Shown here one piece after another: positions 1-64,000 of a stretch of 64,000 bases of DNA. The position numbers and the translations under genes are program-made. Below the pieces are notes generated by a model. The model was not told the DNA's origin. It made no database searches and saw nothing but the letters and a program-made list of their open reading frames with translations. The DNA is from Pseudanabaena sp. PCC 7367. Lineage in GTDB: Bacteria > Cyanobacteriota > Cyanobacteriia > Pseudanabaenales > Pseudanabaenaceae. Numbering within the stretch: position 1 is the first letter of the stretch; each line of letters opens with the position of its first letter. The stretch lies in assembly GCF_000317065.1 (NCBI RefSeq), contig NC_019690.1, positions 248,001-312,000 on the forward strand. Direction: 5' to 3'.

Positions 1-1350
1 AGCCTTGTAATGCACTTTCAGCCGTTGGCACAGGTTCCGCATTAGGCTTACTCTATGCCCCAGCAGGACGATCTTTTGGGTGGGAGCAACTAGCTTAGCG
101 ATCGCCTTGGTTTTGCCCGTACCCTTGGCCGATTTCAGCGCTATGATACCAGTTTGGGGCACAGCGGCAGGATTCAAGCCATAGTCCAGATTTGGTGTAT
201 CTAGTTCTAGACTCGGTGCATGGGTGAGGCGTTGCTGATTGTGCCATTGCCATTGATAGCTGGCCAGGGGTAAGGCTTGTCCATAGAGGTTCTGCCAGGC
301 TGGTTGGCTTTCTGCGCCCTGCGCCACCAGAAAATCATCCACCCCGGTTTTGTCTGTGCCTGGGAGCAGCGGCAATCGCACCACCCGCACATTGCAGCCC
401 GCCTCGGTGAATAAATTGCCAGTTCTGATTGTGGCGGTATAGACAGCCTGGGCGGTTTTGAGCTTGGTTTCTGCGTCAAAGCAAAAGTAGATCGGGCGAG
501 AATCGGCAGCAAAGGCATTTAGATAGGGCTGGAGCGCCACCTGCTCTTTTTGGTTTTCATTACCTTCTGTATCTTGATTATGCTTAACCCGTCCCATTGT
601 GATCCCACTGAGGGCGATCGCCGCCTGCCCGATCGAGAGCAACGCGCAAGCCTTTTTCATCCCCTCAGTAATCACGATCGAAATCTGGGGGTTTTCAATC
701 AGCCAATCCCAGAAGCCATAGCCATTATCATCACCTAACTGGCCAGCATTAGATCCAGCATCAGCGCTAGCGTAATAATTATTACTTATATATATGGACT
801 TGTTGGCGGGATTAATCGGGCAAGCGATCGGCAATTGATATTGCTCCGCGATGGTTTGCCAAACTTGAAAGGTTACCTGGGCAAATCCACCCACCTGACC
901 GCGACCGGCTGGGTTTTCATACTTACGTGCTTTACCTTTGCGAGAATCGAATATAGGGTTGCTAAGCTTGACCTGAAAAACATCAGTGTGGCGATCGATG
1001 GGGTTCCAGGTAGAAATAATTGCGCCAAACTGCCGAGGGCGTTGCAACTTCCCGCCCAGCGAGAATCGCCAGCGTTTGACCCGCCAATTTAAAGATTCAT
1101 GAAGTGGGTAGATTACCTCACCTCCGTGTAAATGCTCCTCATCGGCTGCTACACGGACGTTGGCAAAAAATAACTCAGGCGCGATCGCGCTGTCAATGAT
1201 CCATTCCTGGGCGGTTTTAGCCTGGAATTTGGCCAGCTCTGATGCTGGATTGGCGGGAAAGTCAGCCTGGTTATGGCCCTTGAAAAAATTTCCTATTTCT
1301 GAGGCCGAAAAGCTTTGAGTTGCTTGACTTTTTCGGTATACTATAGCCAT
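1..1350 (-). CDS. CyRepA1/DUF3854-type plasmid replication protein (partial, C-terminus outside window)
   Basis: The minus strand is open from an ATG at 1350 to the window edge, giving at least 450 codons. An early-middle segment carries a TOPRIM-like DUF3854 region (ITEGMKKACALLS, then FCFDAETK). Near the edge a helicase-like part begins with a P-loop (KSAKGTGKTKA) followed by VLLGHRVSLMRNLC. This order, primase-like TOPRIM then SF2-like helicase, is that of the cyanobacterial plasmid replication proteins called CyRepA1, which start replication of small plasmids. Here the gene lies about 1.5 kb from a phycobilisome linker gene, so an integrated plasmid or a chromosomal homologue is inferred. 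The start overlaps the stop of the 79-codon ORF upstream. A weak AGGA lies 9 bases before the ATG. The rest of the helicase cannot be judged. Confidence 0.8.
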   Translation of the reverse strand, partial: MAIVYRKSQATQSFSASEIGNFFKGHNQADFPANPASELAKFQAKTAQEWIIDSAIAPELFFANVRVAADEEHLHGGEVIYPLHESLNWRVKRWRFSLGGKLQRPRQFGAIISTWNPIDRHTDVFQVKLSNPIFDSRKGKARKYENPAGRGQVGGFAQVTFQVWQTIAEQYQLPIACPINPANKSIYISNNYYASADAGSNAGQLGDDNGYGFWDWLIENPQISIVITEGMKKACALLSIGQAAIALSGITMGRVKHNQDTEGNENQKEQVALQPYLNAFAADSRPIYFCFDAETKLKTAQAVYTATIRTGNLFTEAGCNVRVVRLPLLPGTDKTGVDDFLVAQGAESQPAWQNLYGQALPLASYQWQWHNQQRLTHAPSLELDTPNLDYGLNPAAVPQTGIIALKSAKGTGKTKAIAKLVAPTQKIVLLGHRVSLMRNLCQRLKVHYKA

Positions 1351-1580
1351 ATACTATGTCCTAGTATGATTTCGACTCTATGTCCTAGTACGATTTCGAG
1401 CGATCGATTAGTGCTTATAGCCAATGAACTAGTTGATTTATTTCGATTAGCTTGCGGGTTAATACAGTGGCCTAATTGATTTCGAGATTTATCTAGACCC
1501 ATAGGAATAGCTGGAGTCGCACAAGGGTTAGTTCCCTTTGCACACAGCACCGCATTGCTCCTGTTTAAACAGCTAATCAA
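1341..1580 (-). CDS. 79-aa ORF overlapping the start of the replication gene; last of a mini-ORF cascade
   Basis: This ORF starts with TTG at 1580, with GGAGG 8 bases before it, and ends with TAG inside the first codons of the replication gene (ATG at 1350), so the two overlap by 10 bases. Its TTG overlaps the TGA of the preceding mini-ORF (TTGA). The product resembles no family I know. Its C-terminus contains a duplicated VEIILGHS-like segment encoded by the two iteron-like repeats. It may be a leader peptide whose translation is coupled to the rep gene, or a chance frame across cis elements. The strong ribosome site and the overlaps favour translation, but this is inference. Confidence 0.4.
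   Translation of the reverse strand: MISCLNRSNAVLCAKGTNPCATPAIPMGLDKSRNQLGHCINPQANRNKSTSSLAISTNRSLEIVLGHRVEIILGHSIWL
1354..1399. repeat. Two 22-bp iteron-like direct repeats at the start of the replication gene
   Basis: Copies at 1354-1375 and 1378-1399 match at 21 of 22 positions (single T/C difference at 1367/1391), with a period of 24 bp. They lie just upstream of the replication protein's ATG. Directly repeated 20-22 bp sites beside a rep gene are typical of iterons bound by the initiator. Only two copies are present, so origin function is inference. Confidence 0.45.
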
Positions 1581-1911
1581 TTTCTTGCCCTCCGGGGTTT
1601 TGAATTGGTTGAGTTAAAACAATTAGTCAATTTTTTTCCTCCTTTGGAATTGAGTTGTTTCTAATTGAAAATCTAATCAAGTTATGCTCCTTTGTGAGTA
1701 TGGGTTGGTTGAAAATCTAATCAAGGTATATGCCTCCGGGAATATAGTTTGGTTGGTTCTAATTAACTGCCTCCTTCGGGAGTTGAGTTGGTTAAAACAA
1801 ACAAAAACAAATAGATAGGTAATTTAATTGCCTCCTTCCAATTGGATAGTTTTAATTAATTTGAATTGATTTGATTAATTTGGGTTGATTTGGATTGATT
1901 AGTTTTGCTCC
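1557..1911 (-). repeat. Degenerate tandem units, each carrying a Shine-Dalgarno-like GGAG(G)
   Basis: On the minus strand GGAG/GGAGG blocks recur at about 1907, 1831, 1770, 1733, 1687, 1638, 1588 and 1557, spaced 31-76 bp. Most are followed 5-8 bases later by TT(G/A)ATTAG or a variant. The four units nearest the replication gene keep TTGA and form the mini-ORFs. The upstream two have TTAA, which would lose the TTG start, and the first is more diverged. Plus-strand reading shows the same units as CCTCC...GGTTGGTT. Confidence 0.5.
1577..1724 (-). other. Three tandem overlapping mini-ORFs (15, 17 and 17 codons) with strong ribosome sites
   Basis: Reading the minus strand, TTG starts at 1724, 1680 and 1630 open frames ending at 1677, 1627 and 1577. 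Each stop overlaps the next start as TTGA. Each TTG is preceded by GGAGG or AGGAG at 6-8 bases. The peptides begin MIRFSTNP, MIRFSIRN and MTNCFNST, and the fourth member is the 79-codon ORF (MISCLNRS), so the units appear to be diverged duplications. The arrangement suggests ribosomes re-initiating step by step toward the replication gene. Leader-peptide control of replication genes is established for some plasmids, but this particular cascade is my reading only. Confidence 0.4.
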
Positions 1912-2204
1912 TTTTGGATTGTTTGGTTAATTAGGTTAGTTATTTAGTTGTCTCTATTGGTTTCTAGAAAGTTAATTTTGGTTATTCGCATTTCCTAATA
2001 ACTTTCTGAAACATTTTTCAAAAGACGCTACCTTTTCCAGGGGTGGCGTTTTTTGATGCATTTTGAGCGAAAACAATTCGGTAGTCCTTGTCTAGAAAAA
2101 GCATTACCTGGAAAAAAGGTGCAGCTTTCTGGTTTCTATGGTTATCAAAACCAGAAATTAATTTCTAAACCCGTTTCGTGTTGTTCAAAATGTAATCTTG
2201 TAAA
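1725..2204. other. Noncoding, AT-rich, hairpin-rich segment
   Basis: No convincing gene is visible apart from the repeat units described separately. Inverted repeats are frequent: AGAAAGTTA (1966-1974) with TAACTTTCT (1999-2007), a terminator-like hairpin at 2022-2056, and a 10-bp perfect stem TTTCTGGTTT (2126-2135) with AAACCAGAAA (2148-2157). With the neighbouring iterons and replication gene, this could be a former plasmid origin or control region. That is inference from structure only. Confidence 0.4.
2022..2056 (+). terminator. Rho-independent terminator-like hairpin
   Basis: An 11-bp stem with two G-U pairs joins AAGACGCTACC (2022-2032) to GGTGGCGTTTT (2042-2052), with a 9-base loop and a run of T. 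No plus-strand gene ends here, so it may end a small RNA or an antisense transcript of the replication region. Confidence 0.55.
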
Positions 2205-2367
2205 CCTGTGAGTTGCGATCGCTGGAAAGCCGCTCACAAAGATCACCGTAGGATTATATCTTACACGGATTAGCCCGACAGCGGAATCACTAAACCTGGT
2301 GTACTGGGTGGAGCAAAGGCTATGCCCACAAGTGCCCGAATGGCGGAAACCGCCGCGATCTTTTTTT
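2205..2367 (+). ncRNA. Candidate structured RNA of unknown family
   Basis: This stretch folds by eye into a series of stems: GTGAG (2208-2212) with CTCAC (2233-2237); a closing stem AAAGATC (2238-2244) with GATCTTT (2357-2363); an inner CCGTA/TAC-CGG hairpin; TGGGT..AGC/GCT..GCCCA; and finally GGCGG-AAA-CCGCC (2342-2354) followed by GCGATC and seven T (2361-2367). The end looks like an intrinsic terminator and the long-range closing stem suggests one compact RNA. I could not match it to RNase P, tmRNA, 6S, SRP or a common riboswitch. Confidence 0.4.
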
Positions 2368-2444
2368 CAGGCTGGTCTGGGGCGCAAATTTTGGCTTATT
2401 GTGGTTCTTTTCCACTTAACTTTTCACTTAAGATTTATTAATAA

Positions 2445-2564
2445 ATGATCGTTTCTCCTGGCCAAATCATCGCGGTCGATCATAGCACCAGTGACAAGGG
2501 CGATCGGTATCGCTTAGGATCAGCGGAATTGAAACAAGCCGCCGCCAAATTAACCAGGTTTTGA
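2445..2564 (+). CDS. 39-aa ORF, possible gene remnant
   Basis: An ATG at 2445 opens 39 codons beginning MIVSPGQIIAVDHS and ending KLTRF. Composition looks protein-like (IAVDHSTSDKGDRY), but I recognise no family. No clear ribosome site precedes it (ATTAATAA). It could be the surviving end of a larger gene on the plasmid-like segment. Nothing else is evident between 2565 and 2900 except the leader of cpcG. Confidence 0.2.
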   Translation: MIVSPGQIIAVDHSTSDKGDRYRLGSAELKQAAAKLTRF

Positions 2565-2900
2565 TTAAACTATTTGCTACTAGCCCAACTTAAACGCAAA
2601 ACCATAGACTATGCTTGATGACATGGCGATATGATATGGCGATATAACATAGCGATCGAGACGCTACTGCGATCGTCTGGAGAAATTGCCATGCATAGAC
2701 AGCAATGAGTATAAATGCTTAGCTAGAGCATTGCTTGCTTAACATAACTTCACAACATAAGGTGTAGATTTGCCTAGTGTTTCGATGATTTGCTTAAAGA
2801 AAGTACACAAATCAGCCAAAAATAAGCACAAGTAGATAAACTGAGGTAAATTTAGTTTAAATAAGCATTCTAAGCAATTTTAAGAATCGGAGATTTAATT

Positions 2901-3659
2901 GTGGCTATACCGTTACTAGATTATTCGCCGACAAGCCGAAATACCAGGGTTACTGGTTATGAGGTTGCCAGTGAAGAGCAGCCGAAGATCTATTCAACCT
3001 CAGATTTGCCATCAGCTTCAGCAATTGAAGATGTAATCTGGGCGGCTTATCGTCAAATTTTTAGCGAACATCAATTATTAGAAAGTAATCGCCAACCTTT
3101 ACTGGAGTCACAGTTTAAGTTTGGCCAAATTAGCGCCCGTGATTTTATTCGTGGTCTGGCCACCTGTGATACTTTCCGTCGCCTCAACTACGATGCTAAC
3201 AGTAATTATCGGTTTTCCCGGATGATGGTGCAGCGTATTCTTGGGCGCGATTTCTACAACAAGCGCGAAGAATTGGCCTGGTCGATCACTCTTTGTACCA
3301 AGGGTCTGAACGCCTTCATCGATCAACTTGTAGACAGCGACGAGTATTTAGACAGCTTTGGTGATGACACCATCCCCTATCAGCGCCGCCGCATTCTGCC
3401 CCAGCGCAAGGGTGGCGAAGTGCCGTTTAATCTGGAAACCCCCCGCTATGGTGACTATACCCGTGCCAAGCTTGGTTTCCCTCAGGTGATCTGGCAAACG
3501 GCGGTACGTACTTATATGACTACCGATCGCAAGCCAAAAGTTGGCGATCCGGCCAATTTCTTGAACATGGCACGTACGATCGCCCCCAGAGGCGGCCCGG
3601 CTCCGCGTGTTTCGGCTCAAAATATTGATTTGAACAAGGTTCCTTACCGCAAACGCTAG
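2901..3659 (+). CDS. cpcG: Phycobilisome rod-core linker CpcG
   Basis: The 252-aa product starts with GTG at 2901, preceded by CGGAGA at about 7 bases. It begins MAIPLLDYSPTSRNTRV, the usual CpcG start, followed by one phycobilisome linker (PBS_linker_poly) domain at about residues 20-160, with FRRLNYDANSNYRF, VQRILGRDFYNKREELAWS and DDTIPYQRRRILPQR. The C-terminal third is polar and basic (ends NKVPYRKR) and has no membrane segment, so this is the core-attaching type rather than the CpcL type seen at 26177. It joins the phycocyanin disc nearest the core to allophycocyanin. It stands alone, with an intrinsic terminator 140 bases downstream. Confidence 0.93.
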   Translation: MAIPLLDYSPTSRNTRVTGYEVASEEQPKIYSTSDLPSASAIEDVIWAAYRQIFSEHQLLESNRQPLLESQFKFGQISARDFIRGLATCDTFRRLNYDANSNYRFSRMMVQRILGRDFYNKREELAWSITLCTKGLNAFIDQLVDSDEYLDSFGDDTIPYQRRRILPQRKGGEVPFNLETPRYGDYTRAKLGFPQVIWQTAVRTYMTTDRKPKVGDPANFLNMARTIAPRGGPAPRVSAQNIDLNKVPYRKR

Positions 3660-3797
3660 GGTTTTAGGGTTTAGGAATTGATTCCTTATCGATTGGTATT
3701 TGAATTGTTTGATTGTTTGTCTATTGAGCTTCTGTTTTAGTTTAAATATTCAGCTTAAATAAGCAATTTAGAATATCTATTTTATTATTTTATTGAC

Positions 3798-3834
3798 AAC
3801 AGGGTCGCCGTAAATGGTTGCCCTGTTTTGCTTT
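3798..3834 (+). terminator. Terminator downstream of cpcG
   Basis: AACAGGG (3798-3804) pairs with CCCTGTT (3821-3827); inner bases also pair (CC/GG). The stem is followed by TTTTGCTTTT. It lies 139 bases after the cpcG stop. Confidence 0.75.
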
Positions 3835-3882
3835 TACAGGTGAAAGCACTTAAACTAATAGCTCATCAAATCCAGGTGCATA

Positions 3883-4449
3883 ATGAAACAACAATTAGCC
3901 CAAGCCCTTTTAATTAGCAGCCTTGCTACCGTTGCCATTGCCTCCCCTGCCCAAGCTCTGGACTTTTTCTTTTCCTTCAATAATGATGATTTAATACCTA
4001 GCACTGTTCCTGGAACGGTCAGTGGTCGTATCCTGGGCTTGACTGATAACGCTACTGGGTCAGCTACCAGTATCATCATTGATGACTTCCCAATGGCTTT
4101 AGGAGGCACTTTTGTAATCGGTAGTGATGCAGCTGCTTGGACGATTGATGAGCATAGCTTTACGGTCATAAATGGGAATATTACTGCTGCTAACTTTGAA
4201 GCTCTCGCGGGTCCCAATATTTTTTGTCTGAACGCCTTCGTGCCTAGTGGGCAATGCGCTAATGGTTCTGTTTTAACTCTTGATGCTGTAACTACGCGTG
4301 TTGTCAACAATGGTGGATTTGCAGCGATCACATTCACGCCCGTTCCTTTTGAGTTTGAAGCCTCGCTGGGGCTGATTGCGCTGGGTGCGATGGCTGGTGG
4401 TTATGCTTATTCTAAAAAACGCAAGGCAAATAAGAAGATCGCTGCTTAG
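3883..4449 (+). CDS. Exported protein with PEP-CTERM-like (PFE-type) C-terminal sorting signal
   Basis: The 188-aa protein has a signal peptide (MKQQLAQALLISSLATVAIASPAQA) with a likely cut after AQA near residue 25. A mainly beta-type body has few recognisable motifs. The C-terminus has PVPFEFEASLGLIALG, a hydrophobic stretch, then the basic tail SKKRKANKK. The motif-hydrophobic-basic layout is that of cyanobacterial exosortase substrates; this PFE form occurs in many cyanobacterial surface proteins. It should be secreted and then cut and anchored or released by an exosortase, which is not in this window. A related protein with nearly the same tail is at 11727. The stop is 1 base from the end of a convergent Uma2 gene. 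Confidence 0.7.
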   Translation: MKQQLAQALLISSLATVAIASPAQALDFFFSFNNDDLIPSTVPGTVSGRILGLTDNATGSATSIIIDDFPMALGGTFVIGSDAAAWTIDEHSFTVINGNITAANFEALAGPNIFCLNAFVPSGQCANGSVLTLDAVTTRVVNNGGFAAITFTPVPFEFEASLGLIALGAMAGGYAYSKKRKANKKIAA

Positions 4450-4450
4450 T

Positions 4451-5041
4451 TTATTCCCACATAAACCCCAAATTCAACTCAAACCCTGGCAACACATCCC
4501 GACCAGATAGGGTTTTGGGCGATTCCAGCAATTCTTTTTCTGGCTGAGCATCCTGGTCAGGTTGATATACTTCCACCTGCTTCTTCTCTGGATTAATCAA
4601 CCAACCAAGTCTAGCCCCATTTTCGATATATTCCACCATTTTGGCTTGAACCACTTTCAGCACATCGGTAGGGGACATCAACTCCACCACAAAATCAGGA
4701 CAGATGGGCGGAAATTTTTCCCTTTGCTCCATATTCAAAGCATCCCAGCGTTCCTTCCGCACCCAGCTCAGATCTGGAGAGCGAATTGCCCCATTTGGCA
4801 AAACAAACCCGCCATTAGAGTCAAATACATAGCCAAGCTTAATTTTTCGATTCCAAAATACCAGATCGGCATTTAGCTCCGAATTTGACTTACTGGTTTC
4901 TCCACCGGTGGGCGACATAATAATTAAATCTCCATTGGCGCTGCGCTCAAATCGCAGGTCAGGATTGCGGCGACAAAGCAGATAGAACTGTTCATCGCTT
5001 AATTCTATGACTGATCCTAGATTCAGGGTATGGGCTGTCAT
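4451..5041 (-). CDS. Uma2 family endonuclease-like protein (type A)
   Basis: The 196-aa protein belongs to the DUF820/Uma2 family, which has a PD-(D/E)XK nuclease-like fold and is amplified in cyanobacteria; its cellular role is not established. Family landmarks are LCRRNPDLRFERSANGD, MSPTGGETS, IRSPDLSWVRKERWD, CPDFVVELMSP and EYIENGARLGWLINP. The acidic residues in SPDLSW and PDFVVEL with the following K/Q...Y helix form the presumed active site. At least eight type A copies or remnants share this start (MTAHTLNLxSV). It runs convergently with the sorting-signal protein at 3883. Confidence 0.85.
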   Translation of the reverse strand: MTAHTLNLGSVIELSDEQFYLLCRRNPDLRFERSANGDLIIMSPTGGETSKSNSELNADLVFWNRKIKLGYVFDSNGGFVLPNGAIRSPDLSWVRKERWDALNMEQREKFPPICPDFVVELMSPTDVLKVVQAKMVEYIENGARLGWLINPEKKQVEVYQPDQDAQPEKELLESPKTLSGRDVLPGFELNLGFMWE

Positions 5042-5391
5042 GGTGTATTGCTTCCGAAAGGGTCAAGGAGCTGTGTTGCTATTCTAACGTTAATGGCAAT
5101 TATAGCCAGTGCCTCGATTATCTTGCTTACTCTGGCTATAAATACCCTAGATCTAATGAAAAACTAATAGGCGATCGCCCTGCTCATTTCTCTCCCTATT
5201 AGTTCAACAACATCACCAAATCAATCCATAACGATCCATAAAAAAAATTGGTTATAGCCCAGCTCTATCTCTATACTGGTTGGGGATAGGCTAGTGGTTG
5301 CTGGTAATTCACAAATTAATCATTGATTAATGAATTAATGGATTAATAATGCCGCGATCGCAACATAGGTTTAAGAAGACGGAATAGAGAT
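5042..5391. other. Intergenic region between divergent genes
   Basis: No gene is visible. The part before the phycobiliprotein gene has repeated ATTAAT words (about 5315-5349) and one GCGATCGC-type site. It presumably holds promoters for the Uma2 gene and for the phycobiliprotein gene; no clear -35/-10 pair stands out. Confidence 0.4.
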
Positions 5392-5973
5392 ATGACCCCA
5401 TTTCAACTCAACGCAAAAGTAAGAGAGCTGATTGAAAAAGCCCGGATTGTTAGTTTTGAAACCTGGCAGGACACCCACCCACCGGAGGCGATCGCCCTGT
5501 TTCAGGCCGCTGACGATGATCGCCGCTATTTAACCGATCCTGAGTTAAACCAAATTCAAGCGCTGGCTCCGGCACAGAGCGAAATGGTGTCGATCGCGGC
5601 TCAGTTGCGGGATGAGGCGAAGGGAATTGTGGATGAAGCCAGGGCAGAGGTGTTGAGAACTTTCCCTGATATTACCGCACCGGGTGGCGGGCTATATCCG
5701 CCGGAACGGGCAGAGGCTTGCTGGCGGGATTTCTGGCATTTTTTGCGCTGCGTTACCTATGGCATTGCTGGGGGGCGGACTGACTATTTGAGTGCGGTGG
5801 GCTTGGATTATCTGCAACAGCTTTACCATGAATTATCGGTGCCGTTAGAGGCGATGGTTGAAGGGCTGGGCTGTTTGAAGAATGCCAGCTTGCAACGGCT
5901 CACCCCTGCCCATGCGGATTCGCTTTCGCCCTATTTCGATCGCCTAATTGCTGAGCTGAAGCAGTTTAAGTAG
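5392..5973 (+). CDS. Orphan phycobilisome protein (phycobiliprotein-like globin fold)
   Basis: The 193-aa product is alpha-helical and carries the phycobiliprotein core signature around residue 120: EACWRDFWHFLRCVTYGIAGG, equivalent to the [21 protein letters not shown] segment of CpeB, so the bilin-accepting cysteine position (EACWRD) is kept. It has an extra acidic N-terminal part (RELIEKARIVSFETW) and FPDITAPGGGLYPPERAE before the cysteine helix. It is not one of the standard alpha or beta subunits. It belongs to a conserved group annotated only as phycobilisome protein. It has no partner subunit next to it. A minor core or sensor-type phycobiliprotein is possible; the role is unknown. Confidence 0.7.
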   Translation: MTPFQLNAKVRELIEKARIVSFETWQDTHPPEAIALFQAADDDRRYLTDPELNQIQALAPAQSEMVSIAAQLRDEAKGIVDEARAEVLRTFPDITAPGGGLYPPERAEACWRDFWHFLRCVTYGIAGGRTDYLSAVGLDYLQQLYHELSVPLEAMVEGLGCLKNASLQRLTPAHADSLSPYFDRLIAELKQFK

Positions 5974-5983
5974 TTTTAGTTAA

Positions 5984-6688
5984 TTAATTAAGTAAATCAT
6001 TCAGTTGCTGTTGAGCCAGTTTGGCAGCTTGCGCCACAAATTTATTCTCGTCCTGCTCTAGCATTTGCAACGCTTCCTTACTCTTGGCAGTGGGCAGGTT
6101 CCCCAATGCTTCCGCCAGGCGTTTGCGAATTGTCCAATCTTTCGCCGTAGCAAACGGTAATAAATAATCCACCGCGCTGATCGAGCCGATCTCCCCCAGG
6201 GCAGCGATCGCCGCTTCTTGGAGTAGTTCCTGTTTACTTTGCAATGCTTCAATTAAAACCGCTTCCGCTCTGGTATTTTTGAGGTTTCCCAAAGCCACCG
6301 CCGCACTGAATTGCACCAACCAACTATGGTCTTCATAAAAAGCATGGCGGAGTGGTTCGAGGGCGCGATCGTCTTCGAGGTAGCCCAATGCCCCGGCCGC
6401 GATCGCTCGCATATTATAGTCAGGATCGGAGATCAGAATTTGGGTCAAAATATCTAGATTGCTAGGATCGGGCTTGATCCCCAGGGAAAAGATGGCGATC
6501 GCCTTGACTTGCTCATTACTGTCATTCAAAGCTTGCTTAATCAAGGGCAACGCTTGCGCGGTGGGCATTACTTCTTTTTGCAGATCTAACATCGCCAGAA
6601 CCCGATCCTTGGCATTGTTGCTTTGCAGTTGCTCGGTGATTTGCTCTAGATTGGGTTGCTGGGATTGATCCCGGTCATGTAGGCTCAT
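5984..6688 (-). CDS. HEAT-repeat protein (phycobilisome lyase/NblB-like)
   Basis: The protein is about 234 aa if started at MSLHDRDQ (6688); an upstream in-frame ATG at 6721 would add 11 residues. It consists almost wholly of HEAT repeats of about 31 residues with DxxxxVRxxAAxALG-like signatures: NEQVKAIAIFSLG, DYNMRAIAAGALGYLED, SWLVQFSAAVALGNLK and DWTIRKRLAEALGNLP. This family includes the bilin lyases CpcE/CpcF and the phycobilisome degradation factor NblB. It is convergent with the orphan phycobiliprotein gene (10 bases apart), so a role with that protein is a reasonable guess. Substrate unknown. Confidence 0.7.
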   Translation of the reverse strand: MSLHDRDQSQQPNLEQITEQLQSNNAKDRVLAMLDLQKEVMPTAQALPLIKQALNDSNEQVKAIAIFSLGIKPDPSNLDILTQILISDPDYNMRAIAAGALGYLEDDRALEPLRHAFYEDHSWLVQFSAAVALGNLKNTRAEAVLIEALQSKQELLQEAAIAALGEIGSISAVDYLLPFATAKDWTIRKRLAEALGNLPTAKSKEALQMLEQDENKFVAQAAKLAQQQLNDLLN

Positions 6689-6738
6689 ATATCGAGGTAG
6701 AGCGATCGGATAGATTCCCATTCTCGCATATGCATAAT

Positions 6739-6776
6739 CAAAAAAAGGCCGATCGGCATTACTGCTAATCAGCCCT
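6739..6776 (-). terminator. Terminator downstream of the RRM gene
   Basis: On the minus strand AGG(G)CTGAT and ATCGGCCT form an 8-bp stem with a single bulged G, followed by seven T. It lies about 160 bases after the RRM gene's stop and before the HEAT gene. Confidence 0.6.
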
Positions 6777-6933
6777 CTTTATTCAATTAGTTTTATTCAA
6801 TTAGTTTTATTTACTTAGTCTTACTTAGGCTGGAAGTGTGAGCGATTAGTGCCTCAAGGGCAGAAATCTAAGCTACTATGCCACCGCCTAATCTAATTGC
6901 TTAACTAATTGTTTAACTAATTATCTAGATTAT

Positions 6934-7185
6934 CTAGCGTCTTTCGCGGGGTCTGGCCTTGTTTACCTTCAAGTTACGGCCGCACCATTCTGCGCCATCG
7001 AGGGCGGAAATGGCTTCTTCTTCATTGGCTTCATCTTCCATGTGCACAAAGCCAAAACCACGAATCCGACCGGTTTCACGATCGGTGGGCAAGTAAACTT
7101 CCTTTACTGCACCATATTCTGTAAACACCTCGGTGATGTTTTCTGCGGTAACGTCATAGGAGAGGTTACCCACGTAAATAGACAT
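6934..7185 (-). CDS. RRM-type RNA-binding protein (Rbp family)
   Basis: The 83-aa product is a single RNA recognition motif with RNP2 (IYVGNL, residues 3-8) and RNP1 (RGFGFVHM, about 42-49), ending in a short basic tail PRERR. This is the size and layout of cyanobacterial Rbp proteins, which bind RNA and are often induced by cold; some anchor photosystem mRNAs at the thylakoid. The start is preceded by TTTGGAGATAATTTT, giving GGAG at 8 bases. A terminator follows. The C-terminal glycine-rich tail found in some family members is absent. Confidence 0.9.
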   Translation of the reverse strand: MSIYVGNLSYDVTAENITEVFTEYGAVKEVYLPTDRETGRIRGFGFVHMEDEANEEEAISALDGAEWCGRNLKVNKARPRERR

Positions 7186-7540
7186 AAAATTATCTCCAAA
7201 ATCTAAAAATGTAGCGAGAAAGTCCAGATTTGGAGTCTAGAGTGTATACCAATAGTTCACAAACCAAAAAATCATTTCCCAACTTGCCTACATTAGCATA
7301 ACTAACAAAGGATCGCTAGAGTGCTAACCCACCAAAATTAGCATGATCTAAAAATTCGATTGAAGCGCTGCTATTACTGCATCATAACTTATTATTAATC
7401 TGATTAATCTGCCTGATTGAGGCTAGATCAGAGGCGATCGCCCCTATGCAGTTCCATGCCTGAGAAGAAAGAATGCCTTTTCTAGGTGCGATAGAATAAA
7501 ATCACAATTCCTTACCTCTCTTTACCTCAGTGAGGCCATC
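7186..7540. other. Intergenic region between rbp and the Uma2 array
   Basis: No gene is visible. The right end contains the conserved Uma2 leader (AATAAAATCACAATTCCTTACCT...), which is repeated before the other copies at 8828 and 11113. The left end is the 5' leader of the RRM gene. Confidence 0.4.
7525..7535 (+). promoter_or_regulatory. Palindrome CCTCAGTGAGG overlapping the ribosome site of Uma2 type A genes
   Basis: A perfect 11-bp palindrome sits just before the ATG, and its GAGG half is the ribosome binding site. The same element recurs at 8812-8822 and 11097-11107. If it pairs between or within mRNAs it would hide the ribosome site; alternatively it binds a protein. Other type A copies keep only GAGG (30360s, 31060s). 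Confidence 0.4.
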
Positions 7541-8146
7541 ATGACCGCCCACACCCTCAACCTTGAATCAGTCATAGAACTAAGCGATGACCAATTCTAT
7601 CTGCTTTGTCGGCGCAATCCTGACTTGCGGTTTGAGCGCAGCGCCAATGGAGATTTAATTATTATGTCACCCACTGGATATGAAACCAGTAGACGCAATT
7701 TCAGCCTGATAGTTAAATTTGGCTACTGGGTTGAGCAAAATGACTTGGGCTATGGATTTGACTCTAATGGCGGGTTTATTTTACCAAATGGTGCAATTCG
7801 CTCTCCAGATTTGAGTTGGGTGCGCAAGGAACGCTTAGATGCTTTAAGCATGGAAACAGGAGATCAATTTCTACCGATTTGCCCTGATTTTGTGGTGGAG
7901 TTGATGTCTAAGACTGATCGCCTTTCGGTAACTCAGGCGAAGCTGATTGAATATATCGAAAACGGGGCTAAGCTGGGTTGGTTAATAAATCCGAAGGCGC
8001 AGCAAGTAGAAATCTATCGCCCCAATTCAAGGTCAGGTCAAGATGCTCAGCCAGAAAAAGAATTATTAGAAATGCCGCAAACCCTATCTGGTGAAGAGGT
8101 GTTGCCAGGGTTTGAGCTGGATTTAGATTTTATCTGGGAGGAATAA
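7541..8146 (+). CDS. Uma2 family endonuclease-like protein (type A)
   Basis: The 201-aa type A Uma2 protein shows LCRRNPDLRFERSANGD, AIRSPDLSWVRKERLD, CPDFVVELMSKTD and KLIEYIENGAKLGWLIN. It differs from neighbours in the FSLIVKFGYWVEQNDLGYGF segment, which it shares with the copy at 30392. It is followed after 5 bases by a type B gene, an arrangement repeated at 8828/9415 and 51765/51178, so A and B may be a functional pair. Confidence 0.85.
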   Translation: MTAHTLNLESVIELSDDQFYLLCRRNPDLRFERSANGDLIIMSPTGYETSRRNFSLIVKFGYWVEQNDLGYGFDSNGGFILPNGAIRSPDLSWVRKERLDALSMETGDQFLPICPDFVVELMSKTDRLSVTQAKLIEYIENGAKLGWLINPKAQQVEIYRPNSRSGQDAQPEKELLEMPQTLSGEEVLPGFELDLDFIWEE

Positions 8147-8151
8147 AAATC

Positions 8152-8745
8152 ATGATCGCGCCTGTGACTGCTCAAGTGACCAAGAAGTTATTTAGCGTTG
8201 ATGATTATTACCGCATTTATCGGTCAGGGGTAATCACCGATGCCGATCGGGTGGAATTAATCGCTGGAGAAATTGTTTATATGTCGCCTACTGGGGCAAA
8301 GCATTCAGCATGTGTCAATCGGCTCAGCTACCTTTTGATCGATGCTTTTGGTCGAGATGTAATGACGATTATTCAAAACCCAGTTAATCTGGATCAGTTT
8401 TCCCAACCCCAGCCTGATCTTGTTTTAGCTAAGTGGAAAGATGATTATTATGCCTCTGGCCACCCCACGCCTGCTGATATTTATCTCTTAATCGAAGTGT
8501 CTGATAGTTCGGTAGGAATCGATAAGAACTATAAAATGCCATTGTATGCCCAAGCAGGAATCCCAGAAACCTGGTTAGTTAATTTGCCTGCCCAATCGAT
8601 TGAGGTATATCGCCAATCTACGGCTAATCGCTACGCCGAACCACAGATTTACAAGTCAGGACAAACTATTAGCTTGCAATCTTTTCCAGCTATGCAAATT
8701 CCGGTGGCACAGATTTTCCCGATCGGGAAGGGAGATAAAGCATAA
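8152..8745 (+). CDS. Uma2 family endonuclease-like protein (type B)
   Basis: The 197-aa type B Uma2 protein begins MIAPVTAQVTKKLFSVDDYYRIY. It carries DADRVELIAGEIVYMSPTG, QPQPDLVLAKW, DIYLLIEVSDSS and KMPLYAQAGIPETWLVNL, the usual Uma2 core with D, then ExS, then a helix with K/Y and a W-LV strand. It is only distantly similar to type A. It lies directly behind a type A gene and probably shares its transcript. The ribosome site GGAGG lies within the end of the type A gene. Confidence 0.85.
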   Translation: MIAPVTAQVTKKLFSVDDYYRIYRSGVITDADRVELIAGEIVYMSPTGAKHSACVNRLSYLLIDAFGRDVMTIIQNPVNLDQFSQPQPDLVLAKWKDDYYASGHPTPADIYLLIEVSDSSVGIDKNYKMPLYAQAGIPETWLVNLPAQSIEVYRQSTANRYAEPQIYKSGQTISLQSFPAMQIPVAQIFPIGKGDKA

Positions 8746-8827
8746 CGATCGCTATAGATAATCGCTATCAATCAATATTAGAATAAAATCACAATTCCTT
8801 ACCTTTCCTGACCTCAGTGAGGCCATC

Positions 8828-9409
8828 ATGACCGCCCACACCCTGAATCTCGAATCAGTCGTAGAATTAAGCGATGACCAATTCTATCTGCTTTGTCGGC
8901 GCAATCCTGACCTGCGGTTCGAGCGCAGCGCCCAGGGAGATTTAATCATTATGTCCCCCACTGGTAGTGAAACTGGCAATCGTAATATTGAGCTGGGCGC
9001 AGACCTAGTGATTTGGAATCGCCGTACTAAATTAGGTTATTGCTTTGATTCAGATAGTGGATTTAAGTTACCAAATGGTGCCAATCGTGCCCCTGATTTG
9101 AGTTGGATTAGAAAAGAGCGCTACGAAACCCTGAGTAAACCAGAAAGAAAAAAGTTTGCCCCCATCTGCCCTGATTTTGTGATGGAGTTGATGTCGCCCA
9201 GTGATGAACTCAGAGTAGTTCAAGCGAAAATGGCTGAGTATATCGAGAATGGGGCAAAGTTGGGCTGGTTGATTAATCCAGAAGCCAAGCAAGTAGAAAT
9301 CTATCGCCCTGGTAGGGATAAAGAATTATTAGAAATGCCGCAAACCCTGAGTGGTGAAGAGGTGTTGCCAGGGTTTGAGTTGGATTTGGGGTTTATGTGG
9401 GAGGAATAA
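8828..9409 (+). CDS. Uma2 family endonuclease-like protein (type A)
   Basis: The 193-aa protein is a close paralogue of the genes at 7541 and 11113, with RAPDLSWIRKERYE, CPDFVMELMSPSDELRVVQAKM and EYIENGAKLGWLINPEAKQ. It lacks the short SGQDAQPEK insertion near the C-terminus found in several copies. It is the first gene of the second A-B module in a tandem duplication. The type B gene downstream is interrupted by an IS630 element. Confidence 0.85.
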   Translation: MTAHTLNLESVVELSDDQFYLLCRRNPDLRFERSAQGDLIIMSPTGSETGNRNIELGADLVIWNRRTKLGYCFDSDSGFKLPNGANRAPDLSWIRKERYETLSKPERKKFAPICPDFVMELMSPSDELRVVQAKMAEYIENGAKLGWLINPEAKQVEIYRPGRDKELLEMPQTLSGEEVLPGFELDLGFMWEE

Positions 9410-9798
9410 AAATCATGATCGCGCCTGTGACTGCTCAAGTGACCAAGAAGTTATTTAGCGTTGATGATTATTACCGCATTTATCGGTCAGGGGTAATCAC
9501 CGATGCCGAGCGGGTGGAATTAATCGCTGGAGAAATTGTCTATATGTCGCCTACTGGGGCAAAACATGCTACCTGTGTCGATCGGCTCAACCGCATTTTA
9601 ATGCGCCAGTTAATTGACCGATCTCAATTGCGGGTGCAAAGCTCAATTCATCTCTCGGCGCAATCACAGCCCCAACCAGACCTGGCTCTGCTCAAGCTTA
9701 AGGAAGATGAATATGAATCCGGCCACCCCAGCCCAGCGGATACAGCAGATTCCGCAATAGAATATGACATGATAGGAGTAAAGTAAGAATCAAAAAGT

Positions 9799-10164
9799 AT
9801 GAGAGCCCATTCTCTAGATTTGCGTCAGCGCATAGTCACAGCGTACGAAAATAAAGAAGGTTCAATCCGTGAGTTGGCAACCCGATTCAGCGTTAGTAAA
9901 GACAGTGTCCATCAGCTGCTCCAACTTTATCGCACTACTGGTTCAGTTGAGCCAATTCCATACAAGGCAGGAGCAAAAGCCAAGTTTAATGAAGCTGCTC
10001 TGGCTGAGTTAGCAAAGTTAGTAGCCGCTAAAAATGATGCCACACTGTCGGAGTTATGTGAGCAAATGTATGAACGTACTGGCATCAGGGTATCAGAACC
10101 AACCATGTGCCGTACGTTGCAAAGGCAGGAGTTAACTCGAAAAAAAAACTTTTCACGCCGATGA
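9799..10164 (+). CDS. IS630 transposase, N-terminal ORF A
   Basis: The 121-aa product has a helix-turn-helix DNA-binding region (LRQRIVTAYENKEGSIRELATRFSVSKDSVHQLL) and a second winged-type domain (ATLSELCEQMYERTGIRVSEPTMCRTL), the usual paired N-terminal domains of IS630 transposases that bind the element's ends. The frame stops just after a run of nine A (about 10140-10148). Slippage or +1 frameshifting there joins it to ORF B. Confidence 0.9.
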   Translation: MRAHSLDLRQRIVTAYENKEGSIRELATRFSVSKDSVHQLLQLYRTTGSVEPIPYKAGAKAKFNEAALAELAKLVAAKNDATLSELCEQMYERTGIRVSEPTMCRTLQRQELTRKKNFSRR

Positions 10165-10180
10165 AAGGGATACAGAACGA

Positions 10181-10753
10181 GTGCAACAGCTGAGAGCAGA
10201 TTATCAACGCTGGCTTTGGCCACAGGCAATGGAAAACCTGGTATTCATTGATGAGACAGGCGTTAACCTGGCAATGACCAGGTTGTATGCAAGGGCTACT
10301 CTAGGTGAGAGAGCCTATGCTAGTAAACCACTTGCTCGAGGCAAAAACGTTACTATAATTGGGGCTATGGCATTACGCGGTGTGCTGACTAATTTTACTT
10401 TTACTGGTAGCAATAATACTGATACTTTCGTGTCCTATCTCAAAGATAAATTGCTGCCTAACCTATGGTCTGGTGCAATTGTGATTATGGATAACCTCAG
10501 TGTACATAAGGTTGATCCTGTGCGAGAGTTAATTGAGTCCGTCGGTGCTCACTTGGTTTACTTACCGCCTTATTCACCAGAGCTAAATCCGATTGAGATG
10601 CTGTGGTCAAAGGTGAAACAGTTTCTACGCTCTTGGGCGGCCAGGGACTATGATGACTTGCATAAAGCTATTTCTAACGCTCTTGCCAAGGTTTCTCTAG
10701 ACGATATTATGGGCTGGTTCCTTGAGGCCGATCTCTGTGCGTCTCTAATCTGA
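10181..10753 (+). CDS. IS630 transposase, catalytic ORF B (DDE domain)
   Basis: This frame is open from the poly-A run upstream of its first ATG, reading KKTFHADERDTERVQQLRADY. It contains the DDE catalytic triad: FIDETG, IVIMDNLSVHK and YSPELNPIEMLWSKVK. Used after a frameshift it gives a full transposase of about 320 residues. It is in the +1 frame relative to ORF A. The two copies in the window are identical in protein sequence. Confidence 0.9.
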   Translation: MQQLRADYQRWLWPQAMENLVFIDETGVNLAMTRLYARATLGERAYASKPLARGKNVTIIGAMALRGVLTNFTFTGSNNTDTFVSYLKDKLLPNLWSGAIVIMDNLSVHKVDPVRELIESVGAHLVYLPPYSPELNPIEMLWSKVKQFLRSWAARDYDDLHKAISNALAKVSLDDIMGWFLEADLCASLI

Positions 10754-11112
10754 AATGCGCTGTATTTATCTCTTAATCGAGGTGGCGGATAGCTCGCTGT
10801 TGTACGATCGCAATGTCAAAATGCCGATGTATGCAGCGGCGGGAATTGTTGAGTTCTGGCTGGTGGATGTTGAAGCGCAATCGATTGAGGTTTATCGCCA
10901 GCCTGATGCTAATGGCTATGCAGAAACACAGATTTTTAAACCAGGCCAGAATATTAGCTTGACAGCTTTTCCTGATGTGCAAATTCCGGTGGAGTCAGTT
11001 TTCCCGATCGGGAAGGGAGATAAAGCATAACGATCGCTATAGATAATCGCTATCAATCAATATTAGAATAAAATCACAATTCCTTACCTTTCCTGACCTC
11101 AGTGAGGCAATC

Positions 11113-11715
11113 ATGACCGCCCACACCCTGAATCTCGAATCAGTCATAGAACTAAGCGATGACCAATTCTATCTGCTTTGTCGGCGTAATCCTGACCTGC
11201 GATTCGAGCGCAGCGCCAATGGAGATTTAATCATTATGTCCCCCACTGGATATGAAACAAGTGAAAATAATTCAGAACTAGTTGCAGACTTAGTGATTTG
11301 GAATCGCCGTACAAAGCTAGGTCATTGTTCTGAATCTAATGGTGCGTTTGTTTTACCCAATGGTGCAATCCGTGCTCCTGATATGAGTTGGATTAGAAAA
11401 GATCGCTATGAAGCCCTGAGCAAAGCTGAACGGGCTAAATTTGCGCCGATCTGTCCTGATTTTGTGATGGAGCTGATGTCACCTAGCGATGAGCTTAAAG
11501 TGGTGCAGGCGAAGCTGATTGAATATATTGAAAATGGCGCTAGACTTGGTTGGCTGATTAACCCCGAAGCCAAGCAGGTGGAAATCTATCGACCCAATTC
11601 AAGGTCAGGTCAAGATGCTCAGCCAGAAAAAGAATTATTAGAAATGCCCCAAACCCTGAGTGGTGAAGATGTGCTACCAGGGTTTGAGTTGGATTTGGGG
11701 TTTATGTGGGAATAA
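11113..11715 (+). CDS. Uma2 family endonuclease-like protein (type A)
   Basis: The 200-aa type A Uma2 protein has AIRAPDMSWIRKDRYEALSKAERAKF, CPDFVMELMSPSDELKV and EYIENGARLGWLINPEAKQ. The leader before it (11017-11112) is almost identical to that before 8828, showing that the A-B module was tandemly duplicated. It has no type B gene behind it; instead it meets a convergent sorting-signal protein gene 11 bases further on. Confidence 0.85.
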   Translation: MTAHTLNLESVIELSDDQFYLLCRRNPDLRFERSANGDLIIMSPTGYETSENNSELVADLVIWNRRTKLGHCSESNGAFVLPNGAIRAPDMSWIRKDRYEALSKAERAKFAPICPDFVMELMSPSDELKVVQAKLIEYIENGARLGWLINPEAKQVEIYRPNSRSGQDAQPEKELLEMPQTLSGEDVLPGFELDLGFMWE

Positions 11716-11726
11716 GTTAAAGCGAA

Positions 11727-12329
11727 CTAGGCATTTAGCTGCTTATTCGCCTTTCTCTTTTTATTAAACACATAACCACCAAACATGCCACCAGGGGCAA
11801 TCAGACCCAGCGAGGCTTCAAACTCAAACGGTACTGGTACAGTCGTAACAGTAGGATTAAAATTAGTAGTGTCTATACGACGGACTTGTATACCAGCTCT
11901 CTCTCCGAGGTTAGTTCTGTTGATTAAGTCAATCGTACCACCTGCATTTGTGAGTGGTCTGGCAAACTCAAGATCGAGAAAAAATGAAACACTACTCTCA
12001 CCAATAACCATGTTAGAAACATAATTCCTAGGCGCTGGCGAGCCGAAACCGCTTGAAGACGTACCTGTATAGTTGATAAAAGGTCCAGGATAAAACCTGC
12101 CGTTCTCAAATGCGCCGCTTGACCCAGCAGTGGAGATTATATCGATATTGGAATAAGTATTAGTATCAGCATCATAATCAAAACTGCCAGTTATGGTACC
12201 ACCGATGACATATTCAACATTATCAAATCTCCAGGTAAGCGCTTCTGCTGGACTGGAGTTAATGCTACCAGCCACAGCGATCGTGGCAGCAAACAAAGCA
12301 CCTTTTAAAAGCATATTCATACTCGCCAT
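11727..12329 (-). CDS. Exported protein with PEP-CTERM-like (PFE-type) C-terminal sorting signal
   Basis: The 200-aa product has a signal peptide (about residues 1-30, ending SSPAEA). A body with IGGTITGSFDYDADTNTYSNIDI is typical of PEP-CTERM-type proteins. The C-terminal signal VPFEFEASLGLIAPGGMFGGY is followed by a basic NKKRKANK tail. The tail closely matches that of the protein at 3883, so both are likely substrates of the same exosortase. In the hydrophobic stretch a proline (LIAPGG) replaces the leucine of the other copy. It is convergent with a Uma2 gene, as is the copy at 3883. Confidence 0.72.
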   Translation of the reverse strand: MASMNMLLKGALFAATIAVAGSINSSPAEALTWRFDNVEYVIGGTITGSFDYDADTNTYSNIDIISTAGSSGAFENGRFYPGPFINYTGTSSSGFGSPAPRNYVSNMVIGESSVSFFLDLEFARPLTNAGGTIDLINRTNLGERAGIQVRRIDTTNFNPTVTTVPVPFEFEASLGLIAPGGMFGGYVFNKKRKANKQLNA

Positions 12330-12745
12330 CCTACTTGATATATTCAGCTATAAATCTGAACATAACAGTTTTTTAAAATTAATAAATCACCATAAAGCAG
12401 GTATTATCTAATTAATTAGATTAAATAATGCATTTTATATGTTTGTGTTTGGATATGTTTTTAAAAGCCCGTTGTAGCAATTAGTACCAAACCTCACCAG
12501 GGAAATGTAAAGCTTTATATCTAGCCCTTTTCAAATTCCCAACCAAATGATTATTGGCACAGCACCCTAGAGAATCACCGAAATGTAACAGATTGTTACT
12601 TAGTCCGACATAACCGAGACATAAGCCCAGATCACCTTTTATGGTTTTAACTGTGATGATTGCTTTAAACTTAACAACCTATATATATTAAAGCGATTAA
12701 CTTTTATCAGATTACTATTAACAACAAGATTTTAAGGAGAGCTAA
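12330..12745 (+). promoter_or_regulatory. cpeBA upstream region with inverted repeat GTAACA-N3-TGTTAC
   Basis: This 416-bp region holds the cpeBA promoter. At 12585-12599 there is a perfect inverted repeat GTAACAGATTGTTAC, about 150 bases before cpeB. Related GTAAC/GTTAC words occur upstream of the cpeC, cpcB and cpcE genes. The cpeB ribosome site is AAGGAG, 8 bases before ATG. CpeR-dependent, light-colour-controlled transcription is established for cpeBA in chromatically acclimating strains; which site is used here is not shown. Confidence 0.5.
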
Positions 12746-13300
<555 letters not shown>

Positions 13301-13359
13301 TCGATAAATTCGATTGCTGCGAACCCAATACATAAAACTAACACCAATCAGCGCCATAA

Positions 13360-13878
<519 letters not shown>

Positions 13879-13982
13879 TTAATCTTCTTGCCGAATTCCT
13901 AAGTGATTGAATAGCGATTGAATTAGGAAATTGGGTTAGAGCTAAAAGGGATTAACTAATCGAATGGGGGTTAACCTCGACG

Positions 13983-14028
13983 AACCTGGAGATGTTGGCT
14001 TTGTGGCTAAATGTCTCCGGGTTTGTTT
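13983..14028 (+). terminator. Terminator between cpeBA and cpeYZ
   Basis: AACCTGGAGA (13983-13992) pairs with TCTCCGGGTT (14014-14023) through ten positions with one T-G pair, followed by TGTTTTC. It probably ends most cpeBA transcripts, so that the highly expressed subunits greatly exceed the lyases made by read-through into cpeY. Confidence 0.75.
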
Positions 14029-14084
14029 TCAGTGGTTCTTTCTAGTTGGATCAATCTAACTGCATCAATCAAGCTGCATCAATT

Positions 14085-15413
14085 ATGGATAAACGATTTG
14101 CCAATCTGTTTAACCTCAGTGAAGATGAGGCGATCGCCCTGCTGGATACCCCCGGCGATCAATTAGGCGAGCAGGATTCGCGCTATATTGCCGCTGCCCA
14201 TCTGGTGAACTTCAAGACATCAAAAACAATCGCCGCTTTAATCAGAGCAGTCCAACGCACCGACCCTGACTTAGAGAATCGGATTGTGCGGCGCAAAGCA
14301 GTGGAAACCCTGGGGCGATTGCAGGCCACCGAGGCGATCCCAGTGATTCGTGCTTGTCTGGACGAAGAGGATAACTATTTGATTGAGAATGCGGTCTGGG
14401 CGATCGGTGAAATCGGCAAGCTTGATCGCATTGAGCCAAGTTTGTTAGCAGAAGTGACGCAACTGCTAGAAAAACCTGGCCAGACCTATCGGGTGATTAT
14501 CCACACCCTGACCAGTTTGAACTATGAACTTGCATTACCTGCGATTCGTAAATTCACCGCCTCAGAGGATCTGCCCACCGCCAGCGCGGCGCTAACTTCC
14601 ATCTATCGGTTCACTGGCGACCATGAACCCATGCAACGAGTGCTGAGCATGTTGCAGAGTGATCAGGTGCTGGCCAGACGATTGGCGATTCAGGATCTGG
14701 TTGATGCCCGATATTATGAAGCGATCGCCGCGATCGCCCGTACGCCAGTTTCATTGGTGTTCAGGTTACGGGGCATTCGCCTATTGGCAGAAATGGGCAT
14801 GGCTGAGGGAAAAATTGATTTTGAGCAGCAGGTTGCGCCCCACTTGGAACAAACCCTGCGCGATCATCCCGCTGATTTAGAGCTGGTGCATGAATATGAC
14901 CAACCGCCGGATTTAGCTTTTTTAGTTAGGGAACTCTATCAAACCGATTTTGGTCGGTGCTATCTGGCGCTTAAAACGCTCTTGATGGAACATGCTGAGG
15001 TTGCCCCTGCGGCGTTGTTTGATACCTATGAGGCAGAGGCCAAGGCCGATTATGGTGCTCATTTTCATGTAATTAAACTTTTCGGTTGGCTGAACCATGC
15101 CCCAGCCTACGCGATGTTGCAGCATAATTTACACCATCCCCAACCGCAGTTCCAGAAGTCCCGTGCGGCGGCAGCGATCGCCCTGGCGGAGATTGCCCAA
15201 GGTAATGAGCAGGTTGATAAGCAAACGGTGATTAATGAACTCAAGTCTTGCCTGGATACTAGAATCTGGGACTTGAAATATGCGCTGCTGCTGGCGCTGG
15301 AGCAACTTGGTGACAGTGGTGAATATGCCCGATTCAGTGATGATCCCGATTTCCTGATTCGCGCCAAGGCACAAGCCAAGCTCGCTCCTATTCATCATCA
15401 AGGCGATCGCTAA
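14085..15413 (+). CDS. cpeY: Phycoerythrobilin lyase CpeY (HEAT repeats)
   Basis: Started at the ATG at 14085 (MDKRFANLFNLSEDEAIALLDTP), the product is about 442 aa; the longer frame from TTG at 14046 adds an unconvincing leader. It has PBS-lyase HEAT repeats in its N-terminal half (RRKAVETLGRLQATEAIPVIRACL, NYLIENAVWAIGEIGKLD) and again near the C-terminus (KSRAAAAIALAEIAQ). The sequence and position after cpeBA match CpeY, the E/F-type lyase that attaches phycoerythrobilin to Cys82 of CpeA. cpeZ follows 137 bases later. Confidence 0.93.
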   Translation: MDKRFANLFNLSEDEAIALLDTPGDQLGEQDSRYIAAAHLVNFKTSKTIAALIRAVQRTDPDLENRIVRRKAVETLGRLQATEAIPVIRACLDEEDNYLIENAVWAIGEIGKLDRIEPSLLAEVTQLLEKPGQTYRVIIHTLTSLNYELALPAIRKFTASEDLPTASAALTSIYRFTGDHEPMQRVLSMLQSDQVLARRLAIQDLVDARYYEAIAAIARTPVSLVFRLRGIRLLAEMGMAEGKIDFEQQVAPHLEQTLRDHPADLELVHEYDQPPDLAFLVRELYQTDFGRCYLALKTLLMEHAEVAPAALFDTYEAEAKADYGAHFHVIKLFGWLNHAPAYAMLQHNLHHPQPQFQKSRAAAAIALAEIAQGNEQVDKQTVINELKSCLDTRIWDLKYALLLALEQLGDSGEYARFSDDPDFLIRAKAQAKLAPIHHQGDR

Positions 15414-15550
15414 TTAACAAAGTTACATAACTGCTATTCTCCTCCAGGAAAAGATTCAATCATGATTTAAATTATGCCGATCTAGATTAGATTTATAGCA
15501 ATTGCTTTCTTTTCTATTATTTTTACTAACTCCTTTAACTTCCTAAACCT

Positions 15551-16171
15551 ATGTCCACCGATGCCCTGTTCGAGCAACTCAAACACCCTAATCCCAATCT
15601 GCGCGATCGTGCCATGTGGGAACTGGTTGACCATGCTTCGCCAGAAGTGATTGATAAATTAATGAGCCTGCTCAGCGAAACCGATACCACCTATCGACGG
15701 GCGGCGGTAAAGACCCTGGGGGCGATCGGGGCAGACACAGTCTCTCCCCTGGCGGCGGCATTGCTGAATAGCGATGATGTGACGGTGCGGGGTAGTGCGG
15801 CCAAGGCGATCGCGCAAGTGGTAATCAACCATCCTGACCAACCCCTATCCGAAGAAGGTGTGCAAGCGCTCAAAACCGCCCTGGGGGATGCGAATCCAGT
15901 CGTAAATATTGGCGCGGTGATGGCCTTAGAACGAATGGGAACCCCAGCAGTAGAGATTCTGATTGAGGCATTGCAAACTACCGATAATCCGGCGCTGGCA
16001 CTGCCGATTGTGAATGCGATCGCTAGCATTGGTGATCAGCGTGGCGTGGTGGTGCTACAAAGTATTGTTGAAGATGAAGCAACGGATGCTTACGTGCGCG
16101 AGGCGGCTAATAGTGCCCTGGCGCGATTGGATCTGACTTCTTCGTTTGAACGCCGTGAATATCCTTCTTAA
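15551..16171 (+). CDS. cpeZ: Phycoerythrin lyase chaperone-like CpeZ (HEAT repeats)
   Basis: The 206-aa product, beginning MSTDALFEQLKHPNPNLRDRAMWEL, is built from about five HEAT repeats (TYRRAAVKTLGAIGADTVSPL, VTVRGSAAKAIAQVV, PVVNIGAVMALERMGTPAV, ALPIVNAIASIGDQRG, AYVREAANSALARLD). Length and order behind cpeY fit CpeZ, which in characterised strains assists CpeY and other lyases and helps fold phycoerythrin subunits. Its own bilin transfer activity is not established. Confidence 0.9.
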   Translation: MSTDALFEQLKHPNPNLRDRAMWELVDHASPEVIDKLMSLLSETDTTYRRAAVKTLGAIGADTVSPLAAALLNSDDVTVRGSAAKAIAQVVINHPDQPLSEEGVQALKTALGDANPVVNIGAVMALERMGTPAVEILIEALQTTDNPALALPIVNAIASIGDQRGVVVLQSIVEDEATDAYVREAANSALARLDLTSSFERREYPS

Positions 16172-16249
16172 TGTCTTACTTAATGTTTTATGCCTTTCTT
16201 ATCCGCTTCTTCTCTGCTTCTTTTCTGCCCTAAGCCCAGAAAGCATAGA

Positions 16250-16463
16250 TTACAGGCTATCCGGTAGATTGCCCGGGTCAATGCCCAGTTCCTTGAGCTT
16301 GTCTAATTGAGCGGCGAGGCGATCGGCTCTGGCTTTTTCTTGTGCGGCTAATTCCATTGGCGAGGCATAGCGCTGTCCCACCAGGGAATGCAAAGATCGG
16401 CTTAAGAATCTTGCCCCCAGCTTGCTCAATCTTAGCCTGGGTTGCTGCCAAATCCTGGCTATA
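16250..16463 (-). pseudogene. Patchwork of gene fragments: VOC-domain piece fused to a Uma2-type tail
   Basis: Reading the minus strand away from the IS, one frame gives DLAATQAKIEQAGGKILKPIFAFPGG, which looks like part of a VOC/glyoxalase-family domain. Then another frame gives GQRYASPMELAAQEKARADRL and ends KELGIDPGNLPDSL-stop (16250-16252), the coiled tail seen at the C-terminus of many Uma2 proteins. Neither has a complete gene. The join is out of frame for the VOC piece. These are remnants of earlier rearrangements at the site the IS later entered. Confidence 0.6.
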
Positions 16464-16519
16464 CAGCAGATTCCGCAATAGAATATGACATGATAGGAGT
16501 AAAGTAAGAATCAAAAAGT

Positions 16520-16885
16520 ATGAGAGCCCATTCTCTAGATTTGCGTCAGCGCATAGTCACAGCGTACGAAAATAAAGAAGGTTCAATCCGTGAGTTGGCA
16601 ACCCGATTCAGCGTTAGTAAAGACAGTGTCCATCAGCTGCTCCAACTTTATCGCACTACTGGTTCAGTTGAGCCAATTCCATACAAGGCAGGAGCAAAAG
16701 CCAAGTTTAATGAAGCTGCTCTGGCTGAGTTAGCAAAGTTAGTAGCCGCTAAAAATGATGCCACACTGTCGGAGTTATGTGAGCAAATGTATGAACGTAC
16801 TGGCATCAGGGTATCAGAACCAACCATGTGCCGTACGTTGCAAAGGCAGGAGTTAACTCGAAAAAAAAACTTTTCACGCCGATGA
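16520..16885 (+). CDS. IS630 transposase, N-terminal ORF A (copy 2)
   Basis: The 121-aa protein is identical to that at 9799: paired helix-turn-helix domains for end binding, stopping after the nine-A run. It needs frameshifting or slippage to join with ORF B. Confidence 0.9.
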   Translation: MRAHSLDLRQRIVTAYENKEGSIRELATRFSVSKDSVHQLLQLYRTTGSVEPIPYKAGAKAKFNEAALAELAKLVAAKNDATLSELCEQMYERTGIRVSEPTMCRTLQRQELTRKKNFSRR

Positions 16886-16901
16886 AAGGGATACAGAACG
16901 A

Positions 16902-17474
16902 GTGCAACAGCTGAGAGCAGATTATCAACGCTGGCTTTGGCCACAGGCAATGGAAAACCTGGTATTCATTGATGAGACAGGCGTTAACCTGGCAATGACC
17001 AGGTTGTATGCAAGGGCTACTCTAGGTGAGAGAGCCTATGCTAGTAAACCACTTGCTCGAGGCAAAAACGTTACTATAATTGGGGCTATGGCATTACGCG
17101 GTGTGCTGACTAATTTTACTTTTACTGGTAGCAATAATACTGATACTTTCGTGTCCTATCTCAAAGATAAATTGCTGCCTAACCTATGGTCTGGTGCAAT
17201 TGTGATTATGGATAACCTCAGTGTACATAAGGTTGATCCTGTGCGAGAGTTAATTGAGTCCGTCGGTGCTCACTTGGTTTACTTACCGCCTTATTCACCA
17301 GAGCTAAATCCGATTGAGATGCTGTGGTCAAAGGTGAAACAGTTTCTACGCTCTTGGGCGGCCAGGGACTATGATGACTTGCATAAAGCTATTTCTAACG
17401 CTCTTGCCAAGGTTTCTCTAGACGATATTATGGGCTGGTTCCTTGAGGCCGATCTCTGTGCGTCTCTAATCTGA
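16902..17474 (+). CDS. IS630 transposase, catalytic ORF B (copy 2)
   Basis: The 190-aa protein is identical to that at 10181, with the DDE residues in FIDETG, MDNLSVHK and NPIEMLWSK. No lesion is visible, so this copy could be active if the frameshift occurs. Confidence 0.9.
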   Translation: MQQLRADYQRWLWPQAMENLVFIDETGVNLAMTRLYARATLGERAYASKPLARGKNVTIIGAMALRGVLTNFTFTGSNNTDTFVSYLKDKLLPNLWSGAIVIMDNLSVHKVDPVRELIESVGAHLVYLPPYSPELNPIEMLWSKVKQFLRSWAARDYDDLHKAISNALAKVSLDDIMGWFLEADLCASLI

Positions 17475-17949
17475 AATGCGCTGTAATAATATCGAAGTCA
17501 TTGGCAACCTTGTTTACAATCTCCCCATAGTAGTCCTGGTTAATGTTATTTCTACTAGTAGGAGCATTTAGCAACTCAAGCAAAGCATTCTTTAGAGCAC
17601 CGATCGCTTGGCGGAAAGGCTCGATCGAACCTGCCAGGGATACCAAATCCTTGATCAACCGATCCAGAAAATCATCTTCAAGGATGGATTCATTACCAGC
17701 CAGCAAAGAGTAAGTGATATGGCGCAGCACATCAGCACAGTACAGACAGGCAATCCCATCAGAATTGGTATGATTACTCGTCACTGCCTCAACCAGTTCT
17801 GCCGCATGAGCAGTAATTAATTTAGCAATATATAACCGCGCCTCTGATTTTTGGAACAAAACACGAAATCGCTCCATCTGAGACTGATCCAAAAACCTGC
17901 CTTGCTCTCTGGCAGCTTCAATACTTTGTTTAAGCGCGTCCATATCCAC
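17428..17949 (-). pseudogene. Atypical phycobiliprotein-like gene with 3' end replaced by IS630 sequence
   Basis: The present frame encodes 173 aa. The last 15 or so residues (RLETHRDRPQGTSP and neighbours) come from the IS end. The body is phycobiliprotein-like: AREQGRFLDQSQMERFRVLF at the N-terminus, and ACLYCADVLRHITYSLLAGNESILEDDFLDRL corresponding to the [29 protein letters not shown] helix of CpeB, with a cysteine at the bilin position. The expected final helix begins (VANDFDII) and is cut there. It is divergent from all standard subunits. Removing the IS does not restore a normal ending but runs into remnant DNA, so the 3' end may already have been lost. The remaining protein may still fold. 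Confidence 0.65.
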
Positions 17950-18202
17950 TCACTAAAACTTTTCTGCTTTATACCATTATCACCCAACCCCATAAAGACG
18001 CATAGGGCACAGAGGGGCAAGCGATCGCCCTCACAAATAACCAGCGTGATATTGACCGCATATCTGCTGTGGCTATTAAAAAATCCCTATTTTTATGAAC
18101 CAGAAATCCATTTGATCCTGTATGTTTTAAAATCACGCAAATCCTTGCCCTGGCTATAAACATGGGAAAGGATAAACACCAAATCAATTGGAACCCTAAA
18201 AC

Positions 18203-18643
18203 ATGCGTATGAAATCTTTGACTAAGTTTGCTGCGAACACCTGCCTGGTAGGAGCGATCGCCCTGAGCCCTATATTCATAACTCCTGTCGCTGATAAACC
18301 AGCTTTCGCTTCATCCACAGAATCAATCGAAACCATCTTGCAAGATATTCCGGTATTTTTTATTACCGATCAAGCCGATAACCCACTCATATCCACCAAC
18401 TCCAAAAGTGGCAAAAAATTCCTGGTTCTCTTCCTCTCCCCCGAAGAAGCACAAGAGGTGTTTAGGCGGGCGCAGGCAGACGGTGCTCAGATCGCGCATA
18501 TCCGCGCAGTGAGTCTGGCTCAGTTTTACGATACGCTTAACACCTTTGCAGAGGCAGATATTACAGTTAGAGTTCAAGCTTCCAAACAAGCGCTTGAATC
18601 TGCCAGCTTTTTACAAGAGCAGCAAAGGGAGCAATCCCAGTAA
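18203..18643 (+). CDS. Tic22-like family protein (exported)
   Basis: The 146-aa product has an N-terminal signal peptide (residues about 5-36, MKSLTKFAANTCLVGAIALSP...KPAFAS). It then has IPVFFITDQADNPLIST and KKFLVLFLSPEEAQEVFRRAQ, the characteristic strands of Tic22-like proteins. In cyanobacteria these are periplasmic or thylakoid-lumen chaperones tied to outer-membrane biogenesis. At 146 residues it is shorter than the usual 250 or so and appears to hold one half of the two-fold repeat. It is divergent from the phycobiliprotein-like gene. Start at 18203 or, after two codons, 18209. Confidence 0.7.
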   Translation: MRMKSLTKFAANTCLVGAIALSPIFITPVADKPAFASSTESIETILQDIPVFFITDQADNPLISTNSKSGKKFLVLFLSPEEAQEVFRRAQADGAQIAHIRAVSLAQFYDTLNTFAEADITVRVQASKQALESASFLQEQQREQSQ

Positions 18644-18703
18644 GCCCGCAGTAAGCAAAACCACAACAGGCTAAAATAACGGGGCAGCAATCGCCTACCC
18701 CCC

Positions 18704-19483
18704 ATGACCGATCGGGATTTTCATCACCTCCACGCTAGCATTGACCTGGCAGGTAAAGACCTCTACCAAGCCAACCTGAGCAATCAGGACTTGAGTCAGG
18801 CCAACCTGAGCAGTGCCACGCTGATTAGGGCGAACCTTTTCCAGGCCAATCTCTGCCATGCGAATTTAAATAACGCTGACTTGCGGGCAGCCGATCTCAG
18901 CGACGCGAACCTGAGCAATGCCAATCTAGAGGGTGCTTGTTTATATCGGGTCAATCTTTGCGGTACTGATTTAAGCCAAGCGAACCTGACCGATATTCAA
19001 CTCAAAGGCGCAGTCTACGACCGCAAAACCAGCTTCCCCGATGGATTTAACTATCAATCATCCGGCGCGATCGGCCCCGGCGCAAACCTCAACGGCGCAC
19101 CCTTGAACACGGCCAATTTGCCAAATGCTGACCTGACTGGGGCAAACATGCTGGGCGCTTATTTGGGAGGAGCTTATCTGTGTGGCGCAAACTTAACCAG
19201 AGTGCGACTATCCCAAGCGGACTTGCGGCGATCGGTTTTGACCGGGGCAACCCTGCGCGAGGCCAGGATCAATAATGCCAACCTTTCTGGCGTAGACCTG
19301 CGGGCAGCGGACTTGACCGGAATTGAGTTTGAACAATTAGAGAGTATCGCTGGGGCGGATTTTTCGATGGCGATCGGCCTGACTGAGGAGCTACGGGGGC
19401 GATTGCTCAGCTATCCACCGGAGCAGTTGGATACGTTGCATCCGATTACGCTAACCACTACTCGTCAAAGTTTAGCTCACTAA
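18704..19483 (+). CDS. Pentapeptide-repeat protein
   Basis: The 259-aa protein is dominated by A(D/N)LxX pentapeptide repeats in two blocks (about residues 20-110 and 130-215), with YDRKTSFPDGFNYQSSGAIGPG between them. Such repeats form a right-handed quadrilateral beta helix. They are very common in cyanobacteria and mostly of unknown function. No signal peptide or membrane segment is seen. It is convergent with the HEAT gene at 19490, 6 bases apart. Confidence 0.88.
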   Translation: MTDRDFHHLHASIDLAGKDLYQANLSNQDLSQANLSSATLIRANLFQANLCHANLNNADLRAADLSDANLSNANLEGACLYRVNLCGTDLSQANLTDIQLKGAVYDRKTSFPDGFNYQSSGAIGPGANLNGAPLNTANLPNADLTGANMLGAYLGGAYLCGANLTRVRLSQADLRRSVLTGATLREARINNANLSGVDLRAADLTGIEFEQLESIAGADFSMAIGLTEELRGRLLSYPPEQLDTLHPITLTTTRQSLAH

Positions 19484-19489
19484 ACATAC

Positions 19490-20158
19490 TTAAACATCCT
19501 GGGGCAACAACCCCTCCAGCGCCGCACCCACAACCCGGTGCGATTCATCCTGGCGCAACTGCGCTAACGCCTCCCTTGCCTCCGGTGCATCAAAAGCGCG
19601 CAACGCATGGGCGACCCGAATCCGCACATATTCCACCGTTGAATCATTGTTTGCCAGAATTAATTCCAGCGCCGCCGCTGCAAATTCGGTCTTGGCCAAA
19701 GTAGCCAGCGCCGCGATCGAAGTACCCTTCACTGACAAATCCTCACCCGCGATCCCAAGTTGCGACACCGCCAGCAACTCCGCCACACATTGCATATCCG
19801 CCAACGCACCCAGAATGCTGCGCCGCACCAACCAGTTATCATCCCTGGCAAAGGATTGCACCAGATGAGGTGGGGCAATATCTTCAAACAACGAAACCGA
19901 GTTAGCCGCCTCTGCCCGCACATTGGGGTTGTCATCACAAAGCATCATTTGCAACAACAATTCAAAGGAAGCGGGAATTTTTTGGCGACCCAGCTCCCGC
20001 GCCACAAACGATCGCACCAGAAACTCACGATCCTGGTGATGCTCCCGTAGTAATGGCACTGCCACTTCGGCGGGGAAGTCACGTAGCGCAGCTATGGCCT
20101 TGATTCGGTAATGAAAATCGGGGTGCTTGAGATCGGTTTCAATTTGTTGAATATTCAT
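19490..20158 (-). CDS. HEAT-repeat protein (NblB/bilin-lyase-like)
   Basis: The 222-aa protein begins MNIQQIETDLKHPDFHYRIKAIAALRDFP and contains about six HEAT repeats (REFLVRSFVARELGRQK, NPNVRAEAANSVSLFED, NWLVRRSILGALADM, YVRIRVAHALRAFDAPEAREAL). It ends with HRVVGAALEGLLPQ, resembling a widely conserved cyanobacterial protein annotated as PBS lyase HEAT-like or NblB-type. Placement between the phycoerythrin subunit/lyase genes and the linker operon suggests work on phycobiliproteins. The exact role is unknown. Confidence 0.75.
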   Translation of the reverse strand: MNIQQIETDLKHPDFHYRIKAIAALRDFPAEVAVPLLREHHQDREFLVRSFVARELGRQKIPASFELLLQMMLCDDNPNVRAEAANSVSLFEDIAPPHLVQSFARDDNWLVRRSILGALADMQCVAELLAVSQLGIAGEDLSVKGTSIAALATLAKTEFAAAALELILANNDSTVEYVRIRVAHALRAFDAPEAREALAQLRQDESHRVVGAALEGLLPQDV

Positions 20159-20679
20159 AATTTGTGATTTTGGCGCAGTGGGGCAAAGTGACAGGGTTAT
20201 ATTACAAATTGTAAAGGCAATGCCCCAGTTTGGCTCTAGTCCCCAGGCCGAAATCTACCCCCCACCTCAGGCATAGGTTTTGCCAAAGCCCCATTGATCT
20301 TGATTCGATCGATTACAGATTGCATCAACTAACTATTAACTATCCTCCAGATTCATTAGCTTGACTAGCCCCTAACAGGTCTTTGTATTTTTTGTATTTA
20401 CAGATGCTATTTGATTGGCTAATCCAGGCCGCCACTGCAATGCCTGCGAGAAATTACAAGAAATCGAACACCAGACCGTCAGCAAAACCATCGCCGTTAC
20501 CAACCCTAAAACCGGCTCATTCCTAATTCTTTAAATCAAATAACGCATTAGAGGACTATCTCTGGGCTATATATATTTCTAAATTGCTACAACTAATTAT
20601 CACCGATCGCCCCAAAAAAGCAGCCAACCCAATCTAATTAGAGTATATTTCGGATATGTAACGATACATTACTGACATT

Positions 20680-20708
20680 TATTACTGTTTGTAACATACA
20701 GTTCATGG
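20680..20708 (+). promoter_or_regulatory. Candidate operator shared by phycobilisome operons
   Basis: The core TTACTGTTTGTAA (reverse TTACAAACAGTAA) is identical over 13 bases to the site before cpcB (35161-35180). The flanking ATACAGTTC also matches the site before the second cpeC-like gene (57381-57411), about 23 of 29 positions overall. The distance to cpeC is about 335 bases. Function is inferred from conservation only. Confidence 0.5.
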
Positions 20709-20911
20709 CCGATCGCTTTATACGATAGAAAGTAGGTTAAGGCTAACTATATAAACCAATAACTTAGCATTACTTAACGTAATCCATTCATTTAGCCAGA
20801 TGGTTACTAACCACGATCGTTAAACTTACGGGCAATTTATTTAAAATTCACAATGGTTTAAATGAGTAGCTCAAGGTCTCAGCGATTCAAAGAGTGATTC
20901 AAGTAATTATC

Positions 20912-20931
20912 AGGGTTTCGATCGAAACCTT
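20912..20931. promoter_or_regulatory. Perfect palindrome in the cpeC leader
   Basis: GGTTTCGATCGAAACC (20914-20929) is a perfect 16-bp palindrome, extended by one near-match on each side. It may be a dimeric regulator site or an RNA stem in the leader; no T run follows, so it is not a terminator. Confidence 0.35.
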
Positions 20932-21043
20932 GCCTAATCTAAATCTGGGTCAACGCCTAGCAAGCGCCCAGTACGCTTAGTAATAGCTTTATATATTGAA
21001 ACAAGATTTTAAACTTTTTCGTTAATTCAGGAGATATAGCATA

Positions 21044-21892
21044 ATGCTGCCAACAGCTTCACGCTTAGGTATCAGTCAAATTGAGGAAACTCCCGCCCTT
21101 GAATGGTGGCCAGGTCAATCCGACGAGCAAGCCGATAATATTATTCGCGCTGCCTATCGCCAGGTGTTAGGCAATGCCTATGTAATGCAAAGCGAGCGGC
21201 TTACCTCGGTCGAATCCAGGTTCAAGCGGAATGAATTGACTGTTCGGGAACTGGTGCGGGAAATCGCCAAATCCGATCTCTACAAGACTCGCTTCTTTGA
21301 TAGTTGCGATCGCCTGCGGGGGATTGAATTAAACTTCCGCCATCTGCTCGGCCGCACCCCATTGGATTACGATGAGCTCAAAATGCACTGCTCGATCTAT
21401 GACAATGAAGGATATGAGGCTGATATTGATTCCTACATCGATAGCGAAGAATATCAAGAAGCCTTTGGTGACAACATTGTGCCCTATATCCGTGGCTATA
21501 AGACTGAAGCTTGTCAGAGCATCAGACAATTCTCGCAATTGTTCCAAATGGTGCGCGGCGCAGCTAGCTATAGTCTCAAGAGTGATTTTGGCGACAAGGC
21601 TCCTAAGCTCAATGCCTTGACCATCACCAGAACCCCAGCCACAGTAATTAACCCTTCACCAGCCACCACTGGTGGAGCCTTCTCCAATCCGCCAGAAAAT
21701 GCCAGAGTTAACCTGGCTCCTGGGGCAAGCGTCAAGAGCAAAACCTATCGCCTGGAGGTAACTGGTTTCTGTAAGATTTCTAGATTTGCCCGCTCCAACC
21801 AGGTGTATTATGTCCCCTTCGATCGCCTGCTGTCTGAATATCAACGGATTCACAAGCAAGGTGGCTCGATCGCCAGCGTTACCCCCGTATAA
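21044..21892 (+). CDS. cpeC: Phycoerythrin-associated rod linker CpeC
   Basis: The 282-aa protein has a PBS_linker_poly domain (about residues 20-170: IIRAAYRQVLGNAYVMQSERL, ELNFRHLLGRTPLDYDELKMH, DNIVPYIRGYKTEACQSIRQFSQLFQ). A C-terminal CpcD-like domain (about 225-282: KTYRLEVTGFCKISRFARSNQVYYVPFDRLLSEYQRIHKQGGSIASVTPV) follows. This two-domain layout and wording are those of CpeC, the linker placing the first phycoerythrin hexamer on the rod. A paralogue lies at 56329. It heads the cpeC-D-S-T-R series. Confidence 0.88.
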   Translation: MLPTASRLGISQIEETPALEWWPGQSDEQADNIIRAAYRQVLGNAYVMQSERLTSVESRFKRNELTVRELVREIAKSDLYKTRFFDSCDRLRGIELNFRHLLGRTPLDYDELKMHCSIYDNEGYEADIDSYIDSEEYQEAFGDNIVPYIRGYKTEACQSIRQFSQLFQMVRGAASYSLKSDFGDKAPKLNALTITRTPATVINPSPATTGGAFSNPPENARVNLAPGASVKSKTYRLEVTGFCKISRFARSNQVYYVPFDRLLSEYQRIHKQGGSIASVTPV

Positions 21893-22176
21893 CCCCCGTA
21901 TACCCCCTGTATAACCGTTAGGCTTAAGCGCAACTAGCAGCTATTACTAATGCTTGACTAATGCTTAGGAATACTTAGGAGCAGGATTCTATCTTGCTTC
22001 TAGGTGTGATTAGCCGTAAGTATCTGCAAGTATCTGGGGTTATCTATTTAATCGTGTTTTTCATATTCACTAATTTCATATTCACTAAACAGTTTTAATC
22101 GCTTGATCGAACTCATTCGTTAAAGTTGTTTATATTATTTTCATTTTCATTTTTTTTATTTACTGAGGTTTTTAAG

Positions 22177-22962
22177 ATGGCACTTTGGCTCGAAAGCAAA
22201 CCAGTTAGATTGACTAACATTACCGATAAGCTGAACAACATCAACAGCGAAGATGAATTGCAAGTAGTAATTCGGGCGGCCTACCGTCAGGTGCTTGGCA
22301 ATGCCCATGTGATGGATAGCCAGAGACTTACTGAAGCTGAATCACAACTGCGTGATGGCAGGACTAGCGTGGCTGATTTTGTCCGCGCGATCGGTCAATC
22401 CGAGTTATATCGCACCATGTTCTTTGAGAATTCTTCTGCCTATCGGTTTGTGGAGCTGAACTTCAAGCATTTTCTTGGTCGGGCTCCCCAAAACCAGACC
22501 GAGGTGGCCGAGCACATGGCAACCTACCACACCAAAGGCTATGAGGCGGAGATTGATTCCTATATTGACAGCGATGAATATAAAGAGGCATTTGGTGATG
22601 ACACCGTGCCCTATATTCGTGGCAACGCTTCTCAGCCGGGGATCTCGAATGTCAGCTTCAATCGCACCTTTGCGATCGCACGGGGTGATGCCTCCAGCGA
22701 CATTAGCAATGTTGCCAAGCTGATCCGCGATATTGCTGGGAATATTCCCACCAAAATTGTGCCCCCCGCTCAAAGTCTCAGCGGTACAGGCAATCGTGCC
22801 AAGCGCTATCGTCTGACGGTGGCTGGCGCTCAGGCTGGCCCACGGGTGACCCGCGTTAGCCGCACTAAAGTGTTTGAAGTCAGCTATGATCAGCTTTCCC
22901 GCCGCTTGCAGGATATCCAAAAATCCGGTGGTCAGGTGGTCAGTATTAATGAAGTTAGTTAA
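22177..22962 (+). CDS. cpeD: Phycoerythrin-associated rod linker, CpeD-like
   Basis: The start is taken at the ATG at 22177 (MALWLESKPVRLTN), which has TGAGGTT upstream; an ATG at 22126 would add a phenylalanine-rich leader. The 261-aa product has a PBS_linker_poly domain (VVIRAAYRQVLGNAHVMDSQRL, ELNFKHFLGRAPQNQTEV, DDTVPYIRGNASQ). A C-terminal CpcD-like domain (KRYRLTVAGAQAGPRVTRVSRTKVFEVSYDQL) follows. It probably stacks the second phycoerythrin hexamer. CpeD versus CpeE naming rests on gene order and is less certain than the family. Confidence 0.8.
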   Translation: MALWLESKPVRLTNITDKLNNINSEDELQVVIRAAYRQVLGNAHVMDSQRLTEAESQLRDGRTSVADFVRAIGQSELYRTMFFENSSAYRFVELNFKHFLGRAPQNQTEVAEHMATYHTKGYEAEIDSYIDSDEYKEAFGDDTVPYIRGNASQPGISNVSFNRTFAIARGDASSDISNVAKLIRDIAGNIPTKIVPPAQSLSGTGNRAKRYRLTVAGAQAGPRVTRVSRTKVFEVSYDQLSRRLQDIQKSGGQVVSINEVS

Positions 22963-23188
22963 AATCGATTGATTGAATTTAATTGAATTTGATTGAATTT
23001 AACTAAAAACTGGCGAGCAGATCAGACGGCTGTTATTTGGGTTATGGATCTTCGCCGACCTGGCTGAGATCCTTTTTACTTTATATACTTTAGTATTCTT
23101 TGGATTCTGGACGGGGCAGAATGATGGTTCCAACCTGATTTCTATCCCCCAAGGAGCAAGCAATAGTTGATGCTAGGCACCGGAATAG

Positions 23189-23740
23189 ATGGATATTAAG
23201 GAGTTCGTGGCGCAATCAATCGGGCAATGGCGATCGCAGCGGAGCGCTCATCATCTGGCGTTTGGTCATTTTGAGGCGATTCGATCGGAAATTGCGATCG
23301 AGGTAGTGGCCGATCATGATCCGGCGGTGATTGAGTTATGCAAAGCCCATGACATCGATCCTGGTTCGGCCGTTGCGCCCTTTCGGATGAGATGGGAAGG
23401 CCAGTCCGATTGGGATGAAGAAGAAGAGGTAAAAGGAACCTGCATTCTGGTGCCAGTTCCCGACCCAGGCCAAGCCAATCGCGGTAAACTGTTGCGCGAT
23501 CGTGGTTATGCCGAAACTATGGCCGCCGCTGGCGATTATTATCTCACTGCCGATGGCACGTTTGTGCTTACCACTGCCTACGATCGGGCTGCCGCCGAGG
23601 AGAAAATCTGGTTCATTAATCCCAATGTGCGCTGCCGCGTATCTTTGATTAAAACTAGTGCTGGCTCTGGGGTGGTAACGGCTTCGTTTTCCTCGGAAAT
23701 TCGCCAAGAGATTCGTCAAGAAATCCGCCAAGCTAGCTAA
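23189..23740 (+). CDS. cpeS: Phycoerythrobilin lyase CpeS
   Basis: The 183-aa protein of the CpeS/CpcS family begins MDIKEFVAQSIGQWRSQRSAHHLAFGHFEA, with the W(R/F)SQR(S/T)xH signature of the lipocalin-like lyase fold. Later motifs are GKLLRDRGYAE and EEKIWFINPNVRCRVS. In characterised strains CpeS attaches phycoerythrobilin to the central cysteine (Cys80) of CpeB. The tail carries a short imperfect duplication EIRQEIRQEIRQ. It lies 226 bases after the linker gene and 57 before cpeT. Confidence 0.88.
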   Translation: MDIKEFVAQSIGQWRSQRSAHHLAFGHFEAIRSEIAIEVVADHDPAVIELCKAHDIDPGSAVAPFRMRWEGQSDWDEEEEVKGTCILVPVPDPGQANRGKLLRDRGYAETMAAAGDYYLTADGTFVLTTAYDRAAAEEKIWFINPNVRCRVSLIKTSAGSGVVTASFSSEIRQEIRQEIRQAS

Positions 23741-23797
23741 TCTATCTATTAATTAAGCTAAGCTAACCAGCGCCAATATCCCTCCATATCCCTGATC

Positions 23798-24436
23798 ATG
23801 CTCAATGCTGATATGACCGATCTTCCTAACCCAACTACTAATCCTGGTGATTTAGTTACCTTGGCGCAGTGGCTGGCGGGGGATTTTAGCAATTATCAGC
23901 AAGCAGCGGCCAATCCAATTAATTATGCCCATATTCGGGTGTTCTTTCGACCATTGCCGCCCGGCTTTTTCCCTGGGATTGGCTTCTATTCCGAGCAGGT
24001 CTATGATTATGATCTGTGGACTCCCTATCGCCAGGGGATACATCAATTGGTTGACCAGGGCGATCGCATTTATATTGAGAATTATGGCCTCACCGATCCA
24101 ATGCTCTATGCTGGTTCGGCGCGGGATTTGAACATTCTCAACACCATTACCCCAGCAGCAATCAATCGCCGTGATCATTGCGCTATGGTCTTTCGGCGCG
24201 AGGGCGATCGCTTTATTGGCGCAGTGGAAGGAAAGGAATGCTTGATTCCTAAGAATGGCCGCCAGACTTACTTAGATAGCTATGTGGAAATCACGGCCAA
24301 TACCTGGGTCAGTCTCGATCGGGGTCTGGATGTGAATACCCATGAACAGGTGTGGGGCTCTGAACATGGCCCATTGCAGTTTGAGAAACGCGAGAGTTTT
24401 GCCGATGAAATCCCAATTATCAAACAAGATTCCTAA
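23798..24436 (+). CDS. cpeT: Phycobiliprotein lyase CpeT
   Basis: The 212-aa CpeT/CpcT-family product shows LAQWLAGDFSNYQQA near the start, then FFRPLPPGFFPGIGFYSEQVYDYDLWTPYRQGIH, CAMVFRREGDRFIGAVEGKECLI and WVSLDRGLDVNTHEQVWGSEHGPLQFEKR, the standard conserved blocks. CpeT-type lyases attach a bilin to the C-terminal cysteine of beta subunits (Cys165 in CpeB). The start is probably MLNADMTD or the ATG five codons later. Its 3' end overlaps a possible long start of cpeR. Confidence 0.92.
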   Translation: MLNADMTDLPNPTTNPGDLVTLAQWLAGDFSNYQQAAANPINYAHIRVFFRPLPPGFFPGIGFYSEQVYDYDLWTPYRQGIHQLVDQGDRIYIENYGLTDPMLYAGSARDLNILNTITPAAINRRDHCAMVFRREGDRFIGAVEGKECLIPKNGRQTYLDSYVEITANTWVSLDRGLDVNTHEQVWGSEHGPLQFEKRESFADEIPIIKQDS

Positions 24437-24461
24437 GCTGGCTCCATCAACCGCAGCCAAA

Positions 24462-24767
24462 ATGTTGCCGCCAGAAGCCCAAAAGAAAATTAAAGGTTGG
24501 ATTCGCAGTCGTCATTTAATCTGTTCCGGTAGTTTCTTTGTGTTTGAGACCGTGGACTATGGCGCGGTCGATCGCTTCGTTATTTGCGTGGAGGCGTTGG
24601 GCGGGGCGGTGATTTGCGTAGATCCGATCGATAAAATCTGGATGGGCGATCATCGCCAGGTGATGCTCTATCAGGCCAGGGCAAGCTTGCATACTCCCCA
24701 CCATGACCTGAAGCAATATTGGATTAAGTATGGCAGTTTTCGCACCCGGTTCGATCGCCAGCCTTGA
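24462..24767 (+). CDS. cpeR: Phycoerythrin operon activator CpeR
   Basis: Begun at MLPPEAQKKIKGWIRSRHL (24462), the product is 101 aa and holds SGSFFVFETVDYGAVDRF, VDPIDKIWMGDHRQVMLYQARASLHTPHHDLKQYWIKYGSF and RTRFDR, which I recognise as CpeR, the activator of cpeBA expression in chromatically acclimating cyanobacteria. An alternative ATG at 24405, inside cpeT, adds 19 residues. No strong ribosome site precedes 24462, so translational coupling to cpeT is possible. The order S-T-R matches the known cpeESTR arrangement. Confidence 0.9.
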   Translation: MLPPEAQKKIKGWIRSRHLICSGSFFVFETVDYGAVDRFVICVEALGGAVICVDPIDKIWMGDHRQVMLYQARASLHTPHHDLKQYWIKYGSFRTRFDRQP

Positions 24768-25066
24768 GATTGACCGATCATCCCGATCACTCTGGACAGG
24801 ACAGATAACTGCCTGAACTCCTAAATCCAGCAATCCAGAGATCAAGCATAAATCACCCCAACCACGATTGGTCTTTTTTTAGCATAGAGTCAATGCTAGG
24901 AATAGACTAAAATCAATGGTTTAAAACTTAATTTAAACTTAATTAAGCCAAATCAATTTAAATTAATAACTTTTGCTTCAAATAACTTTATTTAACTTCA
25001 AGAAGCAACTAGTGGCATTGATTAGTATTTATACTTAGAACTAATAATAAGCAGGATTTAATTAGC
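24768..25066 (+). other. Intergenic region between cpeR and the coiled-coil linker
   Basis: No gene is seen. ACCACGATTGGT (24861-24872) with a following CTTTTTTT forms a small terminator-like hairpin after cpeR. The rest is AT-rich with TTTAA repeats and probably contains a separate promoter for the linker gene at 25067. Confidence 0.4.
24861..24880 (+). terminator. Weak terminator after cpeR
   Basis: A short ACCA/TGGT stem with a four-base loop is followed directly by C and seven T. The stem is short, so read-through is likely. Confidence 0.45.
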
Positions 25067-26092
25067 ATGGCCAGTACTTTCGTTAATCCAGTTGTGAATC
25101 CCGATGCCGATCTGGGCATCAATTCATTTGTGCAAACCGATCCAATTCGAGTTTGGCCAACCTCCAGCAGTGAAGAACTAGCAGTGGCGATTCGCGCCAT
25201 CTATCGGCAGGTGCTTGGTAATGCCCATGTAATGGATAGTGAGCGCCAAATTACTCTAGAATCGCAATTCAAACAGGGCGATCTGAGCGTGCGGGAATTT
25301 GTGCGGCGGCTGGCCAAGTCAGAACTATATCAATCCCGGTTCTTTGCTAATTGCTATCGCTATCGAGCGATCGAATTGAACTTTAAACACCTGCTGGGTC
25401 GGGCTCCCAATAACTTTGATGAAATGCGTGCCCACAGCGATATTCTAGATCGGGGCGGATTTGAAGCAGAAATTGATGCCTATGTCGATAGTGATGAATA
25501 CCAAGCAGCCTTTGGCGATGACGTGGTGCCCTTTTATCGTGGCTATCGCACCCAGACTGGTCATCCCCTAATGGGTTTCAAGAATATGTTTGAATTGCTG
25601 CGCAGTGCTTCTAGTAGTGATAAGAACATTGCCACTAATAATAAGGCAAAGCTGACCCAAACGCTGATTCGCAGTGCTAACCTGGCGAAGCCGCAGAGCG
25701 ATGGGGTAAGCGGAATTCTGGCGGATGTATTCAAACCCAAATCAGCGATCGCCCAACGGCAATCCTATGCCAGTTCAAGCACCTATGGCTATGGTTCCTT
25801 TGGCAGCGCCCAAAACTTGTCACAAACATTCCAGGAACAGGCAAAGCAAATCAGCCAATTACAAAATCAACTGACCGAATTGCGCCCCTTTGCTTCCCTA
25901 GGAGCAGGCATAGCCAGAAGCGGTTGGCAGCCCAGCGCCGGCGGCGGGGCGATCGACTCGGATCTTTCGATCGCGCAGCAAGTGGCAGCCCAGAAAGACC
26001 AGATTGCCAGACTAACCGAACAGATCGCCGACACCAGAAGGTATGCGGAAATTGGGTTTGCCAGAGCGAATAAATGGCAACGGCGTTTTTAA
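25067..26092 (+). CDS. Phycoerythrin-associated linker with coiled-coil C-terminus (CpeE-like)
   Basis: The 341-aa product has a PBS_linker_poly domain at about residues 38-175 (VAIRAIYRQVLGNAHVMDSER, ELNFKHLLGRAPNNFDEMRAH, DDVVPFYRGYRTQTGHPLMGF). Instead of the C-terminal CpcD-like domain it carries a long Gln/Ser-rich extension with two heptad-like stretches (FQEQAKQISQLQNQLTELRPFASLG and KDQIARLTEQIADTRRYAEIG), suggesting a coiled coil. Its position downstream of cpeC-R and upstream of cpcL makes a phycoerythrin rod linker likely. I cannot be sure it is the orthologue of CpeE. It may cap rods or mediate contacts between rods. Confidence 0.75.
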   Translation: MASTFVNPVVNPDADLGINSFVQTDPIRVWPTSSSEELAVAIRAIYRQVLGNAHVMDSERQITLESQFKQGDLSVREFVRRLAKSELYQSRFFANCYRYRAIELNFKHLLGRAPNNFDEMRAHSDILDRGGFEAEIDAYVDSDEYQAAFGDDVVPFYRGYRTQTGHPLMGFKNMFELLRSASSSDKNIATNNKAKLTQTLIRSANLAKPQSDGVSGILADVFKPKSAIAQRQSYASSSTYGYGSFGSAQNLSQTFQEQAKQISQLQNQLTELRPFASLGAGIARSGWQPSAGGGAIDSDLSIAQQVAAQKDQIARLTEQIADTRRYAEIGFARANKWQRRF

Positions 26093-26176
26093 ATCTTCTT
26101 AAACCTTGATCAATCTCTTGTAAACCTCTTGTAAGCCACTTGTAAACAGCTATTAAATCGAATTCGGAGAATTATT

Positions 26177-26911
26177 ATGTCAATCCCGCTCTTAGAATAC
26201 ACCACCAAGTCAGAGAATCATCGTGTGGATGGTTTTGAAGTACCTGGGGAAGAGCAACCCAATCGCTATAAGGCTGGCCAGGGGGGTATAGCAACTGATG
26301 TGGATATCTCGATTTCCACTGCCTATCGACAGATTTGGAATGAGCAACAAATGTTGAGCCACTATCGCCAACGTTTCCTAGAATCGCAACTGCGCTCTGG
26401 CCAAATTACCGTTAAGGACTTTATTCGTGGCCTGCTGCTATCGGCATCGTTCCGTAATCTGGTCTTTGATACCAATAATAACTATCGGTTTGCAGAAATC
26501 TGCGTACAGCGGGTGCTGGGTCGGAATGTGTATAGCGATCGTGAAAAAATCGCCTGGTCGATCGTGCTGGCTACCTCTGGCTTGAATGGGTTTGTGGATG
26601 CGCTTTTGGCCAGTGATGAATATAACGATAACTTCGGCGATCACACTGTGCCCTACCAACGCCGCCGCATTTTGCCCCAACACGATCGGGGTGAAACCAC
26701 CTTTAACCACATGGCTCGCTATGGCACCGACTACCGCGATAAGCTACCCAAGTCTTCCTATGGTGGTCGGGGTGGTGCGCGCTTGAGCTATACCCGCTGG
26801 GAATGGCAGCGCAATCTACCCAAGGAATTGCAACAGACCTGGATCGCCTTGTTCTATTTTGGGCTTGCATTCATTGTGCTGATGTTTGGCGTGACGGTGT
26901 TGGGCTACTAG
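26177..26911 (+). CDS. cpcL: Membrane-anchored rod linker CpcL (CpcG2 type)
   Basis: The 244-aa protein has the CpcG start (MSIPLLEYTTKSENHRVDGFEVPGEEQPN) and a PBS_linker_poly domain (IWNEQQMLSHYRQRFLESQL, NNNYRFAEICVQRVLGRNVY, DHTVPYQRRRILPQHDRG). Its last 22 or so residues are hydrophobic (WIALFYFGLAFIVLMFGVTVLGY). That terminal membrane helix defines CpcL, which anchors core-less rods to the thylakoid and serves photosystem I; in several strains it is green-light induced. It is 84 bases behind the coiled-coil linker, with GGAGAATTATT before the ATG, so coexpression with phycoerythrin linkers is likely. Confidence 0.92.
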   Translation: MSIPLLEYTTKSENHRVDGFEVPGEEQPNRYKAGQGGIATDVDISISTAYRQIWNEQQMLSHYRQRFLESQLRSGQITVKDFIRGLLLSASFRNLVFDTNNNYRFAEICVQRVLGRNVYSDREKIAWSIVLATSGLNGFVDALLASDEYNDNFGDHTVPYQRRRILPQHDRGETTFNHMARYGTDYRDKLPKSSYGGRGGARLSYTRWEWQRNLPKELQQTWIALFYFGLAFIVLMFGVTVLGY

Positions 26912-27107
26912 TTAGTTAGGTAATCTAATAATCTAATCTGGCTGAGAATTGCTTAATTAACCAAACTGCTTATTTTCTTGTTTCTAGTGGTCAGTTGATT
27001 AGTTCAATTGATCGGTTATGCCCTGAGCGCTACTTCAATCGTGGCGATCGGGGTATTTTACTTGGGGCTGAGGGGCAATTACTGTTACGTTTAGTGGGTT
27101 TTCCTTG

Positions 27108-27140
27108 ATCAAGAGAAAGAAGGCTAGCAAAAAGCTCGCC
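27108..27140 (-). terminator. Terminator of the Uma2 gene at 27157
   Basis: On the minus strand GGCGAGC and GCTAGCC form a 7-position stem with one mismatch and loop TTTTT, followed by TTCTTTCTCTT. It lies 17 bases after the Uma2 stop. Confidence 0.5.
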
Positions 27141-27156
27141 GCCTAGTTCGGTTTAG

Positions 27157-27747
27157 TTATTCCCACAAAAACCCTAAATCCAACTCAAACCCAGGCAATA
27201 CGTCTTCACCAGATAGACTTTGCGGCATCTCTAATAATTCTTTCTCTTGACCCAAAGATTGACCAGGGCGATAGATTTCTACTTGCTTGGCTTCGGGGTT
27301 AATCAACCAGCCCAACTGCGCCCCATTCTCGATATATTCAATCATCTTGGCTTGCACCAGCTTTAAATTATCGCTCCACGATACGAGTTCCATCACAAAA
27401 TCAGGGCAGAGAGGTGCAAAACTCTCGCGTTCTTCTTTGCTCAGAGCATCCCAGCGATCGTTGCGAATCCAACTTAAATCAGGCGATCGGATCGCGCCAT
27501 TGGGCAGAGTAAACCCAGCCGATCCATCAAACCCATGACCTAATTTGGCTTGGCGATTCCATATCCCCAGGCTACCGATCAACTGTGCATTTTGCATACC
27601 TTTCGTGCCACCGGAAAGAGGATTAATAACTAATTCACCCTGGGCACTGCGCTCAAAAAGAACTTCAGGATTATTAGCACAAAGACGATAGAATGCATCA
27701 TCATCAAGGTCTAGCACTGATTCCAGATTGAGGATATAAGTGTACAT
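27157..27747 (-). CDS. Uma2 family endonuclease-like protein (type A, divergent)
   Basis: The 196-aa type A Uma2 protein starts MYTYILNLESVLDLDDDAFYRLCANNPEVLFERSAQGE and is the most diverged type A copy here (PLSGGTKGMQNAQLIG instead of MSPTG...). It keeps AIRSPDLSWIRNDRWD, CPDFVMELVSWSD and EYIENGAQLGWLINPEAKQ. It stands alone, without a type B partner, between the cpcL gene and a toxin-antitoxin remnant. Confidence 0.85.
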   Translation of the reverse strand: MYTYILNLESVLDLDDDAFYRLCANNPEVLFERSAQGELVINPLSGGTKGMQNAQLIGSLGIWNRQAKLGHGFDGSAGFTLPNGAIRSPDLSWIRNDRWDALSKEERESFAPLCPDFVMELVSWSDNLKLVQAKMIEYIENGAQLGWLINPEAKQVEIYRPGQSLGQEKELLEMPQSLSGEDVLPGFELDLGFLWE

Positions 27748-27840
27748 GATTGCCCCGGTGGTAAGGGATTATGTGTCTATTCTAAACGTATTTAACTTAA
27801 ATGCTAAACTGAGAGGCAATCGCCCAGCTAACCAAAAGCC

Positions 27841-28062
27841 ATGACTAACCCAGCGCTTACGCAAATTTTTGAATTATCCATCGCCGAAAAACTGCAACTC
27901 GTAGAAGACCTGTGGGATAGCATCGCTGAATCCCCAGAGCAGGTGCCGGTGCGCGATTGGCAAAAGGAAGAATTAGCCAAGCGTAAAGCTAACTATCTGC
28001 AAAATCCTGATTCTGGTAGTTCTTGGGAAGAAGTAAAACAGCGCATTCATTATGACGCTTAG
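27841..28062 (+). CDS. Antitoxin of the addiction-module (ParE/RelE partner) family
   Basis: The 73-aa product, reading FELSIAEKLQLVEDLWDSIAE and ending SSWEEVKQRI, is typical of the small antitoxins whose C-terminus binds a ParE/RelE-like toxin. The toxin gene overlaps its end by 11 bases at 28052 but is broken by a stop codon. The antitoxin itself looks intact. Confidence 0.85.
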   Translation: MTNPALTQIFELSIAEKLQLVEDLWDSIAESPEQVPVRDWQKEELAKRKANYLQNPDSGSSWEEVKQRIHYDA

Positions 28063-28354
28063 AAACCTAATTGTTCTACCAGAAGCCGAACATGACTTAG
28101 GCCAAGCTTATAGCTGGTACGAAAACCAAGAGATCGGTCTAGGACGAGAGTTTCTTCGATGCGTAGATGCCTGTATGCAATTGCTCCAGCGCAACCCAGA
28201 AATTCATCAAGTCATATATGAAAGCTAGCGCAGGGCAATAGTTCGACGCTTTCCTTACGTTATTTTCTATGAATACTCAGGCATTGATATTATAGTCTAC
28301 GCAGTTTTTCACTGTTCACAAAATCCTAAGAAATGGCAAACTCGGCTACCCTAA
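28052..28354 (+). pseudogene. ParE/RelE-type toxin gene with an internal stop codon
   Basis: Starting at ATG 28052, the frame reads MTLRNLIVLPEAEHDLGQAYSWYENQ, continues to IHQVIYES, meets TAG at 28226-28228 (codon 59), then goes on in the same frame as RRAIVRRFPYVIFYEYSG and ends CSQNPKKWQTRLP at 28352-28354. Length (100 codons) and motifs are those of an intact ParE-family toxin apart from the single stop. It is very probably inactive unless the stop is read through. Confidence 0.85.
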
Positions 28355-28388
28355 CAGTAACCGAGCTATGAGAGCTTTAAATTCAATA

Positions 28389-29387
<999 letters not shown>

Positions 29388-29618
29388 CTATACAACTTAA
29401 TAGATAATCGCATAAGCGGTAGCAGCTATAGCGCGATTGTTAAGGGTTTGTCATGTTTTGGTATTTTCTGGCGATTCTGCTTCGGGTTTATTATTACGCA
29501 CAGATCTACGCTTTTTGGATGATTTATTAACCAATACTACAGATCCCTAAGCTATCTTGGGTAAACTGAAAATGCTAAAAGTTTAAGTAAATAGATTGCT
29601 GCAGGTGCACGTTGACGG

Positions 29619-29849
29619 ATGACTGAATTACTCAAACTAGCGATCGCCCAGCTCGAACAATTGCCACCCGAACAGCAAGATGCGATCGCGGCACGGTTAT
29701 TGGCGGCAGTACATGATCAAGAACAATGGGAAACCCATCTTTTTTCGACGACGGAAGAGTGGTGGAATCAGATCGCGGCAATGGCATATCAAGAGGAGCC
29801 CAGATCTGAGATCGAATCCTTAGAGCAGGTTGCCCCATCCCAGCCATAG
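29619..29849 (+). CDS. Small antitoxin-like hypothetical protein
   Basis: The 76-aa product, MTELLKLAIAQLEQLPPEQQDAIAARLLAAVHDQEQWE, begins with a helix pattern common in small cyanobacterial antitoxin-like proteins. No toxin gene follows; a HigA-like remnant on the other strand comes next. Function not known. Confidence 0.5.
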   Translation: MTELLKLAIAQLEQLPPEQQDAIAARLLAAVHDQEQWETHLFSTTEEWWNQIAAMAYQEEPRSEIESLEQVAPSQP

Positions 29850-29865
29850 AGGGCTGAGCTCAACA

Positions 29866-30171
29866 TTAAGTAACCATCTGGGGTTCGGGGAATCGCTCCA
29901 CCTGAATCCGATCGATCGCATCATACATCTGGGCAATGTCATAGGCAAGTTGCATTCTTAACCAATGTTCCGGTGTAGTGCCAAATGCCTTCGATACCCG
30001 GATCGCCATTTCCGGTGACAGCGAAGTGCGACCATTAATCACCCGCGAAAGGGTTTGCCGCGTCACCCCCAGCTTAGTTGCAGCCTCGCCAATGTTCAGG
30101 CCAGTGGATTCGATCGCATGTTTAATAATTTTGCCTGGATGGGCTGGTTGATTAATCCAAAGGCGCAGCAA
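29866..30171 (-). pseudogene. HigA-like antitoxin fused to foreign DNA at its 5' end
   Basis: The frame encodes an Xre/HigA-type antitoxin: HPGKIIKHAIESTGLNIGEAATKLGVTRQTLSRVINGRTSLSPEMAIRVSKAFGTTPEHWLRMQLAYDI, with a helix-turn-helix. Its normal first residues are missing. Upstream of PAHPGKII the frame runs antisense through a fragment of a Uma2 gene (MLRLWINQ), so the present start lies in foreign sequence. No HigB toxin is adjacent. Probably non-functional or uncoupled. Confidence 0.7.
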
Positions 30172-30309
30172 GTGGAAATCTATTACCCCAATTCAAAGTC
30201 AGGCCAGGATGCTCAGCCAGAAAAGGAACTATTAGAATCACCTAAAACCTTGTCTGGTGAGGATTTGTTGCCAGGGTTTGAGTTGGATTTAGGGTTTATG
30301 TGGGAATGA
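30141..30309 (+). pseudogene. C-terminal fragment of a Uma2 type A gene
   Basis: From about 30141 the plus strand reads GWLINPKAQQVEIYYPNSKSG, then PEKELLESPKTLSGEDLLPGFELDLGFMWE-stop, the last 55 or so residues of a type A Uma2 protein nearly identical to the gene at 30392. The N-terminal 145 residues are absent, replaced by the HigA-like gene. The 80 bases after it also match the stretch after 30994, so duplication followed by truncation is likely. Confidence 0.85.
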
Positions 30310-30391
30310 GTTAAATGGTTGTTTAGCGATCGTTTAAGCTAAATGTCCCTATAATAGGCAGATAAATCCTTGCTCTAGCTATGAGGCCACC

Positions 30392-30994
30392 ATGACTGCC
30401 CATACCCTCAATCTGGAATCGGTAATTGACCTTAGTAATGAACAGTTCTATCAACTCTGTCGCCGTAATCCTGACCTGCGGTTCGAGCGCAGCGCCAATG
30501 GAGATTTAATCATTATGTCCCCCACTGGATATGAAACCAGTAGACGCAATTTCAGCTTAATTGGTAAATTTGCTGCTTGGGTTGAGCAAAATGACTTGGG
30601 CTATGGATTTGACTCTAATGGCGGGTTTATTTTACCAAATGGTGCAATTCGCTCTCCAGATTTGAGTTGGGTGCGCAAGGAACGCTTAGATGCTTTAAAC
30701 ATGGAAACAGAAGATCAATTTCTACCGATTTGCCCTGATTTTGTAGTGGAGTTGATGTCTAAAAGCGATCGCCTTTCTGTAACTCAGGCGAAGCTGATTG
30801 AGTATATCGAAAACGGGGCGCAGTTGGGCTGGTTAATTAATCCAAAGGCGCAGCAGGTAGAAGTCTATCACCCCAATTCAAAGTCAGGCCAGGACGCTCA
30901 GCCAGAAAAGGAACTATTAGAATCGCCTAAAACCTTGTCTGGTGAGGATTTGTTGCCAGGGTTTGAGTTGGATTTAGGGTTTATGTGGGAATGA
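30392..30994 (+). CDS. Uma2 family endonuclease-like protein (type A)
   Basis: The 200-aa type A Uma2 protein is closest to that at 7541 in its variable middle (SLIGKFAAWVEQNDLGYGFDSNGG). It has AIRSPDLSWVRKERLD, CPDFVVELMSKSD and EYIENGAQLGWLINPKAQQ. Its stop and downstream sequence (GTTTAGCGATCGTTTAAGCTAAATG) are repeated after the fragment at 30309 and lead into the next type A gene. Confidence 0.85.
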   Translation: MTAHTLNLESVIDLSNEQFYQLCRRNPDLRFERSANGDLIIMSPTGYETSRRNFSLIGKFAAWVEQNDLGYGFDSNGGFILPNGAIRSPDLSWVRKERLDALNMETEDQFLPICPDFVVELMSKSDRLSVTQAKLIEYIENGAQLGWLINPKAQQVEVYHPNSKSGQDAQPEKELLESPKTLSGEDLLPGFELDLGFMWE

Positions 30995-31076
30995 GTTAAA
31001 TGGTTGTTTAGCGATCGTTTAAGCTAAATGTCCCTATAATAGGGGGATAAATCCTTACCCTAACCTTGAGGCCATC

Positions 31077-31679
31077 ATGACTGCCCATACCCTCAATCTG
31101 GAATCGGTCATAGAATTAAGCGATGAACAGTTCTATATGCTTTGTCGCCGTAATCCTGACCTGCGGTTTGAGCGCAGCGCCCAAGGAGATTTAATTATTA
31201 TGTCCCCCACTGGCATTGAAACAAGTGAGCGTAATTTTGGTTTATATCTAGATCTGGGCATCTGGAATCGTAAAACCAAGCTAGGTCACTGCTTTGATTC
31301 TAATGGTGGGTATACTTTGCCGAATGGGGCAATTCGCGCCCCTGATATGAGTTGGATTCGTAACGATCGCTATGAATCCCTCAGTAAAGCCGATCGGACT
31401 AAGTTTGCGCCGATCTGCCCTGATTTTGTGGTGGAGTTGATGTCACCTAATGATGAATTGAAAGTTGTGCAGGCGAAGATGATTGAGTATATCGAGAATG
31501 GAGCACAGCTTGGCTGGTTGATTAATCCGAAGGCGCAGCAGGTAGAAATCTATCGCCCCATTTCAAAGTCAGGTCAGGATGCTCAGCCAGAAAAAGAATT
31601 ATTGGAATCGCCTAAAACCTTGTCTGGTGAAGATGTATTGCCAGGGTTTGAGTTAGATTTAGGGTTTATGTGGGAATGA
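31077..31679 (+). CDS. Uma2 family endonuclease-like protein (type A)
   Basis: The 200-aa type A Uma2 protein is tandem with the gene at 30392. It has ETSERNFGLYLDLGIWNRKTKLGHCF in the variable part, AIRAPDMSWIRNDRYE, CPDFVVELMSPNDELKV and EYIENGAQLGWLINPKAQQ. No type B partner follows. The ribosome site is GAGG. Confidence 0.85.
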   Translation: MTAHTLNLESVIELSDEQFYMLCRRNPDLRFERSAQGDLIIMSPTGIETSERNFGLYLDLGIWNRKTKLGHCFDSNGGYTLPNGAIRAPDMSWIRNDRYESLSKADRTKFAPICPDFVVELMSPNDELKVVQAKMIEYIENGAQLGWLINPKAQQVEIYRPISKSGQDAQPEKELLESPKTLSGEDVLPGFELDLGFMWE

Positions 31680-31692
31680 GTTAAGCGGCTAT

Positions 31693-31908
31693 TTAGCGAT
31701 CGCCAAACACTTCATCTTCCTGACCGATCCACCATTCGCCCAGGTTCATCATATCCTGGTAAATATCTGCAAGCCGTTCGGCATATTCTGTCTCAGGCAG
31801 GGTGTCTTTGATTTCTTGCAGTTTGAGTAAGCGCATTTGTACCAGCAACCAGGGCTTGCTAATGCCGTTGTTGGCTGTGATATATTCGCCTAGTTCGGAG
31901 CTATCCAT
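31693..31908 (-). CDS. Small acidic hypothetical protein
   Basis: The 71-aa product, MDSSELGEYITANNGISKPWLLVQMRLLKLQEIKDTLPETEYAERLADIYQDMMNLGEWWIGQEDEVFGDR, is helical and acidic and looks like a genuine conserved small cyanobacterial protein. I do not know its function. It is convergent with the Uma2 gene 13 bases away. Confidence 0.6.
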   Translation of the reverse strand: MDSSELGEYITANNGISKPWLLVQMRLLKLQEIKDTLPETEYAERLADIYQDMMNLGEWWIGQEDEVFGDR

Positions 31909-32212
31909 AGAATGATTATTGCTTGCTTAGCTAATGGTGATGAGTCGATTGTAGCTAAGCTTTAGCCAAAATCTATCTATCTAAGGCGGTTAATTTGTTG
32001 GCTTTTCTTTTTATTTATTCAATTCAATTCAATTATGCCCACATTCTAATTAACCATAAACCGCGATCGCCTCCACCTGATTGGGTGATTCTCTAACTTA
32101 GCGATCTTGACTATTTTCTCTTGCTAGCGATCGCCCAATTCCTGGTATCCTGACATAGCAACCTTTGAGCCCCCATATAAGCCCCCATATAAGTTACAGT
32201 AAGTGTCCCAGC
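31909..32212. other. Intergenic region
   Basis: No gene is visible. Short repeats occur (TTCAATTCAATTCAATTATG near 32019-32037, and CCCCCATATAAG twice near 32170-32192). It should hold promoters for the flanking divergent genes. Confidence 0.35.
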
Positions 32213-33421
32213 ATGTCAGACTCCCAAGCCAATCCAGAGACCATTAGCAACGCCGTTGCCAAGCTCTACAACACCTATCCGTTCCCACCGGAACCACTCC
32301 TGGATAAACCACCCCCAGGCTATAACTGGCGTTGGCATTGGCAAACTGCCTATAACTTTTGTGCCAATCGCAAACCCAGCAGCGATCAGGTACGAATCCT
32401 GGATGCGGGTTGTGGTACGGGTGTGGGCACTGAATACCTGGTGCATTTGAACCCGGAAGCAGCGGTAACGGGCATTGACCTGAGCGCAGGAGCTTTGCAA
32501 GTAGCAAAAGAACGCTGCGAGAAGTCGGGCGCGACCAGAGTGGAATTCAAGCACCTTAGTTTGTTTGATGCGGCGCAACTAGAGGGTGAATTTAGTTTAA
32601 TCAACTGCGTCGGCGTGTTGCACCATACCCCCGATCCCCAGCGCGGCATTCAAGCCCTGGCGGATAAGCTGGCTCCTGGCGGGATTATGCATATTTTTGT
32701 GTATGGTGAATTAGGTCGCTGGGAGATTAGCTTAATGCAGGAAGCAATTTCGATTCTGCAGGCAGACAAACGCGGTGATTATACTGATGGTGTGGCGATC
32801 GGTCGCAGCATCTTCGCCGCCTTACCAGAAGACAATCGCCTCAAAAAACGCGAACAGGAACGCTGGTCATGGGAAAATCAACGGGATGGCTACTTCGCAG
32901 ATATGTATGTGCATCCCCAGGAGATTGACTACAACGTAAACACGGTATTTGAGTTGATCGATGCCTCTGGTCTGGAGTTTGTGGGCTTTTCTAATCCCCA
33001 GGTGTGGCAATTGGATCACTTAATTGGCCAAGCGCCAGAGTTGATCGAAAGGGCAAAGAATCTGAGCGATCGCCAGCGTTACCGCTTAATCGAGCTACTC
33101 GACCCCAGTGCGATTACCCATTATGAATTCTTTTTAGCAAAGCCACCTTTTCAAAAGGAAGACTGGTCAGATGATCAGAAATTATTAGCAGCGATCGCAG
33201 CACCAAGCCCTTGCACCCAGGGTTGGCGTGATAGTGCTAGTTTCTTTAATTATGATTACCAGATTGTGAAGCTAGAAGATGCGGCCTGGCAGTTCCTCAA
33301 GGCTTGCGATCGGCATGAATCTAAATCAGTGGCGGAAGTCATAGCACAGACTGAGGCGAGCTTAGGCGATGTGCGATCGCTCCAGGCACAGCAGGTCATT
33401 TTGCTTACACCAAAGTCTTAA
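32213..33421 (+). CDS. Class I SAM-dependent methyltransferase
   Basis: Started at MSDSQANPETISNAVAKLYNTYPFPPEPLL (32213), the protein is 402 aa; the longer frame from 32165 has an unlikely leader. Motif I (RILDAGCGTGVGTEYL), VTGIDLSAGAL, FSLINCVGVLHHTPDPQRGIQALADKLAPGGIM and a C-terminal domain with helices mark a Rossmann-type methyltransferase of a cyanobacterial family. The N-terminal YNTYPFPPEP segment is found in related uncharacterised methyltransferases. Substrate unknown. It is convergent with the phycocyanin operon. Confidence 0.85.
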   Translation: MSDSQANPETISNAVAKLYNTYPFPPEPLLDKPPPGYNWRWHWQTAYNFCANRKPSSDQVRILDAGCGTGVGTEYLVHLNPEAAVTGIDLSAGALQVAKERCEKSGATRVEFKHLSLFDAAQLEGEFSLINCVGVLHHTPDPQRGIQALADKLAPGGIMHIFVYGELGRWEISLMQEAISILQADKRGDYTDGVAIGRSIFAALPEDNRLKKREQERWSWENQRDGYFADMYVHPQEIDYNVNTVFELIDASGLEFVGFSNPQVWQLDHLIGQAPELIERAKNLSDRQRYRLIELLDPSAITHYEFFLAKPPFQKEDWSDDQKLLAAIAAPSPCTQGWRDSASFFNYDYQIVKLEDAAWQFLKACDRHESKSVAEVIAQTEASLGDVRSLQAQQVILLTPKS

Positions 33422-33500
33422 TCATGGTTGCCTCACGATTACACCGGAGCTTAAGGAATAAATTCTTTTATATTATCGCTTATATTATCGCTTAGAGCTA

Positions 33501-33550
33501 AAAACAAACAGCTACCGCTCATAATCCACTTAAGGAAAAATCGGTAGCTG
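33501..33550 (-). terminator. Terminator of the cpcBA operon
   Basis: On the minus strand CAGCTACCG and CGGTAGCTG form a perfect 9-bp stem with a loop of about 24 bases, followed by TTTGTTTTT. It lies about 80 bases after the cpcA stop and suggests that the main transcript contains only cpcB and cpcA. Confidence 0.85.
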
Positions 33551-33626
33551 CAAATTGTAGGGTTAATAGCGCTAAAACGCCATTTATTTAGGTCGAGTAA
33601 TCAAGCAAAACTTGACTCTAGCGACT

Positions 33627-34115
33627 CTAGGTCAAAGCATTGATTGCATAATCAATGTAAGCATTGGTATCAGTAGCTGCGTCACCGCTCAAACCATGAT
33701 TGGCTTTAACATGCTTGAGGGCTTCGATATACCAGCTAGGAGATAGTTCAAAGGTACGGTTGATTTCAGTCAAACCACCGATGAGGTAATCATCCATTGG
33801 GCCAGTACCACCAACGATCAAGCAGTAGGTGACCATGCGGACGTAATAGCCAATATCACGTACACACTTGTCTTTACCACGTTGAGTAGAAGCGTAGTTA
33901 GCGCCTTCCATCGAAGTGGTGTAAGGAAACTTGTTGTAAACAGCAGCGGCAGCACCTTCAGCCAAACGCTGAGCGTTGGAAGAAAGGCTCTTAGCAGCGT
34001 CTAGACCAAAGGCAGCTTGACGGAAACGACCGTAAGCAATTTGCATTTCGGTGGAGCTAATGAAGCGACCTTGGGAGTCGGCGGCGGAAACGGCTTCAGT
34101 TAAAGGGGTTTTCAT
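33627..34115 (-). CDS. cpcA: C-phycocyanin alpha subunit
   Basis: The 162-aa protein begins [34 protein letters not shown] and has the single bilin-binding Cys84 in [24 protein letters not shown]. In standard systems the bilin is attached by the CpcE/CpcF heterodimer, encoded at 43897-45771. The ribosome site is AGAGAG. No linker genes (cpcC, cpcD) follow, unlike most cpc operons; a terminator comes next. Confidence 0.97.
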
Positions 34116-34310
34116 GATCTAAAGATTTCTCTCTGTATACTTAACGATTTGTTTATAGATAAGGAGCGAGCTAAATATGCAGCACAGCGGATTATTAACC
34201 TGAATAATCTAATTAATCTAATTAATAATTCAGACGCTAGGAATGCCAAGCATATCGGTTGCTCTAAAAATACTTAGAATTAATTACTTAGAATCATCTA
34301 AGCGATGGCA

Positions 34311-34829
34311 CTAAGCTACAGCAGCAGCGGCGCGATCGAAGTAGCCACCAACTTCAGACATTAGGTTGCTGCAATCACCACGGGTAATACCATTAGGATC
34401 ATTAGCGATCGCAATCGCGGCATCCTTCATCTTGCCCACACCGACGGCTACGGAAGCACCAGGAGTACCCAGGGCTAGGTAGGTTTCACGAAGACCATTC
34501 AAGCAGCGATCATCTAATACGCTGGCATCACCGGCGAAGATTGCATAGGTGACATAGCGCAAGATGATTTCCATATCGCGCAAGCAAGCAGCCATACGAC
34601 GGTTGGTGTATGCATTACCACCAGGAGCGATTAGCTGAGGTTGCTCATCAAACAAAGCACGAGCAGCATTAGCAACGATCGCAGAAGAGTTGCTGGTGAT
34701 CCGGTTTACAGTATCCAAGCGCTTGTTGCCTTCAGCAACCATGGAACTTAGGGCATCGATTTGAGAAGCACTTAGGTAAGCACCTCTGGTATCGGCTTCG
34801 GCGACGACCTTGGCAAACGCGTCAAACAT
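34311..34829 (-). CDS. cpcB: C-phycocyanin beta subunit
   Basis: The 172-aa protein has bilin cysteines at 82 ([23 protein letters not shown]) and 153 (TRGDCSNLM) and the conserved Asn before AYTNRRMA (methylation site). It begins [20 protein letters not shown]. Bilins at Cys82 and Cys153 are normally added by CpcS-type and CpcT-type lyases. A good ribosome site (TAGGAG) precedes the ATG. It is separated from cpcA by 195 bases, longer than usual. Confidence 0.97.
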
Positions 34830-35471
34830 AAATGGAATCTCCTAATTTTCTTAGCGTAAAAGTGTAAATTGAATACGAGCCACACTTAATCCAGAACGCA
34901 CGATCCGTAAATCAAGAATATTCTGGGAGTGGATTTAAATAGCACTTTATTCAAACCTTGAGATCAAGTAATTCAATAAAGTACCTTAAGAATTTAACTA
35001 GCTAGCTAAATCTAATAATTCAAGTTGACTGAGCAAATATTGAGTAAACACTGAGCAACTAGAAATATTCGATTGCACTAGCACTTTTTCAAAAAGCTGT
35101 TGGTTAAATACGTTAACCTCTCTTCAATTTTTATCCTATAACGAGCGCTTTGTTGATCGATTGTTTACAAACAGTAACAAAATCACGCAACACTTCGTTA
35201 CCTTTATAGGTAGTTCATGGATATTGACTGGTTTTAGCCATTTGTAAGGATTAACAGGCCAGTTTAGCTTAATGTTCCGTTACAAATAATCGATCGACCA
35301 AATCTAACCATTAAGCTTGGATTTGGCTGGGTTTTGATGCGGTTAATTCCAGTTGATGGGTGCGATCGTTGCCGCCCGCAAATGTGAGAAAATGGCGCTT
35401 AGCCTTAAATAGAGCATATAGATAATAGAGACTATAAATAAGAGACTATAAAGATAAAAAGATAAGAAGTT
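34830..35471 (-). promoter_or_regulatory. cpcBA promoter region
   Basis: This 642-bp region lies between divergent cpcB and a small-protein gene. No gene is visible. It contains TTGTTTACAAACAGTAACAA at 35161-35180, whose TTACAAACAGTAA core also occurs before cpeC, about 330 bases from cpcB. CACTTCGTTACC (35191-35202) adds another GTTAC word. A long transcribed leader is usual for cpcBA. Confidence 0.5.
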
Positions 35472-35711
35472 ATGACTAATACTCCCAACCTGCAATCTGC
35501 TGATTCAGCCACAATTGAAGAACTAACCGAAATCATTGGTGAACTAGAACAATACCGGCAGCGATTGGTTGCTGACACCATGAAAATGGCACAAAAGGCC
35601 AAGATCACTAAAAAGCAAACCATGGCAAACCTGGAACCCAGTCTGGCGCAAATTGATGCCAACCTGGAAGCACTGCGCCAACGCCTGGAAACCGCTAGCA
35701 GTGGTAATTAG
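35472..35711 (+). CDS. Small helical cyanobacterial hypothetical protein
   Basis: The 79-aa protein is almost entirely predicted helix with heptad-like spacing (TIEELTEIIGELEQYRQRLVADTMKMAQKAKITKKQT, then PSLAQIDANLEALRQRLE), suggesting a short coiled coil. I do not recognise a named family. It lies upstream of, and could be cotranscribed with, the HEAT gene (32 bases). Confidence 0.65.
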   Translation: MTNTPNLQSADSATIEELTEIIGELEQYRQRLVADTMKMAQKAKITKKQTMANLEPSLAQIDANLEALRQRLETASSGN

Positions 35712-35743
35712 GATTAATGGGCTAATTAGCATAAGAACTGGTG

Positions 35744-36679
35744 ATGAGTAACTCAACTAATTCAACTAATTCAACTAATTCAACTAATTCGATCGATGCC
35801 GCTGATCCCACTAACCTAACGGCGATCCACAGCGCTAATGATGAGCTGGTGACGCGGGTGAATGACCAAATTTCAATGGGCACCTTCGACGACACGAATG
35901 CGGCGGTGATGCAGCAATTGGTCGAAGGACTGGGCGACACGCGCGGACTGATGCGATTGCGGTTTGCAGAAACCCTGGGTGATACGGGTGAAGCCGCGAC
36001 ACCTTATTTGTTAACCGCGCTGAGCAGCCATGAGAATGTGGTGGTGCGACGAGCCGCAGCCAAAACCCTGACCCTGATCGCCGATCCCACTGCGGTGCCA
36101 ACTTTGATTCATTCGTTTCTCAATGATGAAGATACGGTCGTAAAAGGTTCTTCGGCGGGGGCTCTGGCCAGAACCGGTGAAGCTTCGGTGCCAGCCCTGT
36201 TGGAAATTCTGGCCGATCAGAGCATTCCCCAAGAGACCAAAGGACATGCGGCCTGGGCATTGGCTTTCATTGGCTCCGAGGCCACGGCATATTTATATCA
36301 AGCGCTGGATTCGGCTTCGTTGGATGTGCGCTGTGCGGTGATTGGCGCGATCGGCAAGGTGGCGCAGGAGCAAGCAGACGAGAAATCCTGTAGCTTATTA
36401 GTTGCTGCACTCACCGATCCCGAACCATTGATTCGCACCGAGGCAGCAGCGGTTTTGGGTCAAATTAATTATCCCCCAGCAGTGTCAAATTTAATTCTGG
36501 CACTGAATGATAGCGATTTGGATGTGCGCAAGGCGGCGATCAATTCCTTGGGCAAAATTGGCGATCAAGCAGCATTGGCACCACTCAAGCCATTGTTGGC
36601 AGATGAAGAGAATGTAATTCGGGTTTTGGCCAAAGTAGCGATCGCCCAACTGGAACGCCAGGAAGACAGCGATTGGTAG
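35744..36679 (+). CDS. HEAT-repeat bilin-lyase-like protein
   Basis: The product is about 311 aa, started at ATG 35744 (a GTG lies one codon upstream). The N-terminus is a low-complexity NSTNSTNSTNSTNS stretch encoded by about five 9-bp tandem copies. The body has eight or so HEAT repeats (RLRFAETLGDTGEAATPYL, VVRRAAAKTLTLIADPTAVPTLIHSFL, VVKGSSAGALARTGEASVPALLEIL, TKGHAAWALAFIGSEA, VRKAAINSLGKIGDQAALAPL). It belongs to the E/F-type lyase superfamily, close to a conserved cyanobacterial group annotated as HEAT or phycocyanobilin-lyase-like. CpeF is another possibility, since that lyase is otherwise missing here. Divergent from cpcBA. Confidence 0.7.
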   Translation: MSNSTNSTNSTNSTNSIDAADPTNLTAIHSANDELVTRVNDQISMGTFDDTNAAVMQQLVEGLGDTRGLMRLRFAETLGDTGEAATPYLLTALSSHENVVVRRAAAKTLTLIADPTAVPTLIHSFLNDEDTVVKGSSAGALARTGEASVPALLEILADQSIPQETKGHAAWALAFIGSEATAYLYQALDSASLDVRCAVIGAIGKVAQEQADEKSCSLLVAALTDPEPLIRTEAAAVLGQINYPPAVSNLILALNDSDLDVRKAAINSLGKIGDQAALAPLKPLLADEENVIRVLAKVAIAQLERQEDSDW

Positions 36680-36715
36680 TTTTTGGCAAAAATGTCTAAA
36701 TGTCTAAATGGTTAA

Positions 36716-37249
36716 ATGGTCATGCCAGCCAACTATCGACCCCAGGCAACTGATACCAGTCCGATTACCGATCAGTTTGAATTTGCGCTGTTGCGACAAC
36801 GCACCAATAGCGATCGCTTAAAGATGAGTGCAGGGCTGACCCAGTCGATTCGCCAGCTATGTTTGGCGGGATGGCAGCAGAACCAACCTCATTGGTCTAA
36901 AGCTCAACTGGCTCAAAAACTAGCCCAGGCTTTTTTAGGTGATGATGTCCCAGGTGGCTTCGTGCCTCAAGGAAATGCCATGAGTTGGATTCAAGACTCG
37001 ATTACTCTGGCCTTGCAATTACAGGAAATTTTAACGACATTGGCAATTCCCCACTACATCACTAACGGAATTGCCGCTTCTGCCTATGGCGAACCCCGGA
37101 GTACCCGTGATCTGGATGTGGTAATTTCCATTTCCCTAACTGAACTAGATCTACTGGTAGAGCGCTTAAAATCAGCAGGTTTCTATGTGCCAGGGATAGA
37201 GGATGTACGGAATGGCACTATGCATAGTGTGGGAAGCGGCACAATTTAA
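36716..37249 (+). CDS. Nucleotidyltransferase-fold protein, probably truncated
   Basis: The 177-aa frame ends in HYITNGIAASAYGEPRSTRDLDVVISISLTELDLLVERLKSAGFYVPGIEDVRNG, the start of a nucleotidyltransferase-like domain (GxxAxxxYGxPRxTxDxDxxI) of the type seen in AbiEii-like or MNT proteins. It then stops after TMHSVGSGTI, well before the domain should end. Residues 1-90 are unrelated helical sequence. The missing C-terminus and the coding-like frame immediately downstream suggest a damaged gene. Confidence 0.6.
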   Translation: MVMPANYRPQATDTSPITDQFEFALLRQRTNSDRLKMSAGLTQSIRQLCLAGWQQNQPHWSKAQLAQKLAQAFLGDDVPGGFVPQGNAMSWIQDSITLALQLQEILTTLAIPHYITNGIAASAYGEPRSTRDLDVVISISLTELDLLVERLKSAGFYVPGIEDVRNGTMHSVGSGTI

Positions 37250-37463
37250 GATTTATCATTTACGGACAGAAAGCCCTGATAATCCTGATAATCCTGATAA
37301 AAAGGAAAGTAAGGATGATATCGAGCTATTCAGCGGTTATGAACTACTAACAACTAGTAAATTATTACCCAATTGCGATCTAAAGCTGCTGGCCAGTTAT
37401 GTGAAGCCAGATCAGCAGTTCGAGGCGGTGCTTGCTTACCAAGAGCAGTTGCGATCGGCTTAA
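37203..37463 (+). pseudogene. Downstream coding remnant of the nucleotidyltransferase region
   Basis: In another frame, about 37250-37463 reads FKIYHLRTESPDNPDNPDKKESKDDIELFSGYELLTTSKLLPNCDLKLLASYVKPDQQFEAVLAYQEQLRSA-stop. Three TGATAATCC-like repeats at about 37277-37300 may mark slippage. It could be the frameshifted 3' part of the preceding gene or a remnant of another gene. I cannot decide. Confidence 0.4.
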
Positions 37464-37612
37464 TTATTATTTTGCTTTAATTGAAAGCCAGCCTTGCCTA
37501 TGGTCAATGTTGTCGATCGCCGATCCGAAATTCACTGTAAACCGTTAAGATCAGAAAGCTCGATGTAATTAATCAAGCAGTTTTAGTTAAATATTTAACC
37601 ATAAGGAATCCT

Positions 37613-38734
37613 ATGCCAGGCTTGCTCTCCCACGTTGACCCCGATGGTTTGCTCGAATATTCAGTGGTATTTAGCGATCGCTCCGTTAACCACATGTCCC
37701 AGCAGTTCCAGGGCGTGATGAAAGACATTTCTGCTACGCTCAAGCAGGTATATGCTGCTCAGGCGGTGGCGATCGTGCCCGGTGGTGGCACCTTCGGCAT
37801 GGAGGCAGTAGCGCGGCAGTTCGCAACGGGCAAAAAATGCCTGGTGATTCGCAATGGTTGGTTTAGTTTCCGCTGGACGCAGATTTTGGAAACTGGCAAA
37901 ATCCCGGCAGCAGCGATCGTGTTGAAGGCACAAACGATCGAGGAAGCAGAGCAGCCCGCCTTTGCCCCGGCAGCGATCGATGCGGTCATCGCCACCATCA
38001 AAACTGAAAAGCCAGATGTAGTATTCGCACCCCACGTAGAGACTTCCGCTGGCATCATTCTGCCCAATGATTATATCCAGGCAGTGGCAGAAGCTGTTCA
38101 CGCCGTAGGTGGTTTGTTGGTGCTCGATTGCGTGGCCTCTGGCGCGATCTGGGTGAATATGGCACGGCTGGGTGTAGATGTATTAATATCTGCGCCGCAA
38201 AAGGGCTGGAGCGGTACTCCCTGCGCTGGATTGGTGATGCTGAGTGAATTGGCCAGCCAACGAATCGAAACGACAGAGAGCAGCAGCTTCGCCTGCGATT
38301 TAAAGAAGTGGTTGCAAATTATGCATGCCTATGAGAATGGCGGCCATGCCTACCATGCCACGATGCCCACCGATGGCCTTAAGTTTTTGGATGGGGTGAT
38401 GGCGGAAACGGCAGCATTTGGGTTTGAACAGGCACACAGCAAACAACAGGAACTAGGCGATCGGGTGCGGCAACTGTTGGCCAGCAAGGGCTTCAAGAGT
38501 GTGGCGGCGGCGGGATATCTGGCTCCTAGTGTGGTGGTCAGCTATTGCCAAGATTCAGGCATCACGAAGCAGTTTATGGCGGCAGGGGTACAGGTGGCGG
38601 CAGGCGTTCCGCTCCGATGTGATGAACCAGAGAGCTTCCAAACCTTTCGGATTGGCTTGTTTGGTCTGGATAAGCTGAAGGCTGTCGATCGCACCGTGGC
38701 GAACTTAGCAGCGGCGCTGGAGAAGATTGTTTAA
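37613..38734 (+). CDS. Class V aminotransferase (alanine-glyoxylate / serine-type)
   Basis: The 373-aa protein is a PLP-dependent class V aminotransferase: VPGGGTFGMEAVARQF, FAPHVETSAGIILPNDYI, LLVLDCVASGAIWVNMARLGVDVLISAPQKGWSGTPCAGLVML with the PLP lysine in APQKGW, and a C-terminal GVPLRCDEPESFQTFRIGLFG. The family interconverts serine, alanine, glyoxylate or phosphonate substrates; the precise substrate is not clear. The start has AAGGAATCCT before ATG. It is convergent with the flavodiiron operon. Confidence 0.82.
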   Translation: MPGLLSHVDPDGLLEYSVVFSDRSVNHMSQQFQGVMKDISATLKQVYAAQAVAIVPGGGTFGMEAVARQFATGKKCLVIRNGWFSFRWTQILETGKIPAAAIVLKAQTIEEAEQPAFAPAAIDAVIATIKTEKPDVVFAPHVETSAGIILPNDYIQAVAEAVHAVGGLLVLDCVASGAIWVNMARLGVDVLISAPQKGWSGTPCAGLVMLSELASQRIETTESSSFACDLKKWLQIMHAYENGGHAYHATMPTDGLKFLDGVMAETAAFGFEQAHSKQQELGDRVRQLLASKGFKSVAAAGYLAPSVVVSYCQDSGITKQFMAAGVQVAAGVPLRCDEPESFQTFRIGLFGLDKLKAVDRTVANLAAALEKIV

Positions 38735-38894
38735 TCAATTTGATTTTGATTATTTACGCCAGCAGGGGTTAAATCTAAGCGCAGAGCTAGCTAGAGCGAT
38801 GACAGAAGCAGGGTTGGTATAATGGGCGCAGTTAAAAAAGGTAAAGGTAAAAGGTGGTTACTGTGGATGCGATCAGCGATGCCTTTTTAAAGGA

Positions 38895-38945
38895 CACTCT
38901 GTCAGCACTCTGTCAGTAGTTTGTCAGCATTCTGTCAGTAGTTTG
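38895..38945. repeat. Four-and-a-half 11-bp direct repeats (consensus xAxTxTGTCAG)
   Basis: Units at 38895, 38906, 38917 and 38928 read CACTCTGTCAG, CACTCTGTCAG, TAGTTTGTCAG and CATTCTGTCAG, and a partial TAGTTTGG follows. The 11-bp period equals about one DNA turn, as at sites for OmpR/PhoB-type regulators. They lie between two convergent gene ends, so the regulated promoter is unclear. Confidence 0.6.
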
Positions 38946-38960
38946 GATAAAGTGAATGAT

Positions 38961-40697
38961 TCAAGTTCCTGATTTATGCTGCTCAATTGCTGTTACGCCC
39001 TCATTTTCCAGCATTTGCCCCCGATCGACCGTGGCATAAACTAAATAGCGATCGCCACATTTCATCGCTTGCTGCACCGTACATTCTAAATAGGACAAGG
39101 CTTGCTCCAACACAAGACAGCCATTCTCGCCGATGTTCGTGGGGAGGCTGGCAAAGGGATTATCACCAAGGGTACTATGGCGTGAGAAATAGCGACGCAC
39201 ATTACGACCTTCCTTAAGGATATTCAAGATAAATTTATCGCCAGGATCGTCAATCAAATCAGCATTTTGATCATCGGCAATCGCAACCACTAGGCCAGGT
39301 GGATTGAAACTAGCCTGGGAAACAGAAGAGGTTAGAATCCCCCGGTGGCTCTCGTCATCACGGGTAGTCAGTACACAAAGAGAACCAATAATCCGGCTGA
39401 CTGCCTGGGCAGTACGATTATGCTTGGGTCGGGCGACCACCAAACGGGGCGATCGGAGCTTTTTATTTTCCTTCAGGGTTTGGGCGAACTGGCTACCAGC
39501 TGCTTGGCATTCTTGTAAAACTGACTCGGTAGGACTAAATTTCACCCGGATCGGCTGGAACCCAAACCGATAATTGGCATCGCGCAGTTTGCCTTCCAAC
39601 AGGTCGATCGCCTCGCCACTCCAGCCATAGGAACCGAACACTCCTGCCAGTTTAGTTTTCGCCGCTGCCGACAGGACGATTCCCAGTGCCGTTTGGATCT
39701 GGGTTGGAGCATGGCCGCCTAGGGTCGGAGAACCGATCATAAAACCATCACAGGCTTCTACCGCCTGCATAATTTCGGTGGGCTCCGCTGATTCACAATT
39801 GATCGTATTCACCTGGACACCGCTGGCAACCAAGCCTTCGGCGATCGCGTTGGCTAAAACTGCGGTATTCCCATAGGCAGAAGCATAGAGTAGAGCCACA
39901 CTCAACTCTTGGGATTGCTGTTGGTCACACCATTGACGGTAATCATAGACAAACCGACTCAGACTGTAGCGCACCACCGGGCCATGGCCTGGAGCATAGA
40001 TCTTGGCGGGTAAATTGCCGAGTTTCTCTAGGGCGGTTTCTACCTGTTTGGCCTGAGGAGCATGGAGGCAGTCAAAATAATACCGGCGATCCCGATCGAG
40101 CGCTTTCCAGTCTTGATCAAACACGGCCTCATTACAAATATGAGCGCCAAACAACTTATCGGTATAGAGAATCTGGGTGGCTGGATCGTATGTACATAGA
40201 CCATCAGGCCAGCGGGGCGTAGGAACAGTCACAAAAACTAACGGATGCGATTGCCCAAAATCAAGGGTGAGGGTGGAACGTACCGTTTGAATATTCGGTG
40301 TCCAGGCCAGAAACGTAGCCTTCAGGAAATTTTCTCCAGGTCGAGAGCAGATGATCGTTGCCTGGGGTGCTTTTTGCATTAATACCTGGAGCGTGACTGC
40401 CCGATTGGGATTGACATGGCTGAGAATCACATAATCTAGGGTTCTGAGATCTAGATGTTGTTGCAATTCTGCCAGGTAAATGTCGGTAAAAGACTCCCCT
40501 GGTGGATCAATCAAGATTTGCCGATCGCCACGCAGCAGATAAGAATTAGCAGTCGTTCCCTGCTGGCGGGAATATTCAACCTCAAACTTGAGGCGATCCC
40601 AAGTGCGCGATCGTAAAATCAGCGTGTTTGGCGCAATTTCCGCTACTTGTACATCTCTAGGACGTGTGGAAACTGTTTGAGTCGAGGACATAATCAC
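38961..40697 (-). CDS. flv2: Flavodiiron protein Flv2
   Basis: The 578-aa, three-part protein has an N-terminal beta-lactamase-like domain, a flavodoxin domain (SVALLYASAYGNTAVLANAIAEGL) and a C-terminal flavin-reductase-like domain (RIIGSLCVLTTRDDESHRGILTSSVSQASFNPPGLVVAI). The metal-binding motif is degenerate: HVNPNR instead of HxExDH, PRWPD instead of LHWPD, TDKLFG instead of TCDVFG. That marks the Flv1/Flv2 class, which pairs with a canonical partner. As the last gene of the operon after flv4 and the PsiE-like gene it is Flv2, protecting photosystem II together with Flv4. Confidence 0.93.
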   Translation of the reverse strand: MIMSSTQTVSTRPRDVQVAEIAPNTLILRSRTWDRLKFEVEYSRQQGTTANSYLLRGDRQILIDPPGESFTDIYLAELQQHLDLRTLDYVILSHVNPNRAVTLQVLMQKAPQATIICSRPGENFLKATFLAWTPNIQTVRSTLTLDFGQSHPLVFVTVPTPRWPDGLCTYDPATQILYTDKLFGAHICNEAVFDQDWKALDRDRRYYFDCLHAPQAKQVETALEKLGNLPAKIYAPGHGPVVRYSLSRFVYDYRQWCDQQQSQELSVALLYASAYGNTAVLANAIAEGLVASGVQVNTINCESAEPTEIMQAVEACDGFMIGSPTLGGHAPTQIQTALGIVLSAAAKTKLAGVFGSYGWSGEAIDLLEGKLRDANYRFGFQPIRVKFSPTESVLQECQAAGSQFAQTLKENKKLRSPRLVVARPKHNRTAQAVSRIIGSLCVLTTRDDESHRGILTSSVSQASFNPPGLVVAIADDQNADLIDDPGDKFILNILKEGRNVRRYFSRHSTLGDNPFASLPTNIGENGCLVLEQALSYLECTVQQAMKCGDRYLVYATVDRGQMLENEGVTAIEQHKSGT

Positions 40698-40773
40698 ATA
40701 ACCTCATCTGGTAGGTCAAAAAATATCAAAATAGATCGAGATAGCAAGGCCACAGGATCACTAGATCACTAGA

Positions 40774-41301
40774 TCAGTGATGGTTATTGGCAGAAACAGG
40801 TTTCTGGTGCACTTGTTCTCGGTAACGTTGGGCAATTTTCTTCTCTGGATCGATGCCCTCAAAGGTAGGTGGCAACCATACCCTTACTAATAAAAGAAGG
40901 CTGAGCACCACCAAGAAGGCGCAGGCTGCCAATACTTGCGTCCAGCTCGTTTCCAACACACCTCTAACGATCACTTCGCGCAACACAGACACAATCGAGA
41001 CTTCCACCGCCACCCCGATCGAAATCCGCTGCTCTTGCAGATAAATAATCAAGAGGCGGAATAATTCCACCAAAATCAGCAAAAACAGAATATCGGCGGT
41101 CACACTGTGAAAATCGATCGGCGGCAGCAAGGACATAAACATATCCCTTACTTCGAGCACCATGAAGCTGAACAGACCGATACAGAGAGAAATCACAATC
41201 AAATCTTGGATGAATTCCAAACTTCGTACCACCCGGCCAAGATTGAGTTCGTAAGCAGAGATGGATGAATCGCTAAGCGAATTGCCAGTAGATTTATGCA
41301 T
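40774..41301 (-). CDS. PsiE-like membrane protein of the flv4-flv2 operon (Sll0218 type)
   Basis: The 175-aa membrane protein has about four hydrophobic segments (DLIVISLCIGLFSFMVLEV, ILFLLILVELFRLLIIYL, a VSIVSVLREVIV stretch, and VLAACAFLVVLSLLLLVRVWL) and the PsiE-family YLQEQRISIGVAVEVSIVSVLREVIV block. Its place between two flavodiiron genes is that of Sll0218 in Synechocystis, a thylakoid protein that stabilises photosystem II dimers or assembly complexes. About 78 bases separate it from each neighbour. Confidence 0.9.
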   Translation of the reverse strand: MHKSTGNSLSDSSISAYELNLGRVVRSLEFIQDLIVISLCIGLFSFMVLEVRDMFMSLLPPIDFHSVTADILFLLILVELFRLLIIYLQEQRISIGVAVEVSIVSVLREVIVRGVLETSWTQVLAACAFLVVLSLLLLVRVWLPPTFEGIDPEKKIAQRYREQVHQKPVSANNHH

Positions 41302-41379
41302 AGCAGGAAAAATACCCTGAGTTTAGGGAATGAGATATAAATTAATTTGCTTGTAAAAGCTGATGAAAGAAACCAGGAA

Positions 41380-43107
41380 TTAGTATTGACTGCCAATTTT
41401 GCGATGGTGGACAGCAGTCAGGGCATCGAGATTGGCCACTCGTCCAGTTTCTACGATGCTGTAGATAATCCAGTGATCGCCACAGTCCATCCGGCTAGAA
41501 ACTTCACATTCCATATAGGCAAGAGCATCTGCAAGGATAGGACAGTTATTCTTGGCCGCATAGGTTTTGATGCCAGCAAAGCGATCGGCTCCCGGTGGGA
41601 AACGCTTAAGAAAATGCTTCATGATCGCTTGATGGTTGTTTTCCTCTAGCACATTGAGCACAAAGCGATCGCCCACCTGCATCAACGATTCGATCGCCCG
41701 ATCTTTCGCCACCGCAATCGCCACGCCCAGGGGACTAGAACTGGCCTGAGTAATCCAAGAAGCCAGCATCGCACTGGAAACATCCCCTTTTGTAGCAGTG
41801 ATTAGGTAAAGCCCACTACTAATTCGTCCTAAGGCTTTCTCTAGCTCTGTATCACTTGCCATCGTTTTTTTGCTGGTGCGATCTTGAGTTAACCACTGCC
41901 CTAGATCAGTTCCCGCTTCATCGCAAAGTTTCTCTATTTTGGCGGATGGCGCTTCTTTAATCACGATCGGTGGAAAAGCTTCCTTGAGGCCAATTTCTTG
42001 AAACTTGTTGCGGAGCGGATAGATTGGTTCGTCTTCACCGCCGCCTGCTTCAAATAGGCCGATCGCCTGTTTTTGGTGGGCAGCAGCTAAAATTATTCCC
42101 AACGCTGTTTGGGCAGCAAGAGAAGATTGGGGCGGCATCCCTACTACCAAGCCTTTTGCCTCCGCAACCCATTCGCGTAGTTCGTGGTGGGGGGTATGTT
42201 CTAAATCTACTAATTCCACTTGAATACCGCTGCGGGTGATGCCATGGGCGATCGACCTGACCAGGTGGCTGCTATAACCATAATCTTCACAATAGAAGAA
42301 CACCACAAAGGCATTATTTTTAGCCTGTTCCAAACTCCAGGTGCGATAACTTTCAACCCATTCCGGCAGTTCATACCGCAACAGTGGCCCGTGCCCGGTG
42401 GCAATCAGCTTAATTTCAAGTTTGTCAATCCGCTTGAGCGCTGCCAACACCGACCGAGCATTTGGCCCCATCAGGCAATCATAGTAATAGCGAAAATCCT
42501 CTTTCAGCAAACTGGAATCTTGATCATAGGTATGGTCATCGCAATAGTGCATGCCAAATACATCACAGGTATATAGAATGCCTGTTTGATGGTCATAGCT
42601 AAAAATTGTATCTGGCCAATGTAAATTCGGAGCCGAGACAAATTCCAGCATATGTCCATTGCCCAAATCAAGGCGATCGCCACTTTTTACCCGCAAAGAT
42701 TGAAATGGCTGATGCACCATATTTTCTAGGAACTGGAGCGCTACCTTTGCTCCCACAATCACAATGTCAGGCGCTAAACTCAGCAAATCCTTTACCAATG
42801 CGCTGTGATCCGGTTCCGTATGGCTAACGATCAAATAATCGATCGTATTTAAATCTATTAATCCTTTTAGGGCATCTAAATATAACTGCTCAAACTTACG
42901 ATGGGATGTGTCAATCAGGGCAGTCTTTTCACCTTGAATCAAAAAAGAGTTATAGGTAGTACCGTTGCGCAAACCAAACTCAATATCAAAGCGATCGCGG
43001 TCCCAATCAAGGGAACGAATGGCCGTTGTATTCACATCAATATCGATCGTTTGGATCGTTAAACGTTGACGAATTTGAGCCTGGTGAGTTTGGGTGAGTG
43101 CAGCCAT
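41380..43107 (-). CDS. flv4: Flavodiiron protein Flv4
   Basis: The product is 575 aa from ATG 43107 (MAALTQTHQAQIRQRL), which has GGAGATACTACTT before it; the ATG at 43125 adds six residues. It has a beta-lactamase-like domain with canonical diiron ligands (SHTEPDHSAL, LHWPDTIFSYD, TCDVFGMH, TGHGPLLR). A flavodoxin domain (VFFYCEDYGYSSHLVRSIAHGI) and a C-terminal flavin-reductase-like domain (ALGRISSGLYLITATKGDVSSAMLASWITQASSSPLGVAI) follow. It is first in the operon, as in Synechocystis, and acts with Flv2 in electron transfer away from photosystem II at low CO2 or high light. Confidence 0.93.
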   Translation of the reverse strand: MAALTQTHQAQIRQRLTIQTIDIDVNTTAIRSLDWDRDRFDIEFGLRNGTTYNSFLIQGEKTALIDTSHRKFEQLYLDALKGLIDLNTIDYLIVSHTEPDHSALVKDLLSLAPDIVIVGAKVALQFLENMVHQPFQSLRVKSGDRLDLGNGHMLEFVSAPNLHWPDTIFSYDHQTGILYTCDVFGMHYCDDHTYDQDSSLLKEDFRYYYDCLMGPNARSVLAALKRIDKLEIKLIATGHGPLLRYELPEWVESYRTWSLEQAKNNAFVVFFYCEDYGYSSHLVRSIAHGITRSGIQVELVDLEHTPHHELREWVAEAKGLVVGMPPQSSLAAQTALGIILAAAHQKQAIGLFEAGGGEDEPIYPLRNKFQEIGLKEAFPPIVIKEAPSAKIEKLCDEAGTDLGQWLTQDRTSKKTMASDTELEKALGRISSGLYLITATKGDVSSAMLASWITQASSSPLGVAIAVAKDRAIESLMQVGDRFVLNVLEENNHQAIMKHFLKRFPPGADRFAGIKTYAAKNNCPILADALAYMECEVSSRMDCGDHWIIYSIVETGRVANLDALTAVHHRKIGSQY

Positions 43108-43896
43108 AAGTAGTATCTCCAACAAGTTTGATAACTACGGTTTAATTCCGATACTCTTTATTTTTGCTCTGTTCCACATGATTTGTAAAATGTCAATTCC
43201 TAAACCAATTCATTAGTAAAACTAATAACTTGTTGGCAAAGCAATTACTATAAGTAATATATTTTCAACTTTAGTTCCCCCTGCCTTCGGTATTAAAACG
43301 TGATTAAAACGTGATCAAAACGTGATTAAGGCTTGGCAATCGCCCCGACTGAATCTTGCGCCGATGCGATCGTTACAGATAAAAGATATAAGCCAGCATA
43401 GATCCAGATGCAACCTAACCACTGATTGATTAATTAATATTCAAAAAGCTGTTTGAATCTATGGTTTGAATAGAAATTTAAATATAGTTTGGGGCGATCG
43501 GGTAACGTTTTGTTTACAATTCTTCTTATCAGTTGAGTTGGGTCTCCCCTCTGGTGTAGGCTCTTCTTAACATCACATTATTAAGAATTAGTAGAATTAA
43601 TAAAATCCTATTCATCGATCTTTTGAGTTAACTAAAATAACCATAAGTTAACAATTATTTCTCGATTATTGATCTCAATTATTGATCTTGATTATTGATT
43701 AGAATTAGGACCTTTTTGATTATCAATCCTTTCAAGAGCAAAGCGATTTTTAAGCAATCACCAGCTCTAAATATTTATATTTATATTTATTCAGTATCTA
43801 TATCTATTCAATATTGAACTATTTAAATTTAACTATTTAATCAAACCTGTATAAAAACCCCTGTATAAAAACATAGAATAAGTAAACATAAAAAAA
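43108..43896. promoter_or_regulatory. Divergent promoter region of flv4 and cpcE
   Basis: This is 789 bp without a gene. GTAACGTTTTGTTTAC at 43502-43517 is an imperfect inverted repeat resembling the GTAAC/GTTTAC sites before cpc and cpe genes. A tandem ATTATTGATCTCA-type repeat (13-bp period, about 2.7 copies) lies at about 43665-43700, and TATTTATATTTATATT near 43776. No clear hairpin terminator is present. Confidence 0.4.
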
Positions 43897-44811
43897 TTGG
43901 TGTTATCTACTGAGCCCAGGCGTTTGGAAGAAAAGCAAGCACAATCGGCACCCATTACTAATGATGGTAACCTCACCATTGCCAAGGCGATCGCCAACCT
44001 GCAAGGCGATGACCTGGGTTTGCGGGTCTATTCGGCCTGGTGGTTGGGTCGATTTCGCGTTGATGACCCGATCGCGGTGGACTTGCTGATCGCGGCTCTG
44101 GATGACGAAGACGATCGCACCAGTGCAGGTGGCTATCCGATGCGGCGGAATGCGGCTAGGGCTCTGGGCAAAATCAACAATCCCAAAGCGGTGCAACCCT
44201 TGATTGAGAGCCTTGGTTGTGCTGACTTTTATGTGCGCGAAGCGGCGGCGCAATCGTTGGAAATGCTGGGCGATCGTAGTTGCCTGGAGGCCTTGCAAAA
44301 ACTCTTGGCTAATCAAATCCCCGGTACATTACCAGCCCCCGAAAAGAAAGACCTGGCTCAACCCTATGATGCGATCCTCGAAGCCCTGGGCACATTGGGT
44401 GCAGTCGAGGCGATCCCGATGATTGAACCATTTCTGAGCCATGAAATAGAGCGGGTTAAGTTTGCCGCAGCACGGGCAATGTATCAGTTGACCTTGTTGG
44501 GTGAGAATCCCGCCTCCGCAAATCAATATGGCGATATGTTGATTGAGGGTTTGCAGCATGATGAATTGCAAATTCGCCGCACCGCTCTGGCAGATGTCGG
44601 CGCGATCGGTTATTTCAATGCCGCCCCAGCGATCGCGGCAACCCTGGCCGAAAATAGCCTTAAATTAATTTCCCTCAAAGGCCTGCTAGAGAAGCAAATT
44701 GAGCATAACCACGCCCAAAGCAAGATGCAAGCTAATTCTCACTCTGATCCTTTGCTTCCCGTGTCAGAGGAAATGGCACAGGTGATGCGATTTATGGATG
44801 AGTTGCTGTAG
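43897..44811 (+). CDS. cpcE: Phycocyanobilin lyase subunit CpcE
   Basis: The protein is about 304 aa with HEAT repeats and the CpcE hallmark region AIANLQGDDLGLRVYSAWWLGRFRVDDPIAVDLLIAALDDEDDRTSAGGYPMRRNAARALGKINNPKAV, then FYVREAAAQSLEMLGDRSC, LAQPYDAILEALGTLGAVEAIPMIEPFL and RVKFAAARAMYQLT. With CpcF it attaches phycocyanobilin to Cys84 of CpcA. The start is TTG 43897 or GTG 43900; no ATG or clear ribosome site is nearby. cpcF follows after 189 bases. The pair lies about 9 kb from cpcBA. Confidence 0.94.
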   Translation: MVLSTEPRRLEEKQAQSAPITNDGNLTIAKAIANLQGDDLGLRVYSAWWLGRFRVDDPIAVDLLIAALDDEDDRTSAGGYPMRRNAARALGKINNPKAVQPLIESLGCADFYVREAAAQSLEMLGDRSCLEALQKLLANQIPGTLPAPEKKDLAQPYDAILEALGTLGAVEAIPMIEPFLSHEIERVKFAAARAMYQLTLLGENPASANQYGDMLIEGLQHDELQIRRTALADVGAIGYFNAAPAIAATLAENSLKLISLKGLLEKQIEHNHAQSKMQANSHSDPLLPVSEEMAQVMRFMDELL

Positions 44812-45000
44812 CGCTGGCTTAATTATTGGCTAATTATTGGCTCAATCTGCAAATTAACCTTGAAGCACCTAATCATCAACATCTACTCATCAACTACCGC
44901 GATTGTTCCCTAGCATAACCAACAAAAGCAAAACTAAATAATTGCCAGTTCGCAAATTAGTTTAAATCCTAAACAATAAAATCCTAAGCAATAAAGCCCT

Positions 45001-45771
45001 ATGACTACAGATACCCAGGTTTCGGCATTAATCCAGGCAGTGGTAAAGGCAACTTCCTCTGATAGTCTGCTCACTGCGGTAGAAGACCTCGCCGCGATCG
45101 GCGACCCTGTAGCGATTCCCACTTTGATTGAGGTGCTGGGGTTTAATAATCCTGGTGCGGCGGTGGCAGCAGTAGATGGCTTGATTAGAATTGGGCCGCT
45201 TTGCGTAGATGCTTTGCTAGAACAACTGGATGCTCATAATTATGGGGCTAGGGCTTGGGCAGTCAGGGCTTTGGCTGGAATTGGCGATCCTCGCGCCCTG
45301 GATATTTTACTGGAATCGGCGGTGGAAGATATTGCCCTTAGTGTGCGGCGGGCAGCGGCCAGAGGTTTAGGTAAGATTAATTGGCATTTGCTACCCATCG
45401 AGGCGATCGCTCCGGCTCAATCGCAAACGCTGGTGGCTTTGTTGAAGGTAACCACAGACTCAGAATGGATTGTGCGCTATGCGGCGATAGTTGGTTTACA
45501 GGGCTTGTTGATGGCGATGGATGGTGCACAAGAAGCCAGTCGATCGCAGATTTGTGAATGTGTCGTAGCGATCGGCAAGGAAGATGAGAGCCTGGCAGTA
45601 CGCGCCAGAGCCTGGTTTGTGCAGCAGCAGCTACCCCAGTTGTTTGGTAATTCAGCCGCTGGCCACCAACAGGATTGGCAATCGGCATTGGAATTGCTCT
45701 ATCAACGCAAGTCAAGCGAAAAGCCATTGCCCGAAGGCGATCCACGTCGCTTTTTGAATCTGGTGGGCTAG
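45001..45771 (+). CDS. cpcF: Phycocyanobilin lyase subunit CpcF
   Basis: The 256-aa HEAT-repeat protein has VSALIQAVVKATSSDSLLTAVEDLAAIGDPVAIPTLIEVLGFNNPGAAVAAVDGLIRIGP and NYGARAWAVRALAGIGDPRALDILLESAVEDIALSVRRAAARGLGKINW, the standard CpcF sequence. It partners CpcE in the alpha-phycocyanin lyase/isomerase. It is somewhat longer than many CpcF proteins, with a C-terminal part ending SEKPLPEGDPRRFLNLVG. Confidence 0.93.
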   Translation: MTTDTQVSALIQAVVKATSSDSLLTAVEDLAAIGDPVAIPTLIEVLGFNNPGAAVAAVDGLIRIGPLCVDALLEQLDAHNYGARAWAVRALAGIGDPRALDILLESAVEDIALSVRRAAARGLGKINWHLLPIEAIAPAQSQTLVALLKVTTDSEWIVRYAAIVGLQGLLMAMDGAQEASRSQICECVVAIGKEDESLAVRARAWFVQQQLPQLFGNSAAGHQQDWQSALELLYQRKSSEKPLPEGDPRRFLNLVG

Positions 45772-45793
45772 GAATTAATAATTTACGCCTCAA

Positions 45794-46369
45794 TTAAATC
45801 AGTTCAGTCAATCGCTCTAGAGCAGAAACCAGTTGAATTAGCCCCTGTTTTTTAAGAATTGCTAAATACTCTGACACAGAATAGGGTGGATTTTGATAAT
45901 ACTCGGTGCGGATTTTTTTAGTGCATTGACAAAAGAGCGCTGTCTCTAATGCTAGATGTTCACATAAAAAACTATCTGGATGTTCTGCCCTAATTCCATA
46001 TTGAGCAAGAAGCTGAGCTGGAAAATCTTTTAGGTTTTTGGTGACAATTACATTGCAATCACCTGCGATCGCCGCTGCCAATACATGTCGATCATTGGGA
46101 TCGGGCAGATTCAGGGTCGGGATTATTGGTTCATAATCAAATACTAAGCAATCACGAACTTTATTGTTCATGAGTTGGCGGGTTTTCTCAAGATAATTAC
46201 GATCTAAATCAGGTCTCTTTTTGAGAAGATTTTTTATCCATTCGCGGTGAATATCTTCTGTCCATTTCACTTGGAAAAAGCCAGCGGTAAGTGCCAATTC
46301 CACAAACATATATCGCATTGGCCCAGAGAAAAGGATATTTGCATCAAGGATCGCCATATCTCGAATCAT
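45794..46369 (-). CDS. PIN-domain protein, probable toxin
   Basis: The 191-aa product begins IRDMAILDANILFSGPMRYMFVELAL, with the first PIN aspartate in LDANI; later NLPDPNDRHVLAAAIAGDCNVIVTKNLKDFPAQLL gives the remaining acidic residues. PIN domains are Mg-dependent RNases, usually VapC-like toxins. The upstream gene (9 bases before) encodes an excisionase-type DNA-binding protein, its likely antitoxin. The C-terminal 55 residues are extra relative to small VapC proteins. Confidence 0.85.
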   Translation of the reverse strand: MIRDMAILDANILFSGPMRYMFVELALTAGFFQVKWTEDIHREWIKNLLKKRPDLDRNYLEKTRQLMNNKVRDCLVFDYEPIIPTLNLPDPNDRHVLAAAIAGDCNVIVTKNLKDFPAQLLAQYGIRAEHPDSFLCEHLALETALFCQCTKKIRTEYYQNPPYSVSEYLAILKKQGLIQLVSALERLTELI

Positions 46370-46378
46370 GACTTATAG

Positions 46379-46834
46379 TTAATATCCCACCAAGCCATAC
46401 TTTTGATCTTCCGCAATAAGTTGTTTTATAGCCTGTGCTCTCTCCGCGTCGTCTTTGTCTTTATACGCGCTCAAATTTTTCATCTTGATCCGGCGATGAC
46501 TGCCCACCTTGTGATAGGGGATTTCACCCGCATTGAGCAGCTTAATCAAATAAGGACGCGAGACGTTGAGCAGATCGGCGGCTTCAAAGGTACTCAGTTC
46601 CGCATGTTCAGGAATGATATAGACACTTTTGCCCTGGGCGATCGCTTCTAACAACTGCTCCAGCATGGCGATTGTGGCGGCTGGTAATTCGATCGATTCT
46701 TGACCTAGGCTCAACATTGCTGATGGTAATGGTTCACCTGCCTCTAATCGGGCGGCCAGAAGCTGATGAGCATGATGGGCTAAATCAATATCAGCTTGAG
46801 TAATAGGAGGTTGATTTTTGGTAACTAAGGTCAT
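46379..46834 (-). CDS. Excisionase-type DNA-binding protein, probable antitoxin
   Basis: The protein is about 151 aa from MTLVTKNQPPITQADIDLAHHAH (46834). A central-to-C-terminal helix-turn-helix of the excisionase/MerR-like class is clear: HAELSTFEAADLLNVSRPYLIKLLNAGEIPYHKVGSHRRIKMKNLSAYKD. The frame extends upstream to 46855 (MEAGSPP), less likely. It is directly ahead of the PIN gene, as in known PIN toxin pairs, and would autoregulate the operon. Confidence 0.8.
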   Translation of the reverse strand: MTLVTKNQPPITQADIDLAHHAHQLLAARLEAGEPLPSAMLSLGQESIELPAATIAMLEQLLEAIAQGKSVYIIPEHAELSTFEAADLLNVSRPYLIKLLNAGEIPYHKVGSHRRIKMKNLSAYKDKDDAERAQAIKQLIAEDQKYGLVGY

Positions 46835-47065
46835 AGGTGGGCTTCCTGCTTCCAATTAGGTGGCTGGTTTATGCTTAAATTATGGCATAAGTGCAATAAG
46901 TGAAACAGGTGGAGTAAGCCAGGCTGAGTGAGGCTAAGCGAGGCTAAATATAATCTCCCTGCCGATCGGCTCAAAGTTACTGCCTCCTAACCTCATAACT
47001 GCCTCAAGCTCTAGCCCAGACTCCGCTAAAAGCTTTGCGCACAAAAGTTTTAAATCACGAAAGTT

Positions 47066-47224
47066 TTAAATTAAGTCGTTTTTGTAAACATCGATCACTT
47101 GCGTGCAGTTGAAGATGAACTCACTATAGTCAGCAATAGTATCAACCCCAACCAAGTTGAAAGCAATTTCCAAGGCTGCCCACGCAGTTAGCTTTATTAG
47201 TAATACTTTCCATTGACTCTTCAT
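47066..47224 (-). CDS. Small (52 aa) conserved-looking membrane-associated protein
   Basis: A minus-strand ATG at 47224 opens 52 codons: MKSQWKVLLIKLTAWAALEI, then AFNLVGVDTIADYSEFIF and a short polar tail ending KNDLI. The pattern (basic start, amphipathic or hydrophobic helix, VGVDTIADYSEFIF) resembles small cyanobacterial proteins of unknown function that I have seen with LNxVGIDxxADYSEYxF. Ribosome site AAGG is weak. Function unknown. Confidence 0.55.
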   Translation of the reverse strand: MKSQWKVLLIKLTAWAALEIAFNLVGVDTIADYSEFIFNCTQVIDVYKNDLI

Positions 47225-47878
47225 GACGCAACCTTTGGATCTATGGTGGTGTTTGAGAGCTCAAAATTGATACTTGCATGGGTTTATTTGCATCTGTCTA
47301 AATATGTCCAACCGAGCATTGCAGGTAGTCCAGGGTGGCTAGTTTAGTTAGATAACCAAAGGGACATAGTGGGACATAGTGGGACATAGTGCTTAGAGGC
47401 CATGAAGCAGTTGCTAACTGATTCCACAGAACCATCCCCGAATCAGTAAAATAACTATCAAAGACACTGCTTATTTCGTTTGTGCAACTTTTTGTAAAGC
47501 TCAATATACATATCTTAATATTGACCTGATGGTTTGTGGAAGTGGGATAACCGAATCAGTGATTATTACTATTTCTATTGGAGTAGCAGCATCTGGAGCC
47601 GATTATGTGGCTCTGTGGCGAGCAAATGGTGATTGACATTTCACAAAGAGGATAATCGAAGTGAGCTTGCCTCTAAACAATGGGCATTCTATCCAAACCA
47701 AAACCTCAACCGATTAGCTATGAAGTCACTACAGATTGACAGATTGAATATGTAGATAATGCAGTATCTATATGCGGTTTTAGCAATAACTGGCTCATTC
47801 TGGATCATGAAATGCTAAATTTGTCTATAGAAAATAATTTAATTTTTTCAAAGACTGGGCGGGGGCTCAATTCAGAAT
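47225..47878. other. Intergenic region with a threefold 10-bp repeat
   Basis: No convincing gene is seen in 654 bp. GGGACATAGT is repeated three times at 47361-47390. A minus-strand frame across it looks like chance. The part 47520-47850 is of mixed composition with scattered stops and may be decayed coding sequence. Confidence 0.4.
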
Positions 47879-48070
47879 ATGTATAACCATCAGCAAATCC
47901 AATTGGCAATCAGTATATTGAAAAGTGATGCTCGATTGCCTGCATTTGTGCATCAGGAGCTAATTTGGGTGTGGGAAAAATATATCAGTGGTATTGCTTT
48001 GGGTTGCAACGAGAACGAATTACTGGATACGGCGATCCAACTTGTTTTGGAAAGGCAATTGGAGGGATGA
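47879..48070 (+). CDS. Small hypothetical protein
   Basis: The 63-aa product, MYNHQQIQLAISILKSDARLPAFVHQELIWVWEKYISGIALGCNENELLDTAIQLVLERQLEG, looks like two or three amphipathic helices. No known family is recognised. No clear ribosome site. It is convergent with the HEAT gene 14 bases away. Confidence 0.45.
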   Translation: MYNHQQIQLAISILKSDARLPAFVHQELIWVWEKYISGIALGCNENELLDTAIQLVLERQLEG

Positions 48071-48084
48071 TCGCCTCTATAACA

Positions 48085-48600
48085 TTACTGATGGAGATTT
48101 CTGGCTCTGGCGCGAACTGATGCTGCTGGATCATCGATCGCCTTGGCCAAGGCTTGATTAGCCTGCGGTTCTAGGTCGGGATTAATCTCCGCTAGATAAC
48201 ATAACGCATCCAGTGACCAGGTGCGCAGGAATGGGCGTTTATGGCTTAGTAAGGGAGTTAACCATTGGTGTAGCGACTCAGTTTGTGCAAGGGAAATTGG
48301 CAAATGGCGAAGTGATTGACAGAGGTGTAATTGGGCGCTCCAGGAAGTAAGGTGTTCAAGCTGCTGTAATAATCTCTTTATCTGTGTTTCAGAGATATTA
48401 TTACCATTCTCTAAGTGATGCTTAATTAACCAGGTGGCTGCATCATTTAGGTTATGCTCGGCTTGTTCTAATAAACTAATTAGGCGATCTAAATAACCTG
48501 GCTCGGTGGCGAACTGGTTTACGATCGCCATTAAGAATGGTTTCGATCGCCCATCATATTGGCTCAGTTCGGCTTTGAGTTGGAGGTTGAGTTCTTCCAT
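48085..48600 (-). CDS. Helical-repeat (HEAT-like) hypothetical protein
   Basis: The 171-aa helical protein reads YLDRLISLLEQAEHNLNDAATWLIKHHLENG, then LLSHKRPFLRTWSLDALCYLAEINPDLEPQANQALAKAIDDPAASVRARARNLHQ; the last part is a clear HEAT-like repeat (FLRTWSLDALCYLAE, ASVRARARNL). Unlike the other HEAT proteins here it lacks phycobilin-lyase features and resembles a general conserved bacterial protein. It is downstream of nadB, 38 bases away on the same strand, so probably cotranscribed. Confidence 0.6.
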   Translation of the reverse strand: MEELNLQLKAELSQYDGRSKPFLMAIVNQFATEPGYLDRLISLLEQAEHNLNDAATWLIKHHLENGNNISETQIKRLLQQLEHLTSWSAQLHLCQSLRHLPISLAQTESLHQWLTPLLSHKRPFLRTWSLDALCYLAEINPDLEPQANQALAKAIDDPAASVRARARNLHQ

Positions 48601-48637
48601 TTGAGTTTGCAGCCTATCTACGCTTAATCACTCTCGC

Positions 48638-50467
48638 TCATTGAATTGGATGGATTGGGCTGGTAGTAAGCCGATCGCCCTGTACTATTGTATGCACCCG
48701 CCATTGCTCTTGGGTCTCAGGGAAATCCTGGCGATAGTGCCCACCTCGGCTTTCGGTTCTAAACAGGGCACTGCGCAGAATTAAATAACTCACGTCTAAT
48801 AAATTCATCACTTCGATCGCTTGCCGCAAATATTGCTCCGCTTGCGAATTAGCAAAGGGACTAGTAAGGGAATTAGTAAATTGGTTGGATTCCTCTGGCT
48901 GTAAATGATTGATAAATTGATAGATGCTTAAATTAGTCAATTGCGATCGCCATTCTTTTACTTGCTCTAGGGCGATCGATAAAACATCAGATTCCCGACT
49001 GATCGCCGCACTCCGCCACATCAGTTGGGGTAGTTCTTGGCGGATGGTTTTAATTATTTCTATTTCTGCTGGCCAATTGCTGGTGTCTATTTGGCGGGTT
49101 TGGTCTTCGGGTTGAATAGGAGGTTGCTTAAAATTAATAGAATTAATAGTTAAATCCGGTTCGAGCTGCGCCAACGTAGCCGCAAATACCAGGCATTCCA
49201 GCAGCGAATTACTCGCCAATCGATTCGCGCCATGTACGCCTGTGCTGGCCACCTCGCCGATCGCATAGAGGCCAGGGATTGAAGTTTGGCTATTTAAATC
49301 CACGGCCACACCACCCATCCAGTAATGGTTTGCTGGTGCAACTGGAATTGGCGTGGTAAATACATCAATGGCATATTTCTGGCAGACTTGAATGATTTGC
49401 GGGAAGCGGCGGTTAATTGTCTCGGTGGGAATGGGGCGCAGGTCTAGATAAACATTCTCGATCGCCTGGTTGGGATTGCTTGCCGTATCTTTTTGGGAAT
49501 GGTTGGCTAGGTTCATTTTGAGATTTGTCTTCAATAAATGCTGGAAGATCGCCCGACTCACCACATCACGGGGAGCCAGTTCTCCGGCTGGATCATAATT
49601 AAACGCAAAGCGATCGCCCTTTTCATCAACTAAATGCGCTCCTTCACCCCGCACTGCTTCGCTAATCAAAAAATGTGGCGCGTTCTCTTTATGCAAAGCC
49701 GTAGGATGAAATTGCACGAATTCTAAATCTCGCAACTTAGCACCAGCCCGCCAGGCGATCGCCACCCCATCCCCCACACTCACAGTTGGATTAGTGGTTT
49801 GGGCATAGACTTGACCGCCACCGCCCGTGGCCAGAATCACCGCCCCGGCAGCTAACCAATGAATTTGATTGCGATATAGCAAACATACTCCCTGACAGCG
49901 TTTGGTTTGCTCGTTTTGCCATAGCCTCAATACCAATGCCTGGGTGATGACTTGAATATTGGTGCGTTCCAGGACTCGTTCAATCAGCACGGTCACAACG
50001 GCTTTACCGGTGGTGTCGGCGGAATGCAATACCCTGGGGCGGGAATGGGCGGCTTCCAAGGTCATCGCCAGGTCTTTCCCATGCCGATCGAAGGCTACGC
50101 CCAGTTTCAACAGCGAATCGATCGCCTCCGGTGCGGTTTCTACCAAAAACCTGACTGCATCGGGATCACACAGACCTACTCCGGCTTTGATCGTGTCTTC
50201 GTAGTGCAATGCGGCGGAATCAGTGGGAGCGATCGCGGCGGCAATTCCCCCCTGTGCCCAACTGCTGGAACCATATTTCAGCTTGTCTTTGGTAATTAGG
50301 CCAATTTTGAGATGGGCTGGCAATCGCAACGCTGCATAGAGTCCGGCGGCACCACTACCCACAATGATTACATCGAATTGGGTGGGAAATTCGTTCAGGT
50401 CGGCGGCGATCGCTATCTCAGTCGTTTCGGCGGTCTGAGTGATTTTTATGTCAGCAGGGTTAGACAT
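48638..50467 (-). CDS. nadB: L-aspartate oxidase
   Basis: The 609-aa flavoprotein of the succinate dehydrogenase/fumarate reductase family shows DVIIVGSGAAGLYAALRLPAHL (FAD-binding), YGSSSWAQGGIAAAIAPTDSAALHYEDTIKAGVGLCDP, LVETAPEAIDSLLKLGVAFDRHG, ILATGGGGQVYAQTTNPTVSVGDGVAIAWRAGAKLRDLEFVQFHPTALH, SEAVRGEGAHLV and HYWMGGVAVDLNSQTSIPGLYAIGEVASTGVHGANRLASNSLLECLVFA. It oxidises aspartate to iminoaspartate in NAD synthesis. Slightly longer than many NadB (about 540) because of inserts in the C-terminal helical part. Confidence 0.95.
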   Translation of the reverse strand: MSNPADIKITQTAETTEIAIAADLNEFPTQFDVIIVGSGAAGLYAALRLPAHLKIGLITKDKLKYGSSSWAQGGIAAAIAPTDSAALHYEDTIKAGVGLCDPDAVRFLVETAPEAIDSLLKLGVAFDRHGKDLAMTLEAAHSRPRVLHSADTTGKAVVTVLIERVLERTNIQVITQALVLRLWQNEQTKRCQGVCLLYRNQIHWLAAGAVILATGGGGQVYAQTTNPTVSVGDGVAIAWRAGAKLRDLEFVQFHPTALHKENAPHFLISEAVRGEGAHLVDEKGDRFAFNYDPAGELAPRDVVSRAIFQHLLKTNLKMNLANHSQKDTASNPNQAIENVYLDLRPIPTETINRRFPQIIQVCQKYAIDVFTTPIPVAPANHYWMGGVAVDLNSQTSIPGLYAIGEVASTGVHGANRLASNSLLECLVFAATLAQLEPDLTINSINFKQPPIQPEDQTRQIDTSNWPAEIEIIKTIRQELPQLMWRSAAISRESDVLSIALEQVKEWRSQLTNLSIYQFINHLQPEESNQFTNSLTSPFANSQAEQYLRQAIEVMNLLDVSYLILRSALFRTESRGGHYRQDFPETQEQWRVHTIVQGDRLTTSPIHPIQ

Positions 50468-50593
50468 CTAGGTGGGGGTGGGTCGGTTGTAAGTTTTACC
50501 TAGTGTAAGCCCTGGAGTGCTTGGTTGGTGTTGGATTGGTGCGATTGGCCAAGAATTTTATCGTAGACTGGGGTTATGGCGCAAATCATCGAA

Positions 50594-51178
50594 TTATTTT
50601 TGCTCAACTGGAAAAACAGCCACCACGGGAACTTGCACATCGGGGAAAGCCTGCAAACTAATACTCTCTCCGGCTCTGTAAATCTGAGATGAGCCATAGC
50701 GATCGCCAGTAGCCAGCCAATAAACTTCAATACACTGCGCTTCAATATCCACCAACCAGACTTCTAAAATTCCCGCCGCTGCATACATCGGCATTTTGAC
50801 ATTGCGATCGAACGCCAGCGAGCTATCCGCCACTTCGATTAATAGATAAATATCCGCTGGGGTGGGATGAGCAGAAATATAGAAATCCGCTTTTCGCTTG
50901 AGCAGGGCTAGATCCGGCTGGGGTTGGGAATTGGGCGGCAGTTGAATCGAGCTTTGCACCCGTAGTTGGATTCGGTCAATTAACTGGCTCATTAAGATGT
51001 GGTTGAGCCGATCGACACAGGTAGCATGCTTAGTTCCAACTGGCGACATATAAACAATCTCTCCGGCGATTAATTCCACCCGATCGTGATCACTGATTAC
51101 CCCGGCCTGGTAAATGCGGTAATACTCATCAACGGTGAATAACTTTTTGGTTACTTGAGCAGTCACAGGTGCGATCAT
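50594..51178 (-). CDS. Uma2 family endonuclease-like protein (type B)
   Basis: The 194-aa type B Uma2 protein has MIAPVTAQVTKKLFTVDEYYRIY, HDRVELIAGEIVYMSPVGTKHATCVDRL, QPQPDLALLKRK and ADIYLLIEVADSSLAFDRNVKMPMYAAAGILEVWLVDIEAQ. It is closest to the IS-interrupted copy at 9415. It lies 5 bases behind a type A gene, the third A-B pair of the window. Confidence 0.85.
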   Translation of the reverse strand: MIAPVTAQVTKKLFTVDEYYRIYQAGVISDHDRVELIAGEIVYMSPVGTKHATCVDRLNHILMSQLIDRIQLRVQSSIQLPPNSQPQPDLALLKRKADFYISAHPTPADIYLLIEVADSSLAFDRNVKMPMYAAAGILEVWLVDIEAQCIEVYWLATGDRYGSSQIYRAGESISLQAFPDVQVPVVAVFPVEQK

Positions 51179-51183
51179 GATTT

Positions 51184-51765
51184 TTATTCCTCCCAGATAA
51201 AATCTAAATCCAACTCAAACCCTGGTAATATTGCTTCACCGCTCAGGGTTTGGGGCATTGCTAATAATTCTTTATCTCTACCAGGGCGATAGATTTCTAC
51301 TTGCTTGGCCTCTGGATTAATCAACCAGCCCAGCTTTGCCCCATTCTCGATATATTCAATCAGCTTCGCTTGCATCACTTTCAGCACATCACTGGGTGAC
51401 ATCAACTCCATCACGAAATCGGGACAAATTTTAGCAAACTTCGTGCGTTCAGCTTTACCAAGGGACTCATAGCGATCGTTACGAATCCAACTCATATCCG
51501 GGGCACGAATCGCCCCATTCGGCAGAGTAAACCCACCATTGGAATCAAAGCAATGACCCAATTTAGTTTTACGATTCCAAATCACCAGGTTTGCGCCTAG
51601 CTCAATATTATTTTCACTTGTTTCAATGCCAGTGGGGGACATAATGATTAAATCTCCGGTGGCGCTGCGCTCGAATCGCAGGTCAGGATTGCGGCGACAT
51701 AGTTGATAAAACTGTTCATCACTCAGTTCTATAACTGATTCGAGGTTGAGGGTATGGGCAGTCAT
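51184..51765 (-). CDS. Uma2 family endonuclease-like protein (type A)
   Basis: The 193-aa type A Uma2 protein has ENNIELGANLVIWNRKTKLGHCFDSNGGF, AIRAPDMSWIRNDRYESLGKAERTKF, CPDFVMELMSPSDVLKVMQAKL and EYIENGAKLGWLINPEAKQ. First gene of an A-B pair with the type B gene at 50594. Its leader has TGAGGCCATC before the ATG like the other type A genes, with a partly eroded palindrome. Confidence 0.85.
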   Translation of the reverse strand: MTAHTLNLESVIELSDEQFYQLCRRNPDLRFERSATGDLIIMSPTGIETSENNIELGANLVIWNRKTKLGHCFDSNGGFTLPNGAIRAPDMSWIRNDRYESLGKAERTKFAKICPDFVMELMSPSDVLKVMQAKLIEYIENGAKLGWLINPEAKQVEIYRPGRDKELLAMPQTLSGEAILPGFELDLDFIWEE

Positions 51766-52072
51766 GATGGCCTCACTGACTTACTGAGGTAAGGAATTGT
51801 GCTTCTATTTTACCTATGATTCTTTGCGATGCTGGAGTGTTGCTTTGTTTAGTTGACCGTTCTCAGCTAGCTCTATAAATTTAAGCCTTGCATTTAATTT
51901 GAAATTAATGTTTAAATGTGGCGTTCTTAAGGTACAATCACACATCGATTCGGCATCAATAATCACCAGTTAAACATTACATATATATACCTGACCTGAT
52001 GGAATAGCTGGAATTAGCCAATAAACATCCTCAAGATAGCCAGATAAAACTTGTCATAGAGAGCCGCGAACC
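51766..52072. other. Intergenic region
   Basis: No gene is seen. It contains the leader of the Uma2 gene and an AT-rich stretch with ATATATATAC near 51980-51990, possibly a promoter for the small gene at 52073. Confidence 0.35.
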
Positions 52073-52324
52073 ATGTATACCTCTCTCCTGCAAACCGCAG
52101 GACTCCTTGCTTGCCATTGCCGCATTAGCCCTGAAACGATCCAGGCGGGTATTTTGATTGTTACACCAGAATTTCGATCGCCCCAAATCACCCACTTGCC
52201 GCAGTCGATCAGTGATGGTGAGGCGACCTTAATCGATTTAGATAGTGAAAACACCTATCAGGTGACTGTACCCGACGAAGTGGGTTGTTTTTATGATGTG
52301 GAGTTGCAGCGGATTCCGGCGTGA
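52073..52324 (+). CDS. Small cyanobacterial hypothetical protein
   Basis: The 83-aa product, MYTSLLQTAGLLACHCRISPETIQAGILIVTPEFRSPQITHLPQSISDGEATLIDLDSENTYQVTVPDEVGCFYDVELQRIPA, has beta-rich composition and good codon usage. No family is recognised. It is convergent with the STAS gene at 52358. Confidence 0.6.
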   Translation: MYTSLLQTAGLLACHCRISPETIQAGILIVTPEFRSPQITHLPQSISDGEATLIDLDSENTYQVTVPDEVGCFYDVELQRIPA

Positions 52325-52357
52325 GGATTAATAGCCTTTGAACGATTAGCGATCGAC

Positions 52358-52771
52358 CTAGGGCAGTTCTAGCAACTGGGGGATCGCTGCTTCAAATTCT
52401 TCACGGGTATCATAGATATACAAAATTTTATGCATATTCGTGATCTCAAATAGCATACTGGGCTGGTGTTGCAGCGCACAAACAGCGATCTTACCACCGA
52501 AGAACTTAGCCAGATTAAAAGCTAGCGCCAGCGCCCCAATGCCAGTGCTATCCATCATTGTCACCGCTTGCATATCAAATAAAACCAACGGTGGCTCATC
52601 AACAATTTCATCGGTAAGGCGATTGCGAATTTCAGTTGCATTGCTAGCATCAATTTGGCCGCGTAATTTAATTAACAGAATCGGAAAATTATTCCATCGA
52701 TAGTACGATAGGCTCACATTGCTGGTTTTGCCAAACCTTAAGTCTTCCATTTTGTTGATAGTAGCTTGCAT
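52358..52771 (-). CDS. STAS-domain protein (anti-sigma factor antagonist-like)
   Basis: The 137-aa product has a STAS fold: FPILLIKLRGQIDASNATEIRNRLTDEIVDEPPLVLFDMQAVTMMDSTGIGALALAFNLAKFFGGKIAVCAL. The DSTGIG loop carries the Ser that anti-sigma kinases phosphorylate. Such proteins act in partner-switching control of transcription or signalling. No kinase or phosphatase gene is adjacent. The start could be MQATINKMED or the Met seven codons later. Confidence 0.85.
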   Translation of the reverse strand: MQATINKMEDLRFGKTSNVSLSYYRWNNFPILLIKLRGQIDASNATEIRNRLTDEIVDEPPLVLFDMQAVTMMDSTGIGALALAFNLAKFFGGKIAVCALQHQPSMLFEITNMHKILYIYDTREEFEAAIPQLLELP

Positions 52772-53064
52772 CTGGATCGTCGGCCTCCTTGGATAGATTT
52801 GAGTTTAGATCCCATCTATCTAAAGGTAGAGCTAAATATGATTGGAGGCTGTAGGAAAAAGTAGGTAGATTGTGGGATTCGCATTACTTAGTAATTATGC
52901 CTTGATAGAATCATATCTTGATAAAATCATACCTTGACATATAGATTTAGGGCTGTTGCTTAAAGTTACAAAAGCCCTAAAGGTTTATATTTATTTACAG
53001 ATATTTCTACCTGTTGCTGGGTTAAGCGTCGATCGCTACTTAACGCCAATGTCTAGTTAGCTAT
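52772..53064. other. Intergenic region
   Basis: No gene is visible. Short repeats such as TGATAGAATCATATCTTGATAAAATCATACCTTG (two 15-17 bp imperfect copies near 52903-52938) are present; no terminator stands out. Confidence 0.3.
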
Positions 53065-54312
53065 TTAGTTAGCCAATTGATAACCTTCACCATAGGTAGC
53101 CGTAATGCTGTCTAGCGATCGGCGGAACCCTTGTTCATATAGCAGCTTATCTACTCTGGCCTGCTTTTCATGGTCTTGCGCCTGACGCACTACCCGTTGA
53201 ATGCGCGGTGGGCGGGCAGCGGGCAGATTATATTCAGTAATCCAGCGGGCGAGGGTGCGATTGAGGGTTTCGGAGAGAATATCGGCATCGGCCTGGGTTT
53301 TTTCGAGGCGGACTTCATTCCCAACTGAATCCCTGGCTCTGGAACCGCCCGAACCAGTTTGATCGGTAGTGCCGGTTTCACCCAGTACACATTTACTAAT
53401 TTCGTTATTACAGAAATTGCAGAGGCTTTCATAGGTGGCGATCGAGCCATTCTGGGCAGCAGTTTGGAAGTTGATTTCCATCTCCTTGGGCATGATCACG
53501 CGATAGCCCTGGGAAATATCGGTGAGGGCATCGAGCAAAACCTGTTGGGCATCCTGGCTAGTCCCCTGGGGATATTTACCCACCGCCAGCGGTGAACCAT
53601 AGCGTTCGGCAAAGGTGAGCCAGAATTGCAGGTTTTGGCGCTTGAAGAACACTGGCCAGAACACCTTGGAACCCAGCCCCCAACCCCAGGGGTTATCATC
53701 ATCACTACCATATTGATGCACGATGAATTTGCGATCGGGGACGGCTTCGCCCTTAATTCGCTCTGCCGGGGTGAGTAAGCGCAGGTCGAACTCTCCGGCT
53801 TCGTTGGCCACGAACGTAAAGCGGCGGCGATCGTGGATTTTGATCCGATGGGCGATAATTTGCTGATTGTGGCGCTGCCAGATGATTTCAGCCACGGCAT
53901 AGCCATAATAAATTGCTTCCAAAAGCCCCAGACATACGCCATCAAACCCGCGCACGTTCAGGGTGGTGCTGGTTGAGTTGCTAGAAACAGGCACCGCCAG
54001 GTTATGGAGTTGTTGGCGCACCAGCTCGGCGGCCTGTTGATCGATCGCTTCATCGCTGGCGGGAATCACTTCCCAGAGTAAGCGAATTACGGATAAATAG
54101 CGCTTTTCTAGCACCGCTGATAAATGGCAATCGCGGGCTGCTTCGGTATAAATTTCCAAGCCCTTGCCACCACCCCTGGTCTGCAGGGTTTTATCGGGAT
54201 TAGTAATCGGAAAGCCATTAAAAAGACCACCAAAATTAAGATGGTTGCGATTGAGATTGGCGAATTCGTTGGTTTGGGTGCTGGTCAATCGGGCTGGGGT
54301 TGTTTCTTTCAT
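53065..54312 (-). CDS. Mu-like phage portal protein (DUF935, gp29 family), orphan
   Basis: The 415-aa protein of the DUF935 family includes RDCHLSAVLEKRYLSVIRLLWEVIPAS, FDGVCLGLLEAIYYGYAVAEIIWQ, KFIVHQYGSDDDNPWGWGLGSKVFWPVFFKRQNLQFWLTFAERYGSPLAVGKYPQG, EMEINFQTAAQNGSIATYESLCNFCNNEISKCVLGETGTTDQT and LNRTLARWITEYNLP. Portal proteins form the DNA entry ring of tailed phages. No other phage gene is in the window, so this is an isolated remnant or a domesticated gene. The frame is intact though somewhat shorter than many family members. Confidence 0.88.
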   Translation of the reverse strand: MKETTPARLTSTQTNEFANLNRNHLNFGGLFNGFPITNPDKTLQTRGGGKGLEIYTEAARDCHLSAVLEKRYLSVIRLLWEVIPASDEAIDQQAAELVRQQLHNLAVPVSSNSTSTTLNVRGFDGVCLGLLEAIYYGYAVAEIIWQRHNQQIIAHRIKIHDRRRFTFVANEAGEFDLRLLTPAERIKGEAVPDRKFIVHQYGSDDDNPWGWGLGSKVFWPVFFKRQNLQFWLTFAERYGSPLAVGKYPQGTSQDAQQVLLDALTDISQGYRVIMPKEMEINFQTAAQNGSIATYESLCNFCNNEISKCVLGETGTTDQTGSGGSRARDSVGNEVRLEKTQADADILSETLNRTLARWITEYNLPAARPPRIQRVVRQAQDHEKQARVDKLLYEQGFRRSLDSITATYGEGYQLAN

Positions 54313-54690
54313 GGTGATTACTTTCTAACTCGTTGGGGTTCTTAATGGGTTTGGTTGGCCTGGTAAAATCGCTGATTAGCTAGCTGAGCATGATTATGTG
54401 CCGACGGCGAAGTATTACTTACACCACGGCGATCGGAAAAGAATTAAAAAACAGAACTAAAAAGAATTAATTAATTAGTAAGCTGGTTATGCTCGCTAAA
54501 CTATTATTGGCGGTTGTTAGATAATGTTTGTAGTAGTTGCCGATATTGATCGCTGCTTCGTCATTCTCTAGAGCAGCGGCATGGTGATATTCATTCCCAT
54601 CTTAATAAATTAGTGGGAATCGCAGTAAGGAATAGGATTATGCTAATCATTCCGCCATTGGCTCACTTGCTCAATCAAGTTAAAGTTGAT
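54313..54690. other. Intergenic region left of the IS relic
   Basis: 378 bp with no convincing gene. It probably carries the promoter of the portal gene. A run of AATTAATTAATTAG lies near 54463. Confidence 0.35.
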
Positions 54691-54937
54691 TACCCCTAGT
54701 TTGTCACATGACGTTTGCAGCAAGGAGATGAACATAAAAGCAAACCAACCCTGGCTATAGAGATAATCAAAACGCTTCAGGGGATGGGATTCAAGTTTAA
54801 ATTGGTACTGGCAGATAGCCTATATGGCGAAAGCACTAGATTCAAGGAGCTTTTTCAATTCACCAACGCTTTTACCGGCTGGATTCCTAGCAATCCACAT
54901 CGCTTCTTCCTACACCCAATATGACAAACTAGGGGTA
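54691..54937 (+). mobile_element. 247-bp IS relic with perfect 16-bp inverted ends
   Basis: TACCCCTAGTTTGTCA (54691-54706) and TGACAAACTAGGGGTA (54922-54937) are perfect inverted repeats. Between them is a 69-codon frame (54715-54924) containing MGFKFKLVLADSLYGESTRFKEL, the region around a catalytic Asp of IS701/IS4-type DDE transposases. Most of the transposase is missing, so it is a non-autonomous, MITE-like deletion derivative. Confidence 0.8.
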
Positions 54938-54942
54938 TATGC

Positions 54943-55092
54943 TCTATTGATGAGTTTTCCTGGGAAAGTCGGCTAGCTGCTACTACGGATCAGCAATGGG
55001 GCAAGATTTTGGCGGCGGTTGATCAGGAGATCGCGGATGGCGGGACGATCCCAATGGAAGAACTTTTTCCCGCTTATTTATCGAAGAACTAA
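54943..55092 (+). pseudogene. C-terminal remnant of a small gene
   Basis: Directly behind the relic a frame reads SIDEFSWESRLAATTDQQW, continues GKILAAVDQEIADGGTIPMEELFPAYLSKN and stops at 55092. It resembles the end of a small antitoxin-like protein (IPMEELFP). No start codon with a ribosome site is present; its 5' part was lost or displaced by the element. Confidence 0.45.
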
Positions 55093-55145
55093 ACTAAAGC
55101 CGATCACTTTGTGGTATTTGTAGAATATCAATAGCTATAAATATT

Positions 55146-55544
55146 ATGAATAAATCAAGCTTGATTGCTGGTTTGACTGTGATTGGTATTGCTTTGCCTG
55201 TATTTAGCCAAGCCAATGGATTTGTGCCGGTTGGTACAACTAGTAGCTCTGAAGTTTACACTCGACCTGATGGCTTTAGATCCATTAATAAAAGGCAGGG
55301 TATTGTTGAGTACACAATTGTCTCAGTCAAAAATAATGTAAATAGTCCTACTGACTCTAAATACTTTGAAAGTGTTTACAGATCTTGGTGTTCAACTGGA
55401 AATGTTGAAAGGCAGGTAGCTACTGTCTACGATTCAAGTAGGCGGCAGCTTTACGCATCACTCGAAGCGGAAACTTCAATTCCAACAGATGATAGTCCGC
55501 ATGGAGTAGCTAGAGATATGGCATGTAGTAAGTTTGGATACTAA
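55146..55544 (+). CDS. Exported hypothetical protein
   Basis: The 132-aa product has a signal peptide (MNKSSLIAGLTVIGIALPVFSQANG, cut near residue 23). The mature part has two cysteines (YRSWCSTG, DMACSKFGY) likely to form a disulfide, and a beta-rich pattern. The frame is intact. No family recognised. Periplasmic or extracellular location inferred. Confidence 0.6.
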   Translation: MNKSSLIAGLTVIGIALPVFSQANGFVPVGTTSSSEVYTRPDGFRSINKRQGIVEYTIVSVKNNVNSPTDSKYFESVYRSWCSTGNVERQVATVYDSSRRQLYASLEAETSIPTDDSPHGVARDMACSKFGY

Positions 55545-55677
55545 TCATAAAATTTGTAAAATGTTGAACCTGTAGTCATCAAGTCATTTCTATTTGCAGT
55601 TAAGCAATCGCCCTATTTCCATTCTTAAGCTACCCAGATCTCGCTACAATCTTGGTCAGTAGCAAAAAGGAGCAGCA

Positions 55678-56271
55678 ATGGCGATCGCACAGCCCACCAC
55701 GATGATCGAGTTTTTTAATAAAAGCGCCGGGATCTGGTTTACCCAGCGTACCGTTCACCACTTCGATACGGTGGCGGATGAGTCGGGCGAGTCGAAGTTA
55801 TATGTTAATCCCGTGGCGGCGGATGATCAGCGCGTAATCGAAATTTGCCAGTCCCAGGGCATTGATGAAAGTAGCGCAACGGGCGGCGCGGCGTTCATGT
55901 GGCAGGAACACAAAGAAGACGTGGGCGATCCAGACCCCGACAAGGCAGCGGTTCTGGTCGATGTGCCCGATGATGAAACGGGAAAGTCAGGAAAGCTACT
56001 GCGTAATCAGGGCTATGTGGAACGGATTCCGGTGGTGAGTCGCTATTGGTTTGGGCAAGATGGCATCCTCACGATCGACACCGAGTATGACCATAACCAG
56101 GGTCAGGAGCGTGCCTGGTTCATTACCAATGACTTTCGGGTGCGGGTCAGCACGGTGCGAATGCAAAACGGCGTGTATTTAATGACCTATTGTTCAGAAC
56201 GGCGCTATCTGGCCGAGCCGGATCTAGAGGCGATGGTGCAGGCGAACTTGGAACGAGCAGCGATCGCCTGA
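55678..56271 (+). CDS. CpeS/CpcS-family bilin lyase
   Basis: The 197-aa protein of the CpeS/CpcS family has IEFFNKSAGIWFTQRTVHHFD (W-x-x-QRTxH signature), ESKLYVNPV, GKLLRNQGYVERIPVVSRYWFGQDGILTIDTEYDHNQGQERAWFITNDFRVRVS. It is distinct from CpeS at 23189. Likely candidates are CpcS/CpcU (phycocyanobilin on beta subunit or allophycocyanin) or CpeU; sequence reading alone cannot decide. GGAG lies 8 bases before ATG. It is convergent with the cpeC-like gene. Confidence 0.8.
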   Translation: MAIAQPTTMIEFFNKSAGIWFTQRTVHHFDTVADESGESKLYVNPVAADDQRVIEICQSQGIDESSATGGAAFMWQEHKEDVGDPDPDKAAVLVDVPDDETGKSGKLLRNQGYVERIPVVSRYWFGQDGILTIDTEYDHNQGQERAWFITNDFRVRVSTVRMQNGVYLMTYCSERRYLAEPDLEAMVQANLERAAIA

Positions 56272-56328
56272 GCAGTTAGCCCCCTGGTTGAGGGAACTAA
56301 CTAATCAACTAAATCAACCTATTACAAC

Positions 56329-57183
56329 CTATATAGGTGTAATGCTAGCGATCACGCCACCCTGACGGTGAATGCGCTGATATTCATAGGACAATTTGTC
56401 AAACGGCACCAAGAAGACCTGGTTAGCACGGCGGAACTGGGAAGATTTCCTAAACTTGTTAGCACGATAGCCTGTGACTTCAACCCGATAGACTTTGCCT
56501 TGTTCGCGGGCACCAACACCAAAGCGAGCACCCGTGGCTGGATTTCTGAAGGTGGCTCCATCGCTGGCTGGCGAAATCACCGCCGTAGGTGTACCCAGAA
56601 TGGTCAAAGAATTAAGTTTCGGCTTCTTGCCCGATAGATCACCTTTGAGACTGCTGCTAGCAGAACCGCGTACTAACTGGAACAGGTGGGTGAACTGAGT
56701 CATACTGGTGCAAGCTTCGGTTTTGTAGCCGCGAATATAGGGCACGCCATCTTCACCAAATGTAGCTTGATACTCGTCGCTATCAATATAAGAATCAATA
56801 TCAGCCTCAAATCCTTCTGTGTCGAGGATCGTGCTATGTCCCCGCATCTCTTCTAGATCCAAGGGAGCCCGACCCAGCAGATGGCGGAAGTTCAGTTCGA
56901 TCGCCCGATAGCGAGCACAACTGGTGAAGAAGCGGGAGCGATAGAGTTCTGATTTGGCAACGGCACGCACAAACCCACGCACGCTTAATTCTTGGCGCTT
57001 GAATTGGGATTCTGGCACCGCAAGACGCTCGCTGTCCATCACATAAGCATTGCCCAATACCTGGCGATAGACCGCTGAAATAATTGTTTCGGCTTCTTCT
57101 TCAGAGAGGCCAGGCACCCATTCAAGTAGTGGGGTTTCATCAAACCGACTGACCCCTAAGCGTGAAGCTGGTCCAAAAGACAT
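56329..57183 (-). CDS. Phycoerythrin-associated rod linker, second CpeC-type
   Basis: The 284-aa protein, MSFGPASRLGVSRFDETPLLEWVPGLSEEEAETIISAVYRQVLGNAYVMDSERL, is very like CpeC of other cyanobacteria and even closer to that type than the gene at 21044. It has a PBS_linker_poly domain then a C-terminal CpcD-like domain (KVYRVEVTGYRANKFRKSSQFRRANQVFLVPFDKLSYEYQRIHRQGGVIASITPI). The upstream element at 57381-57411 is shared with cpeC at 21044. It could be used under different light or fill another rod position. Confidence 0.9.
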   Translation of the reverse strand: MSFGPASRLGVSRFDETPLLEWVPGLSEEEAETIISAVYRQVLGNAYVMDSERLAVPESQFKRQELSVRGFVRAVAKSELYRSRFFTSCARYRAIELNFRHLLGRAPLDLEEMRGHSTILDTEGFEADIDSYIDSDEYQATFGEDGVPYIRGYKTEACTSMTQFTHLFQLVRGSASSSLKGDLSGKKPKLNSLTILGTPTAVISPASDGATFRNPATGARFGVGAREQGKVYRVEVTGYRANKFRKSSQFRRANQVFLVPFDKLSYEYQRIHRQGGVIASITPI

Positions 57184-57380
57184 TAGATCCTATCTCCTAA
57201 TTAACGAAAAAAGTTAAAAATTTTAATCTCAAGAATGTAAAGCGGTTACTAACAAATTTAGGCAAATCAGGTTGCTGTCAAAGCAATTGCTAAGCTAATC
57301 AAGTCAACCATGTGAAGTCATTGATAGCATAAGGTTTATATAGATAGCCTCAGCTTAAATTCTTATCCTAAAAGGTGTTT

Positions 57381-57411
57381 ATTAACGAACTGTATTTAAC
57401 AAACGGTAATA
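57381..57411 (-). promoter_or_regulatory. Candidate operator shared with cpeC
   Basis: On the minus strand TATTACCGTTTGTTAAATACAG continues with TTCGTTAAT; the site before cpeC (20680) reads TATTACTGTTTGTAACATACAG then TTCATGG. About 23 of 29 positions match. It lies about 198 bases before the second cpeC-like ATG. Confidence 0.5.
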
Positions 57412-57476
57412 TTATTTTATGACATTACGTTACAGTTATGAATTATTAATGCCTGGCAATTTATACTAATATGTCA

Positions 57477-57524
57477 AGCGTATAGAAAGCCTATAGAAAG
57501 CGTATTAGAGCGTATTAGAGCGAT
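57477..57524. repeat. Tandem 10-11 bp direct repeats
   Basis: AGCGTATAGAA, AGCCTATAGAA, AGCGTATTAG, AGCGTATTAG and AGCG follow one another. Near-helical spacing suggests a possible regulator site for the pebAB or cpeC-like promoter. Confidence 0.5.
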
Positions 57525-57915
57525 GTAAACCTAGCAGCACCGATCGAATTTGGGTTCCTTGGCGATCGACCAGACTATTCATTAACAATATGTTATATTT
57601 CCGCCGCATCCATAAACTTTAGTCTATGTTTGGCTGGTGCTAAGCAGATCTAAGGTGGGCTAAAGGTAGATGAAAGGATTGTTTTAGCCTAAATGAGATC
57701 GCAATCAGAAATCACTTAAATCGTATATTAATAGCATGATTTAGCTATATATCCATCAAGTTTACTCTATGCAAAGTAACCTACAGGTAAATTTACGTCC
57801 ATGTTTAGTAGATGGGCTATTGCTAAAATATCTTATTAATGAAATTCCTAATTACTAATATTTTTTTTGTATAGATGTAGATGCGTAAGTATTAAGTATA
57901 GATGCATAAGTATAG

Positions 57916-58674
57916 ATGTATAAACCTTTTCTAGACCATCTGGAAGTCTCGCTACGGCAACGGTTTGAGTTACGCGATCGGCCGATTCCGTCTGGATTGG
58001 AAAGCCAGGTTAGTAAGCGGGGCAAGAATCCAGCCACGATTCGCAGTTGGTGTTATGAATGTCCAGAGTTGCGTAAAGCCCGCTATACCTACATTGATGC
58101 GGGTGAGAGTGCGCAGATTTTTAACAGTGTGATTTATCCTGGCCATCAGTATGATTTGCCCCTGTTGGGAATTGATTTTCTTTCGTTTGGCAAGGTGAAA
58201 AACCTGATTGTGATGGACTTCCAGCCGTTGTTTCAAGACCCTGACTACCTGGAAAAATACATCAAGCCACTCAAAAGCCTGCACGATCGCTACCCTGATT
58301 TGGCGCAGAATTTGGAAATGAAGTTCTATGATGCGAATCAGTATTTTTCTAAATATTTGCTATTTGCTAAAACAGACCCAGAAACGGTTCGCACCAGGGT
58401 ATTTGAAGCATTCAAAGACTATTTAGAACTCTACTGGCAAATGCTGGCCGCCGCCACGCCTAACTATGATCCAGCTTCGCTCACTTGCATTGCCCAGGCA
58501 CAAAAAGACTACGATCAATATAGTGCCGATCGAGATCCGGCTTCGGGTTTATTCAGCAGTTATTTTGGCCATGAATGGTCAGAAAAGTTCCTCTATGGCT
58601 TTTTGTTTGAGGATGCCGTACCCAAAGTTGAACCAGTTGAACCAGCGATCGCTGCCGTACCAGTTAAGGCTTAA
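57916..58674 (+). CDS. pebA: 15,16-dihydrobiliverdin:ferredoxin oxidoreductase PebA
   Basis: The 252-aa ferredoxin-dependent bilin reductase family protein has MYKPFLDHLEVSLRQRFELRDRPIPSGLES, FNSVIYPGHQYDLPLLGIDFLSFG, VKNLIVMDFQPLF and DPASGLFSSYFGHEWSEKFLYGFLFED. It reduces biliverdin to 15,16-dihydrobiliverdin, which PebB completes to phycoerythrobilin. The last 15 residues (VEPVEPAIAAVPVKA) are an extra proline/valine-rich tail. pebB follows after 56 bases. Confidence 0.95.
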   Translation: MYKPFLDHLEVSLRQRFELRDRPIPSGLESQVSKRGKNPATIRSWCYECPELRKARYTYIDAGESAQIFNSVIYPGHQYDLPLLGIDFLSFGKVKNLIVMDFQPLFQDPDYLEKYIKPLKSLHDRYPDLAQNLEMKFYDANQYFSKYLLFAKTDPETVRTRVFEAFKDYLELYWQMLAAATPNYDPASLTCIAQAQKDYDQYSADRDPASGLFSSYFGHEWSEKFLYGFLFEDAVPKVEPVEPAIAAVPVKA

Positions 58675-58730
58675 GGGTCAGGTAGTTAGGATTTAATTTT
58701 AATTTAATTGCATGATTTTAATTTAATTAC

Positions 58731-59477
58731 ATGACTTTATATCAACCTTTTTTAGACTATGCGATCGAGCTGTTGCAAGCACGCTTAGACCTCTCCCCCT
58801 ATCCGATTCCAGATGGGTTTGAGTCCAAGTCCGCCACCACTGGCAAGGGTCGCAATCAATATGAAGTCCTGACCACCAGCTATGGCTATCAAGCGCCCAA
58901 GCTACGCCAAATTCGGGCGGCCCATGTGCAGGGGGGCAAGTCGTTGCAGGTTTTGAATTTTGTGATTTTTCCGCAGCTAAACTATGACCTGCCGTTTTTT
59001 GGCGCGGATCTGGTGACGCTGCCCGGTGGCCATTTGATCGCGTTGGATATGCAGCCTTTGTTCCGCGATGATCCTGCCTATCAAGCTAAATATGCCGCGC
59101 CAATTATGCCAATTTTCGAGAAATATCAAGCCCATTTGCCCTGGGGTGGTGATTTCCCCGCTGAGGCCAGCCAGTTCTTTTCACCGGCTTTTTTGTGGAC
59201 GCGGCCAAAGGAAGATGAGGCGGTGCAAACCCATGTGTTTGATGCGTTTAAGGAGTATTTGCAAGCCTATTTAGACTTTGCCGATCGCGCCGCGCCAATT
59301 ACCGACAGCGCTGAATTAGCCAAAATTGAAGCCGCCCAACTGCGCTATTTACGCTATCGCGCCGAGAAAGACCCGGCCAGGGGCATGTTCACGCGGTTCT
59401 ATGGATCGCAATGGACGGAAGAATATATTCACGGCTTCCTGTTTGATTTGGAGCGCAAATTAGCGATCAGCCATTAG
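58731..59477 (+). CDS. pebB: Phycoerythrobilin:ferredoxin oxidoreductase PebB
   Basis: The 248-aa bilin reductase has [98 protein letters not shown] and [27 protein letters not shown]. PebB converts dihydrobiliverdin to phycoerythrobilin, the chromophore for CpeA and CpeB. It forms an operon with pebA. Confidence 0.96.
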
Positions 59478-59562
59478 TTCTATTTAGATTCAACGGCATA
59501 GAGGTGATGTAAATGTGATGTAAATGTAATTTAAGTTGCTCGCATCCACTAAATCGCATCCA

Positions 59563-60021
59563 CTAAGAAGTAAGCGGTTGAAACTGTTGAGGTGGTTTAA
59601 CCATCGTTGGGGGATTGTTCCGCCTCACGATCGCCGGGTTCGCCGGGTTAGACTGGCTATGCTTTAGTTTGCTCAGGAGGTCACGCTTAGTGGCCAGCAC
59701 ATTAAAAATATTATAGGTAGCGGTTAGCTTTAGCATGGTTTCAATATTGGGGCTAACTGAGCATAATGCCAGCCGCGAGCCATCCTTGCGTAATTCCTTT
59801 AATAATTTAATTAATGCACCCAGCCCCGTGCCATCAATAACCTTGATATCCTGTAAATCAATTATTAGATAGATGGGCAGATGATTTAAATTGGTTGTTA
59901 GCTCTTCTACAAAAGCGATCGCTTCCAGGTAAAATTGCTGATAGTTGCTGCGATCGATTTTACCTGATGGCTTGATTACCTTTACCCTAGGAAAGCCTTT
60001 AATGTTTTTTTTCTCTACCAT
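59563..60021 (-). CDS. STAS-domain protein (anti-sigma factor antagonist-like)
   Basis: The protein is about 152 aa from ATG 60021 (MVEKKNIKGFPRVKVIKPSG); the frame extends to TTG 60105. The STAS domain includes YQQFYLEAIAFVEELTTNLNHLPIYLIIDLQDIKVIDGTGLGALIKLLKELRKDGSRLALCSVSPNIETMLKLTATYNIF. At the usual phosphorylation position it has DGTGLG (Thr) instead of Ser. The tail after residue about 125 is proline-rich. No partner kinase is near. It is in the spacer between pebB and a lyase gene. Confidence 0.8.
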   Translation of the reverse strand: MVEKKNIKGFPRVKVIKPSGKIDRSNYQQFYLEAIAFVEELTTNLNHLPIYLIIDLQDIKVIDGTGLGALIKLLKELRKDGSRLALCSVSPNIETMLKLTATYNIFNVLATKRDLLSKLKHSQSNPANPAIVRRNNPPTMVKPPQQFQPLTS

Positions 60022-60542
60022 ATCTAATCTAGAATCTGCTATTTCTTTAAATTCGGCTGCTTTTTCCCAGTTGCAAAAACAACCATTTTTTGCCAATTTA
60101 AGCAATGGTTTGTCTTAAGTAACCGCTTAGATTAGATATTAAGAAATATTAAAAATAATTTAACCCACCATTGGTCATAGAAATCTACTTTCGATCGACA
60201 TAAATCGACGTAAGTTTATATAAATACTGGCTTTCACCTAGTTGGATAGGAGCAGCGGCCTAGTAATTGCTAAGGTGAAGGCTAAACTGATTAAGCTCTG
60301 GGATTCCGTCGTTTGCAACTGGCATTCAGCCAACTACGCTAAAACTTACGCAGCGCCAAATTTATGATAATGGGGTATTGCTGCTTTACTACCGCATTAC
60401 TTTACTACCACATTAAGTAATTAACCAGAATCGTATTCAATAGATTTAAATAGCCCTAAGGTAGTCCTAAGTTAGGATTTGCCATATTAACGCCAAATCA
60501 CATTAACTTCTCAGGTTTGGTTGACCAACCAAGATTTGCTCG
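60022..60542. other. Intergenic region
   Basis: No gene seen in about 520 bp. The TTG-started extension of the STAS frame covers the first 84 bases. A GTTTGCAACTGGC patch and direct TTTACTACC repeats (about 60384-60411) are present. No terminator is evident for the gene at 60543. Confidence 0.35.
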
Positions 60543-61124
60543 TTAGCTGCTGGGTTGTTTTTGTTCTACGCCAAAGCCCACCAACATCACGTTTTTGAGT
60601 GGCGCTCCAGGGGTAGGGCGCAGGTAGTTAATAATCTTGCGGATGCGCAACTGGGGATTGATCAGCGTAATCGAATCGACCGAAACCACGCTGGTGTAGG
60701 TGGTAGTCATTTTTAATTCTTTCAAAATTGGATCAAAGGTGAACTTGGCCACCATTGGTTTAGCTTCTTCGTAGGCGCGATCGCGCAAATAGTCCCCGGT
60801 CAGGATCTCGGTATGTGAGTCTGGATTGGCCTGGGGTTGATAGACAAACATCAAGTTAAGGGATTGAGTGACCCGATCGCCATGTTCGGATACCGTCTCG
60901 AAGCCTAGATGAAACCCAGGATATTGATCGGGGTTTTTGATCAGGTCATATTGATTATCGAGTAGCACCTTTTGTTTGCTAGCCTCGGTGAGCGGGAAGA
61001 TCGCAAAATCCGTGTGCGATCGCTCAATATCGTTGGCGGCCAGATAATGATAGGTGCGCTCGCTGGACCATCTGCCCACGCATTGGATAAAGAAATCATT
61101 AAATATTTGGATGCTATGATTCAT
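60543..61124 (-). CDS. CpeS/CpcS-family bilin lyase (third copy)
   Basis: The protein is about 193 aa from MNHSIQIFNDFFIQCVGRWSSERTYHYLAAND (61124); the frame extends nine codons upstream. Family signatures are GRWSSERTYHYL, SHTDFAIFPLT, GDYLRDRAYEEAKPMVAKFTFDPILKELKMTTTYTSVVSVDSITLINPQLRIRKIINY. It is the most divergent of the three CpeS-type proteins here and looks like the CpcV/CpeU-like branch. Which bilin and site it serves cannot be told. Confidence 0.78.
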   Translation of the reverse strand: MNHSIQIFNDFFIQCVGRWSSERTYHYLAANDIERSHTDFAIFPLTEASKQKVLLDNQYDLIKNPDQYPGFHLGFETVSEHGDRVTQSLNLMFVYQPQANPDSHTEILTGDYLRDRAYEEAKPMVAKFTFDPILKELKMTTTYTSVVSVDSITLINPQLRIRKIINYLRPTPGAPLKNVMLVGFGVEQKQPSS

Positions 61125-62341
61125 TGTTATTAAAGATGGCTGCTGGAGCATGGTTTGAGATATGATTTAGTTTAAGCTTGACAAGGACTTAACCTGATCA
61201 AATTTAGTTGAATCTGGTTAAGTAATAGTTGAATTTGTTGAATTAAGGCATGAATTAAGATGCAAATAAAAATTAAACCGGATGCGGTTGCGAGCTAAAT
61301 CAAGTTTAGTCACTATAAACTGCCGTGCAGGTTGATTGTTTTTTGACCGCATTATTACTCGTTATGGCGCGTCATAATTGGTGATATCTAAGAGCTTGAT
61401 ATCTAAGAAATTTATATTTAAGCAAGTGAATTAATTTGCGCCTGTAATCGTCTGTAATCAGTTAATTTGGGCTACCGATCGAAAAATAGTAAATAATTCT
61501 TTCCGTAGCGCGATTAATGTGATTAATGTGATTAATGTGATTAATGTGATTGATGTGATTGATGTGATTGTACATTCACAAAACACCGCTCCATCTCTGC
61601 GATGTAGGCCAGCCGATCGATCTTATGCCTGATTTTATGCTTGATTTAAATTCCCAGGCTAATTGTGCCGAACTAGCCGGAATTGCCACGACTTAAGCTT
61701 TAAGCTTGCAGCATCTAAGACTTGAAGGTTTGAAGACTTACTGATTGGCTACCTGTGGCGATTCTCAATCGCTTTAGATGCCAATATCTCCGTCTAATTT
61801 TGAAAACCTAAATATACCTGCATAGATACTGCAAGGAGATTCAATGAATTTAATTGGTAGGTATTGCTTCCCCTGGGAACTAAAATGCCATTGATTCCTA
61901 AGTCTTAAGTAGCGTAACTGGAAAACAATGATGCATCGATCGCTCAGGGCTAAAACGTTCAGATGCTGTAACTACCTAGTCCCTATTTAAACTATAAACT
62001 AACAAACTAAACAATGGTTGGCAATTGAACTAATTAATTACTAATTAATTACTAACTAAATTTAATTACTAAATAAACCAACTTGTTTCTTTAGTTTGGC
62101 TAACTTGATCATAGCCTTAATAGCCTTACATTTAATTATTTTACTAATACCATTAATCTAAATCTATATATCTAATATATGTCCAATATATATGCGTTTA
62201 GACCGGGTAAGCTAAATAAAAATGAATCGATCGATGCACTTAATTAATTTAATTAACTTGATTGATTCAATTAACTAAGCATTAAGTCAAGCCCTGGCGA
62301 TCGTTAAAATACGCTAAATATCATTGCCGCCAACATTGCCG
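61125..62341. other. Long intergenic region
   Basis: About 1.2 kb with no supported gene. It is AT-rich with many TTAATTAAC-like words, a 9-bp tandem repeat at 61512-61569 and the duplicated GATATCTAAGA near 61382-61407. Possibly leader sequence for the lyase gene plus decayed DNA; nothing in it looks coding. Confidence 0.5.
61512..61569. repeat. 9-bp tandem repeat (GATTAATGT x4, GATTGATGT x2)
   Basis: Four copies of GATTAATGT are followed by two of GATTGATGT and a partial GATT. This is typical of slippage-generated minisatellites; it may vary in number between strains. Confidence 0.75.
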
Positions 62342-62713
62342 CTAATGGACATTTGAGGTCTGCGAGCAGGTGATCACAAAATCAGGCGTATCTAGATAGG
62401 TGATCACAAACCGTTGGGCAAACGAACAAACCTGCGCAAACTTATCCGCTTCATTTTCCAAACTGGCCTTGGTCTCTGGGTTGGGGCAATGAATCAAGAG
62501 GGTTTCTTCCTCGGTTAACCACCGCAGGTCGCAGAAAATGGTAGCGGGGATCTCGGTTTTGATCGTGGTGAGCAGATCGCTAAGCTGCTTGAATTTATGC
62601 AGCCAGGTTGATTCTTCTAGTTTGGTTTTGAGGCGGGTTTGGAGCTGCTCCCGCTTCTCTAATACGGTCGAATTTGTGTCCAGATTTTGGTACATGTCTT
62701 TTGGATTATTCAT
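62342..62713 (-). CDS. Hypothetical protein
   Basis: The protein is about 123 aa from MNNPKDMYQNLDTNSTVLEKREQL (62713). It has a helical N-terminal half with charged heptads, then PATIFCDLRWLTEEETLLIHCPNPETKASLENEADKFAQVCSFAQRFVITYLDTPDFVITCSQ, a beta-alpha pattern. I recall similar uncharacterised cyanobacterial proteins but cannot assign a role. Confidence 0.6.
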   Translation of the reverse strand: MNNPKDMYQNLDTNSTVLEKREQLQTRLKTKLEESTWLHKFKQLSDLLTTIKTEIPATIFCDLRWLTEEETLLIHCPNPETKASLENEADKFAQVCSFAQRFVITYLDTPDFVITCSQTSNVH

Positions 62714-63341
62714 AGGTATAAACATCTAGTTTTCAGCCGCTTGAATTAAGCAGCCTATGGCAATTAATGACTAAATTTACAAATTTAATCCCCGTGATTA
62801 ATTTGATTAAGCTATTAGCAGCGATTTGAATTTAATTTTGGCTGGGTTTAACAATTTGATTGATCTTAAGCAGATCAACACTAATCAGATCAACACGAGG
62901 TCAATATTGAAATGTAGAAATATAGAATCAATCGGAATTCAATGCGAAGTCAGTCTTAAGCCAGTTCTGATTAACTTAGTTGGTTTTTTAGTTTTAATAA
63001 ATTAACCAAGTTCAAGCTGAGCGATCGCCCCCTTTATGACCCTTTGTAACTCTTTTATGACCATTTGGGATCTGTGTAAACATGCTTGGGTTGCCCCCCC
63101 ATCAATGCGGCGATCGCCTGAATAGATTTGCAGTAAATTAGCAATGGATGTCAGATATTTAGATATTTAGATCCCTAAATCCAGTCTGCCTACTTACTAC
63201 CATGATTATCTACCATGATTATAGCGAAACATGCATATATCCAGGGAGGGTAAAATTTCCTATGCTAGAACTCTCTGCCCCCATTGCTTGCACCACCACC
63301 CTACCGACAATGCTTAGTCTGATAGATCAATTGTGTCAATT
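62714..63341. other. Intergenic region upstream of larB
   Basis: No gene is seen. Duplicated phrases occur (GATCAACACTAATCAGATCAACACGAGG near 62874; ACCATGATTATCTACCATGATTATAG near 63198-63224). The larB ATG (63342) has no strong ribosome site. Confidence 0.35.
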
Positions 63342-64000
63342 ATGTCAATGAACCCAACCGAGGCGCTCCAGCAATTATTAGCAGCGGTGGCCGCTGGCGA
63401 AACGAGCGTTGATGCAGCCTTGGCGCGATTGAAAAACTTTGGCTTTGAGGCGATCGATGGGGTGGCAAACATTGACCACAGCCGCGTGATTCGGAATGGT
63501 TTTCCGGAAGTGATCTGGGGTGAAGGGAAAACCCCTGACCAGATTGTGCAAATTATGACGGCGATGCAGCATAAGCAACGGGAGCTGGGATTTGCCTTGC
63601 CGATTATGGCCACCCGCATCAGTGAATCGGTGTTCCATAAGTTGCATTTGGCTTTGCCGGAGCTAACTTATTTTGAAATGGCGCGGATCTGTGCGATCGT
63701 GCCAGAGCAGACTGCCTCTGCGCCAGAGAAACCTGGTTTGATTAGCATCATCACGGCGGGGACAGCGGATTTGCCAGTGGCCGAAGAAGCAGCGATCACA
63801 GCGGAACTATGCGGTTTTCAGGTGAAGCGATTGTGGGATGTGGGCGTGGCTGGGATTCATCGCTTGTTGAATAATCTGGCGGTGTTGACGGCGGCGGATG
63901 TGTTGATTGTGGTGGCAGGCATGGAAGGGGCGTTGCCGAGTGTGGTAGGTGGCCTGTGCGATTGTCCGGTGATTGCAGTGCCGACCAGCGTGGGCTATGG
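63342..64000 (+). CDS. larB: Nickel pincer cofactor biosynthesis carboxylase LarB (partial)
   Basis: At least 219 codons run to the window edge. [38 protein letters not shown] is the LarB N-terminal helix region. [23 protein letters not shown] and the PurE-like domain [79 protein letters not shown] are diagnostic. LarB carboxylates and hydrolyses nicotinic acid adenine dinucleotide as the first step to the nickel pincer nucleotide used by lactate racemase-type enzymes. The end is cut by the window. Confidence 0.94.
   Translation, partial: [219 protein letters not shown]

What the first reader, a model, noticed from the sequence alone, without database searches (positions are those of the whole stretch)
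1341..1724. Cascade of four overlapping TTG-started mini-ORFs leading into a plasmid replication gene
On the minus strand, ORFs of 15, 17, 17 and 79 codons follow one another. Each start overlaps the previous stop as TTGA, each has GGAGG or AGGAG at 6-8 bases, and the last overlaps the start of the CyRepA1-type gene. The units are diverged duplications; three more upstream units keep the ribosome-like site but lost TTG. This suggests stepwise translational re-initiation setting the level of the replication protein. I know of no such multi-step leader described for CyRepA1 plasmids.
Basis: partly seen in the sequence, partly recalled or inferred. Interest (0 to 1): 0.62.

Follow-up and report, generated by a model that had tools for sequence, protein, structure and literature searches.

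The report
Stepwise ribosome relay before plasmid replication gene
In front of the replication gene of a large cyanobacterial plasmid lie four tiny overlapping reading frames, each with its own strong ribosome-binding site, and because related plasmids often show a simpler version (one small frame overlapping the same gene) this looks like an elaborate form of a widespread, un-annotated device for setting plasmid copy number.

Summary
On the minus strand, ORFs of 15, 17, 17 and 79 codons start with TTG at 1724, 1680, 1630 and 1580. They join by TTGA overlaps, each with GGAGG/AGGAG 6-8 nt upstream, and the last overlaps the CyRepA1 start (ATG 1350) by 10 nt. Three further GGAG units lie upstream without a start. 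With SD matches of at least 5 nt this is the only chain of three or more in the 1.53 Mb of this genome scanned. The window lies on a separate 328,634-bp contig, and the 1139-aa product passes the CyRepA1 cut-off. The multi-step cascade is not conserved: no relative shows more than two steps. Its core is: 14 of 50 independent CyRepA1 upstream regions hold a leader ORF of 40 or more codons overlapping the rep start by 4 or 1 nt (2.9 expected; 5 of 91 control genes). On the studied plasmid pSYSA, ssr7036 runs by TTGA into a 55-codon ORF that runs by TAATG into rep. Leader peptides show no purifying selection. Antisense-oriented terminators are common upstream of CyRepA1, one here at 2018-2056. 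Best reading: a copy-control leader coupled to rep by termination-reinitiation, elaborated here by tandem duplication. No expression data; rep-binding repeats remain a rival.

The parts
1677..1724 (-). mini-ORF 1, TTG start, 15 codons (MIRFSTNPYSQRSIT), stop overlaps next start as TTGA
   Evidence: GGAGG 8 nt upstream
1627..1680 (-). mini-ORF 2, TTG start, 17 codons (MIRFSIRNNSIPKEEKN), TTGA junction
   Evidence: AGGAG 6 nt upstream
1577..1630 (-). mini-ORF 3, TTG start, 17 codons (MTNCFNSTNSKPRRARN), TTGA junction
   Evidence: AGGAGG 7 nt upstream
1341..1580 (-). leader ORF 4, TTG start, 79 codons, overlaps the CyRepA1 ATG by 10 nt
   Evidence: frame open to the rep start in 0.26% of shuffles; no homologue by tblastn
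1..1350 (-). CyRepA1-family replication gene, 5' part (whole gene 1139 aa, C1:245931-249350)
   Evidence: NF042913 470 bits versus cut-off 200; DUF3854
1359..1362 (-). weak SD-like AGGA 8 nt before the CyRepA1 ATG
1589..1593 (-). SD GGAGG of ORF 4
1638..1643 (-). SD AGGAGG of mini-ORF 3
1687..1691 (-). SD AGGAG of mini-ORF 2
1733..1737 (-). SD GGAGG of mini-ORF 1
1770..1775 (-). SD-only unit AGGAGG (GGAGGCAGTTAATTAG), no start codon; lies in a predicted hairpin
   Evidence: z -2.7
1831..1836 (-). SD-only unit AGGAGG, no start codon
1908..1912 (-). SD-only unit AGGAG, no start codon
1354..1399 (.). two 22-bp direct repeats, 24 bp apart, 95% identical, just before the rep start and over its SD; candidate operator or Rep site
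   Evidence: only two copies on the 328-kb contig
2018..2056 (+). strong intrinsic terminator facing away from rep (18-bp hairpin, T6): candidate end of an antisense RNA over the leader
   Evidence: -23.1 kcal/mol on +, -12.0 on -; antisense terminators are a family trend
1315..1342 (+). sigma-70-like promoter pointing into the leader (candidate antisense promoter; not above chance)
   Evidence: 4 found, 5.8 expected in shuffles

Best explanation
The stretch 1341 to about 1960 is the copy-control leader of the plasmid's CyRepA1 gene. Ribosomes enter at one or more strong Shine-Dalgarno sites, translate very short ORFs, terminate at TTGA and re-initiate in place on the next TTG. They then translate the 79-codon leader ORF, which ends inside the rep start region, and so load the rep gene, whose own SD (AGGA) is weak. 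The act of translation matters, not the peptides. A single coupled leader ORF is the common family device; tandem duplication of its SD-plus-start segment made the multi-step version here. An antisense RNA ending at 2018-2056 probably opposes it, as asRNA1 does on pSYSA. Shown: the anatomy, the chance tests, the family-wide overlap of leader ORF and rep, drifting peptides, the antisense terminator trend. Inferred: transcription, translation, re-initiation, the antisense RNA, the effect on Rep level and copy number.
For: Exact junctions and SD spacing. Unique chain of strong SDs in 1.53 Mb. TTG4 frame open to rep by chance 0.26%. Leader ORF of 40 or more codons overlapping the rep start by 4 or 1 nt in 14 of 50 independent clusters versus 2.9 expected (0 of 200,000 simulations) and 5 of 91 control genes; without leaders of 100 aa or more still P = 0.004; second set 8 versus 1.9, with some redundancy to the first. 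pSYSA: ssr7036 -TTGA- 55 codons -TAATG- slr7037. S. elongatus plasmids: 9-codon MKLFVRGGR-type ORF with SD, TGATG into rep, in four plasmids. The only indel between the L101 and L105 leaders is 168 nt, in frame. Cyanobacteria make ample use of SD for re-initiation at overlaps (PMC6728339). Antisense terminators upstream of rep 29 versus 14 sense.
Against: No relative has more than two coupled steps, so the cascade is not conserved and could be a by-product of tandem duplication. No RNA or ribosome data. Leader peptides show no purifying selection (dN/dS about 1 or more), which also fits non-coding DNA. Predicted local folding does not leave the SDs especially accessible. The 79-codon ORF has below-gene codon scores (-0.09 versus 0.13 for genes) though it is the best frame on its strand. 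Direct-repeat arrays upstream of rep in relatives offer a DNA-level alternative.
Confidence: 0.52

Rival explanations
1. The units are origin DNA: degenerate iteron-like repeats plus an AT-rich unwinding stretch (1850-1900) bound or melted by the Rep protein; GGAGG and TTGA are incidental parts of the repeat.
For: Iteron-like direct-repeat arrays lie upstream of rep in relatives: 7 copies at -670 to -214 in Synechococcus PCC 7502, 11 in L109, 10 in L113, 6 in L099; the window array sits at a similar distance (-211 to -562) from rep. The AT-rich short repeats at 1850-1900 fit an unwinding element.
Against: Copies here are diverged except for the SD and TTGATTAG boxes, spacing varies 37-76 bp, and only 3 copies match at 14-mer level with 2 mismatches. 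All three inter-TTG distances keep the frame for the overlap. None of the relatives' repeats listed looks SD-like.
Confidence: 0.25
2. Only the last step matters: ORF 4 is an ordinary coupled leader ORF; the upstream mini-ORFs and SD units are neutral leftovers of a decaying tandem duplication. (This overlaps with the best explanation, of which it is the minimal form.)
For: Cascade unique to this plasmid; upstream units lack a start; mini-ORF interiors open by chance with joint P about 0.2; peptides differ.
Against: G is rare in the leader (48 of 411 nt) and 27 of those lie in SD neighbourhoods: SD boxes stay intact in all seven units while flanks drift. The inter-TTG distances 44, 50, 50 all keep the overlap frame (sequence).
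Confidence: 0.35
3. The SD array acts without translation steps, as a ribosome-loading platform or as the pairing target of an antisense RNA.
For: Seven SD units but only four with a start; strong antisense terminator; antisense RNAs pairing with SD regions are proposed for pSYSX (PMC10899382) and the ssr7036/asRNA1 pair on pSYSA is proposed to control copy number (PMC9978351).
Against: Does not explain the exact TTGA junctions or the 79-codon open frame.
Confidence: 0.2

Closest known systems
pSYSA ssr7036/asRNA1-slr7037 copy-control locus of Synechocystis PCC 6803 (PMC9978351)
   Same: Same Rep family; leader upstream of rep; sequence shows ssr7036 -TTGA- 55-codon TTG ORF -TAATG- rep; an antisense RNA there matches the candidate here.
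   Different: Two coupled ORFs of 64 and 55 codons, no SD-unit array. In the passages read the authors treat the spacer as intergenic and discuss RNA priming; the paper never uses the term 'translational coupling'. Expressing ssr7036 in trans with a stop codon still raised copy number, so a peptide role there is unlikely.
Leader-peptide-coupled rep genes under antisense RNA control (IncFII R1 tap-repA; IncI repY-repZ), from own knowledge
   Same: Short leader ORF whose translation ends at or in the rep start and is needed for rep translation; antisense RNA blocks it.
   Different: One leader ORF and a structured RNA or pseudoknot there; here four in series, Rep protein not of that family.
Termination-reinitiation at overlapping gene pairs (PMC6728339)
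   Same: Stop/start overlap with SD; cyanobacteria use SD mostly there.
   Different: Known for gene pairs; here a series of ORFs too short to be ordinary genes.
GCN4 uORF leader of yeast (own knowledge)
   Same: Several uORFs with re-initiation set the level of one downstream protein.
   Different: Eukaryotic scanning mechanism; unrelated.

Membership tests
CyRepA1 plasmid replication proteins | passes NCBIfam NF042913 cut-off | tested here: met
   470 bits versus 200 over residues 400-998
CyRepA1 plasmid replication proteins | encoded on an extrachromosomal replicon and needed for its replication | tested here: inconclusive
   lies on a separate 328,634-bp contig, single copy in the genome; need for replication not testable
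termination-reinitiation coupling | stop/start overlap with SD at each junction | tested here: met
   three TTGA junctions with SD 6-8 nt upstream; last junction is a 10-nt overlap with a weak AGGA
termination-reinitiation coupling | downstream translation depends on upstream translation | not testable with these tools
   needs reporters
leader-ORF-coupled rep genes | leader ORF overlapping the rep start recurrent in relatives | tested here: met
   14 of 50 clusters versus 2.9 expected; the multi-step form is not conserved
antisense-RNA-controlled plasmids | antisense transcript over the leader | tested here: inconclusive
   terminator at 2018-2056 + and family trend; promoter not above chance; no RNA data
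iteron plasmids | near-identical, regularly spaced direct repeats at the origin | tested here: not met
   SD units diverged and irregular; only two good 22-bp repeats at 1354-1399
attenuation or stalling leader peptides | conserved peptide or regulatory codon run | tested here: not met
   no codon runs; four peptides differ; relatives' leaders show no purifying selection

The most novel reading that the evidence does not exclude
A bacterial multi-step re-initiation relay: four ribosome hand-overs in series, with three further SD sites, lower or buffer the flow of ribosomes to a replication initiator, each step being a target for an antisense RNA, as the extreme form of a coupled leader that is widespread but un-annotated in CyRepA1 plasmids.
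Probability: 0.33. Interest if true: 0.7.

Novelty: new variant of a known kind. Interest (0 to 1): 0.5.

Why it matters
How large cyanobacterial plasmids set their copy number is poorly known and matters for vectors. The comparison shows that the spacer in front of CyRepA1, including the one on the model plasmid pSYSA, often carries an un-annotated ORF overlapping the rep start, so coupling by re-initiation can be tested at once in Synechocystis. If the cascade here works, it would be a natural case of several re-initiation steps in series in a bacterium.

Tried and rejected
Rfam over 1-4000 with a permissive threshold: nothing. Local RNA structure as the conserved element: mean z -0.4 over eight units, only units at 1774 and 1642 below -1.8; whole leader z -0.8 to -1.1. 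Paralogous arrays in the genome: none; five other triple-GGAGG matches on the larger contig, none of the same kind, and equal numbers of the reversed control pattern. Same DNA elsewhere: short low-complexity or chance matches only in 386 genomes, and on plasmids hits only in or near rep genes with none over the cascade itself. Homologue of the 79-aa product: no credible one in plasmids. GC skew as evidence for an origin here: no clear minimum near 250 kb. Shared ACTAGRAC core between PCC 7502 repeats and the 22-bp repeats: not enriched on the contig, dropped. 16S anti-SD check: the 3'-end pattern was not found in the held assembly, so left open; genes of 250 aa or more do show SD enrichment (14.7% versus 3.6% at 5 nt or more).

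Full report
Observation. Three more GGAG units (1774, 1835, 1911) lack a start. The units are diverged tandem repeats. The 411-nt leader 1580-1990 holds 48 G, 27 of them in SD neighbourhoods; 10 overlapping GGAGG/AGGAG matches compare with 0.56 in shuffles. Chains of SD-led ORFs joined by NTGA were counted in 1.53 Mb of the same genome, both strands: with SD of 5 nt or more this is the only chain of three or more; with 4 nt it is the only chain of four. Since the units are copies of one another the repetition is one event, not four. What is independent is that TTG4 reads open to the rep start, which happens in 0.26% of shuffles.

Setting. The window lies on a 328,634-bp contig separate from a 4,557,046-bp contig. 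Size and content fit the plasmid of Thalassoporum (Pseudanabaena) PCC 7367; that name is my inference. The 1139-aa product is a CyRepA1 protein (470 bits, cut-off 200), single in the genome. The noncoding stretch to cpcG at 2901 is about 1.5 kb.

Relatives. CyRepA1 upstream regions were collected from plasmids, GTDB contigs and whole genomes. None has the four-step cascade; the most is two steps. But many have an un-annotated ORF whose stop overlaps the rep start by exactly 4 (NTGA) or 1 (TAATG/TGATG) nt. After clustering 86 loci to 50, 14 have such an ORF of 40 or more codons, 2.9 expected when the upstream DNA is shuffled with the junction and last 20 nt kept, 0 of 200,000 simulations reaching 14. 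Among 91 other gene starts in the same loci, 5 do (P = 0.0004). Leaving out leaders of 100 aa or more, which may be ordinary genes, P = 0.004. A second set, partly redundant with the first, gave 8 versus 1.9. The hypothesis arose from the first set, and rep starts of unannotated loci were chosen by rule or by inspection; both are sources of bias.

pSYSA. In Synechocystis PCC 6803 the annotated ssr7036 stop overlaps a TTG (CGCTTGATATC) preceded by GGGGGTG; the 55-codon ORF from it ends TAATG on the slr7037 start. The copy-control paper speaks of an ssr7036-slr7037 intergenic spacer and does not use the term translational coupling. So the TTGA junction of the window has a counterpart at the best-studied member of the family. 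In four S. elongatus plasmids a 9-codon ORF (MKLFVRGGR, MYLFVRGGR, MYLSVRGGR) with an SD joins rep by TGATG.

What is under selection. Pairs of related leaders show dN/dS about 1 or more, while the frame stays open; the only indel between L101 and L105 is 168 nt, a multiple of three. This fits selection on translation through the leader rather than on a peptide, but is also compatible with non-coding DNA; the enrichment of open frames argues for the former.

Antisense side. A strong + strand terminator lies at 2018-2056 (-23.1 kcal/mol against -12.0 on the other strand; 22 such sites on that strand of the contig). I saw no convincing + strand gene just before it that would need it. Upstream of rep in 51 loci antisense-facing terminators outnumber sense-facing ones 29 to 14 (P = 0.03) and are far denser than inside rep genes. 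An antisense RNA over the leader is therefore likely, as known for pSYSA and pSYSX (PMC9978351, PMC10899382). The promoter candidate at 1315-1342 + is not above chance.

Mechanism. Cyanobacteria are reported to use SD sequences little for de novo initiation but amply for re-initiation at overlaps (PMC6728339). Strong SDs at four overlapping starts followed by a weakly equipped rep gene fit a re-initiation relay. I hold the coupled leader likely (about 0.5 for the full statement) and the extra steps as either functional or leftover.

Main rival. Direct-repeat arrays, iteron-like, lie upstream of rep in several relatives, in PCC 7502 at a similar distance as the SD array here. The window units are too diverged and irregular for typical iterons, and their conserved boxes are the SD and the start, but Rep binding has not been tested.

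Verdict. Observation confirmed, interpretation partly supported: a lineage-specific elaboration of a recurrent coupled leader that was not described in the papers I could read.

Noticed in passing
L044 2646-3004 (pSYSA, NC_020287.1): The ssr7036-slr7037 'intergenic spacer' is a 55-codon TTG ORF, TTGA-joined to ssr7036 and TAATG-joined to the CyRepA1 gene.
   Followed up: yes
L045, L280, L282, L289 just upstream of rep: S. elongatus plasmids share a 9-codon ORF (M[KY]L[FS]VRGGR) with its own SD, overlapping rep as TGATG.
   Followed up: partly
L101 and L105 upstream of rep: Leader ORFs of 167 and 223 codons that differ by one in-frame 168-nt insertion and look internally repetitive.
   Followed up: partly
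L036 2283-2739; L109, L113, L099, L108: Iteron-like direct-repeat arrays upstream of CyRepA1 genes (7, 11, 10, 6 and 5 copies), likely origins.
   Followed up: partly
window 2901-3659 +: A phycobilisome rod-core linker (CpcG-like) gene on the 328-kb contig, below the cut-offs of the named CpcG models.
   Followed up: no
whole genome G000: No ParB_N (PF02195) match on either contig although the control S. elongatus has one; a ParA-like ATPase is at C1:42251-42796.
   Followed up: no
window 3883-4449 +, 4451-5041 -, 7541-8146 +: A PFE-CTERM sorting-signal protein, and two similar genes of about 200 codons nearby that look like Uma2-type proteins (named by eye).
   Followed up: no
L002 8818-9411 -: A RelE/HigB-like and HigA-like pair directly downstream of CyRepA1, as often on plasmids (named by eye from the sequences).
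   Followed up: no

Follow-up and report, generated by a model that had tools for sequence, protein, structure and literature searches.

In this stretch of DNA, cpcL, the gene for a rod-membrane linker, lies directly behind a gene for a phycoerythrin (PE)-type rod linker that we call LinkX, and the LinkX-cpcL pair probably makes core-less, membrane-anchored rods that contain PE and follow PE production rather than the known green/red switch. The window, by which we mean the whole 64,000-nucleotide stretch analysed, corresponds to bases 248001-312000 of contig C1 (328,634 bp), which together with contig C2 (4,557,046 bp) makes up the genome. The relevant features of the window, with strands in brackets, are as follows.

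2901-3659 (+): cpcG, ordinary rod-core linker, by Pfam, alignment and tree
12746-13300 (+): cpeB, NCBIfam NF058508, 312.8 bits, above cut-off
13384-13878 (+): cpeA, NCBIfam NF058506, 302.3 bits, above cut-off
21044-21892 (+): cpeC paralogue, PF00427 plus CpcD domain (Pfam), in the CpeC clade (100/99)
22177-22962 (+): cpeD, Pfam match, CpeD-type by its place in the CpeD-position clade (99/94)
23189-23740 (+): cpeS lyase gene, PF09367
23798-24436 (+): cpeT lyase gene, PF06206
24405-24767 (+): cpeR-like regulator gene, from a probable start at 24405 (ORF listed from 24342)
24768-25066 (+): gap of 299 bp between cpeR and LinkX
25067-26092 (+): LinkX, PE-type rod linker with PF00427, no CpcD domain and a C-terminal coiled tail of about 100 residues
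26177-26911 (+): cpcL, rod-membrane linker of 244 aa with a C-terminal hydrophobic helix
33627-34115 (-): cpcA, NCBIfam TIGR01338, 291.6 bits, above cut-off
34311-34829 (-): cpcB, NCBIfam TIGR01339, 316 bits, above cut-off
56329-57183 (-): second CpeC-type linker gene, most similar to cpeC from other PE operons (86% in the linker domain)

The order on the + strand is cpeC-cpeD-cpeS-cpeT-cpeR, the 299-bp gap, LinkX, an 84-bp gap and cpcL. For cpeD, we read a probable ATG start at 22177 from the sequence, while the ORF list gives a TTG at 22126. The cpeR-like ORF had no match in Pfam or NCBIfam; we assume it to be cpeR from its place after cpeT and from its sequence, and homologues with 59-76% identity occupy the same place in relatives.

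The ORF at 26177-26911 had originally been predicted to encode CpcL, and this assignment was confirmed by the presence of PF00427 (E 8.2e-43, residues 40-162), a hydrophobic C-terminal helix and a phylogenetic position with CpcL rather than CpcG. The strongest hydrophobic stretch, residues 223-241, has a mean Kyte-Doolittle value of 2.47, compared to a maximum of 0.82 for the window CpcG. In phmmer searches, residues 1-235 matched the solved chain 8hfq_n ('Photosystem I-associated linker protein CpcL'), which we take to be the Synechocystis CpcL protein, at 234.9 bits, but this score is not proof of identity because a red-algal rod-core linker was nearly equal (229.8 bits over residues 1-196) and three other CpcL chains scored only 168-170 bits. 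The phmmer score alone being insufficient, the identity is decided by the helix and the tree. In a tree of 53 rows built from residues 1-195, that is, the linker domain only, helix-bearing and helix-less proteins were split at 100/98, with 39 of the 40 helix-bearing rows and the window CpcL on the CpcL side; the one exception, L135, fell on the CpcG side, where the window CpcG was also placed. By analogy with known CpcL proteins, the window CpcL would bind photosystem I and form core-less rods. The surroundings of the gene were likewise as predicted, in that LinkX ends at 26092 and cpcL starts 84 bases further on at 26177, cpeR ends at 24767, 1.4 kb upstream, and cpcG lies 22.5 kb away (the prediction had 23 kb).

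Phylogeny also upheld the designation of the upstream neighbour as a PE-type linker. Linkers were labelled according to their gene context in relatives, and 74 linker domains were used to build a tree, in which the phycocyanin (PC) label rests on 10 rows from five loci. The window LinkX fell in a LinkX clade (99/98) within a CpeC+LinkX group (100/99) that was separate from the PC and PEC linkers (100/99), and CpeC was the nearest linker type. When the tree was enlarged by three rows, the join between LinkX and CpeC lost its resolution, and LinkX still grouped with its own family, apart from the PC clade. Unlike the window CpeC and CpeD, LinkX is without PF01383 (the CpcD domain) in Pfam searches, and for this reason we call it PE-type rather than CpeC. 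The 74-domain tree also placed the genes at 21044 and 56329 both as CpeC-type (100/99), so that a CpcC assignment for 56329 was rejected, and by the same tree the CpcC label for genes heading PE operons in relatives is wrong.

When 12 LinkX proteins were aligned, 19 columns were invariant in the tail, which spans the last 100 residues (window 25787-26089). The tail had no Pfam match above cut-off, and PDB searches gave nothing better than E 0.17. The AlphaFold prediction for LinkX had a mean pLDDT of 59.9, and we used no more of it than two long tail helices, at residues 245-280 and 302-340, with low confidence. Two-domain forms of LinkX (587-599 aa) are encoded in relatives at L170:4497-6296, L176:10224-11993, L179:10184-11953 and L186:283-2046. 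The single-domain LinkX of the window and that of L171 match the second of these domains, and those of L105, L173 and L177 match the first and belong to the other sub-clade (94/93). Despite these different linker-domain sub-clades, the tail is common to the LinkX of the window and of L105, L173 and L177.

The pairing of LinkX with cpcL recurs in relatives. Full-length CpcL, taken as at least 58% identity over at least 235 of 244 residues, was found in 15 of the 38 genomes of the same family that were searched, at 16 loci, window included, all of which were inspected. ORFs of the relatives were named only by best match to window proteins and three reference regulators, with CcaS, CcaR and RcaE recorded only at 50% identity or more. 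A LinkX-type gene directly precedes cpcL at eight of the 16 loci (the window, L105, L170, L171, L173, L176, L177 and L179); an adjacent LinkX is absent at the other eight, one of which, L174, has a contig that starts just before cpcL. Because the pairing is kept in relatives, the two genes are not chance neighbours. CcaS adjoins cpcL at 11 of the 16 loci and at five of the eight with LinkX, and the LinkX-cpcL unit is flanked by both ccaS and ccaR at five of the eight (L105, L173, L176, L177 and L179). LinkX and cpcL are the only genes recognised between ccaR and ccaS in L105, L173 and L177, and the unit in L176 and L179 reads CpeE/CpeD-like linker-cpeR-LinkX-cpcL. In the window and two relatives, the pair instead stands with PE genes and without CcaSR. 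One of these relatives, L170, has the order of the window (cpeC-linker-cpeD-cpeS-cpeT-cpeR-LinkX-cpcL) with an extra linker and a two-domain LinkX, and CcaSR was not seen on its 12.7-kb contig; in the other, L171, the pair lies beside PE genes with no CcaSR seen within 17 kb. We also looked at 25 helix-bearing CpcL loci from outside the family, chosen from high-scoring matches rather than randomly, and at nine of them the distance from cpcL to cpeR or a PE linker is no more than 2 kb (L113, L115, L117-L119, L121-L123 and L126). The association of LinkX with CpcL is not universal, since in other-family loci L102, L103, L104 and L106 it lies behind cpeR with no cpcL recognised; at L109, LinkX stands alone, also without cpcL.

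The genome encodes 10 PF00427 domains, comprising two CpeC, one CpeD, LinkX, CpcG, CpcL, three in a 916-residue ApcE frame and a divergent linker on C2 that occupies a very long branch in the tree. Among the seven domains outside ApcE, the trees revealed no CpcC-type linker. CpcL holds a basal PC hexamer, and if this is true of the window protein, then CpcL rods extending beyond one PC disc would need PE linkers, given that no CpcC-type linker was found. We propose that LinkX and cpcL give rise to core-less, membrane-anchored antenna rods in which CpcL would bind the basal phycocyanin hexamer and plug its C-terminal helix into the thylakoid, placing the rods where known CpcL proteins feed photosystem I. 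PE hexamers would be stacked on top by PE linkers, with LinkX acting as a PE linker dedicated to, or co-expressed with, the CpcL rods. As the pair sits with the main PE genes and is unattached to CcaSR, its output would be expected to follow PE production, either through CpeR or through a shared transcript. With a 299-bp gap before LinkX, the pair may or may not be co-transcribed with cpeR; neither a terminator-like site on the + strand nor a CcaR box was seen in this gap, which might contain a separate promoter, although none was identified. It is also the case that CpeC and CpeD alone could serve the CpcL rods, which would speak against a role for LinkX. The rod composition, the docking to photosystem I and the transcription pattern are what we infer from these genes, and PE-containing CpcL rods are likely here, if unproven.

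A rather unlikely alternative is that the CpcL rods are short, consisting of a single hexamer of PC only, that LinkX serves the hemidiscoidal phycobilisome, and that the adjacency of the two genes reflects nothing beyond shared timing. The PE clusters with LinkX and no cpcL described above (L102-L104 and L106), the solitary LinkX of L109, and the fact that the solved CpcL entries 8hfq, 9w4j and 9w7k also contain phycocyanin rod linkers are all in line with it. Yet it makes little sense of L105, L173 and L177, because at these loci no antenna gene besides LinkX and cpcL was recognised between ccaR and ccaS, and it is further opposed by the failure to find a CpcC-type linker for longer PC rods. 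We retain PE-containing, core-less rods as the likely reading of the pair; on this point the original prediction stood, along with the CpcL identity and the adjoining PE linker, but the green-light coupling that it attached to these rods did not.

Green-light coupling of cpcL was not supported, as CcaS, CcaR and RcaE were not found at ortholog level in the genome and the surroundings of these genes lack a CcaR box. Whole-genome searches with the CcaS and CcaR of L105 and the RcaE of L115 returned no ortholog-level match. The best GAF domain of the genome was 42% identical to CcaS in domain comparisons covering 30 of the 41 GAF matches and 46% identical in the whole-genome search, as against at least 63% for the CcaS GAFs of other loci. 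Identities to RcaE were 38-43% over the domain comparisons and the whole-genome search, as against 75% for the RcaE of G390. The best CcaR match was 54% identical, compared to 65-98% at other loci. A GAF tree, limited to the better-scoring domains, placed one GAF of the genome, L051 (33% identity), inside the CcaS/RcaE group, and we took this to be a long-branch artefact.

The CcaR box was searched as directly adjacent repeats, the pattern shown by CcaSR loci; a pattern with a 4-base spacer matched nothing and was discarded. Among 20 CcaR-associated operons, 19 are preceded by a box with at most one mismatch (L183 is not), a partly circular result as the pattern derives from those loci. At loci without CcaSR, a box with up to three mismatches was found in none of the 16 upstream regions searched, three of which are from the window. 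Some genomes behind these 16 regions have CcaSR elsewhere (G091, with L119), and G174 has CcaR at L123. The window contains no CcaR box within three mismatches, and the genome a single match with two mismatches, on C2.

We accordingly regard it as doubtful that cpcL and LinkX are under green/red light control in this strain. What speaks for such control is that the same pair lies between ccaS and ccaR at five of the eight family loci, each unit being preceded by a CcaR box with one mismatch (L105, L173, L176, L177 and L179), that CA2 and CA3 have PE genes among their targets as far as excerpts of the literature describe these, and that one GAF of the genome, C2:1643096-1643620, has the Cys-Leu pair given for CcaS and RcaE in the available part of PMC9415938. 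Together with an RcaC-shaped regulator, this GAF makes a different colour sensor possible. The regulator in question, L151 (737 aa), aligns over nearly its full length with the RcaC-like protein of G390 at 33% identity. In the promoter search, the motif that we took as the RcaC box preceded two cpcB genes of G390, which has RcaE, with 1-2 mismatches, but its cpeC with 4; the best match in the window, before cpcB, had 3 mismatches.

Coiled-coil proteins that have no other relation to LinkX end in a similar tail; some of them are ribbon-helix-helix-like at the N-terminus, and several have their genes within clusters for the phycobilisome. Across the phylum, 37 of 386 genomes gave matches to a profile of the tail. 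At 14 of the 16 wider loci there was an ORF carrying the motif close to its end, a position that the filter demanded. When the ORFs at 16 weaker-match loci were viewed without the motif requirement, 15 ended in a variant of the tail; among these loci, the tail of L204 belongs to a LinkX, no more than an end fragment was visible for L216, and L217 had none. Pfam searches with six tail-bearing proteins gave weak ribbon-helix-helix matches in L208 and L223 and an HMA_2 domain in L206, which L207 and L209 resemble by eye. Together with L128, which passed that filter, and L107, identified by eye, the 14 wider loci make 16, and six of these have phycobilisome-related genes at a distance of about 350 bp or less, namely pebA or a pebA-like gene (L228, L230 and L241), cpcS/cpcT-type lyase genes (L240 and L128), or cpeZ and LinkX (L107). 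Coiled-coil ORFs with the tail are the following.

L107:17879-19248
L128:11999-12667
L228:8933-10021
L240:8828-9478
L241:9677-11314

Kinship between the LinkX tail and the tails of coiled-coil proteins may be considered a lead only, as coiled-coil composition inflates such matches. More speculatively, and in our estimation improbable as a whole, LinkX might be a dedicated linker for PE-containing CpcL rods with its tail (which ends approximately in ARRxAxIGxARLNKWRxRxF) serving as a phycobilisome docking or sorting tag, in which case the LinkX-CpcL cassette would move between CcaSR colour-switched and PE-coupled unswitched settings.

Several observations concern the genomic setting. C1 carries cpeBA, cpcBA, the rod linkers, cpcG and cpcL, and C2 carries ApcE and four strong phycobilisome proteins best matched by ApcA/ApcB models. 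An ORF at C1:6433-7029, ParA-like by eye, suggests that C1 is a plasmid. Searches of plasmid collections gave no match, the records of the window's own genome perhaps having been left out there, and a scan of named genomes for close relatives gave one MAG contig, at 47%. Proteins of the phycobilisome family (PF00502) are encoded at window 5392-5973 (a strong match, 178 bits) and 17428-17949 (-) (a weak match that overlaps the end of a transposase ORF). Two gene pairs for what are presumably IS630-like transposases, alike by eye, lie at 9799-10753 and 16520-17474 and flank the cpeBA/cpeYZ-like region, and many genes that we take to be Uma2-type are scattered through the cluster. On C2, the divergent 253-aa linker adjoins two divergent phycobilisome-family proteins (C2:2497979-2500316, that is, L110:7979-10316), possibly a small unusual phycobiliprotein set, and further phycobilisome-family proteins at C2:406943-407380 and C2:908404-908880 had no NCBIfam subunit model above cut-off.

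Hirose et al. reportedly described in 2010 an operon of Nostoc punctiforme ATCC 29133, cpeC-cpcG2(cpcL)-cpeR1, under CcaS/CcaR. There, as here, cpcL is encoded with a PE linker and cpeR, tying expression of the rod-membrane linker to PE; in contrast, the window has no CcaSR or CcaR box that we could find, the PE linker adjoining cpcL is LinkX, with its coiled tail and no CpcD domain, and the pair lies behind cpeC-D-S-T-R. The occurrence of cpcL among PE genes is therefore not new, since PE genes and cpcL already share the N. punctiforme CcaSR operon in the available text of PMC12461855, and most cpcL genes lie in phycobiliprotein operons according to the accessible portion of PMC9415938. That portion also gives counts: of 65 genomes, 42 carry cpcL, with CcaS present in only 11 of the 42, and 14 of 27 RcaE-type strains have CpcL. 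In Geminocystis sp. NIES-3708, cpeC and cpeR are together in one light-regulated operon, as they are together in the gene cluster of the window, but that operon has CcaSR and no cpcL (PMC4424290).

The window CpcL resembles that of Synechocystis sp. PCC 6803 in its PF00427 domain, its C-terminal hydrophobic helix and its near full-length match to 8hfq_n, whereas Synechocystis is PC-only, with CpcC linkers and CcaSR, and the window strain has PE and no CpcC that we found. We know of no PE linker adjoining cpcL in Anabaena sp. PCC 7120, the rods of which contain PC and PEC, unlike the window, where a PE linker adjoins cpcL. Both nevertheless have a CpcL without a known colour sensor. The Synechocystis rod-shaped phycobilisome with CpcL belongs to CA1 (PMC12461855, in part), and the CpcL-PSI rods of Anabaena are expressed without photoregulation (PMC9415938, in part). 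Cyanobium sp. NIVA-CYA 375 is, like the window strain, a PE strain with cpcL and neither ccaSR nor rcaE; it carries cpcL and cpeA without CA sensors, and its authors propose PE-enriched CpcL rods, although it belongs to another lineage and the excerpted text describes no gene cassette (PMC13342260). The general reading, in which cpcL goes with PE genes and CpcL rods may be PE-enriched, is thus already published. What seems to be new is the LinkX-CpcL cassette, the fact that it has lost known colour control, and the tail of LinkX with its recurrence in coiled-coil proteins; our searches of the open-licence PMC literature turned up no mention of the cassette or the tail.

LinkX-cpcL is a concrete gene pair for asking whether PE feeds photosystem I directly via CpcL rods, and related genomes, in which this antenna module occurs either with or without colour control, offer a natural comparison between switched and unswitched rods. 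The failure to find CpcC furthermore leads to a sharp prediction, namely that longer CpcL rods must contain PE linkers.
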